A DNA stretch of 44,092 nucleotides. Origin: an uncultured Pseudobutyrivibrio sp. GTDB taxonomy: Bacteria > Bacillota > Clostridia > Lachnospirales > Lachnospiraceae. This document shows positions 1-44,092 of the stretch, piece after piece (the first letter of the stretch is position 1; the number at the start of each line of letters is the position of its first letter). The position numbers were made by a program, and so were the translations under genes. The stretch is from assembly GCA_945946605.1 (NCBI GenBank), contig CAMEWP010000003.1:1-44092 (forward strand). The letters run 5' to 3'. The notes under the pieces are model-generated. The model had not been told where the DNA came from, searched no databases, and worked only from the letters and a program-made list of their open reading frames with translations.

Positions 1-30
1 GTCTCAGATCATCTATAAATCTATAGAAAG

Positions 31-72
31 AATAAGTGCATAACCATCATTTCTATTGGCTATACACTTATT
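31..72. repeat. Inverted repeat upstream of the rhamnosidase gene
   Basis: AATAAGTG (31-38) and CACTTATT (65-72) are perfect inverted copies 26 bases apart, just before the ATG at 89. They could be an operator or an mRNA leader hairpin. No convincing sigma-A promoter could be placed in the 88 bases available. Confidence 0.35.
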
Positions 73-88
73 ATACGAGCAAAAAGAT

Positions 89-2668
89 ATGGAAGCAGTA
101 AATCTGCGCACAGAATATATGAAGCAGCCCATAGGCATTGATATTGCCTGTCCTTATCTGTCCTGGAACTGTCAGGATGGCATAAAGCAGACAGCATATG
201 AAGTACAGCTGTCAGAGGCTGGCTGTGCAGCTGAGGAAGAAAAGCTGATCTGGACCAGCGGAAAAGTGGAAAGTTCCCAAATGCATCTGCATCTTCCGGA
301 TGTTTTATCCAGTAAACAGTGCTATGGCTGGAAGGTAAGACTCTGGAATGAAAATGACGAAGCAGGAGCGTGGAGTGAAAGGGCAATCTTTGAAACCGCA
401 TTTCTTCCCAAAGATAAAGCAGCCTGCTGGAAGGCAAAATGGATCAATCCGGAAAATCCTATCATAGAGGAGGCTTATCAGCCCGCCAGTTATCTGAGAA
501 AGAGCTTTGAACTGGCTGCCATGGATGACAGGAAGAAACAGTCAGCCCGGCTTTATATCACAGCTCATGGTCTTTATGTGGCATACATCAATGGGAAAAG
601 AGTAGGATGCGATCTGCTGACACCCGGCACCAGCCAGTATGAGAAAAGGCTGCAGTATCAGACCTATGATGTATCCGATTATCTGGTGGAAGGCAGCAAT
701 ACCATAGAGGTGGTACTTGGCAACGGATGGTACCGTGGAAGTAATGGAATTGCCGGCGCGAGAAATGTATACGGCAGCGACATCGCACTTTTGTGCCAGT
801 TAGAGATTGGAAAAGAACCGGTTCTGATTTCCGATGGTACATGGGAAGCCAGTCAGAGCGGACCAAACCGTTCCAACGATCTGCAGCAGGGCGAATATTA
901 TGACGCTACTATGGAAGAGATCAGGGAATGGCACAGCGTCACAGAAGAGGACCATTCCACGGATATACTGGTATGCAGCAACAGCGTGCCAGTACGGGAG
1001 CAGGAAACATTTGCGGCAAAACAGATCTCTGTGCCAAACGGTGAAACAGTACTTGATTTCGGACAGAACCTTTCCGGTTATACCGGAATTCGCGTAAATG
1101 CAAAGGCCGGTGAAAAAATCGTGCTGACCCACGGGGAGGTGCTGGATGAGAACGGTAATTTTACCATCCAGAATTTTCAGCCGGGAGGAAGAAGTCCTCG
1201 TAATCTGGATCAGAAGATCACTTATATCTGTAAGGAAGGTGAAAATGATTTCCGTCCCTCCTTTGCAACCTTCGGATTCCGTTATGTAAAGGTGGAGACA
1301 GACCTTCCGCTGGAAGACCTGGAGATTACGGCATGTGCGGTGTATTCCCAGATGGAGCAGACCGGATGGTTTAGCTGCTCTGATGAGGATGTCAATCAGC
1401 TGGTGCATAACGCTCTCTGGAGCCAGAAGAGTAACTTCACCGATGTACCTACCGATTGTCCCACAAGGGAGCGATCAGGATTTACGGGAGATGCGGCAGC
1501 CTATATTCCCACAGGACTGTTTTTGATGGACAGTTATCCGGTGTTCCGGAAATGGCTGGCAGAGCTGCGACTGGCTCAGTATGAGGACGGAACCATTCCG
1601 TCTGTGGCACCTCTGGCAGAAAAGCCGGAAGGATTCAGCGCCATGATGGCCGGCTCTGCAGGATGGGGAGACGGATGTGTGATCATTCCTTACACCATGT
1701 GGAAACGCACCGGAAATACGGATGTGCTTGTGGAAAACTATGACATGATGGAGAAGTGGATGAAGCGCTGTGAAGCACTGGCTCACAAACGCCACAAGAA
1801 AAATGAGGAAAGCACCAATCCCTACATTGATTATGTCATCGACAGCGGCTGCCATTGGGGTGAATGGCTGGAGCCGGATATTCCCAGTGATGTGGCTTTG
1901 CGGAATAACCTGATGAACGGTGCGCCGGAAGTGGCAACTGCTTATTATTACCATTCAGCAAAGCAGATGGCTGAGATTTCAGAAGCCCTGAACAAGGAAG
2001 AGCAGGCTAAAAAGTACAGTGAACTGGCTGAAAACATCAGGAAGGGTTATAACGATTTTGTGCTTCAGGGCAAAAAGGTGGAATCTGATCGTCAGTGCGA
2101 GTATGTCCGCCCCATTGCCTTTGGACTTTTGGATGAAGAGAAAGAAGCGCAGGCGGCAAAAGATCTGAATGATCTGGTTACAAAATGCGGTTACCATTTA
2201 AATACCGGATTTTTGTCGACGCCTTACCTTTGCAAAGCTCTTTCCGATCACGGATATGAGGATACAGCATATCGTCTGCTTCTTCAGGACAGTTGTCCCA
2301 GCTGGCTTTATGCGGTAAAGAAGGGAGCCACCACCATCTGGGAAACCTGGGATGGTGTAAAGGAAGACGGAACGGTCCATGATTCCATGAATCATTATTC
2401 TTATGGTGCCATTGTGGGCTGGCTCTTCGGAAGTGTCTGCGGTATTGAGGTGAATGGAGATCAGATCACCATCGCCCCGCATCCGGGAACAGCACTGGAT
2501 CATGCCTCTGCTGTATACGATTCGCCTTTGGGTCGGATCGAAAGCAGCTGGAAAAAGGAAAAGGAAGGCTGCTCCTACCGTCTGGTTATTCCGTCGAATA
2601 CCACAGCAAGGGTATTATTGCCAGGAAAGGAAGCTGTGACACTTTTGCCCGGAGTTCATGAATTTTAG
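89..2668 (+). CDS. Alpha-L-rhamnosidase, GH78 family
   Basis: This enzyme removes alpha-linked L-rhamnose from glycosides or pectin-derived oligosaccharides, by inversion in GH78. The ORF track opens at a TTG (56), but ATG 89 gives an N-terminus (MEAVNLRTEYMKQPIGID) typical of the family and a product of 859 aa, a usual length. There is no signal peptide, so it should act in the cytoplasm. An N-terminal beta-domain region (WKAKWI, NGKRVG, GNGWYRG) precedes the (alpha/alpha)6 catalytic domain. The motif DCPTRERSGFTGD (about 456-468) has D456, E461 and D468 with the same spacing as the substrate-binding and acid residues of Bacillus RhaB, and E752 in IWETWDG fits the general base. The next gene is a sugar symporter, which suggests import followed by hydrolysis. 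The start codon lacks a strong ribosome binding site. The family call is secure; the exact substrate is not known. Confidence 0.95.
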   Translation: MEAVNLRTEYMKQPIGIDIACPYLSWNCQDGIKQTAYEVQLSEAGCAAEEEKLIWTSGKVESSQMHLHLPDVLSSKQCYGWKVRLWNENDEAGAWSERAIFETAFLPKDKAACWKAKWINPENPIIEEAYQPASYLRKSFELAAMDDRKKQSARLYITAHGLYVAYINGKRVGCDLLTPGTSQYEKRLQYQTYDVSDYLVEGSNTIEVVLGNGWYRGSNGIAGARNVYGSDIALLCQLEIGKEPVLISDGTWEASQSGPNRSNDLQQGEYYDATMEEIREWHSVTEEDHSTDILVCSNSVPVREQETFAAKQISVPNGETVLDFGQNLSGYTGIRVNAKAGEKIVLTHGEVLDENGNFTIQNFQPGGRSPRNLDQKITYICKEGENDFRPSFATFGFRYVKVETDLPLEDLEITACAVYSQMEQTGWFSCSDEDVNQLVHNALWSQKSNFTDVPTDCPTRERSGFTGDAAAYIPTGLFLMDSYPVFRKWLAELRLAQYEDGTIPSVAPLAEKPEGFSAMMAGSAGWGDGCVIIPYTMWKRTGNTDVLVENYDMMEKWMKRCEALAHKRHKKNEESTNPYIDYVIDSGCHWGEWLEPDIPSDVALRNNLMNGAPEVATAYYYHSAKQMAEISEALNKEEQAKKYSELAENIRKGYNDFVLQGKKVESDRQCEYVRPIAFGLLDEEKEAQAAKDLNDLVTKCGYHLNTGFLSTPYLCKALSDHGYEDTAYRLLLQDSCPSWLYAVKKGATTIWETWDGVKEDGTVHDSMNHYSYGAIVGWLFGSVCGIEVNGDQITIAPHPGTALDHASAVYDSPLGRIESSWKKEKEGCSYRLVIPSNTTARVLLPGKEAVTLLPGVHEF

Positions 2669-2883
2669 CGAATATGTCGGATTTTTTTGGTTCGAGAAAT
2701 CGTACATCGACATAAAAAATAAAAATTTTATGAACAAAAAAGAAAGAAATGTAGAAAACAAACAAAAAACTGAACAAAACAGCAAAAAAACCAAAAACAG
2801 GTTGGACAAAAACTGTTATGATTAAAGTCAAGATCGATGCGGAGGCTTCCGCGTTGAAATATTTTAAAATGGAGGGTTACATA
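2669..2883 (+). other. AT-rich intergenic leader before the symporter gene
   Basis: This 215-base gap is strikingly rich in A on the plus strand between about 2710 and 2815. A small hairpin (GCGGA/TCCGC) lies near 2839-2852. No convincing terminator or promoter pair was found. The ORF track opens the symporter at 2818, but the GGAGG at 2871-2875 places the start at 2884. Confidence 0.4.
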
Positions 2884-4407
2884 ATGGGTAACGAAAAAAA
2901 GGCTGATATCTTAAATGCCAGCGAAAGAGACGGCGTACAATATCGTAAAGCCCCGATTTGGCAGATGATCATCGGTATGGCAAACAACGGAACCGGCGTT
3001 GCGTTTTATCTGTTGATGGGCTTTGCCAGCATGATCGCAGGACAGGGCTACGGAATCATCGCAGCAGTGGCAGGTGTACTTTTGACATGCATGCGTATTT
3101 TTGACGGTGTGACAGATACGCTCATCGCAGCAGCATTTGAGAAGTTCAATCCTAAGAAGGGCAAGATCCGTATCTTCATGATTCTAGGTTGGGCACTTTG
3201 TATTTTAGGAAGTTTTATGCTGTACAGTTGGTGTACCGGTAAGGCAGATGGTATTGCAGGTGTCCTGTTATTCCTGTTCTGCTACTTCCTGTTCATCATG
3301 GGTTACACCATCAATGGTGTTGCCGGCGGTACCGTTGGTATCGTTATGGTAAATGATCCTACCCAGCGTCCTATGATGGGTGTTATTGGAACCGCATATT
3401 CCTACCTGGTTCCCCTGATCTTTACCAATATCAGTACATTCGTAATTTTGCCGAAATATGATTATCAGTTCAATTCTGCAATGTTTGCAGAGATGGTTAC
3501 CTGGTATGCAGGCTTTACCCTGTTATTCACCATTCTGGCATGTATCGGTGTCAGCAAGGTGGATATAAGAGAGACATTTGAGACTGTAACAAAAGATGGT
3601 AAGAAGTCTGAGGAGAAGACAAGCGTAAAGGATATGCTTGCAGTATTAAAGGATAACAAGAATGTTCAGATGTACCTTCTGACAGGTGTTTCCGATAAAC
3701 TGGCACAGACTGTTTCCGGCCAGGGCGTTATCTCTAACCTGCTGGGCGGTGTTTTGATCGGAAGTTATGCAGCAACCACTATGGCAGGTAACTTCTCCCA
3801 GATCATCGGTATCGTATTTGCATTTGGTTCCGGTATCTTTATCGCAAAGTGGGGCGCAAAGAAATCCACAACTGTTTGGTCCTGGATCAATATCATCCTG
3901 GCTGTAGCAATGGTAGGATTCTTCCTGCTCATCGGCGGTGTGGACGGTATGCCGAAACTTGGTAACATGGGAAGCATTCTGTTTGTGATCAATGTGGTAA
4001 TGAGTATTGCCCGTACCGGTGCTAGCATGGCACTGACCACCACCGGTTCTGCCATGAGAGCTGATATCGTAGACTACGAGTATGAGAGATCCGGAAAGTA
4101 TATGCCGGCCGTTGTAGCTGGTGTATACTCCCTCATCGATAAGTTCGTATCCTCCTTTGGTATCACCATTGCAATGCTTTGCCTGAGCTTTGTAGGATAT
4201 GCAGGAACCAAGGTTCCCCAGATGGGTGATGAGGCTACCTGGCCTAAGTTCTGGATGTGTATGTTCCTGATGGTCGGTCTGCCTATCATTGGATGGCTCT
4301 GCAATATCATTGCCATGAAGTTCTATGATCTGAGCAAAGAACGTATGGTTGAGGTTCAGAAGAACCTGAAAGAAAGAAAGGATGCTGCTGAGGCACAGGC
4401 AGAGTAA
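2884..4407 (+). CDS. GPH-family (MelB-like) sugar:cation symporter
   Basis: The product is an integral membrane glycoside transporter of the glycoside-pentoside-hexuronide family, within the major facilitator superfamily, that couples sugar uptake to Na+ or H+. It is 507 aa with about 12 hydrophobic segments, begins MGNEKKADILNASERDGVQYRKAP, and has a charged loop after the first few helices (FDGVTDTLIAA, the family's conserved Asp region). The start was chosen at ATG 2884 because GGAGG sits 8 bases upstream. The gene follows the GH78 rhamnosidase in the same orientation and is closed by a terminator at 4441, so the pair probably forms a rhamnoside import and cleavage unit. The substrate is inferred from this neighbour only. 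Confidence 0.9.
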   Translation: MGNEKKADILNASERDGVQYRKAPIWQMIIGMANNGTGVAFYLLMGFASMIAGQGYGIIAAVAGVLLTCMRIFDGVTDTLIAAAFEKFNPKKGKIRIFMILGWALCILGSFMLYSWCTGKADGIAGVLLFLFCYFLFIMGYTINGVAGGTVGIVMVNDPTQRPMMGVIGTAYSYLVPLIFTNISTFVILPKYDYQFNSAMFAEMVTWYAGFTLLFTILACIGVSKVDIRETFETVTKDGKKSEEKTSVKDMLAVLKDNKNVQMYLLTGVSDKLAQTVSGQGVISNLLGGVLIGSYAATTMAGNFSQIIGIVFAFGSGIFIAKWGAKKSTTVWSWINIILAVAMVGFFLLIGGVDGMPKLGNMGSILFVINVVMSIARTGASMALTTTGSAMRADIVDYEYERSGKYMPAVVAGVYSLIDKFVSSFGITIAMLCLSFVGYAGTKVPQMGDEATWPKFWMCMFLMVGLPIIGWLCNIIAMKFYDLSKERMVEVQKNLKERKDAAEAQAE

Positions 4408-4440
4408 TTTCTGAGAGATTTTTAACAAAAACACAAATTG

Positions 4441-4483
4441 GCCGTCGGATATCCGGATATTACGGGTTCCGGCGGCTGTTTTT
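4441..4483 (+). terminator. Rho-independent terminator after the symporter gene
   Basis: GCCGTCGGA (4441-4449) pairs with TCCGGCGGC (4468-4476), with one G-U pair, followed by TGTTTTTG. It separates the sugar genes from tyrS. Confidence 0.85.
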
Positions 4484-4485
4484 GC

Positions 4486-4515
4486 TTGACAAATCCTTTA
4501 TACCCCCACTATAAT
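4486..4515 (+). promoter_or_regulatory. Sigma-A promoter of tyrS
   Basis: TTGACA (4486-4491) and TATAAT (4510-4515), both perfect consensus, are separated by 18 bases. Transcription should start near 4522, leaving a leader of only about 65 bases before tyrS. Confidence 0.9.
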
Positions 4516-4533
4516 AAGCAGTAAGACTTGTCC

Positions 4534-4568
4534 TTTATCTTCTGAGAGCAGAGGATAAGGGATTTTTT
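4534..4568 (+). terminator. Terminator-like hairpin in the tyrS leader
   Basis: TCCTTTATC pairs with GATAAGGGA (nine pairs, one G-U) and is followed at once by TTTTTT. It lies between the start of transcription and the ribosome binding site of tyrS, so it looks like an attenuator. No T-box specifier domain or T-box sequence fits in the short leader. Confidence 0.65.
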
Positions 4569-4587
4569 GTGTGCAGGAGGAACAGTG

Positions 4588-5808
4588 ATGACAGTTTATG
4601 ATGAACTGGTTGCCAGAGGCCTGATCGCCCAGGTGACAGATGAAGAAGAGATTAAAGATATGATCAATAACGGTAAGGCTGTATTCTACATTGGATTTGA
4701 TCCCACAGCGGACAGCCTTCATGTAGGACATTTTATGGCGCTTTGCCTGATGAAGCGTCTGCAGATGGCAGGCAATAAGCCGGTGGCGCTGATCGGCGGC
4801 GGTACTGCCATGATTGGAGATCCCTCCGGCCGTACCGACATGCGTCAGATGATGACCAAGGAGACCATTGCCCATAATGTAGAGTGCTTTAAGAAACAGA
4901 TGAGCCGTTTTATCGATTTTTCCGATGATAAGGCTATTCTGGTCAACAACGCAGACTGGTTGCTGGATCTGAATTATGTGGATGTGCTGCGGGAGGTAGG
5001 CCCTCATTTTTCCGTTAACAGAATGCTGACAGCAGAGTGCTACAAGCAGAGAATGGAGCGGGGACTGAGTTTCCTGGAGTTCAACTACATGATCATGCAG
5101 AGTTACGATTTTTATATGCTGTATCAGAAGTACGGCTGTAATATGCAGTTCGGCGGAGATGATCAGTGGAGCAACATGCTGGGCGGTACAGAATTGATCC
5201 GTCGGAAGCTTGGCAAGGATGCATATGCCATGACCATTAATCTTCTGCTGAATTCCGAAGGCAAGAAGATGGGCAAGACCCAGTCCGGTGCAGTATGGCT
5301 GGATCCTAATAAGACATCACCCTTTGAGTTCTATCAGTACTGGCGCAATGTATCTGATGCAGATGTGCTGAAGTGTCTGAAGATGCTGACCTTCCTTCCC
5401 TTGGAGGAGATCAATGCCATGGAGAGCTGGGAAGGCAGCCAGTTAAATGAGGCAAAGAATATCCTTGCCTTCGAACTTACCAAGCTGGTGCATGGTGAAG
5501 AGGAAGCCCAGAAGGCGAAAGAGGCATCCCTTGCGCTGTTTTCCACCGGTTCTGCAGCAAATATGCCTACAGAACAGATCACAGATAAAGATTTCCGTGA
5601 GGGACAGATCGATATCCTTCAGCTTCTGGTAAGCGCAGGACTTACTGCTTCCAGATCTGAGGCGAGACGGGCTGTTGAGCAGGGCGGCGTTACCGTAAAC
5701 GGAGAAAAGGTAACGGACATTCACACGGTTTATGGTGTGGATGCATTTGCAGAGGAGTTTGTACTGAAGAAGGGCAAAAAGAAATTCTGTAAGATCGAGT
5801 ACAAATAA
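4588..5808 (+). CDS. tyrS: Tyrosyl-tRNA synthetase
   Basis: This cytoplasmic class I aminoacyl-tRNA synthetase charges tRNA-Tyr with tyrosine using ATP. The product is 406 aa, normal for bacterial TyrRS. The HIGH-type motif is HVGH at 45-48 (after FDPTADSL). The KMSKS-type motif is KMGKT around 227-231, as in the TyrS class. A C-terminal S4 RNA-binding domain occupies about 340-400 ([19 protein letters not shown]). The track start at 4567 is a TTG; ATG 4588 with AGGAGG seven bases upstream is the true start. The PAP2 phosphatase gene follows after 12 bases and is probably co-transcribed. Confidence 0.98.
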
Positions 5809-5820
5809 AGGAGAAGATTT

Positions 5821-6369
5821 ATGGCGTGGGAATTTGATGTGCTGTACTGGTTTCAGGAACTGCATCAGCCGGTACTGGATAAGATCGTTGTAGCAGTGAC
5901 AACACTGGGGAACAGCGGCATTTTCTGGATCATTTTGACGGTATTGATGCTGATCTTCTGTAAGGATAAAAAGCCGGCCTGGACATCGGCTGTGGCGCTG
6001 ATCCTGTCACTTCTGGTCTGCAATATCCTGCTGAAGAATACGGTGGCTAGGGAGCGCCCCTGCTGGATAGATCCAAGTGTGGAGATGCTTGTGAAAGTGC
6101 CCAGGGATTATTCTTTCCCTTCCGGTCATTCCTCAGCATCCTTTGCATCAGCAGTGTCTGTTTTTCTGTATTACAGGAAACCCGGTATTGCTGCCCTGAT
6201 CCTGGCAGGCTGCATCGCCCTTTCCCGGCTGTATCTGTTTGTGCATTTCCCTACGGATGTGCTGGCAGGCACGCTGCTTGGCATTCTGGAGGCAGTTGCG
6301 GCATATTATATTGTAAAATATATCTCCGGCATCCGGAAGAAGGGTCACCCGGAAGTCAACGCAAAATAA
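5821..6369 (+). CDS. PAP2-family membrane phosphatase (possible undecaprenyl-diphosphatase)
   Basis: The product is a 182-aa membrane protein with about five hydrophobic segments and all three PAP2 signature motifs: KNTVARERP, PSGHSS and SRLYLFVHFPTD. The histidines in the last two are the catalytic nucleophile and acid of the family. Proteins of this size (BcrC type) often recycle undecaprenyl pyrophosphate for cell wall synthesis, with the active site outside the membrane, but other lipid phosphates are possible. AAGGAGA lies just before ATG 5821, 12 bases after tyrS. Confidence 0.9.
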   Translation: MAWEFDVLYWFQELHQPVLDKIVVAVTTLGNSGIFWIILTVLMLIFCKDKKPAWTSAVALILSLLVCNILLKNTVARERPCWIDPSVEMLVKVPRDYSFPSGHSSASFASAVSVFLYYRKPGIAALILAGCIALSRLYLFVHFPTDVLAGTLLGILEAVAAYYIVKYISGIRKKGHPEVNAK

Positions 6370-6404
6370 AGCAAAATGAACTGCCGTGATTGCGAAATAA
6401 AAAG

Positions 6405-6433
6405 TTGACAGAAATTGGGATATCAAGTATAAT
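6405..6433 (+). promoter_or_regulatory. Sigma-A promoter of the Mn2+ riboswitch and mntP
   Basis: TTGACA (6405-6410) and TATAAT (6428-6433), both perfect, are 17 bases apart. Transcription should begin near 6440, right at the 5' edge of the riboswitch. Confidence 0.9.
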
Positions 6434-6439
6434 TCGTTT

Positions 6440-6570
6440 AGTTATCCGTGAGGGAGTAGCGAGCATGTAGATGCGATTTGTCAACAGACCGGCATACAGA
6501 TGCCTGGCAAATCTTAAAATGTGAGACTCATGTATACACTTTGGGAGAAGTGTATATATGGGTCTTTTTT
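6440..6570 (+). ncRNA. yybP-ykoY (Mn2+-sensing) riboswitch
   Basis: The leader begins with GAGGGAGTAGCGA, the conserved core of the yybP-ykoY class, and contains the later TCAACAGACCGGCA segment. It ends in an expression-platform hairpin. It lies between a consensus promoter and mntP, the gene this class most often controls. Known members turn expression on when Mn2+ is high. The assignment rests on motif recognition and context, not on a covariance search. Confidence 0.82.
6523..6570 (+). terminator. Expression-platform terminator of the Mn2+ riboswitch
   Basis: GAGACTCAT plus ATACACTT pair with AAGTGTAT plus ATGGGTCTT to form a long hairpin followed by TTTTTT. Mn2+ binding would favour the alternative, anti-terminated fold. 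The ORF-track start of mntP at 6521 lies inside this hairpin and is not the real start. Confidence 0.8.
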
Positions 6571-6625
6571 GTACATGAAAATAAAAGGTGTCAGTTTCAG
6601 GGCACGAAAGAAAAGGAGTAAAAAA

Positions 6626-7198
6626 ATGGGAGTTGTTGAATTACTTTTGATGGGTGTGGGTCTGGCCATGGACGCTTTTGCGGTATCCATATGCAAGGGC
6701 CTGGCCATGCGCAAGGTAAACAAGAAACAGTGCTTTGTGATCGCTCTGTTTTTCGGAGGATTTCAGGCATTGATGCCGCTGATCGGATGGTTTTTGGGAA
6801 GCCAGTTTGCAGACAGTATCTCTTCCGTGGATCACTGGATCGCCTTTATCCTTCTGGCATACATCGGAGGAAAGATGATCTATGAGGCAGTGAAGGAAAA
6901 GGACGAGACGGTGGAGATTGACCAGATGGATCCGCCACTGGATCTGAAAGAACTGCTGGTGCTTGCTGTTGCCACCAGTATTGATGCTTTGGCGGTAGGT
7001 ATCACCTTATCTTTCCTGGAGGTGAATATCATAGAAGCCATCAGTATCATTGGAGTAGTTACTTTTATTATTTCGGCAGCAGGTGTATTTGTGGGTAATA
7101 TTTTTGGAAACAAATACAAGTCCAAGGCAGAGTTTGCAGGAGGTCTGATCCTGGTGATCCTTGGCATCAAGATTTTGCTGGAACATGTGATGGGGTAA
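6626..7198 (+). CDS. mntP: Manganese efflux pump MntP
   Basis: This membrane exporter protects the cell from excess Mn2+. The product is 190 aa with six hydrophobic segments and an internal duplication typical of MntP (YebN): MGVGLAMDAFAVSICKG in the first half and AVATSIDALAVGITLSF in the second, each with the conserved membrane aspartate. Start ATG 6626 has AAAGGAG seven bases upstream; the longer track ORF begins inside the riboswitch terminator. The Mn2+ riboswitch directly upstream supports the substrate. A CaCA-type exchanger follows 47 bases downstream. Confidence 0.93.
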   Translation: MGVVELLLMGVGLAMDAFAVSICKGLAMRKVNKKQCFVIALFFGGFQALMPLIGWFLGSQFADSISSVDHWIAFILLAYIGGKMIYEAVKEKDETVEIDQMDPPLDLKELLVLAVATSIDALAVGITLSFLEVNIIEAISIIGVVTFIISAAGVFVGNIFGNKYKSKAEFAGGLILVILGIKILLEHVMG

Positions 7199-7245
7199 TG
7201 ATTGATCATATCAGTATCAAATAAAAAAGAAGGAGAGGAAAGATT

Positions 7246-8214
7246 ATGTTAGTACCTGTATTGTTGTTTATTGTGGGCCTGGTGTGTCTGGTAAAAGGCG
7301 GAGACTGGTTTGTGGATGGAGCAACGGCCATTGCAAGAAAATTCCATCTGCCGGAGCTTCTGATCGGTGCAACTGTGGTGTCCATCGGAACTACACTGCC
7401 GGAGGTTATGGTATCAGCCACCTCTGCTGTCAGCGGACATGGTGAGATTGCTTACGGAAATGCCATTGGATCCATTATCTGTAACACGGCACTGATCGCT
7501 GCCATCACCGTGGCTGTCCGCCCCGGTGCAGTCAATAAAAAGGCGCTGCGGATCCCGGTAGCATTTTTCTTTACAGCAGCGGTGATCTATGCAGTTGTGG
7601 CATACGGATTTGGCTATTTCAGCCGCCCGGTGGGATTTATCATGCTGGCTATTTTTGTGATCTACATGATTGTGACAGTTAGACAGATGAAGAAATCCCC
7701 GGATGAAGTGGAAGTGGAAGAAGTAGAGGAGCAGGAGGAGATGAGCGTTGGCAAAATGATCCTGCTGTTGGTGGCAGGTGCAGCTATCATTGCTGTTGGT
7801 GCCAACCTTCTGGTGGATAACGGAACACTGATCGCACAGGCATTAGGCGTTCCGGAGTCTGTGATCGCGCTGACCTTCGTAGCATTGGGAACTTCCCTTC
7901 CGGAGCTGGTAACAGCCATCACCTCCCTGATCAAGGGCCATGGTTCCCTGTCTCTGGGCAATGTTATCGGTGCCAATATTTTCAATCTGGTACTGGTAAG
8001 CGGCGTGTCAGTTACCCTGTCCCCCTTTGCGGTTCCCCAGAGTGCAACCCTTTTCGGACAAAATGCATCCCTGGTGCTTGAAATTCCGGTGATGTTTTTT
8101 GTGATGCTGTTCCTTACCATTCCTGCGTTGATCCGGGGCAAATTATCCCGGGCTCAGGGTATTGTGCTGCTGGGTGTTTATGCAGCCTTTGTGGTGATCC
8201 AGTTTATGCTGTAA
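7246..8214 (+). CDS. CaCA-family calcium/sodium exchanger (YrbG-like)
   Basis: The product is a 322-aa membrane antiporter of the Ca2+/cation antiporter superfamily. It has ten or so hydrophobic segments and two inverted alpha-repeats: GATVVSIGTTLPEVMVSATS and LTFVALGTSLPELVTAITS, each followed by a GN(A/V)IG(S/A)NI block that forms the ion site. An acidic loop (about residues 147-167) separates the halves. AGGAGA precedes ATG 7246. It sits 47 bases after mntP with no terminator between them and ends at the strong terminator at 8266, so it should share the Mn2+ riboswitch. It may therefore export Mn2+ or exchange Ca2+ under Mn2+ stress; the ion is not shown by sequence alone. Confidence 0.88.
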   Translation: MLVPVLLFIVGLVCLVKGGDWFVDGATAIARKFHLPELLIGATVVSIGTTLPEVMVSATSAVSGHGEIAYGNAIGSIICNTALIAAITVAVRPGAVNKKALRIPVAFFFTAAVIYAVVAYGFGYFSRPVGFIMLAIFVIYMIVTVRQMKKSPDEVEVEEVEEQEEMSVGKMILLLVAGAAIIAVGANLLVDNGTLIAQALGVPESVIALTFVALGTSLPELVTAITSLIKGHGSLSLGNVIGANIFNLVLVSGVSVTLSPFAVPQSATLFGQNASLVLEIPVMFFVMLFLTIPALIRGKLSRAQGIVLLGVYAAFVVIQFML

Positions 8215-8265
8215 AAGGAAAGGGAAAGCATATTTCTTTCAAATAATGAGATAAATGCAGAGAGG

Positions 8266-8312
8266 ATACCCTTTGAAGGTCCCGTGGTGGGATGTTCAAA
8301 GGGTATTTTTTT
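8266..8312 (+). terminator. Rho-independent terminator after the mntP operon
   Basis: ATACCCTTTGAA (8266-8277) pairs perfectly with TTCAAAGGGTAT (12 bp), followed by a run of seven or more T. Confidence 0.95.
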
Positions 8313-8370
8313 GAAAAACTTCAGAAAAGAAAACGGAAAAGAAAACAGAAAAGAAAAACCTTCAGGAAGG

Positions 8371-8400
8371 TTGAAAAAACAGGGATGTTATGTTTATAAT
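8371..8400 (+). promoter_or_regulatory. Sigma-A promoter of the zinc-ribbon gene and metG operon
   Basis: TTGAAA (8371-8376) and TATAAT (8395-8400) are 18 bases apart, upstream of the gene at 8451. Confidence 0.75.
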
Positions 8401-8450
8401 AAAAGATAGACTTTTGGTGAGAATATAAAAGTGATAAGGAGGTATGACTT

Positions 8451-8825
8451 ATGGATTTTTTTGATAAACTCAGTGATACACTGGTAAGCGCTACCAAAGA
8501 GGTTGGACAGAAAGCAAAGGACGTGTCCGGCATCGCAAAGTTACAGTATGATATTAAATGCAAGGAAGATGACCTGGAGAAGCTGTATGCAGATCTGGGA
8601 AGAAAGTATTACCAGATCAAAAAGGAAGAACCGGCGGAGGATGAGGCAGCAGCCTTTGACGAGATTGACGAGCTGACTGCGGCACTGGCAGATCTGAAGG
8701 AACAGCTGATGGATTTGAAGGGCGCGAAGGCCTGCCCTAAGTGCGGAGCCAAGGTGGCAGACAATGCCACATTCTGCAGCAGCTGCGGAGCAAAATTAGA
8801 CGATATGTTTGAGGAAGAGGATTAA
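8451..8825 (+). CDS. Small coiled-coil protein with C-terminal zinc ribbon
   Basis: The product is 124 aa. The first part is a charged amphipathic helix (MDFFDKLSDTLVSATKEVGQKAKD), followed by a likely coiled coil (about 25-90) rich in K, E and L. The C-terminus is a double CxxC zinc ribbon (CPKCGAKV, CSSCGAKL) at about 97-117 and an acidic tail. There is no signal or membrane segment. The start has an excellent AAGGAGG site. metG follows within 8 bases and borrows an AAAGGA overlapping this stop, so they are co-transcribed. The molecular role is unknown. Confidence 0.85.
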   Translation: MDFFDKLSDTLVSATKEVGQKAKDVSGIAKLQYDIKCKEDDLEKLYADLGRKYYQIKKEEPAEDEAAAFDEIDELTAALADLKEQLMDLKGAKACPKCGAKVADNATFCSSCGAKLDDMFEEED

Positions 8826-8832
8826 AGGATCA

Positions 8833-10800
8833 ATGAGTAACAAAGGAAAATATTATATTACCACAGCAATAGCATACACATCGGGCAAGCCCCATATCGG
8901 AAATACTTACGAGATCATTCTGGCGGACAGTATTGCAAGATATAAGAGACAGGAAGGATATGATGTATTTTTCCAGACAGGAACAGATGAGCATGGCCAG
9001 AAGATCGAACTGAAGGCCAAGGAAGCAGGGGTTACTCCTAAAGAGTATGTGGATAAGACTTCCGGGGAAGTAAAACGGATCTGGGATCTGATGAATACTT
9101 CCTATGATAAGTTTATCCGTACCACAGATGAATCCCACGAGAAACAGGTAAAGAAGATCTTCAAGAAACTCTATGATCAGGGGGATATCTATAAGAGTTC
9201 CTATGAGGGATTGTACTGTACTCCCTGTGAGTCCTTCTGGACAGAGTCCCAGCTGGTGGACGGCAAGTGCCCGGACTGTGGACGGGAAGTGCAGCCGGCA
9301 AAGGAAGAGGCATATTTCTTTAAGATGAGCAAGTATGCGGATCGTCTGATCGAGCATATCAATACCCATCCGGAGTTTATCCAGCCGGAGTCCCGTAAGA
9401 ATGAGATGATGAACAATTTCCTGCTGCCGGGTCTGCAGGATCTGTGCGTATCCCGTACATCTTTTACCTGGGGTATTCCGGTGGATTTTGATCCCAAGCA
9501 TGTGGTTTACGTATGGCTGGATGCTCTCACCAACTATATCACCGGTATCGGATACGATTGTGACGGCGAATCCTCCGAGCTCTTCAACAAGAACTGGCCG
9601 GCGGATCTGCATCTCATCGGTAAGGATATTATCCGTTTCCATACCATTTACTGGCCGATCTTTTTGATGGCACTGGACCTTCCCCTGCCCAAGCAGGTGT
9701 TTGGTCATCCCTGGCTGATCCAGAGCGATGGCAAGATGAGCAAGTCCAAGGGCAATGTGCTTTATGCTGACGAGCTGGTAGATTTCTTTGGTGTGGATGC
9801 AGTGCGTTATTTCGTGCTTCATGAGATGCCTTTTGAGAATGACGGCGTCATTTCCTGGGAGCTGATGGTAGAACGGATGAATTCCGATCTGGCCAATACA
9901 CTGGGGAATCTGGTAAACCGTACCATTTCCATGAGCAATAAATACTTTGACGGAGTGGTTTGCGACAAGGGAGTGGCTGAGGAAGTAGACGAGGATCTGA
10001 AGCGGGTTGCTGTTACCACGGTAGATCGTGTGGCAGCAAAAATGAAAGACCTTCGTGTGGCAGACGCTATAACAGAGATCTTTACACTCTTTAAACGCTG
10101 CAATAAATACATCGATGAAACTATGCCCTGGGCACTGGCAAAGGACGAGACAAAGCAGGATCGTCTGGCTACTGTGCTGTATAATCTGGTAGAGGGAATC
10201 AGCATCGGTGCTACTCTGCTGAAGAGTTATATGCCGGAAACATCCCAGCGGATTTTAGACCAGCTGAATGCCAAGGAAATTCCTTTTGATGAGTTAAATA
10301 CCTTTGGCCATTATGTCAGCGGCACAAAGGTGACAGATAAACCTGAGATCCTTTTTGCAAGACTGAATCTGGATGAGGTGATGGCGAAAGTGGCAGAGCT
10401 GCATCCCCCTGTTGCAGAGGAGACGGAAGAAGAGGCAGCAGAGGATGAAAACGTCATTGATATCGAACCCAAGGATGAGATTGAATTTGATGATTTCATG
10501 AAGATGCAGTTCCAGGTAGGAGAGATCATTGCCTGCGAGGAAGTGCCAAAGTCCAAGAAACTTCTCTGTTCCCAGGTGAAGATCGGAAGCCAGGTGAAAC
10601 AGATCGTTTCCGGTATCAGAAAACAGTACAGCGCACAGGAAATGGTGGGTAAGAAAGTAATGGTACTGGTAAATCTGAAACCTGCAAAACTTGCCGGCGT
10701 TTTGTCGGAAGGTATGCTGCTTTGCGCTGAGGATGCGGAGGGCAATCTGGCATTGCTGACTCCGGAGAAAGATATGCCGGCGGGAGCAGAAATTTGCTAA
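8833..10800 (+). CDS. metG: Methionyl-tRNA synthetase with C-terminal tRNA-binding domain
   Basis: This class I synthetase charges initiator and elongator tRNA-Met. The product is 655 aa. The HIGH-type motif is PHIGNTYE near residue 20, and KMSKSKGN lies at about 301-308. A knuckle region with CTPCESFW and CPDCGRE binds zinc. The C-terminal 110 residues (DFMKMQFQVGEIIACEEVPKSKKLL) form the EMAP/Trbp111-like domain that aids dimerisation and tRNA binding. ATG 8833 is preferred over the track start 8809 because it has AAAGGA just upstream and is the family N-terminus (SNKGKYYITTAIAYTSG). It belongs to an operon with the zinc-ribbon gene and tatD. Confidence 0.98.
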   Translation: MSNKGKYYITTAIAYTSGKPHIGNTYEIILADSIARYKRQEGYDVFFQTGTDEHGQKIELKAKEAGVTPKEYVDKTSGEVKRIWDLMNTSYDKFIRTTDESHEKQVKKIFKKLYDQGDIYKSSYEGLYCTPCESFWTESQLVDGKCPDCGREVQPAKEEAYFFKMSKYADRLIEHINTHPEFIQPESRKNEMMNNFLLPGLQDLCVSRTSFTWGIPVDFDPKHVVYVWLDALTNYITGIGYDCDGESSELFNKNWPADLHLIGKDIIRFHTIYWPIFLMALDLPLPKQVFGHPWLIQSDGKMSKSKGNVLYADELVDFFGVDAVRYFVLHEMPFENDGVISWELMVERMNSDLANTLGNLVNRTISMSNKYFDGVVCDKGVAEEVDEDLKRVAVTTVDRVAAKMKDLRVADAITEIFTLFKRCNKYIDETMPWALAKDETKQDRLATVLYNLVEGISIGATLLKSYMPETSQRILDQLNAKEIPFDELNTFGHYVSGTKVTDKPEILFARLNLDEVMAKVAELHPPVAEETEEEAAEDENVIDIEPKDEIEFDDFMKMQFQVGEIIACEEVPKSKKLLCSQVKIGSQVKQIVSGIRKQYSAQEMVGKKVMVLVNLKPAKLAGVLSEGMLLCAEDAEGNLALLTPEKDMPAGAEIC

Positions 10801-10816
10801 GAGAGAAGGAGCAGCC

Positions 10817-11599
10817 ATGATTTTTGAAAGTCATGCTCATTATGAAGATAAGAAGTTCGATGCAGACCGTGTCGAACTTCTTTCCAATATGAGGGAACAT
10901 GGGATCGGTACCATTGTAAATGTGGGATCGGATCTGGAAACATCGGAAAAGACACTGGAACTGGCGGCGGAGTACAAGGATGTGTATGCAGCCATCGGCG
11001 TTCATCCCAGCGAAATCGCATGCCTGGATGAGACGGGGATAGAGTGGCTGAGAGAACGTGTATCTGATCCTAAGGTGGTGGCCATAGGAGAGATCGGCCT
11101 GGATTATTACTGGGATAAAGACCAGGAAGTGCAAAAAATGCAGCAGTACTGGTTTCGCCGGCAGTTAGAGCTGGCAGCGGAGCAAAATCTGCCGGTTATC
11201 ATCCATTCCCGGGATGCGGCGGAGGATACCATGAAAATTCTGCAGGAATTTGCAAAAAAACATCCTGCCATAGAGTCCCCCGGCGTAATACATTGTTATT
11301 CCTACTCTCCGGAAATGGCACTGGAGTTTATAAAAATGGGTTACTATATCGGTGTAGGCGGTGTGGTGACGTTTAAAAATGCCAGAAAGCTGAAAGAGAC
11401 GGTGGCTGCCGTGCCGATGGATCGGATCCTGACAGAAACAGACTGCCCATACATGGCACCGGAACCTTACCGGGGAAGCAGAAACAGTTCACAGTATCTT
11501 CCCTATGTGGTGGAAAAGATTGCCGAGATCAAGGGAATGGCATCGGAAGAGGTGGAACGGATTACGGAGGCAAATGCCAAAAGAATGTATCGTATGTGA
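10817..11599 (+). CDS. TatD-family metal-dependent deoxyribonuclease
   Basis: The product is a 260-aa TIM-barrel hydrolase. The metal-binding HxH motif is in ESHAHYED (residues 4-6), and the family signatures GEIGLDYYWD, PVIIHSRDA, HCYS and TETDCPYMAPEPYRG are all present. TatD proteins are 3'-5' exonucleases acting in DNA repair and turnover. In Firmicutes this gene (yabD) regularly sits between metG and ksgA, as here, although a BlaR1/BlaI set has been inserted in between. ATG 10817 has AAGGAG upstream. The stop overlaps the extended reading frame of the next gene. Confidence 0.95.
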   Translation: MIFESHAHYEDKKFDADRVELLSNMREHGIGTIVNVGSDLETSEKTLELAAEYKDVYAAIGVHPSEIACLDETGIEWLRERVSDPKVVAIGEIGLDYYWDKDQEVQKMQQYWFRRQLELAAEQNLPVIIHSRDAAEDTMKILQEFAKKHPAIESPGVIHCYSYSPEMALEFIKMGYYIGVGGVVTFKNARKLKETVAAVPMDRILTETDCPYMAPEPYRGSRNSSQYLPYVVEKIAEIKGMASEEVERITEANAKRMYRM

Positions 11600-11619
11600 C
11601 AGGAAGGGAGACAGGACTA

Positions 11620-12606
11620 GTGACGGTATTGAGAAACGCATTCGAGATAATGCTTTTGTCATCGCTGACCGGCAGTGTGGCATTTCTTATCTGGTGGATA
11701 TGGAAAAAACAGATGATAAAACAGGAGAAATATCGCCAGATCTATCCCTTACTTCTGGTGGTGCTCACATCCTTTGGCATACCGTATGCTTCGCTGGCAC
11801 TGTACGTGGAACGGAAACTGATGCAGCCGGGATATGAGCAAAAGTCGGCGGCAGGCGCCGGTGAGAGCTGGTCCGGACTTGGAGATCTGTGCGTGGCTAT
11901 CTGGCTGATAGGTGTGATCCTGGTACTGATCCGTTTTGCCGGGGAATATTTCAGGCTGCAAAAAGCGGTAAGAGAAACAGCCTTTCCGGCAAAGGAACAG
12001 ACCAAACAGAAACTGGCGGATATCTGCAGAAAAATGCAGATTCCCTGTGATATGAAGATCTGTCACTGCAGTGTTTCCCAGTCGCCTTTTGTGATGGGAT
12101 TTTTTCAGAAATGTATCGTTTTGCCCTTGCGGGAGTATTCCAGACAGGAGCTGCAGATCATCCTGTATCATGAGGTAACCCATATGCATCAGCATATTCT
12201 GTCCTGGAAATATCTGGCACATTTTATGCGGGCGGTGCACTGGTTTAATCCCATTCTGGGCCGGCTGGCAAAAGAACTGGATATCTGGTCGGAGGTAGCC
12301 TGTGACATCTATGTCTGTGACTGGAAAGAGGGTGGTTTTTCCCTGAAAGATTATTACCAGCTGACTGTAGATGAGGTGGAACACCATTGCAGCGGTCAGA
12401 AGTGCATGCAGCAGGAGTGGCTGGTGCATCACAGTAAAAATGGTGATCTGAGAAATCGTATGGAAATATTAGGGCGATATGACAGAAAAAAAGAACTGTG
12501 CAGAGCCGGCGCCATGGCGCTGACCATGGTATTTCTGGTTGCCTGCGTTATCACAGCCCAGGCATTCGGGGTGGGAATACACCACATAACCGCATTTATA
12601 TGGTAA
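11620..12606 (+). CDS. BlaR1-like M56 membrane metallopeptidase
   Basis: The product is 328 aa with N-terminal transmembrane helices (LLSSLTGSVAFLIWWIW, then two more), a cytosolic zinc peptidase domain with HEVTH at 184-188 and a downstream SEVACD glutamate, and a final transmembrane helix (ALTMVFLVACVITAQAF). In BlaR1/MecR1 such peptidases sense a ligand and cause loss of the BlaI repressor. This protein ends at that last helix and lacks the extracellular penicillin-binding sensor domain, so it is unlikely to sense beta-lactams like classical BlaR1. The GTG at 11620 (GGGAG upstream) is the likely start; the track start 11596 overlaps the tatD stop. Two BlaI-like genes follow. Confidence 0.85.
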   Translation: MTVLRNAFEIMLLSSLTGSVAFLIWWIWKKQMIKQEKYRQIYPLLLVVLTSFGIPYASLALYVERKLMQPGYEQKSAAGAGESWSGLGDLCVAIWLIGVILVLIRFAGEYFRLQKAVRETAFPAKEQTKQKLADICRKMQIPCDMKICHCSVSQSPFVMGFFQKCIVLPLREYSRQELQIILYHEVTHMHQHILSWKYLAHFMRAVHWFNPILGRLAKELDIWSEVACDIYVCDWKEGGFSLKDYYQLTVDEVEHHCSGQKCMQQEWLVHHSKNGDLRNRMEILGRYDRKKELCRAGAMALTMVFLVACVITAQAFGVGIHHITAFIW

Positions 12607-12704
12607 AAAATAAATAATAACTATTTACGAATAGAATTTTTTATTGTAAAATATTTATAAGTATAAGTTAAAGTAATATTATTCTACGCAAAGGAGGGAT
12701 AGAA
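12607..12704 (+). promoter_or_regulatory. AT-rich control region before the BlaI-like pair
   Basis: This 98-base stretch is strongly AT-rich. TTTAC (12624-12628) and GTAAA (12646-12650) form an inverted pair, reminiscent of BlaI/MecI operator half-sites (TACA/TGTA), but no full consensus operator is seen. Several possible -10 boxes exist and none was chosen. A strong AGGAGG (12692-12697) serves the next gene. Confidence 0.35.
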
Positions 12705-13088
12705 GTGTACGAAGATCTTACGGCATCGGAACAGTTGGTAATGAAGTGTATCTGGAACAATTCAGATGTAGAAATGTCACTTTCAGAAATCACAAAATAT
12801 ACCAACGAGAATTTTGGTAAGGCATGGGCGCCGCAGACAGTATCTACATTCCTGGCTCATATTGTGCGGAAGGGATATATTAAGATGAAACGGGAAGGCC
12901 GCAGGGTTTCCTATGAAATTCTTATCCCGGAATCAGAATATCTGACACAGGTAACACGGGAATTCGTAAAATTCTGGAACAATGGATCTGTTGCAGAATT
13001 TATGGATGTGTATTATGGCCATGAACCAATGACCAAAGATGAAGCGAAAGCCATCAAAAAGCGCGTCAGCGCTCTTCAGGGGGAATAA
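12705..13088 (+). CDS. BlaI/MecI-family transcriptional repressor, copy 1
   Basis: The product is 127 aa, the usual family length. The N-terminal winged helix covers about residues 1-75 (TASEQLVMKCIWN, SLSEITKYTNENFGKAWAPQTVSTFLAHIVRKGYIKMKREGRRVSYEI) and a C-terminal dimerisation helix region follows. Translation starts at GTG 12705 with AGGAGG upstream. A close paralogue lies 25 bases downstream. The upstream M56 peptidase is the natural partner that would relieve repression. Target genes are unknown; autoregulation is likely by analogy. No beta-lactamase is nearby. Confidence 0.9.
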   Translation: MYEDLTASEQLVMKCIWNNSDVEMSLSEITKYTNENFGKAWAPQTVSTFLAHIVRKGYIKMKREGRRVSYEILIPESEYLTQVTREFVKFWNNGSVAEFMDVYYGHEPMTKDEAKAIKKRVSALQGE

Positions 13089-13113
13089 AGAGTTAAATAA
13101 GGAGAAAACAAAA

Positions 13114-13494
13114 ATGTATGAGAAACTTACGGCAGCTGAGAAGCTGGTGATGAAGACGATTTGGGATCATGAGGAGCAGGAGATGTCCCTCTCAGAGATT
13201 ACCAGATATGTCAACGAGGAGTATGGAAAGGGTTGGGCACCCCAGACGGTATCTACCTTCCTGGCCCATTTAGTGCGGAAAGAGTATGTTAAGATGAAGC
13301 GCGAGGGCCGCAGAATTTCTTATGAGATCCTGATTCCCATCAGCAGTTATAAGGCGCAGGAGTCCCGCAAGTATGTGAATTTCTGGAACAAGGGATCCAT
13401 CACAGATTTTCTTTCTGCATTTTATCGTGAAAAAGCAGTTACACCGGATGAATTAAAAGATCTGAAGGACTGTATCGCAGCATTGGATAAGTAG
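13114..13494 (+). CDS. BlaI/MecI-family transcriptional repressor, copy 2
   Basis: The product is 126 aa and very similar along its whole length to the preceding gene: both share APQTVSTFLAH and VKMKREGRR or IKMKREGRR blocks and end with a related C-terminal domain. ATG 13114 has AAGGAGA upstream; the longer track ORF (13039) overlaps copy 1 and has no ribosome binding site. The pair looks like a tandem duplication whose C-terminal halves have diverged more than the DNA-binding wings, so heterodimers and shared operators are plausible. It is followed by a terminator. Confidence 0.9.
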   Translation: MYEKLTAAEKLVMKTIWDHEEQEMSLSEITRYVNEEYGKGWAPQTVSTFLAHLVRKEYVKMKREGRRISYEILIPISSYKAQESRKYVNFWNKGSITDFLSAFYREKAVTPDELKDLKDCIAALDK

Positions 13495-13504
13495 GAAGTA
13501 TGAC

Positions 13505-13538
13505 ACCGGTATTGTTTTGACAGTACCGGTCGTTTTTT
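13505..13538 (+). terminator. Rho-independent terminator between the BlaI pair and ksgA
   Basis: ACCGGTA (13505-13511) pairs with TACCGGT (13524-13530), followed by CGTTTTTT. The T run ends only 10 bases before the ksgA start, so the hairpin also lies over the ksgA ribosome binding region. Confidence 0.8.
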
Positions 13539-13548
13539 GGAGTTTATT

Positions 13549-14415
13549 ATGGCAAATTTAGGAAATCCGGCTTACACCATGGCCGTATTGGAAAAACATG
13601 GTTTTCATTTTCAGAAAAAATATGGGCAGAATTTTTTGATAGACACACATATTCTTGATAAGATCATTTCTGCGGCAGAGATCGGGCCGGAGGATTTTGT
13701 CTTAGAGATCGGGCCCGGTATTGGAACCATGACCCAGTATCTCTGTGAACAGGCAAGAGAAGTGGTGGCAGTGGAGATCGACAATAACCTGATCCCTGTG
13801 CTTGAAGATACTTTGTCGGCATATGACAATGTGACGGTACTGAACCAGGATATCCTGAAGGTGGACATTGCGGCTCTGGCAAGGGAGAAAAACGGTGGGA
13901 AGCCTATCAAGGTAGTGGCAAATCTTCCCTATTATATTACAACCCCTATTATTATGGGATTGTTTGAGAGCCATGTTCCTTTGGAATCCATTACCATCAT
14001 GGTGCAGAAAGAAGTGGCTGACCGTATGCAGGAAGGACCGGGATCAAAGGATTACGGTGCCCTTTCCCTGGCAGTGCAGTATTATGCCCGGCCGGAAGTA
14101 GTTGCAGTGGTTCCGCCTAACTGTTTTATCCCAAGACCCAAGGTGGCCAGCTCTGTCATCCGGCTGACCTGTCATGAGAAGCCGCCGGTGGAGACAAAGA
14201 ATGAGGCTTTTCTGTTTGCAGTGATCCGGGCATCTTTTAATCAAAGAAGAAAGACTCTGGTGAACGGGCTGAACAATGCGCCTCAGGTCCCTGTGAGCAA
14301 GGAGCAGATCACAGAGTGTATCCGTCAGATGGGATTTGATGAAAATATCCGGGGTGAGAAACTGACACTGGAGGAGTTTGCAAAACTCAGCAATCTGCTT
14401 TGGGATTGCAGATAA
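13549..14415 (+). CDS. rsmA: 16S rRNA (adenine(1518)-N6/adenine(1519)-N6)-dimethyltransferase
   Basis: Also called KsgA. It dimethylates two adenines in the 3' loop of 16S rRNA during small-subunit assembly, using S-adenosylmethionine. The product is 288 aa, normal length. The SAM-binding motif is LEIGPGIGTMTQYL (about residue 49), and the catalytic NLPYYITTPI is at about 125. QNFLID near the N-terminus and FNQRRKTL in the C-terminal domain are also diagnostic. ATG 13549 with GGAG upstream is preferred over the track TTG at 13537. It lies in its usual neighbourhood (metG, tatD), displaced by the BlaR1/BlaI genes. No promoter was recognised between the terminator at 13505 and the gene. Confidence 0.97.
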   Translation: MANLGNPAYTMAVLEKHGFHFQKKYGQNFLIDTHILDKIISAAEIGPEDFVLEIGPGIGTMTQYLCEQAREVVAVEIDNNLIPVLEDTLSAYDNVTVLNQDILKVDIAALAREKNGGKPIKVVANLPYYITTPIIMGLFESHVPLESITIMVQKEVADRMQEGPGSKDYGALSLAVQYYARPEVVAVVPPNCFIPRPKVASSVIRLTCHEKPPVETKNEAFLFAVIRASFNQRRKTLVNGLNNAPQVPVSKEQITECIRQMGFDENIRGEKLTLEEFAKLSNLLWDCR

Positions 14416-14435
14416 AAAAGGAATAAAATTTCCCG

Positions 14436-14467
14436 TAGGGCATAGGAATAAGAGAGAGGATGCCCTA
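14436..14467 (+). promoter_or_regulatory. Hairpin enclosing the spoIID ribosome binding site
   Basis: TAGGGCAT (14436-14443) and ATGCCCTA (14460-14467) are perfect inverted copies. The loop holds AGAGAGAGG, the only ribosome binding site, and the 3' arm reaches the first base of the spoIID start codon. Confidence 0.45.
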
Positions 14468-15318
14468 TGAAAAGATGGAAAATTCATTTGACCGCAGGGG
14501 TATTGTGCATGGCACTGCCCCTGTTTTTTACATTATATTTAAAAAATCAGGATTCCGGAAGCAGCTGGCAGTTTGCGGACGCCGGGGAGGAAAAACTTTT
14601 GTATCTTATGGCGGCGGAAATTCCGCCGGAATATGAAATGGAGACCCTGAAGATGCTAGCGGTAATGGAGCGGACAAGATGCCGGAGAGCAGAGCTTGAC
14701 CAGACAAAAGAGCCTGAGGCTCTGACATCTGAGGAACTGCGGAAGCGCTGGGGGAGCGGCAATTATCAGGCATATTATGAAAAATTTGCAGAGGCCATCA
14801 TATCCACGGCGGGGGAAGTGATCACATATCAGGGGAACTGTATTTATCCGGAATATCATTTCCTGTCGGCGGGCAGTACTAGAACCATGGAGGAAGTCTA
14901 TGGAAGAACGGAATTTCCCTATCTGAAATCCGTGGAGAGCAGGCAGGATCTGGAAGCAGATCCTTACCTTAGCGTCCGCTTTGTCAAAAAGACGGAGTTT
15001 CAGAAAAAATGTAAAGAGACATGGAATCTGCCGGGAGAACAGATTGCGGATATCCGCCTGGATGGTGCAGGATATGTTTGGGAAATGACTATTGACGGAA
15101 GAGGTGTCACGGGGGAGGAAGTGCAGAATCTGTTGGGATTGCCGTCCCCTTGTTTCTCCATAAAGGAATCGGGAAATTCTTACCGGATCGTGACAAAAGG
15201 TGTGGGCCATGGATTTGGTGTCAGTTTGTATGGAGCAAACGAAATGGCAAAAATGGGAGCCACCTATCGGAGTATTCTTTCGTATTACTATACCGGAATT
15301 CAGATTCAGACTGAATAA
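14467..15318 (+). CDS. spoIID: Stage II sporulation protein D (SpoIID-like lytic transglycosylase)
   Basis: SpoIID is a mother-cell membrane-anchored peptidoglycan hydrolase that, with SpoIIP and SpoIIM, thins septal wall during engulfment. The product is 283 aa, somewhat shorter than the roughly 340 aa of Bacillus SpoIID. It has an N-terminal membrane anchor (ILCMALPLFFTLYL type, about 8-26), the E-containing segment PPEYEMETLKMLAVMERT (family: P.E.p.EaLKAQAVAART, with the catalytic glutamate), and the C-terminal signature GVGHGFGVSLYGANEMAKMG ending in ILSYYYTGIQI. The SpoIIQ-like gene follows 47 bases later, an arrangement common in Clostridia. Mother-cell control by sigma-E is expected, but no clear sigma-E promoter was seen. 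Confidence 0.9.
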   Translation: MKRWKIHLTAGVLCMALPLFFTLYLKNQDSGSSWQFADAGEEKLLYLMAAEIPPEYEMETLKMLAVMERTRCRRAELDQTKEPEALTSEELRKRWGSGNYQAYYEKFAEAIISTAGEVITYQGNCIYPEYHFLSAGSTRTMEEVYGRTEFPYLKSVESRQDLEADPYLSVRFVKKTEFQKKCKETWNLPGEQIADIRLDGAGYVWEMTIDGRGVTGEEVQNLLGLPSPCFSIKESGNSYRIVTKGVGHGFGVSLYGANEMAKMGATYRSILSYYYTGIQIQTE

Positions 15319-15365
15319 AATACATATTTACGGCTATCCTATCTGTATAGACAGGAGGCAGGAAT

Positions 15366-16109
15366 ATGAAGAATACAGGATATCATCAAAAAAACAGAAG
15401 ACTGCAGTATCAGGTTGCCGGAACCATTCTGGTGGTGGCATGCCTTGGATTTGCCATGGTATATTTCTGGCAGCGGTATGAGACGAAACAAAGGGAAGGA
15501 CAGCAGGCCAGCCAGGAGACGGAAAAGGAAGATACCGTAAAGAGCGAAAGTGTCTCTGCGGTGGTAGAACCCAAACAGCAGGAAAATATTGCACAGGAGA
15601 CTGATCCCGAAGATGAGACGGTGGCTGTGACAGCAGAGCCACAGCCGGAGACGGCAGATGCCGCAGCGGTGCCGGAACTGCATTTTAACGGAGAGCTGGA
15701 CTGGCCTTTAGAGGGGGAAGTGCTGATTTCATACAGTATGGACAAGACGGTATATTTCCCCACTCTACAGCAGTATAAATACAACCCGGCCATGGTTATT
15801 GCAGGAGAGGTAAATGAAAAAGTTCTTTCCGCAGCGCCGGGGAAGGTAACCGCCATTGAGACCAGTTCCCAGACCGGATGTACGGTGACGGTGGATTTAG
15901 GAGACGGATATCAGGCCATTTATGGACAACTGAAGGAAGTGCCGCTGTCTACCGGCGATACCGTGGAACAGGGGACAACCATTGGATACATCAGTGAGCC
16001 CACCAAGTATTATTCTGTGGAGGGAAGCAATCTGTATTTCCAGTTAAAGAAGGATGGCGAAAGTAAAAACCCACTGGATTTCCTTGGAGAAGAATCCCGG
16101 GAAGAGTGA
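15366..16109 (+). CDS. SpoIIQ-like membrane protein with degenerate LytM (M23) domain
   Basis: The product is 247 aa: an N-terminal transmembrane anchor (about 18-35), a glutamate- and glutamine-rich linker (about 40-105), then an M23/LytM fold (about 110-240, WPLEGEVLISYSMDK, GKVTAIETSSQTGCTVTVDLGDGYQAIYGQL, GTTIGYISEP). Position next to spoIID and architecture match SpoIIQ, the forespore half of the channel that binds SpoIIIAH. The usual zinc ligands are missing: the HxGxD position reads YNPAMVIAG and the HxH position reads NLYFQL, so it should be a structural, not enzymatic, protein. AGGAGG precedes ATG 15366. Naming as SpoIIQ depends on context. Confidence 0.82.
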   Translation: MKNTGYHQKNRRLQYQVAGTILVVACLGFAMVYFWQRYETKQREGQQASQETEKEDTVKSESVSAVVEPKQQENIAQETDPEDETVAVTAEPQPETADAAAVPELHFNGELDWPLEGEVLISYSMDKTVYFPTLQQYKYNPAMVIAGEVNEKVLSAAPGKVTAIETSSQTGCTVTVDLGDGYQAIYGQLKEVPLSTGDTVEQGTTIGYISEPTKYYSVEGSNLYFQLKKDGESKNPLDFLGEESREE

Positions 16110-16203
16110 GAAAAAATGGCAAAGGCACTGCACAAAAGGGAAGAAATAGCGTACAATATAGAGTAATCCTTCTTCAAATGGGAGGATTGCTTTATATAGA
16201 TTC

Positions 16204-16231
16204 TTCAGTAACGCTTTGGGGCGTTACTGAA
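16204..16231. repeat. Perfect 11-bp hairpin in the spoIIQ to GIY-YIG gap
   Basis: TTCAGTAACGC (16204-16214) and GCGTTACTGAA (16221-16231) are perfect inverted copies with a 6-base loop. No T run follows, so it is not a standard terminator. A weaker stem (AATCCT/AGGATT near 16166-16187) lies just upstream and could end the spoIIQ-like transcript. Confidence 0.6.
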
Positions 16232-16265
16232 TACATAGACAAAGCAAACAGATGGTGTATCATTA

Positions 16266-16544
16266 ATGAAAGAAGAACAGCAGAAAAAATATTATACCTA
16301 CATTGCCCAGTGTAGTGATGGGACATACTATACCGGATATACCACGGATATCGAAAAGCGGATCGCCGTGCATAATGCCGGTACCGGAGCCAAATACACA
16401 AAGACCAGGAGGCCGGTGCATCTGGTATATCTGGAGGAAAGTGACAGCAAATCCCTGGCAATGCAGCGGGAGGCGGCCATTAAGAAACTGACCAGAAAAC
16501 AGAAAGAGGGACTGATCATGTCCCGGAAAACAGGTGAGAAATGA
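16266..16544 (+). CDS. GIY-YIG domain protein (UPF0213/YazA type)
   Basis: The product is 92 aa and consists of a single GIY-YIG nuclease domain: [20 protein letters not shown] carries the two YT-x-YTG type strands, followed by the conserved R (KRIAVHN), the H-N-G-x-G-A-K-Y-T motif and [20 protein letters not shown] with the metal-binding glutamate. Members of this small family are common in bacteria; suggested roles are in DNA repair and the function is not settled. The start at ATG 16266 lacks a clear ribosome binding site. The stop overlaps the next start (ATGA), so the two are translationally coupled. Confidence 0.9.
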
Positions 16545-16912
16545 AACAAAAAATACTATTATTTCACATGAATATCATGAAAAGTACCCAGATCGCAGGG
16601 GTTTGCAAAAAACTGGGAATGGAAGCTGTGCCGGTACCGGCAAAAGATCTGGGACAGACCATGGGTGCGCTGGCGGGAATTTCCGGTTTTGAGAGAACAA
16701 AAGAAATCTATGGCGGACCGGAGCTTCCGGAGGAAATGCTTGTGATGTCCGGACTTTTGGAGGAGGATGTGGATCGCTTTCTTGCTGCCTGCAGACGGAG
16801 CGGGATTCCTTCTGTGGCAAGAAAGGCAATTCTGACACCTTATAATATCCGTTGGACGCCCGTGGAGTTATTTGAGGAACTGGATAAGGAACATCAGGCG
16901 ATGCAGCCTTGA
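16541..16912 (+). CDS. DUF3783-like protein
   Basis: The product is 123 aa, begins [10 protein letters not shown], and has no signal or membrane segment. The C-terminal half ([49 protein letters not shown]) resembles DUF3783, a short domain seen in Lachnospiraceae proteins; the assignment is from memory and unverified. The start overlaps the GIY-YIG stop by four bases and the beta-galactosidase gene follows after 34 bases. Function is unknown. Confidence 0.75.
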
Positions 16913-16946
16913 TGATCATGATATTTACAGACAAAGGAGGCGCAAT

Positions 16947-19900
16947 ATGAAGTATCAGATCAATAAGTCCAACTATCATACCTTTGAGTTATATGAGGTA
17001 AACAAGCTGGCTCCCCGAAGTTATTTTATCCCCTATCCCGACAGGGAGACGGCGGATTCGGTAAGTCTGAGGGAAAAACGATACCGGTCACCTATGGTAC
17101 AGTGCTTGAACGGGGACTGGGATTTCCGGTTTTATCCCCGCCCGGCAGAACTGCCGGATGTGCTGGACACAGAGGAGATCGCCTGGGATTGCCTGGATGT
17201 GCCATCCTGCTGGCAGTTCCGGGGATATGACAAGCCTTTTTATGTAAATCTCCGTTATCAGTTTCCCTATAATCCCCCTGAGATCCCAAAGGAGGAAAAG
17301 GTGGGAAAAGTATTTTCCATCATGGGAAACAACAGTATGGGACCGGGATGGACACAGCCGGAGGAAGAGTATAATTTTGTCGGTGTTTACCGGAAAAAGA
17401 TCACAGTGGAAGATCCGGCAAAACAGTACATACTTTCTTTTCTCGGGGTGGCTTCCTGTATGGACCTTTATGTGAACGGAAAGTTTGTGGGATATTCCGA
17501 GGGCGCTCATAACACGGCGGAGTTTGATATTTCTGCCTATATAACAGAAGGCGAAAATGAGCTTTTGGTTGTGGTGCACCGCTGGTGTAACGGCACGTAT
17601 CTGGAATGCCAGGATATGTTCCGGAACAACGGCATTTTCCGGGATGTGCTGCTGAGGGTTGGTGACAAAAAGGATATTTGGGATATTGATGTGAAGATGG
17701 ACCGGCTGCCGGAAGATCATACATCCGATGAGAGTGACAAGGAAGAGGAAAAAGTGCCCTACCGAGTGACACTTCGGGCAGAATTTTTCCAGGAAGGCTC
17801 TGTGAAAGTTACCATCAGCGGTCATGGACTGTCTGTGACAAAGGAGGCTGTCTCCAAAGATCATGTGGCAGAAGTGGTGTTTGACCGGCTGGATGTGGCA
17901 GAGTGGACAGCGGAGACCCCAAATCTTTACGATGTATATTTTGAGACGGAGACGGAATGTATCAAGTGCCGCATAGGATTTAAAAAGATCACCATCGATG
18001 GAAGAAAATTCCTCTGGAATGGCAGACTGGTAAAATTCCACGGAGTTAATCACCACGATACCAGCTGCACCAACGGATATACCATGACGCCGGAAGAGAT
18101 GGAGCGGGATGTGCAAAGATGTAAGGAATTCAATATCGATACCGTCCGGACTTCCCATTATCCGCCGGATCCATATTTCCTGGAACTCTGCGATGAGGCG
18201 GGAATCTATATTGTGGATGAAGCGGATCTTGAGACCCACGGTGTTTTTGTGCACAAGCTGCCCCCAAGTTACAATCATATCAGTCATGATCCGGCCTGGG
18301 AAACTCATTATGTGGACCGTGTGAAGCGACTTTACCAGAGAGATAAACTGCATCCCTCCATTATGCTCTGGAGTCTGGGAAATGAAGCGGGAGGATACGC
18401 AAATCAGGATAAAATGTATGAGTATCTGAAGGAGCGTACAGACATTCCGGTACATTACGAGAGTGTGATCCACAGCAAGCGGAAAGCTTATGATGTAGGC
18501 AGTGAAATGTATCCGTCTGTGGAACATGTTCACGCTATCGGAGAGGGCAAATGGAAAGAAAAAAAACTGAATGACCGGCCTTACTTCCTCTGTGAGTATG
18601 TACATGCCATGGGCGTGGGCCCCGGCAATATGGAGGCATACTGGAAGGAAATATACACACATGACAGTCTCATGGGAGGCTGCATCTGGGAAATGGTGGA
18701 TCATGCGGTGCTCCATGAGGATGGAAGCTACACCTATGGCGGTGATCACGGCGAGTGGGAGCACGACGGCAATTTCTGTGTGGACGGAATTTTCTACCCG
18801 GACAGGACACCTTCCACCGGAGCAAAGATCGCCCGGTTTGTTTACCGGCCCCTTCGCGTCAGCCGGGAAGCAGACGGAAGATTCTGTATTTTTAATACCA
18901 GATCTTTTACAGATGGAAACAGATATCAGCTGAATTTTCAGTGGAGTGATGGTGGAAAAGCGCAGCTGATTCCACAGGTGGCACCACTTTCCACCGTGAT
19001 GTATACTGTGACGCCGGAGCCCCGGGATGAAATGGCAGAGAAGAAGCCGGAGGATGAGATGACAGCCAACCGCTGTTCCTGGGTCACTGTCACAACAGTA
19101 GACCGCACCACAGGAGAAGAAGTGGCGAAAGAACAGATTATGCTCCGGGAAATGGCAGAACTTCCCGTTACCGTGCAAAAGACCCTGCCGGAGGAAGTGC
19201 ATCTTTCCATGGATGGATTCTGCCTGGATCTTCCGGAAGGGATGGTTATGGCACAGGGAGAACCCTTCACCAGCCTTTATCGGGTGTCCACGGATAATGA
19301 CCGGTCCCTGACAGGCCAGAAACCCATGGAAGCCTTTATGGGAGCAAAGGAGGAGATCCTTCACGCAGATTATGTCGATGGGGCAGTGACCATTACCAGC
19401 CGTCTCACCTGCAAAAAACATACCTTCCTCTGCCGGGATACCTATGAGGGATGTGCCGAGGGACTTCTGGTAACCAGCACCATACACTGTGAAAAGGGAA
19501 AAGGTCATCTTCCCAGATTCGGAAAAACCTTCTGTCTGGACAAGTCCTTTGATCAGGTGATCTATCTGGGCAGAAATGGGGAGTCCTATGCGGATATGAA
19601 GGATCAGGCCCCCATTGAGACGGTGCATTGCAGCGTCCGGGATATGACAGAGCCGAATATCCGTCCTCAGGAGAGCGGTAACCGTATGGACTGTCAGTAT
19701 GTGATCCTTTCGGACGGTGAACATCAGGTGCAGTTCAGTGCAGTGAACCGGCCTTTTGAATTGTCGGTGAAACCCTACAGTGATGCGGAACTTTCCCGGA
19801 TGACCCATCGGGAGGACGAGCAGTGCTCCGGAACCTATGTGACCATCGAGGCATTCCAGATGGGAATCGGTACCGGAAGCTGCGGTCCTGCTACAACAGA

Positions 19901-19961
19901 AGAATTCTGTTACGATGTGAAAAAGGACTATGAGGTAAAATACCTGATCTCCTGGAAATAA
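16947..19961 (+). CDS. Beta-galactosidase, GH2 (LacZ type)
   Basis: The product is a 1004-aa retaining glycoside hydrolase that releases terminal beta-galactose. The order of domains is that of LacZ: a jelly-roll sugar-binding domain (LNGDWDFRFYPRPAELP onward), an immunoglobulin-like domain, a TIM barrel (about 325-600), a further sandwich domain and a C-terminal beta-galactosidase small chain. The acid/base is E480 (SLGNEAGG) and the nucleophile E550 (LCEYVHAMG). There is no signal peptide, so it acts in the cytoplasm. ATG 16947 with AAAGGAGG upstream replaces the track start at 16872. Next to the GH53 galactanase and an ABC importer, its likely substrate is beta-1,4-galacto-oligosaccharide rather than lactose alone. 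Confidence 0.96.
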   Translation: MKYQINKSNYHTFELYEVNKLAPRSYFIPYPDRETADSVSLREKRYRSPMVQCLNGDWDFRFYPRPAELPDVLDTEEIAWDCLDVPSCWQFRGYDKPFYVNLRYQFPYNPPEIPKEEKVGKVFSIMGNNSMGPGWTQPEEEYNFVGVYRKKITVEDPAKQYILSFLGVASCMDLYVNGKFVGYSEGAHNTAEFDISAYITEGENELLVVVHRWCNGTYLECQDMFRNNGIFRDVLLRVGDKKDIWDIDVKMDRLPEDHTSDESDKEEEKVPYRVTLRAEFFQEGSVKVTISGHGLSVTKEAVSKDHVAEVVFDRLDVAEWTAETPNLYDVYFETETECIKCRIGFKKITIDGRKFLWNGRLVKFHGVNHHDTSCTNGYTMTPEEMERDVQRCKEFNIDTVRTSHYPPDPYFLELCDEAGIYIVDEADLETHGVFVHKLPPSYNHISHDPAWETHYVDRVKRLYQRDKLHPSIMLWSLGNEAGGYANQDKMYEYLKERTDIPVHYESVIHSKRKAYDVGSEMYPSVEHVHAIGEGKWKEKKLNDRPYFLCEYVHAMGVGPGNMEAYWKEIYTHDSLMGGCIWEMVDHAVLHEDGSYTYGGDHGEWEHDGNFCVDGIFYPDRTPSTGAKIARFVYRPLRVSREADGRFCIFNTRSFTDGNRYQLNFQWSDGGKAQLIPQVAPLSTVMYTVTPEPRDEMAEKKPEDEMTANRCSWVTVTTVDRTTGEEVAKEQIMLREMAELPVTVQKTLPEEVHLSMDGFCLDLPEGMVMAQGEPFTSLYRVSTDNDRSLTGQKPMEAFMGAKEEILHADYVDGAVTITSRLTCKKHTFLCRDTYEGCAEGLLVTSTIHCEKGKGHLPRFGKTFCLDKSFDQVIYLGRNGESYADMKDQAPIETVHCSVRDMTEPNIRPQESGNRMDCQYVILSDGEHQVQFSAVNRPFELSVKPYSDAELSRMTHREDEQCSGTYVTIEAFQMGIGTGSCGPATTEEFCYDVKKDYEVKYLISWK

Positions 19962-19983
19962 CCAGCCATTGGGGGCCAAGTGA

Positions 19984-21075
19984 TCAGGAAAGACTGCGGT
20001 CCTCGGCATGGCGCTGACGGTATACCTTTGGCGTCATGCCGTATTTTTCCTCAAATAATTTATAAAAGTGCGTACGATTTGAAAAATGCAGCTCTGAAGC
20101 GATGTCAGTGATGGATTTATCACTGTGTGTCAGCTCATAGGCTGCTTTTTTCATGCAAAAATTCATGGAGTAATCAAAGAGACAAAGGCCGGTAAATTTA
20201 TTTACGATGCGGTTGATATAGTCGCCGCTGTAGTTCAGCTGTCTGGCCAGTTCGTCCCGGCTGATACGGCCGTTTCGCTCTTCGATGAGATGACTGATAC
20301 GGGAAAAGATCAGGGCATCGGAATTGTTTTCCAGCAGCACTTCCGTACAGTGGTAGTAGGACTCGTTGGACAGGTTGGCGATCAGCAGGGAAAAAAGACC
20401 TTTGATCTGGTGAGTGGCGCCAAAGGTAGGATGCAGCATGACCTCCATAATGGAAGAATTGATCTTATGCAACATGGCGGTGCTGGTCTGGTTTCCGATG
20501 GCAGGGATATAGTCTAAATATGCTTTGGGACCGGGATGTTTTAAGTCATTCATGATGAAGTTATAGAAGGTACTGTTTAAGATCTCCTTCTCCTGAATAA
20601 AATCTGCCGTTTCACAGGAGGCGAAAAGTTCCTGGATAAAAGCTACGGAAAATCCGATGAACAGCACACGGGAAGGACCGTGATAGTCCTCCAGATGATA
20701 CAGACTGCGGTTGATGAGACAGCAGGAACCCGGGGTATACAGGTACTCTTTGTTTTCGATCATCTGTGTGACGGTGCCTTCCAGCACAATGAGAAGTTCA
20801 AAGTAGTCGTGAATGTGGAGGCTGTGATTGTTGTACTGCCGGTGATGGATGGCCAGTTCCTGCTTGTAATGGCAGGAACGGCTGCCGGATAAGGTGGTAA
20901 TATTGAGATAATCCTCCGGCTCACTTCCACTACAGGCAATATAAGTGATCTGGAAAGGCGTATTGATCTGATAAATACTCTGGTTTTCCTCATTTCTTTC
21001 GATATGTATGGAATTGCCGTTTCCCTTGAAGGCGGAAATGGTGCTCTCGTTATATTTCGGGTGGCTTTTTGACAT
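19984..21075 (-). CDS. AraC-family transcriptional regulator of the galactan locus
   Basis: The product is 363 aa. The N-terminal and middle part is a cupin-like ligand domain (about 70-150: HSLHIHDYFELLIVLEGTVTQMIENKEY), followed by a helical linker and two helix-turn-helix motifs at about 270-355 (RDELARQLNYSGDYINRIVNKFTG and SITDIASELHFSNRTHFYKLFEEKYGMTPKVYRQ). The start is ATG at 21075, with GAGGAGG seven bases upstream; the track start at 21120 has none. It is divergent from the GH53-ABC operon and convergent with the beta-galactosidase gene, 22 bases apart. It probably activates both in response to galactose-containing oligosaccharides. Confidence 0.92.
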   Translation of the reverse strand: MSKSHPKYNESTISAFKGNGNSIHIERNEENQSIYQINTPFQITYIACSGSEPEDYLNITTLSGSRSCHYKQELAIHHRQYNNHSLHIHDYFELLIVLEGTVTQMIENKEYLYTPGSCCLINRSLYHLEDYHGPSRVLFIGFSVAFIQELFASCETADFIQEKEILNSTFYNFIMNDLKHPGPKAYLDYIPAIGNQTSTAMLHKINSSIMEVMLHPTFGATHQIKGLFSLLIANLSNESYYHCTEVLLENNSDALIFSRISHLIEERNGRISRDELARQLNYSGDYINRIVNKFTGLCLFDYSMNFCMKKAAYELTHSDKSITDIASELHFSNRTHFYKLFEEKYGMTPKVYRQRHAEDRSLS

Positions 21076-21120
21076 GGCAGTCCCTCCTCTTAGATCCATA
21101 TATTCCCATATTTGATACAA

Positions 21121-21149
21121 ATTATAACACAGAGGTCGTTTGGTGTCAT
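21121..21149 (-). promoter_or_regulatory. Sigma-A promoter of the AraC gene
   Basis: On the minus strand ATGACA (complement of 21144-21149) and TATAAT (complement of 21121-21126) are 17 bases apart. The -35 box abuts that of the opposite promoter. Confidence 0.8.
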
Positions 21150-21177
21150 TGTTATCTTTCGAAGAATCTCATATGAT
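21149..21177 (+). promoter_or_regulatory. Sigma-A promoter of the GH53-ABC operon
   Basis: TTGTTA (21149-21154) and TATGAT (21172-21177) are 17 bases apart. The weak -35 box fits activator dependence. A palindrome GAACGTTC lies downstream near 21217. Confidence 0.65.
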
Positions 21178-21247
21178 AAGACTACAAAGTAAATGAAATG
21201 TAAGACTTTTTGGGGAACGTTCACTATAAAGGAGAAAGGAGGAACTT

Positions 21248-22291
21248 TTGAAAGATGATACAATTTTAGGCGTGGACCTGGGCTGGGCTTCCCAGTTGGA
21301 ATCCATTGGATTTCAGTGGGTGGATGAAGCGGGGAAATGCACAGATGCCATCAAAGGAGCAAAGGAAATGGGGGCAAACACCGTAAGGTTACGGGTGTTT
21401 GTGGATCCGCCGGTGTATGGCTTCTGGGTAAAACCAAAAACAGAATTTCATGAGCACATCATGAAAGGCGGCCTGGTAATGCTGGGATTCTGCGACAAGG
21501 ACAGCGTTGTGGAGATGGCAAAGCGGGTAAAAGAGCAGGATATGAAGCTAATGATCGATTTTCATTACAGTGATCATTTTGCAGATCCCATGTTCCAGGA
21601 TACGCCCAAGGCCTGGGAAGAGGATGATTTTGAGGGACTGAAAAAAAAGCTGGCAGAGCATACCCGGGATGTGATGACTGCATTAAAGGAAGCGGGGATC
21701 ACTCCGGAATATGTGCAGGTGGGAAATGAAGTCAATTCAGGAATCCTGCTGCCAGTGGGCAGTAGAACAGAGCATCCAAAAGAGATGGTGGAACTGTTAA
21801 ATACAGGTTATGATGCGGTAAAGGAGATCTCTCCGAAGACCTGTGTCATCACTCATGTTTCCATGGGACATATGTGGAATGTGGTGCAGGACTTTTTTGA
21901 TGTATTTAACAAATATCAGGGAAAAACGGACATGATCGGTCTTTCCTATTATCCGGCCTGGGTAATGGAACGTCACAATCCGGCAGAATTTCTCATCACG
22001 CTGAATCAGATTGCCGCCACCTATGAAAAACCCATTGTTCTTTCCGAGATTGGTGGATATGATTATGAGGAGAAAGAAACATACGAACTGTTGGCGGACA
22101 CGCTGGAACTGGTGAACAAAGTCAATGGGGGAGCCCTGAAGGGAATGGTTTACTGGGAGCCGGAGACGGTTTCGTCCATCATGCCGGATGGCTATCCTCT
22201 GGGAGCTGCAAAACTGGTAGGAGAAAAGAAACTGCAGTATACAAATGCACTGAGTGCGTACCGTGATTATCAGAAGGGGGAAGTAAGATGA
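21248..22291 (+). CDS. Endo-beta-1,4-galactanase, GH53
   Basis: The product is 347 aa and cleaves beta-1,4-galactan, the side chain of rhamnogalacturonan-I. Family features are present from the first residues (LGVDLGWASQLESIG, ANTVRLRVFVDPP). The acid/base is E161 (VGNEVNSG) and the nucleophile E267 (VLSEIGGYDY), in a TIM barrel (clan GH-A). Translation begins at TTG 21248, which has AGGAGG six bases upstream; no in-frame ATG is nearby. There is no signal peptide, unlike most GH53 enzymes, so it should work on imported oligosaccharides in the cytoplasm. The stop overlaps the next gene's start by four bases. Confidence 0.93.
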   Translation: MKDDTILGVDLGWASQLESIGFQWVDEAGKCTDAIKGAKEMGANTVRLRVFVDPPVYGFWVKPKTEFHEHIMKGGLVMLGFCDKDSVVEMAKRVKEQDMKLMIDFHYSDHFADPMFQDTPKAWEEDDFEGLKKKLAEHTRDVMTALKEAGITPEYVQVGNEVNSGILLPVGSRTEHPKEMVELLNTGYDAVKEISPKTCVITHVSMGHMWNVVQDFFDVFNKYQGKTDMIGLSYYPAWVMERHNPAEFLITLNQIAATYEKPIVLSEIGGYDYEEKETYELLADTLELVNKVNGGALKGMVYWEPETVSSIMPDGYPLGAAKLVGEKKLQYTNALSAYRDYQKGEVR

Positions 22292-23591
22292 AGAAAAGAA
22301 TTGTTGCATTATTGCTGACAGCCATGATGGCAGTAGGAGCATTGGCGGGTTGCGGATCCGCAGATAAAAAAGAAGAAAAGACCGATCCGGCAGCAGAAAA
22401 TAAACTGACGGTATGGTGCTGGGATCCTTCGTTTAATATCAACGCCATGAATGAGGCTGCTAAGATCTATCAGAAGGATCATCCGGATTTTGAACTGGAT
22501 GTGGTGGAAATCTCATCCCAGGATATCGTACAAAACTTGCAACATCTACCCAGGCGGGAAACACGGATGAGGTTTTGGCGGACATTATCCTGCTTGACGA
22601 TTCCATGGTAGCGCAGGAAGTGGTGTCTTATCCGGATGTTTTCATGGATCTGACAGATTCCGGCATTGATTTTTCTGAGTTTTCCGCGGGAAAGGTAGCC
22701 TGCTCTACTGTGGATGGCAAGAATTATGGCGTGCCTTTTGATTCCGGCGCAGCTATTGCAGCTTATCGTACCGATATACTGGCAGAAGCAGGATATACCG
22801 TTGATGATTTTACGGATATCACCTGGAGCGAATGGATCGAGAAGGCAAAAGTAGTAAAACAGAAAACCGGAAAAGCAATGTTAAACGGCCAGGGCGCCTA
22901 TAACCAGCTGACGGTTATGCTTACATCCTGCGGCGGAAGTTATTTTGACGAGGATGGAAAGATCCAGATGGCAGACAACAAGAAGATCAAAAAGATCAGC
23001 GAGTTGTATCTGGAAATGTTAGAGGCCGGTGTATTCCAGGAGGAAGTAGGCTGGGACACCTATATTGGAAATATGAACAACGGTAATGTGGCAGGTGCCA
23101 TGAATGGCTGCTGGATCATGTCCAGTATCCAGGCGGCAGAGGATCAGTCCGGACTTTGGGCCATCACCAATGTGCCAAAAGTAGATGGTGTCAGCGGGGC
23201 AACCAATTATTCCAGTCAGGGTGGATCTACCTGGACTGTTACCACCGCCTGCAAGAATCCGGAATTGGCCATTGATTTTTTGAATGCTACCTTTGCAGGA
23301 AGTACAGAGCTCTATGACAATATTCTTCCCAGCAGTGCCATTGCTACCTGGATCCCGGCAGGAGATTCTGAGGTTTACAAACAGCCGGTGGAATTCTTTG
23401 GCGGACAGGAAGTTTATTCCATGATCGTTGATTTCACAGCAAAGGTTCCTTCCTGCAGAATTGGCGCATATGAGGCTTCTGCAAGAACAGCCTGGGTAAC
23501 CGCACTTACCAATGTGGCATATTCCGGAGGCGATCTGGATGAAGAACTGGCAGCAGCAGAACAGACAGTAGCTTTTGAAATGGAGCAATAG
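22288..23591 (+). pseudogene. Sugar ABC transporter substrate-binding lipoprotein, frameshifted
   Basis: Two ORF-track entries (22288-22611 and 22575-23591) are the two parts of one gene of about 435 codons. The first gives a lipoprotein signal (MKKRIVALLLTAMMAVGALAGC, lipobox LAGC) and the start of a family 1 binding protein (KLTVWCWDPSFNINAMNEAAKIYQKDHPDF). At 22531-22536 the sequence CAAAAC needs one more A to continue as VQKLATSTQAGNTDEVLADIILLDDS, which then runs to the normal C-terminus. The rest is intact and well conserved in style, so this is a recent one-base deletion in a short A run or a sequencing error. As written, the protein would be truncated after about 82 native residues. 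It should capture galacto-oligosaccharides for the two permeases that follow. Confidence 0.88.
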
Positions 23592-23594
23592 CCT

Positions 23595-24473
23595 ATGAAA
23601 CTTACAATGAAAAAAAGAGAGAATCTTACGGGCTGGGCGTTTTTAACGCCCGCCGTTCTCCTTATTATCATCATGAATTTTGTTCCTCTGTTTCAGGCCC
23701 TGATCATGTCATTTGAGACAGGCCGGACAGGGAAGATGACCTTTACCGGGCTGTCCAACTATACCAGAATCCTGGAGGATTCCAGAGCGGCGGATGCCCT
23801 GAAGGTAACACTGGAATATGTGGTGATCACGGTTCCCATCATCATTGGACTGGCCCTAATCTTAGCGGTGCTGTTAAATGATCCGAAACTGAAACTGAAG
23901 GGTATATACCGTACCTGTATTTTTGTGCCGGCAGCCGTTTCCATGGTGGCATCAGCTGTGATCTTCCGTTCCCTTTTTGCAGCGGACGGATTTGTCAATT
24001 CCGTGCTGATCAATCTGGGAATCCTTGACACCGGGTACAATTTCCTGGGTCACCCCACCAGTGCCCGTATCATTTTGATGGTAGTGCGAGTGTGGAAAAT
24101 GGTGGGATATCAGATGATCTTTTTCCTGGCAGGGCTGCAGTCCATTGATGCGGGGATCTATGAGGCGGCCAAGATCGACGGAGCCACTTCCCTGCAGCAG
24201 TTTTTCCATATCACCATACCCATGTTAAAGCCCACCATGCTGTTTGCCCTTGTAATGTCCGTGAATGCAGCAATCCAGGTATACGACGAGTCTGTGAACC
24301 TGACAAACGGCGGCCCCGGAAATGCCACCATGCCCATTGCACATTACATCTACAATATGGCATTCGGAGGTGTACCGAACTTTGGATATGCATGTGCATT
24401 GTCCATGATCATTCTGGTTGTAGTAGGCATTTTGACAATGCTTCAAATGAGAGTAGGTGATAAGCGTGAATAA
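23595..24473 (+). CDS. Sugar ABC transporter permease (MalF/UgpA type)
   Basis: The product is 292 aa with six hydrophobic segments and the cytoplasmic EAA loop YEAAKIDGATSLQQFFHITIPMLKP that contacts the ATPase. It is the first of two permeases of a carbohydrate uptake transporter-1 system. The gene starts three bases after the binding-protein stop and ends overlapping the second permease. No ATPase gene lies in the locus; such systems in Firmicutes usually share an MsmX/MsmK-type ATPase encoded elsewhere. Confidence 0.93.
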   Translation: MKLTMKKRENLTGWAFLTPAVLLIIIMNFVPLFQALIMSFETGRTGKMTFTGLSNYTRILEDSRAADALKVTLEYVVITVPIIIGLALILAVLLNDPKLKLKGIYRTCIFVPAAVSMVASAVIFRSLFAADGFVNSVLINLGILDTGYNFLGHPTSARIILMVVRVWKMVGYQMIFFLAGLQSIDAGIYEAAKIDGATSLQQFFHITIPMLKPTMLFALVMSVNAAIQVYDESVNLTNGGPGNATMPIAHYIYNMAFGGVPNFGYACALSMIILVVVGILTMLQMRVGDKRE

Positions 24474-25287
24474 AACAAAATACTGGATTGGAAGAGCTGT
24501 AAAAAATATCATATTGGCATTCTTTTCAATATTGTGCGTATTCCCGCTGATCTGGGTTGTCATTGCCGCCACCAACAGCAGTGTGGATATTGTAAGAGGC
24601 GTGCTGACTTTCGGCAGCCATCTGGCAGAAAACTATCAGACGCTGATCAGTAAGTACGATCTGTGGGGAGCTACATGGAATACGGTGAAATATTCCGCTG
24701 TTACCACCATTGTGGCCATGATCGTCTGTTCCATCGCCGGATATGGATTTGAAGTTTACCATGATAAGGTAAAGGATAAACTCTTTGGGGTATTGATGCT
24801 GACCATGATGATCCCCTTTGTGGCAACCATGCTGCCCATCTATCAGACCTACGCTAAATTTGGCCTTTTGAATACTACATTAGGCTTTATCCTTCCTTCG
24901 GTATCCACAGTATTTCTCATCATGCTGTTTCGCCAGAACAGCCGGAATTTCCCTATGGATATCATAGAGGCGGCAAGGATCGACGGTGAGACGGAGCTGG
25001 GGATCTTTTTCAAAATGTATGTGCCCACCATGAAAGCTACCTATGCAGCAGGTGCCACCATCACCTTTATGAATGCCTGGAACAACTACATGTGGGCAAG
25101 ACTGATCATGTCGGACAACAGTGCCCAGACGCTGCGGATGCTGATCTCCAATATGACCACAGGTCATTACATCGATTACGGAATGCTGATGCTGGCCGTT
25201 CTGATCTCCACACTTCCCACGCTGATCGTATTCTTTGCGCTGCAGAAGAGTTTTGTGGAAGGTATGACGGGAGCAGTGAAAGGTTAA
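24466..25287 (+). CDS. Sugar ABC transporter permease (MalG/UgpE type)
   Basis: The product is 273 aa with six hydrophobic segments, the EAA loop IEAARIDGETELGIFFKMYVPTMK, and the typical MalG-like C-terminus ending FFALQKSFVEGMTGAVKG. Start choice: GTG 24466 has a GAGTAGGTGA stretch upstream and gives MNKTKYW; GTG 24457 in the track is possible. It overlaps the first permease by eight bases. It partners that permease and the binding protein in uptake of sugars, probably galactan fragments. Confidence 0.92.
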   Translation: MNKTKYWIGRAVKNIILAFFSILCVFPLIWVVIAATNSSVDIVRGVLTFGSHLAENYQTLISKYDLWGATWNTVKYSAVTTIVAMIVCSIAGYGFEVYHDKVKDKLFGVLMLTMMIPFVATMLPIYQTYAKFGLLNTTLGFILPSVSTVFLIMLFRQNSRNFPMDIIEAARIDGETELGIFFKMYVPTMKATYAAGATITFMNAWNNYMWARLIMSDNSAQTLRMLISNMTTGHYIDYGMLMLAVLISTLPTLIVFFALQKSFVEGMTGAVKG

Positions 25288-25302
25288 AGGAGAAACGAGA
25301 GA

Positions 25303-27138
25303 ATGTTTGCAGTAAATATTATCCACAGACCGGAAATGGTTCCGGAATATTCTCAGAAAGTAACCGGTCAGGGAAAAGCTGAGGATATGGGGGATGAAGG
25401 GCTTTTGACAGAGAGCCTGGATATCTTTAAGACACAGCAGGAATGCGCCCACAAATACGGATTAAAAACAACGATCCAGATGACATATGCCTCCCTTTTT
25501 AATGAGGAGGCTGTGGCACTGGCGAAGGAGCATCACGAAAAATACGGGGATGAGATCGCACTTTCTTTGCTGGGGCTGCCCTGTGAGGAATTCCGGGAGA
25601 AATATAAGACGAAGGATTTCTGTATCTGGATGTTTTCCATGGAAGATAAAAAGGCCATTGTAAATGACGTTTTTGAAAAATTCCATGATATTTTCGGATT
25701 TTACCCGGAGTCTACAGGTTCGTACTATATGGATGCGGACCTCATCAATTACATTAAGGAAACATACCCCAGCGTAAAGTGCGCCGTGGCCACCTGCTGG
25801 GAAGAAGGACCCAAGGCATATCATACCTGTAATAATTCCTGGTATACCTTTATGGACGGAGGCCCCTGGGCACCCTGGATCCCGTCAAAAGCCAATACCC
25901 ACGCACCTGCAGCAAATGAGGAGGAGGACAGCGGTATTGTGGCCATCCCTCATCTGAGCCGGGATCTTCTGGCCTGTTATGACGGAAACGGATCCAACTT
26001 TGGTACCCATCCACAGAATGTGCTGCGCGGGATGATCTACGACAGTAAAACATGGGAATATCCCTATCTGTATAATCTCATCGATCAGTACCGGTATCAG
26101 GCGAGATTCAACGGAGATGATGCCTATAACATGATGTTCGTGGGACCGGGCTGGATGAATAAAATGGGACGCTGGGAGGCTCCCTATGAGCTTCTGCTGA
26201 AATCTTACGACGACGGCTGCCGCTATTACGGTAAATTAAAAGAAGAGGGAAAACTGGTGGATATGACCATGTCAGAGTACGCGGATTATTATCGCTCCAG
26301 AAAAACCTATACTGTTCCTGAGGTGGCTTTGTGGAAGGATATCCTTTATGGAAGCGAGAAACAGCTCTTCTGGTATACGGATCCCTATATGCGTGTGGGA
26401 GTAAATATGGACCAGGGCGGTGCCATTGTGGATCTGAGACCCTATGTGGCAAAATTAATCTGGCCGGTGGGTATCGGAACGGAACACATCACAGATGCGT
26501 CCTATCCATTCCTGATTCAGGAGAAATATCGTGCCGGATACTTTACGCACTACGCAGGAGAAGGAACGGTCCGCAGTGCAAAAGTAATACACGGCAAAGA
26601 GGAAGTGGATCTGTGTCTCTGCAGGACCAAGGCGGTTTGTGAAAAAACAGAGGAAGGGACGGTTCTGACCTTAGATCCGGTGGAAATAGAATTTTCCGAT
26701 GTGACGGTGAAACTTCAGACAGTGATGACCTTCCCGGAGGGCAGCGGTGTGATCCGGACAGAGCGGAAGATTTTGTCCATTTCCGATCCTGATGCGGATA
26801 TCGCCATCAACGAGTATATGGTGGGCTGTTACGGAACAACGGAATACGCCGAGGACATGACATCCTTAGAACTCTCGGTATCAGATGAGATGCAACATGT
26901 GGAGAAGATCCCATATGAATATAAATGCCGGGAACTGTCAGCCGAAAATGCAGCATCTGTTTCCTGTCTGCTGCCGCCGGTGGATACGCTGGTGTCCATG
27001 GAAGCAGAAGGAAATAAGAAATGCGGTTATGTGAAGGAAGGGTATGCATTCAGTCCCATGTTTACCTTAGGATACACGGGAACCCTGAAAGAAAAGGAGG
27101 TGTTCACCACATGGCTCAAGCTGGAAAAGGCAGATTAA
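25303..27138 (+). CDS. Uncharacterised 611-aa protein, possible new carbohydrate-active enzyme
   Basis: I do not recognise a characterised family. The protein is 611 aa with no signal peptide or membrane helix, so it is cytoplasmic. The N-terminal half looks like an alpha/beta barrel of the polysaccharide deacetylase/GH57-like kind: a repeat pattern of strands and helices with KTTIQMTYASL, FYPESTGSYYMDADLINYI, CAVATCWEEG, WYTFMDGGPWAPW and IPHLSRDLL. The C-terminal half (about 370-605) is beta-rich, like the sandwich domains of glycosidases. It may correspond to DUF3863/DUF3864-type proteins, an unverified recollection. It starts 15 bases after the second permease with AAAGGAGA upstream and so is part of the galactan import operon, where a hydrolase, epimerase or deacetylase role is most likely. 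Confidence 0.8.
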   Translation: MFAVNIIHRPEMVPEYSQKVTGQGKAEDMGDEGLLTESLDIFKTQQECAHKYGLKTTIQMTYASLFNEEAVALAKEHHEKYGDEIALSLLGLPCEEFREKYKTKDFCIWMFSMEDKKAIVNDVFEKFHDIFGFYPESTGSYYMDADLINYIKETYPSVKCAVATCWEEGPKAYHTCNNSWYTFMDGGPWAPWIPSKANTHAPAANEEEDSGIVAIPHLSRDLLACYDGNGSNFGTHPQNVLRGMIYDSKTWEYPYLYNLIDQYRYQARFNGDDAYNMMFVGPGWMNKMGRWEAPYELLLKSYDDGCRYYGKLKEEGKLVDMTMSEYADYYRSRKTYTVPEVALWKDILYGSEKQLFWYTDPYMRVGVNMDQGGAIVDLRPYVAKLIWPVGIGTEHITDASYPFLIQEKYRAGYFTHYAGEGTVRSAKVIHGKEEVDLCLCRTKAVCEKTEEGTVLTLDPVEIEFSDVTVKLQTVMTFPEGSGVIRTERKILSISDPDADIAINEYMVGCYGTTEYAEDMTSLELSVSDEMQHVEKIPYEYKCRELSAENAASVSCLLPPVDTLVSMEAEGNKKCGYVKEGYAFSPMFTLGYTGTLKEKEVFTTWLKLEKAD

Positions 27139-27323
27139 ACTACAGGTGTCCCTCCTGTTTTATGCGGGATCTGGATATCGATATGTTTTACGACAAAGAA
27201 AAAAAGGAATACTATTGTATTCGCTGCCAGTATACCGGTTCCGAAGAGGATGTGCTGGAAAAAAATGAGATGGTTCGGTTCCGGTATCGGGCCATGGGAA
27301 AACGATTTGAATTTCCCGATTAA
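27111..27323 (+). CDS. Small double-CxxC zinc-ribbon protein
   Basis: The product is 70 aa with two CxxC pairs (RCPSCFMRD and YCIRCQYTG), a likely zinc ribbon, and a basic N-terminus. ATG 27111 has AAAGGAGG ten bases upstream; the longer ORF in the track lacks one. It overlaps the end of the 611-aa gene by 28 bases in another frame, so it is translationally linked to the operon. Its stop overlaps the convergent mtnN stop by four bases. The function is unknown. Confidence 0.8.
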   Translation: MAQAGKGRLNYRCPSCFMRDLDIDMFYDKEKKEYYCIRCQYTGSEEDVLEKNEMVRFRYRAMGKRFEFPD

Positions 27324-28018
27324 ATATATTTTACCAGGTCTTCCACCAGCTTTGCGGAATGCATGGCAGCAGCCCGCTCGAAGGTAGGATAGTCCATTTC
27401 GGCAGAGTCATCTGCCTTGTCGGAGATTGCGCGAATGATAAGGAAAGGTATCTGATTCAGATATGCACTGTGTGCAATGGATGCCCCTTCCATTTCCGTG
27501 CAGTCTCCGTTAAATTTACGGATCAGATCTTCTTTTACAGTCTTGTCCGAAATAAACTGGTCGCCGCTTACCACCCGGCCGGTGAGGGCGTGGATGTCGG
27601 GATTAACTCTCTGGCAGGAAGCCAGGGCAAGATCCGCCATCCGTTCATCGGCGGGAAAGGCCAGTACATCCATCTGGGGCACCTGGCCGGGAGCGTATCC
27701 GAAAATGGTGGCATCCACATCATGATGAAGGGCATCCCGGGAGATCAGGATATCCCCGATGTCCAGTCGGGCATTCAGAGATCCGGCCACACCGGTGTTG
27801 ATGATATGGGTTACATGAAAGAGATCTGCCAGGATCTGCACGCAGAGAGCAGCATTTACTTTTCCAACACCGGAGCGGACCACCACCACATGACTGCCGT
27901 TTAAGATGCCTTCAAAAAAGTCCATTCCGGCCCTTGTTGTGATGGAAGCGCCTGTCAGATGGGACTTTAACTCTTCTACTTCCAATTCCATTGCTCCGAT
28001 AATTCCAATTTTATTCAT
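27320..28018 (-). CDS. mtnN: 5'-methylthioadenosine/S-adenosylhomocysteine nucleosidase
   Basis: This enzyme (Pfs) cleaves adenine from methylthioadenosine and S-adenosylhomocysteine. The product is 232 aa, normal length. Signature parts are IGIIGAMELEVEEL at the N-terminus with the catalytic glutamate, MEGASIAHSA (ribose-binding ME) and RAISDKADDSA with the catalytic aspartate. Product S-ribosylhomocysteine is the substrate of LuxS, encoded just upstream on the same strand 40 bases away, so the two make a short methyl-cycle recycling and AI-2-forming unit. Confidence 0.97.
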   Translation of the reverse strand: MNKIGIIGAMELEVEELKSHLTGASITTRAGMDFFEGILNGSHVVVVRSGVGKVNAALCVQILADLFHVTHIINTGVAGSLNARLDIGDILISRDALHHDVDATIFGYAPGQVPQMDVLAFPADERMADLALASCQRVNPDIHALTGRVVSGDQFISDKTVKEDLIRKFNGDCTEMEGASIAHSAYLNQIPFLIIRAISDKADDSAEMDYPTFERAAAMHSAKLVEDLVKYI

Positions 28019-28058
28019 ACGATAGAATCCTTTCCGTTCTGATAAATTTTACAGATCT

Positions 28059-28538
28059 TTACTGGGGATAAACCAGTCTGTCTTCCGTAATATGATAAAG
28101 TACCTGATCTAAATATTTTGCGGCAAGGAAATTTGCCATGTTCAGGTTCATGTCCAGATAATTGCCGCAGTCTTTTGCACAAGCCCCGGGCACTTCCCCG
28201 GTAAAATCACGGATAAACTCGTACATCTCGATCATCAGCGGGATGATGTCGGAAGAAGTATAGTCGCCGGCCAAAAGCAGATAAAATCCGGTGCGGCAGC
28301 CCATGGGTCCAAAGTAAATGGTCTTATCCTTCCAATCCGGATGATTGCGGAGAAATGTGGCAGCCAGATGTTCGATGGTGTGCATCTCTGCCGTGTTCAT
28401 CACGGGTTCCTCGTTGGGACTGGTCATGCGCAGATCAAAGGTGGTGATGACCTCGCTTCCCACCTGATCCTTCCGGGATACATAAACGCCGGGCTGTAAT
28501 TTGATATGATCAATGGTAAAACTTGTAATCTTTTCCAT
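28059..28538 (-). CDS. luxS: S-ribosylhomocysteine lyase (autoinducer-2 synthesis)
   Basis: LuxS converts S-ribosylhomocysteine to homocysteine and DPD, the precursor of AI-2. The product is 159 aa, standard length. Metal-binding H53 and H57 lie in HTIEH, the catalytic cysteine is C81 (GCRTG), and the third metal ligand is in the GACAKDCGNY segment. ATG at 28538 with AAAGGA upstream replaces the track start at 28613, whose extra residues are not part of LuxS. It is first gene of the luxS-mtnN pair. No confident promoter was assigned upstream. Confidence 0.98.
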   Translation of the reverse strand: MEKITSFTIDHIKLQPGVYVSRKDQVGSEVITTFDLRMTSPNEEPVMNTAEMHTIEHLAATFLRNHPDWKDKTIYFGPMGCRTGFYLLLAGDYTSSDIIPLMIEMYEFIRDFTGEVPGACAKDCGNYLDMNLNMANFLAAKYLDQVLYHITEDRLVYPQ

Positions 28539-28661
28539 AAAAATGTCCTTTCTGAATTTTATACATCGCTTAATATCAGTGCAAGTATACACTACTTCCG
28601 GTGAAATTACCATAACGCAATTTCCGGGAAAAACGTAATAAAGAACTTGATAAAAATCCTA

Positions 28662-28699
28662 TTGACAAAATTTGCCATGGTGATATCATGATGATATCA
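28662..28699 (+). promoter_or_regulatory. Promoter with paired operator-like repeats before the SPFH operon
   Basis: TTGACA (28662-28667) and TATCAT (28684-28689) are 16 bases apart. Two copies of the palindrome TGATATCA (28681-28688 and 28692-28699) cover the -10 box and are offset by exactly 11 bases, one helical turn. This is the geometry of tandem ribbon-helix-helix or dimeric repressor binding. Confidence 0.7.
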
Positions 28700-28720
28700 A
28701 ATAGATCGGAGGGATCGGTT

Positions 28721-29749
28721 ATGAAAGAGAAAATTTATACAACGAAAAAACGAGGCATGTTGGTGTTGCTGCTGGTGCTGGCAGTGTATGTAGTATCTAT
28801 TCTGGCTATTATTTTTGGCGCCATCGCATCCGATGCGGGAATAAGCGCAGGAATCGTGCTGCTGGTAGTGGGTATTGTGGTTGCTGCATTGGCGTGGATT
28901 CCCCTTTGCGGACTGAAGATCTTAAAGCCCCAGGAAGCGCTGGTTCTGACTTTGTTCGGTAATTATATCGGCACCATCCGTGAGCCGGGATTTTATTTTG
29001 TGAATCCTTTCTGCTCAGCGGTAAATCCCGCTGCAGCCACAAAGCTGGCACAGAGCGGGGATCTTCCCGGAAATTCCCAGGCAAATGCAGCCGCTGCTTT
29101 GAATGTGAATCTGAATGCAGGTGCTGAGGCAATGGGAAAGAAGATTTCCTTAAAGGCCATGACACTGAGCAACGGACGCCAGAAGATCAATGACTGTCTG
29201 GGCAATCCGGTAGAGATCGGCATTGCTGTTATCTGGCGTGTGACAGATACCGCCAAGGCAGTGTTTAATGTGGATAATTATAAGGAATATCTTTCCCTGC
29301 AGTGTGACAGCGCCCTGAGAAATATTGTCCGGATCTATCCTTACGATGTTGCCACCAATGTGGATACCACCGGGGACGGTCAGGCGGATGAGGGAAGCCT
29401 GAGAGGATCTGCAGAGATCGTGGCACAGCGGATCAAGGATGAGATCCAGAGCAAGGTAAACGATGCGGGGCTGGAAATCATGGAAGCCCGGATCACTTAT
29501 CTGGCTTATGCACCGGAAATTGCTTCCGTAATGTTGCAGCGGCAGCAGGCATCTGCTATTATTGACGCAAGAAAGATGATTGTGGACGGAGCTGTTGGAA
29601 TGGTGGAAATGGCATTAGAGCGTCTGGATGAAAAGCAGACCGTTCAACTGGATGAAGAGAGAAAGGCAGCTATGGTATCGAACTTACTGGTAGTTCTGTG
29701 CGGCAACCATGATGCCCAGCCTATCGTGAATTCGGGAAGCCTGTATTAA
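28721..29749 (+). CDS. SPFH (band 7/stomatin-like) membrane protein
   Basis: The product is 342 aa. Two N-terminal transmembrane helices (about 12-35 and 38-58) are followed by an SPFH domain (LKILKPQEALVLTLFGNYIGTIREPGFYFVNPF, VEIGIAVIWRVTDTAKAVFNV) and a coiled-coil region with APEIASVMLQRQQASAIIDARK. SPFH proteins assemble into large membrane rings or platforms. ATG 28721 with GGAGGG upstream is the start. The stop shares the sequence TAATG with the next gene, an Arc-like protein, so three genes form a tight operon. The physiological role is not known. Confidence 0.9.
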   Translation: MKEKIYTTKKRGMLVLLLVLAVYVVSILAIIFGAIASDAGISAGIVLLVVGIVVAALAWIPLCGLKILKPQEALVLTLFGNYIGTIREPGFYFVNPFCSAVNPAAATKLAQSGDLPGNSQANAAAALNVNLNAGAEAMGKKISLKAMTLSNGRQKINDCLGNPVEIGIAVIWRVTDTAKAVFNVDNYKEYLSLQCDSALRNIVRIYPYDVATNVDTTGDGQADEGSLRGSAEIVAQRIKDEIQSKVNDAGLEIMEARITYLAYAPEIASVMLQRQQASAIIDARKMIVDGAVGMVEMALERLDEKQTVQLDEERKAAMVSNLLVVLCGNHDAQPIVNSGSLY

Positions 29750-29919
29750 TGGCAGCTAAGAAACAGATCCCGTTGCGGTTATCGGAAAATCTTTATGCTG
29801 AAATTGCCGCATGGGCAGAAGATGATTTCCGGTCAGTAAACGGACAGATAGAATACCTTTTGACGGAATGCGTGAAGCAGCGGAAGAAAAACGGTAAATA
29901 TGTGTCGGAGGAGTTATGA
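29749..29919 (+). CDS. Arc-like ribbon-helix-helix protein
   Basis: This 56-aa gene is too short for the ORF track. It starts at ATG 29749, overlapping the SPFH stop in TAATG, and ends in ATGA overlapping the next start. The product begins MAAKKQIPLRLSENLYAEIAAW and continues SVNGQIEYLLTECVKQ, which is the strand-helix-helix pattern of Arc/MetJ-type proteins (alternating strand residues, then G-Q-I-E-Y-L-L). Proteins of this type follow SPFH genes in many Firmicutes. It could be the repressor that binds the paired TGATATCA repeats at the operon promoter; this is an inference. Confidence 0.88.
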   Translation: MAAKKQIPLRLSENLYAEIAAWAEDDFRSVNGQIEYLLTECVKQRKKNGKYVSEEL

Positions 29920-30407
29920 AAGCAAAAGCATATATGACAAGACTGCATTATATTCTGGAGATCCTGTCTTTTGTAGTGCTGGCGATATGTTTCATTCTGG
30001 GGGCCATCGGTATGGGAGTATTGCCGGATCAGGTTCCCAGCCACTATGATTTTCAGGGAAATGTGGATGGATATTCCTCACCGGCAGTGATCTTTCTGAT
30101 GCCGGCCATTATGCTGGTGACGAATCTGATCATCAGTCTGATGCTGCATCTGATGCCAATGAGCGCCTGGAATATGCCTTTTGATGTGAATCCCAAGTTT
30201 GCGGTGCCGGTTTACCGGGATATGATCATGATGATGGTTCTCCTGGAACTGGAGTGCAGTGTCTATACGCTGGCATTTACCATTATTTTCTGGAATCAAT
30301 GGGGAGATATGTTCCTGCCGTCAACCGGGATCTTTGTGGTTATTTTGTTTGCCACCATTATCTGGCTGTGTGTTAAGGCGTCGGCACATAACCGGGGAAG
30401 AAGATAA
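29916..30407 (+). CDS. DUF1648-family membrane protein
   Basis: The product is 163 aa with four hydrophobic segments. The loop after the first helix, LPDQVPSHYDFQGNVDGYSSP, is the DUF1648 signature, also found in SdpI-type immunity proteins; the DUF1648 part is about residues 15-65. ATG 29916 overlaps the previous stop by four bases and has GGAGGAG upstream. It is the third gene of the SPFH operon. The role is unknown. Confidence 0.88.
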   Translation: MKAKAYMTRLHYILEILSFVVLAICFILGAIGMGVLPDQVPSHYDFQGNVDGYSSPAVIFLMPAIMLVTNLIISLMLHLMPMSAWNMPFDVNPKFAVPVYRDMIMMMVLLELECSVYTLAFTIIFWNQWGDMFLPSTGIFVVILFATIIWLCVKASAHNRGRR

Positions 30408-30451
30408 GGCTATCAGGAATCTGTAGGAAAGGCATAAGGAGGAACGACATT

Positions 30452-31531
30452 ATGAGACATCAGGCCGAATTTATCAAAGATTATGACAAACTGTACATGA
30501 CAAAGGAGATACAGCCCTTTGAGGATGGATTGCGGACGGAGCCGGCGGCAGGTTCGTATGAATGGTGGTACTTTGATGCGAAACTGGAAGACGGAGCATC
30601 TTTGGTCATCGTTTTCCATACCGGCCCTATCGCTTCCTTTACTGCCGGCTATCGTCCTTATGTTACCTTTGATCTCAGCGGAGGAAATGGGCCGGAAATT
30701 CACCGGGAATTCTATCCGAAGGAGGGAGACTATTCCTTTTCCAAAGAGCAGTGTCAGGTCAGGATCGGAGCATCCACATTTTGCGGCGATCTGCATCATT
30801 ATCATATTCATTATCAGGATGATGCAGTGGATGCCGAGATTGATCTGGAAGGAAGGGTTCCTGCCTGGAGACCGCACAGCGGCCATATTTTCTTCAATGA
30901 TAAGGATTATTTTGCCTGGCTTCCCAGCGTTCCGGAGGGCAGAGTGTCCGGCAGCATCCGATATGAAGGCAAAGAATATGATTGTAGGGGCACCGGCTAC
31001 CATGATCATAACTGGGGCAATAAGGTAATGTTTTTCCTGATGCATCACTGGTACTGGGGAAGGGTGCAGATTGGGGATTATACCATTGTATCTTCCTTTA
31101 TCACCGCCAACAAAAAATGCGGTTATTCGGAAATCCCCATCTTTATGATCGCTAAAGATGGAGAAATCCTGGCGGACGATGCGGACCATTGCCTTACTTA
31201 TACGGAAGAAGACTATGAATACGATGAGGTTACCAAAAAGCATGTTGCCGGCACCATCATTTATGATTATGTGAAAGATGACATGCGCTATAAGGTGACG
31301 TATCGGAAAACAGAAAACATTGAGCGTATGGGAATGGAAACACAGCTGACAAAATGGCAGTATCCTCTCATCTGGCTCATGGGGCTTCGGGGATCTTATC
31401 ACCGTATTGGCGGACAGGCGGAACTTGAAGTGTACAAAGATGGCGTGCTGATCGACTCCGGACAGGCGCCGGCTATATACGAACAGATGTATTTTGGAAA
31501 AGACAGAATACGTAAGACGGAAAGGTCATAG
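30452..31531 (+). CDS. CrtC-like (carotenoid 1,2-hydratase family) lipocalin-fold protein
   Basis: The product is 359 aa with no signal peptide. Motifs EWWYFDA near residue 36 and GTGYHDHNWGN near residue 183 are the marks of the hydroxyneurosporene synthase/AttH-like family (two lipocalin-like barrels). The family includes carotenoid hydratases and other small hydrophobic-substrate enzymes. No other carotenoid gene is in the window, so the substrate is unlikely to be a carotenoid. AAGGAGG precedes ATG 30452. A GNAT gene follows five bases after the stop. Confidence 0.82.
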   Translation: MRHQAEFIKDYDKLYMTKEIQPFEDGLRTEPAAGSYEWWYFDAKLEDGASLVIVFHTGPIASFTAGYRPYVTFDLSGGNGPEIHREFYPKEGDYSFSKEQCQVRIGASTFCGDLHHYHIHYQDDAVDAEIDLEGRVPAWRPHSGHIFFNDKDYFAWLPSVPEGRVSGSIRYEGKEYDCRGTGYHDHNWGNKVMFFLMHHWYWGRVQIGDYTIVSSFITANKKCGYSEIPIFMIAKDGEILADDADHCLTYTEEDYEYDEVTKKHVAGTIIYDYVKDDMRYKVTYRKTENIERMGMETQLTKWQYPLIWLMGLRGSYHRIGGQAELEVYKDGVLIDSGQAPAIYEQMYFGKDRIRKTERS

Positions 31532-31535
31532 TTTC

Positions 31536-32057
31536 ATGAAAGTGATATATCAGGAGCAGTTACAGGAAACATACCGTCAGGCGGTATGGGAGCTGACAGT
31601 GAAGGCGGACAAGGAATTTGTACCGCCTTTGTCCGCCAGAAACAGCACCCGACAGGATATGCTTGCGGGGGCGCCGGAAGGGGCGGCAGAAGAAATGCTG
31701 CCAGGAGCCTATTTCCGGGAAATGGAAAACCAGAGTTTTCTTCTGGCCATAGAGAAGGATACGGTGGTGGGATTTTTGTCCTTCATACCGGATTACCATA
31801 GTGAATATGTGAAAGACAGCAGGGAAATTCTCTATGTGTCCACCATCATCGTGGAGGGGGGATACCGCAATCAGGGGATTTCCCATAGGTTGTATGATGA
31901 GCTGATGGCAGATTTCCCGGACTGTGCGGTGGCTACCCGGACCTGGTCGTTAAACGATGCACACATTCATCTGTTGGAAAAACTGGGATTTGATCTGGTA
32001 AAACGACTGCCGGACGACCGGGGAAAAGGAATTGATACGGTATATTATAAGAGATAA
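31536..32057 (+). CDS. GNAT-family N-acetyltransferase
   Basis: The product is 173 aa. The acetyl-CoA binding core is VSTIIVEGGYRNQGISHRLYDELMADFP (Q/R-x-x-G-x-x pattern), followed by a DAHIHLLEKLGFDLVKRL C-terminal strand-helix typical of the family. ATG 31536 with GGAAAGG upstream is preferred over the track start at 31494, which overlaps the CrtC-like gene. The substrate is unknown. Confidence 0.88.
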   Translation: MKVIYQEQLQETYRQAVWELTVKADKEFVPPLSARNSTRQDMLAGAPEGAAEEMLPGAYFREMENQSFLLAIEKDTVVGFLSFIPDYHSEYVKDSREILYVSTIIVEGGYRNQGISHRLYDELMADFPDCAVATRTWSLNDAHIHLLEKLGFDLVKRLPDDRGKGIDTVYYKR

Positions 32058-32088
32058 GAAATAAGAAACAAGAAACTGAGGAAAAAGT

Positions 32089-32976
32089 ATGGACAAACAT
32101 TTATCTTTATGGGGGCGAATCAAGGCGTATCGGCTGAAAAACAATGTGATGGTGATGCTGGCACTGGTGGTGATCTTTATCATTTCCATTGCGGTATATA
32201 TGCTGCCCCAATGCCGGAACAACGAGGTGCTGAGCAATATTGCACTGGCGTGTTTTACCTCTTTGTTGGCCACTATATTTGCCATGATCGCGGAGATTTT
32301 TGTCAAATATAAAACATATGAGAATGATCAGTTTCTGGAGGATATCCATACTTTTGGTATCGCCAATCTGAACAAGGATAAAGAAACGGTGCTGCGGGAT
32401 CTTTTAGAGGATTGCGATAAGGAGATCTGGATCAGCGGGTATCGATTGATCCTGACGGATCACATCAAATCCGATATTGCCAGAGTGGTAAGAAAAGGTG
32501 TGACAGTGAAAGCACTGCTCTGCCCGCCCTGGTCAGAAGCCTTTCAACTGGTTTATGGCACGGATGAAAAAGTGATGGATCACTATTTTAATGTGCTGCA
32601 TGCCATCAGCGATGCAAAGCCGAACAAGGAAGATTATAAGATCCTGTTTGTGGACAAACCGCTCTTTAATGATACTTACCGTATCGACCAGAATCTGGTA
32701 ACCGGCCCATATATGCATAATCGTGATCCGGAATACAATCGCATTATGGCCAAGGATTTCTTCTCCTATAATCTGGTGAAAAAGAGTAAATTATACTCTC
32801 TGATAGAAAATGAATATCTGACTCTTTGTGATGAGGCAAAGTATCAGTTGGATTGGGACAAGTTTGATCAGGCATATGCTACCCTGCAGACCGGTGATCT
32901 GCGGGAATCTGAGAAGCGGGAACTGTTGAAAGGCGCATGTGTTCCGGTAAATCCCACAGGGATGGAGCAGGGGTAA
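32089..32976 (+). CDS. Membrane-anchored PLD-like domain protein
   Basis: The product is 295 aa. Two transmembrane helices at about 20-39 and 47-69 are followed by a cytoplasmic domain: LRDLLEDCDKEIWISGYRLILTDHIKSDIARVVRKGVTVKALLCPPW, which resembles the first half of a phospholipase D fold, and a later segment (TYRIDQNLVTGPYMHNRDPEYN). Full HxKxxxxD motifs are not visible, so catalysis is doubtful. It is 31 bases after the GNAT gene. Similar anchor-plus-PLD arrangements are seen in uncharacterised and defence-related proteins, but no partner gene here supports a defence role. Confidence 0.72.
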   Translation: MDKHLSLWGRIKAYRLKNNVMVMLALVVIFIISIAVYMLPQCRNNEVLSNIALACFTSLLATIFAMIAEIFVKYKTYENDQFLEDIHTFGIANLNKDKETVLRDLLEDCDKEIWISGYRLILTDHIKSDIARVVRKGVTVKALLCPPWSEAFQLVYGTDEKVMDHYFNVLHAISDAKPNKEDYKILFVDKPLFNDTYRIDQNLVTGPYMHNRDPEYNRIMAKDFFSYNLVKKSKLYSLIENEYLTLCDEAKYQLDWDKFDQAYATLQTGDLRESEKRELLKGACVPVNPTGMEQG

Positions 32977-33005
32977 GGTGTAAAAAGGGAAAGGAGAATA
33001 AGATT

Positions 33006-33218
33006 ATGAGAATACTTTTCGCGATATGTATGATTCTGGTGTTTGGTAAATTGTTCACACTGGCTATCAAAGCAGCCTGGGGACTGACTAAAATTATGTG
33101 TACCCTGGTGTTTTTGCCGGTGGTTCTGATTGTGATGGCTATTACCGGACTGATCTATCTGGCGCTGCCCATTGTGGTGATAATTGGAATTGTGATGCTG
33201 GTGGTGGGAAGGAAGTAG
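33006..33218 (+). CDS. Small two-helix membrane protein
   Basis: The product is 70 aa: ATG 33006 (MRILFAICMILVFGKLF) has AAAGGAGA upstream. It has about two or three hydrophobic segments and ends in VGRK. The track start (32937) overlaps the preceding gene. No family was recognised. It is followed by a long hairpin terminator at 33266. Confidence 0.75.
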   Translation: MRILFAICMILVFGKLFTLAIKAAWGLTKIMCTLVFLPVVLIVMAITGLIYLALPIVVIIGIVMLVVGRK

Positions 33219-33265
33219 AAGAAAGTTGGAGAGAAAGAAGGGGGATCAGGTCCCCTGGACATTTA

Positions 33266-33318
33266 CAAGCCGAGCCATTCATAGCCCTGACGGGACTATG
33301 AATGGCTCGGCTTGTTTT
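33266..33318. terminator. 19-bp hairpin terminator at the boundary of the accessory island
   Basis: CAAGCCGAGCCATTCATAG (33266-33284) pairs perfectly with its complement at 33296-33314, followed by TTTTGATG on the plus strand. The 3' part of the minus-strand ribbon-helix-helix gene lies in the 3' arm (its stop is 33296-33298). A smaller hairpin GGGGA/TCCCC lies at about 33241-33255. Confidence 0.75.
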
Positions 33319-33451
33319 GATGTATCCATTCCCTCAAAACCATATTGATATACTGGATAAAACTTCTATCATCATCTTCTGCCAGTTCTTTGACTTTTGT
33401 AACAATGTCTTCGTCAAGCGTAATGCTAACTTTTTCTTTTAATGGCTTCAT
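33296..33451 (-). CDS. Ribbon-helix-helix (CopG-like) protein
   Basis: The likely product is 51 aa starting at ATG 33451, MKPLKEKVSITLDEDIVTKVKELAEDDDRSFIQYINMVLREW, a strand-helix-helix DNA-binding pattern. The track gives an earlier start at 33541, but AGGTAGG lies seven bases before 33451 and the residues upstream are not family-like. Such proteins are commonly antitoxins or autorepressors. No toxin gene is next to it. The last codons and stop overlap the arm of a strong hairpin. Confidence 0.72.
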   Translation of the reverse strand: MKPLKEKVSITLDEDIVTKVKELAEDDDRSFIQYINMVLREWIHQNKPSHS

Positions 33452-33507
33452 ATCAAACCTACCTTTTTTATCATAGTATAGGATTAAATCGCATAAAATA
33501 TTATGAT

Positions 33508-33534
33508 ATACTACTAAGTAGGATAAAGTAGTAT
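33508..33534. promoter_or_regulatory. Inverted repeat upstream of the RHH gene
   Basis: ATACTACT (33508-33515) and AGTAGTAT (33527-33534) are perfect inverted copies 11 bases apart, and related TAGGAT sequences occur at 33478 and 33519. A likely operator for the RHH protein. Confidence 0.5.
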
Positions 33535-33637
33535 CGCTCAAAAATGGCGCGTTTCGAAGGAAAAACGTGACGTAATACTGTAAAACGGCTTGCGATTAAT
33601 AACTTAATGCAGAATACATAAAGAGAGGTAAGAGGAT

Positions 33638-34795
33638 ATGGCACTTATAAAATGTCCAGAATGTGAGCAAACTATTTCAGACAAGGCTTCAAAATGTCCC
33701 AAATGTGGATATCCGATACAAGAGTATTTGGGCGGAAAAACAGAAGAAAGTCAAACAGAAAATTTTAATGATGCTTCAGTAAATACTGTAAACTCTGCGG
33801 ATATTCAGCAAGATTCAACGCAAAAGAAAAGTAAGAAAAAAACCGTTATTACATTACTTGCTGTTTGCGTAGTTGTTGTGGCAGCATTGAGCGTTGTTTT
33901 GGGTTCAAGTTTGTTTACGCCCAAACTAACCGTTAAAGATATTACCATTAGTAAATGGCGTTTAACTGATTCGACGAAGTATTTTGATTACTACGAAGGT
34001 ACAATCATTTCCAAACAGAAGAAGCCGTTTGTTGCTGTTATCGGGCGATATGAGGATGAAGGAAGCACACCGGAATTTGTTTATGTGGAAGACGGCAAAG
34101 GAATAATGGAAACATACGAAGTTTCAGACAAAGACCCGTCAGTCAAATATAGACCGATTGGTTATTTGGGCGGAACTTTAGTTGATATTTCCGATATAAA
34201 AGTTAAGTACACGGATAGCGATTATGACGATTATTCATATTCTCAAAAAACAAGTTGTGATGTTTTGATTGATTTAGATATGAACAATTCAAAAAACGGA
34301 TTGCTCGTATTTGATATTATTAACGAAACAAATAACGAAACAGAAAGAAATATGATTGCCGTAGTGATTGACGGTAAAGCGGAATATAGTTATAACGCAA
34401 ATTTGCCGTATAAAGCGCGAGGCATTGATGTTTCGATTGAACCCAAAATGTTCTGTGAAAGCGATGATGTTACACAAGAAGATTATGTAGTAGAGAAAAA
34501 ATATACTGCAAAAAAGAGCGAGGAAAAATATTTTACGATCTATTCTGGCGAGGAAATATTATCTTTTGCTGATTATGCTGATGGATTTGTGCTCTATACA
34601 GAAGAACTCAAAGAGGGCGGCAATAAAAAAGATAGAAATGTTGTAAGTAATTCAAGTGTATTCCTGCATGATGGCGAATGCACTTTGAAAACCTACGATT
34701 CTGTTGACGCAGATGAAACTATTTTAAAGCCAAAATACAAATTTAAGATCATTGGTTACATTACATGGACACCATTGGAAAAGGAGACGATTTAA
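33638..34795 (+). CDS. Zinc-ribbon membrane protein of the accessory island
   Basis: The product is 385 aa: an N-terminal zinc ribbon (IKCPECEQTISDKASKCPKCGYPI, residues 4-27), a polar linker, one transmembrane helix at about 68-90 (TVITLLAVCVVVVAALSVVLG), and a large extracytoplasmic part, mostly beta, without recognised family. Base use is clearly more AT-rich than in the flanking genes, with many AAA, ATT and TTT codons, which points to horizontal acquisition. AGAGAGG is upstream of ATG 33638. A second gene of similar layout overlaps functionally one base after its stop. Role unknown. Confidence 0.78.
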   Translation: MALIKCPECEQTISDKASKCPKCGYPIQEYLGGKTEESQTENFNDASVNTVNSADIQQDSTQKKSKKKTVITLLAVCVVVVAALSVVLGSSLFTPKLTVKDITISKWRLTDSTKYFDYYEGTIISKQKKPFVAVIGRYEDEGSTPEFVYVEDGKGIMETYEVSDKDPSVKYRPIGYLGGTLVDISDIKVKYTDSDYDDYSYSQKTSCDVLIDLDMNNSKNGLLVFDIINETNNETERNMIAVVIDGKAEYSYNANLPYKARGIDVSIEPKMFCESDDVTQEDYVVEKKYTAKKSEEKYFTIYSGEEILSFADYADGFVLYTEELKEGGNKKDRNVVSNSSVFLHDGECTLKTYDSVDADETILKPKYKFKIIGYITWTPLEKETI

Positions 34796-34796
34796 G

Positions 34797-35273
34797 ATGA
34801 ATGAATTGAAATGTAAAGAATGTGGAGCAGCACTTGTACAGGGAGCAACGGAGTGTCCGTCTTGCGGATGTCCGATTGAAGAAGTAAAAATTGAATGTGC
34901 AGCACCGACTAAAACACAGACTGCAAAGAAAAAAGTTAATGTGATATCCATTCTTCCTTTGCTTTTGGGTATTGTGATTATCGTTATGGGTATTACAGTA
35001 ATGAACAAGGGAGTCAGCATTGATACATATAGCGCAAAACACTATGATGCTGATTATGCAGCATTCGGCGGCGACTTCTGCACGGAAATTTATGGAGTTA
35101 CTGATATGATTGTTGATGAACTAAATGATATAAATAGCGGTGTTGAGGTGTTGTCCGAGTCTATGGCAACTATGGCAAGTGTCATATACTATTCTACGGG
35201 AATGATAATTATTGCACTTGGTCTTGGCGTGGTAGCAGTATCTTGTAACCACATAAAAAAAGAAAATGCATAA
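34797..35273 (+). CDS. Zinc-ribbon protein with two membrane helices
   Basis: The product is 158 aa: zinc ribbon (LKCKECGAALVQGATECPSCGCPI, residues 4-27), transmembrane helix about 48-68 (ISILPLLLGIVIIVMGITVM), a short external loop, and a second helix near 125-150. ATG 34797 with AAGGAG upstream replaces the track start at 34752. The gene starts one base after the preceding stop. The shared zinc ribbon and AT-rich composition suggest both proteins came together. Role unknown. Confidence 0.78.
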   Translation: MNELKCKECGAALVQGATECPSCGCPIEEVKIECAAPTKTQTAKKKVNVISILPLLLGIVIIVMGITVMNKGVSIDTYSAKHYDADYAAFGGDFCTEIYGVTDMIVDELNDINSGVEVLSESMATMASVIYYSTGMIIIALGLGVVAVSCNHIKKENA

Positions 35274-35317
35274 AGATTAAAAGCGCGGGGTGTAAGTCCC
35301 GCGCTACAGTCTGATGA

Positions 35318-35337
35318 ACTGTGATCCAGGTCACAGT
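35318..35337. promoter_or_regulatory. CRP-like palindrome
   Basis: ACTGTGA-N6-TCACAGT matches the TGTGA-N6-TCACA form of CRP/FNR-family operators and can also form a 7-bp hairpin. It lies 45 bases after a gene end and has no promoter downstream that I could recognise. Confidence 0.3.
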
Positions 35338-35499
35338 GCATTTCTCTTTGCCTTGTTTCCACCTTACCGCATCTTCCGAGGAGCGTTTTCTGGTAATCTG
35401 ATTTTGGATTATGATTTTCAATCAGAAGAATTCCATAGATGAGAGGATTTTTGGAGGACGTTTGGAGGGATTCTTGATGGATTCGATTTAGGAGGAGAT

Positions 35500-35660
35500 T
35501 ACCTACGGAAATTTTCTGATGGCTGAATGGTAGGTATAATTTTCAAAAATAGATGATGACATACCTATCAAATAATCAAACCGCAAAAACAGTAGGTAGA
35601 AAACAGGAAAAGGGCAAAAGTATTACCTGCTGCGCACCGGATAAAGCAAACAAGTAGGTA
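35500..35660. repeat. Array of alternating 7-bp sites with 62-bp period
   Basis: TACCTAC (35500), GTAGGTA (35530), TACCTAT (35562), GTAGGTA (35592), TACCTGC (35624) and GTAGGTA (35654) form three units. Within each unit the two inverted sites are separated by exactly 23 bases; between units by exactly 25. The spacers are unrelated to each other. Spacing of 30 and 32 bases between successive sites is about three turns of the helix. Confidence 0.75.
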
Positions 35661-35728
35661 ACCAATGGAAAGTGTGAGTATTTCGGCCATGCTGGGAAGA
35701 ATGCTGGCCCAAACCCTATATACAAAAA

Positions 35729-35756
35729 GTTCGTGCATCGCATTTGATGCACGAAC
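35729..35756. repeat. Perfect 11-bp hairpin near the IS-like end
   Basis: GTTCGTGCATC (35729-35739) and GATGCACGAAC (35746-35756) are perfect inverted copies with a 6-base loop. It directly precedes the IS200/IS605-like sequence and may be part of its end structure. Confidence 0.6.
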
Positions 35757-35815
35757 GTAACTGTTTTACGGACACCGCCCTAAAGGTAGGGGGCTTCTTC
35801 ATCCCCTGGCTTCAA
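35757..35815 (+). mobile_element. Candidate IS200/IS605 right-end remnant (omega-RNA scaffold-like)
   Basis: The segment TACGGACACCGCCCTAAAGG followed by TAGGGGGCTTCTTCATCC resembles the terminal hairpin region found after tnpB genes in IS200/IS605 elements, where it is also the 3' part of the TnpB guide RNA, ending at a TCAA-type site (CTTCAAG). No tnpA or tnpB is present in the window. This is pattern recognition only. Confidence 0.4.
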
Positions 35816-35819
35816 GTTG

Positions 35820-35855
35820 CAAAAAAGAGGAACGAGTCCGAAAACTCATTCCTCT
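35820..35855 (-). terminator. Rho-independent terminator of rubrerythrin
   Basis: On the minus strand AGAGGAATGAGT pairs with ACTCGTTCCTCT (12 bp, one G-U), followed by TTTTTT. Confidence 0.9.
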
Positions 35856-35887
35856 GTAAATATCCCTTATTTTACTCGATTTGCATC

Positions 35888-36475
35888 TTAGCCGAAGTAT
35901 CTCTCCAGCAGGCCCTTCAGAGCTTTGCCGTGTCTAGCTTCGTCACGAGCCATCTCGTGTACAGTGTCATGGATAGCATCCAGGTTGTTCTTCTTAGCGC
36001 AAGCAGCAAGATCAAACTTACCAGCGGTAGCACCGAACTCGCAGTCAACTCTCCAAGCCAGGTTATCCTTGGTAGTAGCCTTCATGTTGGGCTCAAGATC
36101 CTCTCCTAACAGTTCTGCAAACTTGGAAGCATGCTCAGCCTCTTCGTAAGCTGCCTTCTCCCAGTACAGGCCGATCTCCGGATATCCTTCACGATGAGCG
36201 ATACGAGCCATGCACAGATACATTCCAACCTCAGAGCACTCACCATCGAAGTTAGCTTTTAACTGATCGAAGATGTACTTCTTATCTTCCTCGCTGATGT
36301 CCGGGTTGTTCTTAACAGTCTTAGCGTAGATGCCATACTCATGCTCTGCAGCCAGCTTCAGCTCGCCTTCTACCTTCTTAAACTTATCAGCGCCTACATG
36401 ACATACGGGGCACTCTGCGGGAGCAGCATCTCCTTCATAAACATAACCACATACAGTACATACAAATTTTGCCAT
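35888..36475 (-). CDS. Rubrerythrin (rubredoxin domain at the N-terminus)
   Basis: This cytoplasmic diiron peroxidase reduces hydrogen peroxide with electrons from NAD(P)H via rubredoxin, protecting anaerobes. The product is 195 aa. Domain order is reversed compared with classic rubrerythrin: rubredoxin first (C6, C9, C22, C25 in [20 protein letters not shown]), then the four-helix diiron domain with E-x-x-x-H type ligands ([29 protein letters not shown]). An AAAAGGAG site precedes the start. It is transcribed from its own promoter downstream of the PerR-like gene and ends at a strong terminator. Confidence 0.96.
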
Positions 36476-36569
36476 TTCTTTAATCTCCTTTTCATTTAAA
36501 ATTCTTTTTTATAACCGGACGGATCCGGATGATTGCTTTCCCAAATGCTTTTCCTCTTGGGTTGATCTT

Positions 36570-36598
36570 AGTATAGCACGACTTTTTTTAAATTGCAA
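36570..36598 (-). promoter_or_regulatory. Sigma-A promoter of rubrerythrin
   Basis: On the minus strand TTGCAA (complement of 36593-36598) and TATACT (complement of 36570-36575) are 17 bases apart. Confidence 0.75.
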
Positions 36599-36606
36599 GC
36601 ATAAAA

Positions 36607-36621
36607 TAGGAATAATTCCTA
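36607..36621. promoter_or_regulatory. PerR-box-like palindrome upstream of the rubrerythrin promoter
   Basis: TAGGAAT-A-ATTCCTA is a perfect 7-1-7 palindrome with the AAT-N-ATT core of Per/Fur boxes. It ends eight bases before the -35 box and overlaps the stop codon of the PerR-like gene. Confidence 0.5.
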
Positions 36622-37026
36622 ATTTTTTATTTTTTCTTCATTCGGCTCTTTGCAGGCATTGCATTTCCCGAAGAAGGTCAGCTGGGTCCGGTTGATCTCA
36701 CCGTTAAAATTCTGGTACGCCAGTGTGCTGAGAAAATCCAGATTGTCCATGGTCAGATCCTGTACACAATGGCACTTCGTACAGATAAAATGGGGATGAT
36801 TGCCTACATTAGCGTCATAATGCTCTTTGGAATCATCGGAGGGGATCCGCTGAATCTGCCCGGTTTCTTCCAGTAAGGATAGATTACGATATACAGTACC
36901 CAAACTGATCCGGGGATATTCTTGTTTTACCTGCTGATAAATCACTTCCGCTGTGGGATGGTCGTGCCGCTCCATCAGGAAGTGGTAGATGGCCTCTCGC
37001 TGCCGGCTGTAATTCATTGCTTTCAT
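36619..37026 (-). CDS. PerR/Fur-family metalloregulator
   Basis: The product is 135 aa, normal for Fur proteins. A winged helix (residues 1-75: YSRQREAIYHFLMERHDHPTAEVIYQQV and ISLGTVYRNLSLLEETGQI) is followed by a dimerisation domain with HFICTKCHCVQDL and the two CxxC pairs that bind structural zinc (CTKC, CNAC). The peroxide-stress context (rubrerythrin next door on the same strand) favours PerR over Fur. A promoter and a Fur-like box overlap its 5' region, consistent with autoregulation. An upstream GAAAGGA serves the start. Confidence 0.9.
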   Translation of the reverse strand: MKAMNYSRQREAIYHFLMERHDHPTAEVIYQQVKQEYPRISLGTVYRNLSLLEETGQIQRIPSDDSKEHYDANVGNHPHFICTKCHCVQDLTMDNLDFLSTLAYQNFNGEINRTQLTFFGKCNACKEPNEEKIKN

Positions 37027-37045
37027 GCGATCATATCCTTTCTAA

Positions 37046-37100
37046 AAATTTTAAATCAGTAACCATTATCAATTTTATATCATAAGAATGAATTTGTAAA
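37046..37100 (-). promoter_or_regulatory. Promoter and Fur-like box of the PerR-like gene
   Basis: On the minus strand TTTACA (complement of 37095-37100) and TAAAAT (complement of 37072-37077) are 17 bases apart. Just downstream, GATAATGGTTACTGATT (about 37053-37070) partly resembles a Fur/Per box. Confidence 0.6.
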
Positions 37101-37186
37101 GAGCCGTTTAAAACTATGTGAATTTATGGAATTTATGAGTGTACAATATAACGATTTTATATAGGGAAATGGAATCAATTTAGTTA

Positions 37187-37216
37187 TTGACAATTGGAAA
37201 GAAACAATGCTATATA
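37187..37216 (+). promoter_or_regulatory. Sigma-A promoter of the LtaS-like gene
   Basis: TTGACA (37187-37192) and TATATA (37211-37216) are 18 bases apart. A further AT-rich stretch runs to the AAGGAGA site ahead of ATG 37288. Confidence 0.75.
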
Positions 37217-37287
37217 GATATATTATGTTTTAAAAAGTAATAACGATAAGATACAGATACAGATGTTATTCTAAGGAGAAAATTTTA

Positions 37288-39900
37288 ATGAACAAAAGAG
37301 GATATGGTAAATGGACCGTCATGGTGATGCTTTTGGTCACCCTGGTGTTTGGCTGCAATGTTGGGAAAATTACGAGCAGAATAATTGATCATTTTTATCC
37401 GGAGCGGATTTTTGGCCTGGAGGAAATGCAGTCTCAATTACAGCTGAAGGAAATCGCAGTGGCGGAAGACGGACGGCTTGTGGCACTTTCCAACGGTCCA
37501 TGGATTTATCTTGATTTTTCTGTGCTGGATGATGAAAGACCCATGGTGGTGAATCTGAAAGTGGAAGAGTGTCCTGATGATTACAACATATGTATCTACA
37601 TGATAAACAGTTTAAAGCTGGAAGAACGATTGCTGAAAAAGGGTGATAACTATGTGCTGATGGATAATCTGGAAAGCACAGATGTAGGCGTACGATTCGA
37701 TATTTTTACAAAAACCGGACAGGACATGAGGATCAGTGAGATTGTGGTGAATGACAATGTCTATATGACATCATGGCTCTGCAGGGGGCTTCGCAATCTG
37801 GCAATGATAGAATTGGGAATCCTGTTATTTTATGCATTATGTTACGGCATATCTGTCATGAGAAGTAAAGGGGATTATTCAAAATATCAAAAGGGAATTT
37901 GCTATGGAAGCCTTGGGCTGTGTGGCCTTGGTGTCGTCACCGGTCTGTGGGAACTTCTGATCATAGGGTTTGCTTTATATTTTGCGCTGACACAAAAGAA
38001 CGAAAGGGAGGAAACCGTTCCAAAGTGGAAAAATTGGCTGTTGATCTTTGGAGTTAGTGTCGTTATGGCACTTTTCCTGCCTTGTATACAAAGTGAACAA
38101 ATATGGATGTTAAACCATTGGGAAGATAAGGTCATATTACTCTTTTTTGCAGCAAGTGTCTGGGTGGCAGCAAAAAGAAAGTATAAGGCTTTTGGCTGCA
38201 TCCTGTTTTACTTGTGGGAACATACCTATTTCCTGAGTGTGGTGACAAATGATCCAATGGACTACCTCGCTAAATATAATCTGTTTAACACCGTGGCGCT
38301 TCTGAACCTGACCCTGGTATTGGTGCTTTATCTGGCTATCGATGGCCTGTTGGGAAAACGGCTGGGGGGATTGATCAACTGGCTCCTGCTGATCATATAT
38401 TTTGCGGCAAATGTGATTAAGCTGAGGTTTAACGGGGACTTCTTCCGAAAAAATGACTTTACCTTATATAAAGAACTGGGTGGAATTATCGGAAATTATG
38501 TGCCGAAATCGCTTTTGATCGTTGCTGTGATTGCTTTGCTTGGATTACTGATCTGGGTAATTACCCATTATAAGTCCGTGGGGCGATATCTGAAACCTCA
38601 ATTTAAAATAGAGGGTGTTGTCTTTGGCGCCGCTTTTGTGATGGTGGCGGCAGGCATCCTTACCGGAAAGGCAGCAGGCGCCGGGATTGACATGCAAAAT
38701 TCAGAAATTAAAATGAATATTGACAAAGAGATTGAAAATTATGGATTTGCGGTTTTTACATTAGCGGAATATACTGGAAGCAACAGCATGGAAGAACCGG
38801 ATGAGTACGGAGAATCTATCGTTCAGGAAATGGAAGGATTCCGGCAGCAACAGGATCAGACACGGCAGGATCAGGAAAACCCCATTGTGATATTAATCCT
38901 GGCGGAATCTTTATATGAGATAGAACAGGTGCCGGATCTGTCTTTCAATATGCCCATTCTGGAGAATCTTACACCTTATAAACTGGTAAACGGAATCTCA
39001 CCTTTCTACGGCGGAGGGACGGCTACGGCGGAATTCGAGTCATTGACAGGTTTGCCGAATATGTATTTTACCAATGGTGCGGTGGCATATACATCATATC
39101 TGAACAGCAGAAACAATCCCACTGGTGGATTGGCGCGGGAATTTGCCAACAATGGATACCATACCATAGCAATTCATGCCAACAGGGAAGATTTTTATTC
39201 CAGAAATATTGTGTATGAAAATATGGGGTTTGAGGATTTTATCAGCAAAGAGGATATGGACTTAACCCAGGATGATCTTTTAAATGATGGATTTGTGAAA
39301 GATGATGTGTTTGTGGACTATATTATTGATACAATAGAAACATATCAGCAGGAACCCTTGTTTATATTTGGCGCTTCCATAAGTTCTCATGGCTTGTATG
39401 ATGATAAGTATATTGAGACGGAAGTACAGGCCAGTTCCGATACATACAGCCAGGCTGCTTTGGATGAGGTAAACAATTATGCCCAGGCGATCCATGACCT
39501 TGATGTTGAACTGGGAAGACTGTTTGCGTATTGTGATGAATTGGAATAGCCGGTGAATATCTATATTTATGGGGATCATCTCCCTTCCCTCAGATTGAAT
39601 GAAGAGGATGGATATCTGGAAGATGATTATCTGAAATATGGGACGCCAATCTGTGCATATTCCAATTACAAGACCTTGGAGACAGAGTACGAGTACCTTT
39701 CGATCTTTCAACTGGTGCCCCAGATCCTTAGAGATTCCGGTATTACGTACAGCGCCTATTTTGATGCGATAGCCGCTATTCGGGAGGAGTACCCCATTGT
39801 GCAGAGTGCGTGGGATATAGATTTGGATGACGAAAGCATAAAGCGTCTGTACAGAATAGAGTATGATCTGATGTTTGGAGAAAAATATCTGCTGCGGTAA
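37288..39900 (+). pseudogene. LtaS-like membrane sulfatase gene split by an in-frame TAG
   Basis: Two track ORFs (37288-39549 and 39553-39900) are in the same frame, separated only by TAG at 39547-39549. Together they give an 870-codon gene. The N-terminal part has many hydrophobic helices (about 170-470), then an alkaline-phosphatase-superfamily sulfatase domain of the lipoteichoic acid synthase type: PIVILILAESLYEIEQ, GGGTATAEFESLTGLPN with the threonine nucleophile, HANREDFYSRN. The stop falls between FAYCDELE and PVNIYIYGDHLPSL; the GDH metal ligands are after it, so the shorter product should be inactive. A one-base change of AAG or CAG would restore the gene. It may be a recent nonsense mutation or an error in the sequence. 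Confidence 0.85.
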
Positions 39901-39938
39901 GGAGGCTGCAGCAGCGATAAGGAAAGGATGAGCAAAAG

Positions 39939-40481
39939 ATGTCACTGAAAGAAGAGATTGAAAAGAGCAAACAGGAGCGGGAGGACGCCCGGCAGAGAAA
40001 GAAAGATGAAAAATATATGAGCGCAGCCTTAAAGGAGGCGCAGAAAGCTTATGATATCAATGAAGTGCCTATTGGATGCGTCATCGTTCGTAATGATAAG
40101 ATCATTGCCAAGGGTTATAACCGCAGAAACAAGGACAAAAATGTCCTGGCTCACGCGGAAATCTCTGCCATTCAGACTGCATGCAAAAAGGTGGGAGACT
40201 GGCGCTTGGAAGATTGTACCATGTATGTGACGTTAGAGCCCTGTCAGATGTGTGCGGGAGCCATGGTACAGGCCCGTCTGAAGAGAGCGGTTATCGGCAC
40301 CATGAATCCGAAAGCCGGCTGTGCCGGCTCTGTGCTGAACATTTTACAGATGGATCAGTTTAACCACAAAGTGGATGTGGAGCGCGGAATCTTAGAAGAG
40401 GAATGTGCCACCATGATCTCCGGCTTTTTTGCAAAGTTGCGGGAACAGAAAAAACGAGAAGCACAAGAGCAGGAAGAATAA
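39939..40481 (+). CDS. tadA: tRNA-specific adenosine deaminase
   Basis: TadA converts A34 to inosine in the anticodon of tRNA-Arg(ACG). The product is 180 aa, with a basic and acidic N-terminal extension of about 24 residues. Zinc ligands are H72 (with E74 in HAE) and C102/C105 (PCQMC), and the family motif GCVIV-RND is present. GGAAAGGATG lies upstream of ATG 39939. It is next to the SRP RNA region across an intervening minus-strand gene, and tadA near the SRP RNA is a common arrangement in Firmicutes. Confidence 0.95.
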   Translation: MSLKEEIEKSKQEREDARQRKKDEKYMSAALKEAQKAYDINEVPIGCVIVRNDKIIAKGYNRRNKDKNVLAHAEISAIQTACKKVGDWRLEDCTMYVTLEPCQMCAGAMVQARLKRAVIGTMNPKAGCAGSVLNILQMDQFNHKVDVERGILEEECATMISGFFAKLREQKKREAQEQEE

Positions 40482-40499
40482 ATTTTTTGCTCTTCCGCT

Positions 40500-40525
40500 G
40501 GCAGATCAGCAGAGACGGATCTGCC
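40500..40525. repeat. Perfect 8-bp hairpin between tadA and the ATPase
   Basis: GGCAGATC (40500-40507) pairs with GATCTGCC (40518-40525) and overlaps the ATPase stop codon. It may help to end the two converging transcripts; no immediate T run is present. Confidence 0.45.
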
Positions 40526-42203
40526 GGTAACGATTGATGCAGGCGGCAATCTCCTGCTTTCTGGGAACGGCATATCCGGCGGGAAGAAATCTTCCGGTGC
40601 AGATGGCTTCCGTCCCCTTCTGATCCAGTTCCGTTGCAATCTGATCTACAATTTCAGAAACACTGCGATGTCCATCCATCAGACCGGGGATGGACATTTT
40701 CATGATCTGGCCCAATAATGTAACCTGTTCCGGATCCGTGAGCTGTTCCACATACCGCAGATCGATCATTTCTTTGTCAATGGAAACACCGTCCAGTCCA
40801 AAGGTTTTTATTTTAACGCGATCTCCCAACCACTGGGTACATTTGATCCTGCGGCAGGTGTTGGGACGCTGTGCTTTTTCGGGAATATCTTTCGGAAGGG
40901 GAAAAGCGGCAGCTTCTTTTTTGGCAGCAGCGGTGATATCCAGTGGCTCATACTGTTTCATCTGAAGAATACAGTCGGCCTTGTGAAAGTAAGATCCGCA
41001 GCTTCCGGCCACCAGGATGGTGGAAATGCCGAAGGTATCATATATTTCCCGTACCCGGTCGATAAAGGGAATGATAGGTTCGCTGTCCCGGTTGATGACC
41101 CGCTGCATCAGTTCGTCCCGGATCATAAAATTGGTGGCGCTGGTATCCTCGTCAATGAGGAAGACCCGGCTTCCTGCTTCCATGGCTTCCACAACATTGG
41201 CGGCCTGGGAAGTGCTTCCGCTGGCGTCTGCTGTGGAAAAAGCAGTGGTGTCCCTGCCGTTTGGCAGATTGCGGATGAACATGGAAATATCAACACCGGT
41301 GATGCTGCGTCCGTCCTCTGCCCGCAATTTTACAGCGGTGTCATCTGTAATGACATATTCCCGTCCATCTCCGGCAATGTGATTGTAAACACCCAGCTCC
41401 AATGCTTTCAGCAGTGTGGATTTACCATGATATCCGCCGCCGGCGATCATGGTAACGCCGCATCTGATTCCCATGCCTCTCAGATCACCTTTGTGAGGAA
41501 GATGCAGTGTTACGGCCAGAGAGTCGGGAGAGCGGAAGGCAACAGCCCCTTTCATGGGACGCTGGGAAACACCGGATTCCCTGGGCAGGATAGAACCATC
41601 TGCCACAAAGGCAGCCAGCCCCAGACGCTGCAGTTCCTGGCGAATAAACTGCTGATCGTCCGCCAGATCCATGGTTTCACGGATCTTTTGAGGTGCATAA
41701 TTTCTATAGTACAGGGAGTGCTCTACGCATTGTGGGAGAAACTGAAACAGGATCTTTGACAGTTCCCTGGCATTGATGGAGCGGCCGTTTGCAGGAAATC
41801 CCACATGAAACCGGAAGATTACGCCGCCCTCCGGCAGAATCTTGCAGGCACTTCGTTCCAGAATTTCCTGGCCGCACCGGCTGACGGAGATCAGGCCGCT
41901 TTTTCCGCTGCCCTTTGCCTGAAAGGAAAATTTGCCCGCTTCCCGTCCGAAGGTTCTGGTGAGCAGGTCCTGCAGAGCGATCCGGCGGCAGGGCGTGGAG
42001 AATGCTTCTTTTGGAAATCCGGCAGAAGCTGCGGGCACATGGACGCTGATGTCGGAAGGGGAAGCAAAAGGATCCCCCTGGACATGGTCGATGGACAGCA
42101 CATAGCCCCGGGACTGGTAGCTTCCGGCGGTGTCCTTGTAGGCGGGATAACTTTTATGGTCAATGCGTTCCAGTAAATTTTTCAAATCCTGTTCTGTTTT
42201 CAT
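40506..42203 (-). CDS. Predicted ATPase of the ABC class (COG3044 type)
   Basis: The product is 565 aa and soluble. The nucleotide-binding part has Walker A GGGYHGKSTL at about 250 and Walker B VFLIDEDTSATNF at about 330, with SQAANVVEAMEAGS as the ABC signature area. The N-terminal 200 residues (SYQSRGYVLSIDHVQGDPFASPS) and C-terminal tail match COG3044, a broadly conserved family of unassigned function. ATG 42203 has AAGGAG 12 bases upstream. It is convergent with tadA. Confidence 0.9.
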   Translation of the reverse strand: MKTEQDLKNLLERIDHKSYPAYKDTAGSYQSRGYVLSIDHVQGDPFASPSDISVHVPAASAGFPKEAFSTPCRRIALQDLLTRTFGREAGKFSFQAKGSGKSGLISVSRCGQEILERSACKILPEGGVIFRFHVGFPANGRSINARELSKILFQFLPQCVEHSLYYRNYAPQKIRETMDLADDQQFIRQELQRLGLAAFVADGSILPRESGVSQRPMKGAVAFRSPDSLAVTLHLPHKGDLRGMGIRCGVTMIAGGGYHGKSTLLKALELGVYNHIAGDGREYVITDDTAVKLRAEDGRSITGVDISMFIRNLPNGRDTTAFSTADASGSTSQAANVVEAMEAGSRVFLIDEDTSATNFMIRDELMQRVINRDSEPIIPFIDRVREIYDTFGISTILVAGSCGSYFHKADCILQMKQYEPLDITAAAKKEAAAFPLPKDIPEKAQRPNTCRRIKCTQWLGDRVKIKTFGLDGVSIDKEMIDLRYVEQLTDPEQVTLLGQIMKMSIPGLMDGHRSVSEIVDQIATELDQKGTEAICTGRFLPAGYAVPRKQEIAACINRYRQIRLC

Positions 42204-42245
42204 GATGAGCTGGCTCCTTCGTGTGTCATATTTGTTTTATGATGC

Positions 42246-42291
42246 TGATTTATGATACCAAGATGATAAATCATGTGGACGGGAAAAACAA
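42246..42291 (-). promoter_or_regulatory. Putative promoter and operator of the ATPase gene
   Basis: TATCAT (complement of 42263-42268) lies 17 bases from TTGTTT (complement of 42286-42291). A perfect inverted repeat TGATTTAT/ATAAATCA (42246-42253, 42266-42273) covers the -10 box. Confidence 0.45.
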
Positions 42292-42311
42292 GTTTGGATA
42301 GCCAAGTTTAG

Positions 42312-42340
42312 TTGACAAATCAGGTATTATCATCTACAAT
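42312..42340 (+). promoter_or_regulatory. Promoter of the SRP RNA
   Basis: TTGACA (42312-42317) and TACAAT (42335-42340) are 17 bases apart. The start of transcription should be near 42347. Confidence 0.9.
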
Positions 42341-42346
42341 GAAATC

Positions 42347-42612
42347 TCCGAGCAGCCGGGGAGTCAGCGGTTCCCTGTACCAGCATCGCTATAGCTGGGG
42401 TGATATCCTGCAGAGGGTTTTGGAAGTCGGAGCTGCCCTTTGTAAGTGGCGTTGAGATCTGGGTCTTGCGCAACGGATGCCTACGAACCGTGTCAGGTCA
42501 GGAATGAAGCAGCACTAAGAAGGATTTTCCGTGTGCCGTGAGGGTGCCTGGGTTGAGTTAACTGCAAAGGTAACGGCCGGTTTTGCGGATTCGAAGCAGG
42601 ATGCTCGGTAAA
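42347..42612 (+). ncRNA. ffs: Signal recognition particle RNA, large type with Alu domain
   Basis: This RNA guides the SRP with Ffh to signal peptides. CCGAGCA (42348-42354) pairs with TGCTCGG (42602-42608) to close the molecule. The Alu-like 5' part (GGGGAGTCAGCGGTTCCCTG), GCGTTGAGATCTGGGTC, the domain IV hairpin (GTCAGGTCAGGAATGAAGCA), GGTGCCTGGG and TAACTGCAAAGGTAACG follow the order of the Bacillus subtilis scRNA. The length of about 265 bases is typical of spore-forming Firmicutes. No tRNA is present nearby. Confidence 0.95.
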
Positions 42613-42698
42613 AAGAATAGTATGATATAAGTTCTGCCCTGACCCGAAAGAGCGATCTGACGGGGAAGATTACGGAATCTGTGTCTGACGGATAGGTG
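42613..42698 (+). other. Structured RNA-like stretch between SRP RNA and the hydE leader terminator
   Basis: It contains a short hairpin with an ACGG loop (AGATT/AATCT, near 42668-42681) and two direct copies of TCTGACGG (near 42655 and 42684). TATGAT at 42621 could be a -10 box, but no matching -35 was found. It could be the 3' trailer of the SRP RNA transcript or a leader of the hyd genes. Confidence 0.35.
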
Positions 42699-42748
42699 AA
42701 AACCAGGAGTCTCTGTATCTTTTATGGGTAGGACTGCCTGGTTTTTTG
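42699..42748 (+). terminator. Rho-independent terminator before the TM1266-hydE genes
   Basis: AAAACCAGG pairs with CCTGGTTTT, extended by AGTC/GACT, followed by a run of T. It ends the SRP RNA transcript or acts as a leader attenuator. Confidence 0.85.
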
Positions 42749-42786
42749 TGTTACAAAAAGATTTTTGAATCCTGTAGGAGAAGAGA

Positions 42787-43044
42787 ATGGAAGAAACGAG
42801 AGTGGCCATCATTGCCATCGTGGTGGAACAGAGAGAGCAGGCGGAGGAGTTGAATCATATCCTTCACGAATACGGCAGTTATATTATAGGAAGGATGGGA
42901 CTGCCCTATGAGAAAAAGGGGATTTCCCTGATCAGTGTGGCGGTGGATGCTCCCCAGAATGTGATCAGTGCCCTGGCAGGCAGGATCGGTAACCTGTCGG
43001 GAGTCAGCGCCAAAACCGTTTATTCTAAAGTGGAGCAAAAATGA
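42787..43044 (+). CDS. TM1266-family [FeFe]-hydrogenase system regulator
   Basis: The product is 85 aa, a small ACT/NikR-like ferredoxin-fold protein: MEETRVAIIAIVVEQREQAEELNHILHEYGSYIIGRMGLPY and SLISVAVDAPQNVISALAGRIGNLSGVSAKTVYSK match the TM1266-type family that sits beside hydrogenase maturation genes. It has a GTAGGAGA site before ATG 42787. The stop overlaps the hydE start by four bases (ATGA), indicating coupling. Confidence 0.9.
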   Translation: MEETRVAIIAIVVEQREQAEELNHILHEYGSYIIGRMGLPYEKKGISLISVAVDAPQNVISALAGRIGNLSGVSAKTVYSKVEQK

Positions 43045-44092
43045 AGATAAAGAAAGAGAATACAGAAAAAGTCAAACTTTTAGAGCGGCTTGATGGTGGA
43101 GAGACTTTGTCGGAGAAGGAATGGCTTTTCCTTCTGACGGATCCTTCAGATCAGGAGATGCAGCAGGCGGCTCAGATGGCGCAGAAGAAAGCGGTGGAAT
43201 ATTATGGAAAAAAGGTTTACACCAGAGGATTGATCGAGATTTCCAACCACTGCAAAAATAACTGCCTGTATTGTGGAATACGGAGGGATAATCATCAGGT
43301 ATCCAGATACCGTCTGACAGAGGAGGAGATCTTAGACTGTGCTGCCCAGGGGTACGAACTGGGCTTTCGCACCTTTGTGTTGCAGGGCGGCGAGGATGGC
43401 TATTATACAGATGATGTGCTGTGTGATATCCTGCGGAGTTTGAAAGGGGATTATCCTGACTGTGCCATTACCCTGTCGTTGGGAGAACGCAGTAGGGAAA
43501 GTTACCGCCGACTGTACGAAGCGGGGGCAGACCGCTATCTTTTGCGGCATGAGACAGGTGATGCCGGTCATTACAGCAGACTGCATCCCCCGGAGATGTC
43601 CTATGAAAACAGAATCCGATGTCTCTGGGAACTGAAGGAGATCGGGTATCAGGTGGGTTGTGGATTTATGGTGGGTTCGCCGGGGCAGAAGACAGAATAC
43701 CTGGTAAAGGATCTGTTGTTTTTGCAGGAACTGCAGCCGGCCATGGTAGGGATCGGGCCTTTTATTCCCCATCATCAGACACCCTTTGCCGACAAAGCAC
43801 AGGGAACGGTGGAACAGACACTGTATCTGCTTTCCCTGATCCGGCTGTTGCTGCCCAAGGTGCTGCTGCCGGCCACAACGGCGTTGGGAACCATTGATCC
43901 TAAGGGCAGGGAGAAAGGGATACTGGCCGGAGCCAATGTGCTGATGCCCAATCTGTCTCCCACCACAGTGAGAAAGAAATATGAACTATATGACAATAAG
44001 ATCTGTACCGGTGATGAGGCCGCAGAGTGCAGACACTGTCTGGAACAAAGAATCAAAGGAATTGGATATGAACTGGTGGTGGACCGGGGAGA
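43041..44092 (+). CDS. hydE: [FeFe]-hydrogenase maturation radical SAM enzyme HydE (partial)
   Basis: HydE takes part in making the diiron subcluster of the H-cluster. The frame stays open to the end of the window (about 350 codons seen); the C-terminus lies outside. The radical SAM cluster motif is C71-x3-C75-x2-C78 (SNHCKNNCLYCGIR), preceded by KVYTRGLIEISNHC. GGEDGYY, ITLSLGER and FIPHHQTPFA are family traits. Translational coupling with the TM1266-type gene supports function. No hydrogenase structural gene is in the window. Confidence 0.95.
   Translation, partial: MKIKKENTEKVKLLERLDGGETLSEKEWLFLLTDPSDQEMQQAAQMAQKKAVEYYGKKVYTRGLIEISNHCKNNCLYCGIRRDNHQVSRYRLTEEEILDCAAQGYELGFRTFVLQGGEDGYYTDDVLCDILRSLKGDYPDCAITLSLGERSRESYRRLYEAGADRYLLRHETGDAGHYSRLHPPEMSYENRIRCLWELKEIGYQVGCGFMVGSPGQKTEYLVKDLLFLQELQPAMVGIGPFIPHHQTPFADKAQGTVEQTLYLLSLIRLLLPKVLLPATTALGTIDPKGREKGILAGANVLMPNLSPTTVRKKYELYDNKICTGDEAAECRHCLEQRIKGIGYELVVDRG

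What the first reader, a model, noticed from the sequence alone, without database searches (positions are those of the whole stretch)
35500..35660. Three-unit array of alternating 7-bp sites with an exact 62-bp period and unrelated spacers
TACCT(A/G)(C/T) at 35500, 35562 and 35624, and GTAGGTA at 35530, 35592 and 35654, each recur exactly every 62 bases. Within a unit the inverted pair is always 23 bases apart, and 25 bases separate units. The spacers do not match one another, so the geometry and not the sequence is conserved. The 30/32-base step puts sites on one helical face (about three turns). That suits a wrapping or co-operative protein: a transposase or integrase arm, a partition or replication protein, or a repressor. 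RNA hairpins in series are the other reading. It sits in an AT-rich island beside an IS-like end.
Basis: seen in the sequence. Interest (0 to 1): 0.75.

Follow-up and report, generated by a model that had tools for sequence, protein, structure and literature searches.

The report
Phased repeat arrays with orphan nuclease-like gene
The three-unit array is one of about eleven copies in this genome of a dispersed DNA element, and in many other bacteria arrays of the same design, spaced by whole turns of the DNA helix, sit beside an unnamed nuclease-like gene whose versions each appear to have their own site sequence.

Summary
The array is exact and not chance. It is one of about 11 dispersed, homologous ~225-bp copies in this genome; arms are 96% identical, spacers 75%, flanks 53-61%.

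A scan of GTDB species genomes found the same geometry at 57 loci, mostly rumen Lachnospiraceae and Fibrobacter. Beside these arrays lies a recurrent ~260-aa orphan protein with no convincing Pfam or NCBIfam match and a predicted PD-(D/E)XK-like fold. Twenty of 26 array-bearing genomes encode it, against 26 of 98 relatives.

Searching from the protein, 15 of 30 unselected loci carry an alternating inverted array, mostly just upstream, against 1 of 59 control loci. Arm sequences differ between paralogs and are mostly shared by close relatives. Periods fall at about 53, 63, 73.5 and 84 bp: 5, 6, 7 and 8 helical turns. This argues for double-stranded DNA bound by a phased protein and against RNA hairpins.

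A predicted arm (AACATCG) occurs at 56 units in the genome that carries its paralog and 0-1 in 26 others. A second arm was confined to its own gene.

Best reading: cognate binding arrays of an undescribed nuclease-like protein, in some genomes spread like REP/RAYT elements. The gene is missing from this incomplete assembly. Binding, cleavage and mobility are inferred.

The parts
35500..35536 (+). Unit 1: TACCTAC-N23-GTAGGTA
   Evidence: Exact match; homologous in 10 aligned copies
35562..35598 (+). Unit 2: TACCTAT-N23-GTAGGTA; left arm TACCTAT in all 10 aligned copies
35624..35660 (+). Unit 3: TACCTGC-N23-GTAGGTA
35479..35704 (.). Core of the dispersed element (~225 bp) shared by most copies in this genome; the array plus flanks
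   Evidence: Own-genome DNA search: array-containing matches on contigs C8, C10, C22, C60, C76, C91, C106 (two) and C121 besides the window copy, spanning roughly query 210-435
35705..35785 (.). Further 3' homology, shared with the C121 copy only
   Evidence: C121 match covers query 174-516
34752..35273 (+). Left neighbour: zinc-ribbon protein gene, pointing toward the array (not part of the element)
35888..36475 (-). Right neighbour: rubrerythrin-like gene (family named from sequence, not from a family scan), pointing toward the array, so the array sits in a convergent intergenic region

Best explanation
The array is a set of double-stranded DNA binding sites, alternating in orientation and spaced by whole helical turns, for a cognate orphan protein of ~250-300 aa. 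That protein has a helical-hairpin-plus-three-strand N-terminal domain and a PD-(D/E)XK-like C-terminal domain. Shown by computation: arrays of this design lie next to this protein family (mostly within 600 bp upstream), differ in arm between paralogs, agree within most close clades, and have periods near 5-8 helical turns; dispersed arrays are homologous copies in the window's genome, with arms under the strongest constraint. Inferred: the protein binds the arms through its N-terminal domain as a phased multimer; it has or had nuclease activity that contributes to copying arrays to new intergenic places, so the gene-plus-array acts like a REPtron and dispersed arrays are its non-autonomous offspring; and in this genome the gene is lost or lies in the unassembled part.
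For: Dispersed copies in the own genome. Same geometry at 57 loci. Most frequent ORF cluster beside arrays is this protein, 9 loci. 20/26 array genomes encode it against 26/98 relatives, Fisher p 5e-6. Arrays at 15/30 unselected protein loci against 1/29 rubrerythrin loci, 0/30 Transposase_31 loci and 0/60 shuffles, p 5e-8. Upstream 34/60, downstream 6/60. Period clustering: R=0.83 at 10.5 bp, n=36; excluding the 62-bp class Rayleigh p 2e-6. Arm shared in most close protein clades: TACCTAY, TACCGC, TACGTA, TACGGTT, GGCAAG. Prospective test: AACATCG units 56 in G111, 0-1 in 26 other genomes. AlphaFold model pLDDT 93 with a helix-strand order fitting PD-(D/E)XK, and invariant S-K-x-E, D-F, H and G with near-invariant E in the E-H-x-G motif.
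Against: No homolog in the window's own assembly (78% complete) or its one congener. Four other genomes with the geometry lack the protein: L. mucosae, Nostocoides, Intrasporangium, and a Pseudomonas whose repeat looks like a classical REP. One arm tested prospectively (G045) was found only in its cis array, so dispersal is not universal. Two close paralogs in G111 carry different arms. About half of unselected protein loci show no array by this strict detector. Foldseek hits are mostly nucleases at the top but none is significant (best E 0.049). The canonical ExK lysine is replaced (E-H-x-G), so catalysis is unproven. No insertion junction or empty site was shown.
Confidence: 0.6

Rival explanations
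1. The array is mainly an operator: the protein represses or controls its own gene from the upstream array, and dispersed arrays are decayed duplicates or extra regulated sites.
For: Arrays lie upstream of the gene far more than downstream, and in G045 the arm occurs only in cis. Helical phasing suits co-operative repression.
Against: Dispersed copies often sit at gene ends rather than promoters: 12 of 39 arrays between convergent genes against 31 of 167 background gaps, and only 4 of 39 between divergent genes (counts exclude arrays at locus edges). G111 has 56 units at 17 or more places. A nuclease-like domain is unexpected in a simple repressor.
Confidence: 0.25
2. RNA hairpins in series: each unit is a 7-bp stem with a 23-nt loop in a transcript, for example a guide or processed RNA array.
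For: Arms are complementary, and the variants of units 2 and 3 in the window are G-U compatible on the + strand; 16 G-U against 1 A-C in own copies, though these are shared by descent.
Against: Periods cluster near multiples of 10.5 bp. Among protein-linked arrays, mismatches that are neither G-U nor A-C (63) outnumber G-U (31). The window folds no better than shuffles on the + strand (z -1.0). No Rfam family reached its gathering score.
Confidence: 0.07
3. A host nucleoid, partition or repair protein uses these arrays, and the nuclease-like gene is only a passenger that tends to insert beside them.
For: Some genomes have the geometry and no detectable gene; arrays are intergenic.
Against: Different paralogs within one genome have different arms, and arm similarity follows the protein tree in most close clades; the G111 test fits a paralog-specific arm.
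Confidence: 0.08

Closest known systems
REP/BIME elements with RAYT (TnpA-REP), 'REPtrons'
   Same: Chromosomal gene with repeats beside it and, in some genomes, dispersed intergenic repeats in alternating orientation, with a repeat type specific to the gene; apparent non-autonomous repeats where the gene is lost
   Different: The protein is not an HUH/Y1 transposase; REPs are GTAG-tagged palindromes recognised as single-stranded stem-loops (PMC8266576), whereas here the site is a short arm of paralog-specific sequence repeated at whole helical turns
PDC-S68/S69 candidate defence proteins (PADLOC) and helicases with the same C-terminal domain
   Same: C-terminal ~110 aa domain matches (E down to 1e-30); plasmid hits, where annotated, lie in genes called AAA ATPase, RecD-like or RecQ helicase
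   Different: PDC-S68 models are 1200 residues or more with the domain at the end; here it is fused to a small N-terminal domain and tied to an array
TIGR-Tas
   Same: Single gene beside an array with alternating repeats and variable spacers
   Different: Tas proteins have a Nop domain and RNA guides of 36 nt (PMC12045711); no Nop domain here, and the period is set by DNA helical turns
Rpn/Transposase_31 (YhgA-like) PD-(D/E)XK proteins
   Same: Multi-copy nuclease-fold chromosomal genes; one lies next to a second array type in this genome (contig C57)
   Different: 0 of 30 Transposase_31-like loci carry arrays by the same detector

Membership tests
REP/RAYT (REPtron) | HUH Y1 transposase gene | tested here: not met
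   Array-linked protein has no Y1_Tnp match in Pfam and a predicted PD-(D/E)XK-like fold
REP/RAYT (REPtron) | GTAG-tagged imperfect palindrome of 20-40 bp forming a stem-loop | tested here: not met
   Sites are 6-9 bp arms of many different sequences with roughly 14-50 bp between arms
REP/RAYT (REPtron) | Dispersed intergenic repeats sharing the type flanking the gene | tested here: inconclusive
   Met in G111; not met in G045, where only the cis array exists
PD-(D/E)XK nuclease superfamily | alpha-beta-beta-beta-alpha-beta core with acidic active-site residues | tested here: inconclusive
   Model order fits; invariant S-K-x-E and D-F, near-invariant E in E-H-x-G; top Foldseek hits include XisH, EXO5, MunI, BamHI and TnsA but none significant
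PD-(D/E)XK nuclease superfamily | ExK catalytic motif | tested here: not met
   E-H-x-G in place of ExK
PD-(D/E)XK nuclease superfamily | DNA cleavage activity | not testable with these tools
   Needs biochemistry
TIGR-Tas | Nop domain protein | tested here: not met
   52 members scanned against Pfam, no Nop match
Known RNA family | Match above an Rfam gathering score | tested here: not met
   Best 23.2 bits against a cutoff of 40
Insertion sequence / MITE of a known transposase | Terminal inverted repeats and target duplication of a known family | not tested
   No empty site or junction comparison was made; copies have ragged ends

The most novel reading that the evidence does not exclude
A previously undescribed class of chromosomal element in at least Bacillota and Fibrobacterota: a PD-(D/E)XK-like protein that recognises its own paralog-specific site only when several copies are laid out at whole helical turns, and that copies such arrays around the genome, with protein and site co-diverging so that one genome can hold several independent systems.
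Probability: 0.4. Interest if true: 0.9.

Novelty: categorically new. Interest (0 to 1): 0.8.

Why it matters
If right, it adds a second, unrelated kind of gene-plus-dispersed-repeat system to REP/RAYT and explains a body of phased repeats in rumen and gut bacteria. It also gives a function to test for an uncurated, multi-copy protein family. The natural set of paralogs with different sites and with 5-, 6-, 7- and 8-turn spacings is a ready-made series for studying how a protein reads both a sequence and a helical phase, and how DNA specificity diverges after duplication.

Tried and rejected
Rfam search of the region: nothing above gathering score. RNA folding: no better than shuffles on + (z -1.0), weak on - (z -2.0). 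Viral-contig scan for the array: none; the protein's C-terminal domain in viral contigs matched over residues 114-257 at most. Plasmids: only partial matches, in genes annotated as ATPases or helicases where annotated; phages: two unannotated records, one a full-length 37% match. Strict pattern in 98 relatives: own genome only. Transposase_31 (Rpn-like) as the array partner: 0/30 loci. DUF559 as the partner in Nostocoides, Intrasporangium and L. mucosae: present but without arrays beside it. Pfam scan of genes beside L. mucosae and actinobacterial arrays: no shared candidate. G-U wobble counting: not decisive because units are related by descent. N-terminal domain fold search: only insignificant prefoldin-like hits. 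PMC searches found no description of such arrays with a PD-(D/E)XK gene; subscription papers and most preprints are not in that library, so prior description is not excluded.

Full report
The observation. Shuffled and simulated windows never produce such an array. The region is not notably AT-rich.

The element in its own genome. The window is contig C3 of a 1.89-Mb assembly, 78% complete. The unit pattern recurs 36 times forward against 1 for the reversed control, at loci on C8, C10, C22, C60, C76, C91, C106 and C121. A DNA search gives about 11 copies homologous over roughly 225 bp (window 35479-35704), with ragged ends. In the alignment of 10 copies, arms are 95.7% identical, spacers 74.7%, flanks 53-61%; none of 500 column permutations reached that arm-spacer difference. 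So the arrays were copied as units, and the arms are the part held constant. The window copy sits between two converging genes.

Elsewhere. An exact scan for two consecutive units in GTDB species genomes gave 57 stretches, by my estimate against about one expected by chance. Most are rumen or gut Lachnospiraceae and Fibrobacter; others are L. mucosae, two actinobacteria and a Pseudomonas whose repeat resembles a classical REP. Arms differ by genome (TACCTAC, TACCTAT, TACCTCG, TACCTCC), with both arms usually changing together.

The associated gene. Clustering ORFs around the arrays gave one dominant family, at 9 loci in Lachnospiraceae, a Clostridiales MAG and Fibrobacter. It is 250-300 aa, with no convincing Pfam or NCBIfam match. 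Its last ~110 aa match candidate defence proteins PDC-S68/S69 in PADLOC and, in plasmids, genes annotated as ATPases or helicases. An AlphaFold model of one member has mean pLDDT 93: helix, three strands and a long helix, then an alpha-beta3-alpha-beta fold. Structure matches are mostly PD-(D/E)XK enzymes at the top of the list but none is significant. Across 52 members S149, K150, E152, D186, F187, H202 and G204 are invariant, with E201 above 90%.

Tests of the association. Twenty of 26 array-bearing genomes encode the protein, against 26 of 98 relatives; Fisher p 5e-6. Two of the remaining six keep only fragments of it. Going the other way, I searched from the protein in the 98 relatives and looked for any alternating inverted array, whatever its sequence: 15 of 30 loci, against 1 of 29 rubrerythrin loci, 0 of 60 shuffles and 0 of 30 Transposase_31-like loci; p 5e-8. 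In protein loci from array-bearing genomes it was 24 of 30. Arrays lie within 600 bp upstream in 34 of 60 loci and downstream in 6.

Geometry. The arrays found from the protein have mean periods of 51.5-54.5, 60-64.5, 73-74 and 82-84 bp. The resultant length at 10.5 bp is 0.83 (n=36), and without the 62-bp class the Rayleigh p is 2e-6. Whole helical turns are what double-stranded DNA bound on one face predicts; an RNA reading predicts no such clustering.

Specificity. Each protein's array has its own arm, and most close relatives share it: TACCTAY, TACCGC, TACGTA, TACGGTT, GGCAAG. An exception is a close pair of paralogs in G111 with different arms (AACATCG and ATGGAACG). A prospective test used AACATCG from the paralog in G111: 56 units there, on many contigs, and 0-1 in 26 other genomes. 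A second test, TAATCGT in G045, found six units, all in the cis array, with only one-mismatch background hits in other genomes. So the arm belongs to its genome in both cases, but dispersal does not always occur.

Mechanism. I consider site binding by the cognate protein likely, and REP-like dispersal the best account of the multi-copy cases. Autoregulation is the strongest rival and could be the original role. Binding, cleavage and transposition were not observed. In the window's genome the gene was not found by two profiles; with 22% missing and arrays at contig ends (C49, C57, C106), absence and non-assembly cannot be told apart.

Open points. L. mucosae, Nostocoides and Intrasporangium have the geometry without a detectable homolog, which may mean gene loss, a too-distant protein or a different partner. 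Literature was searched only in an open-access library.

Novelty. By the tests run here it is not a REPtron or a TIGR system, nor a known RNA family; membership in a known IS or MITE family was not tested. I call it categorically new as a gene-array pairing, with the reservation that its function is inferred and prior description outside the searched library is possible.

Noticed in passing
L024:4730-5282 (contig C49) and L025:1-400 (contig C57): A second, GC-richer array type in the window's genome (TACCTACC ... GGTA-type arms, 63-bp steps, ~199-bp super-period), near a marR-family gene and a Transposase_31 gene; both contigs end inside the array.
   Followed up: partly
L056, L069, L089, L090, L096, L097: Limosilactobacillus mucosae DSM 13345 carries at least six dispersed two-unit TACCTAC arrays but no detectable homolog of the nuclease-like protein.
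   Followed up: partly
L062, L064, L084, L088, L092, L109, L111: Nostocoides japonicum and Intrasporangium chromatireducens carry TACCTCG/CGAGGTA arrays with 62-63-bp periods and no homolog found; partner unknown.
   Followed up: partly
L058, second half (about 3700-7400): A further alternating array with a TAACTG/ACTGCA-type arm in the same genome as TACCTACa arrays, suggesting several systems per genome.
   Followed up: no
L087:1798-2643 (same gene as in L125), L202, L203: Frameshifted or fragmentary copies of the nuclease-like gene in genomes that still hold arrays, consistent with gene decay after array spread.
   Followed up: partly
L095:1327-1425: The Pseudomonas sp. CM27 hit resembles a classical Pseudomonas REP (TGTGGGAGCTGGCTTGCCGGCGATA, recognised from memory) whose flanks happen to give the TACCT/AGGTA spacing.
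   Followed up: no
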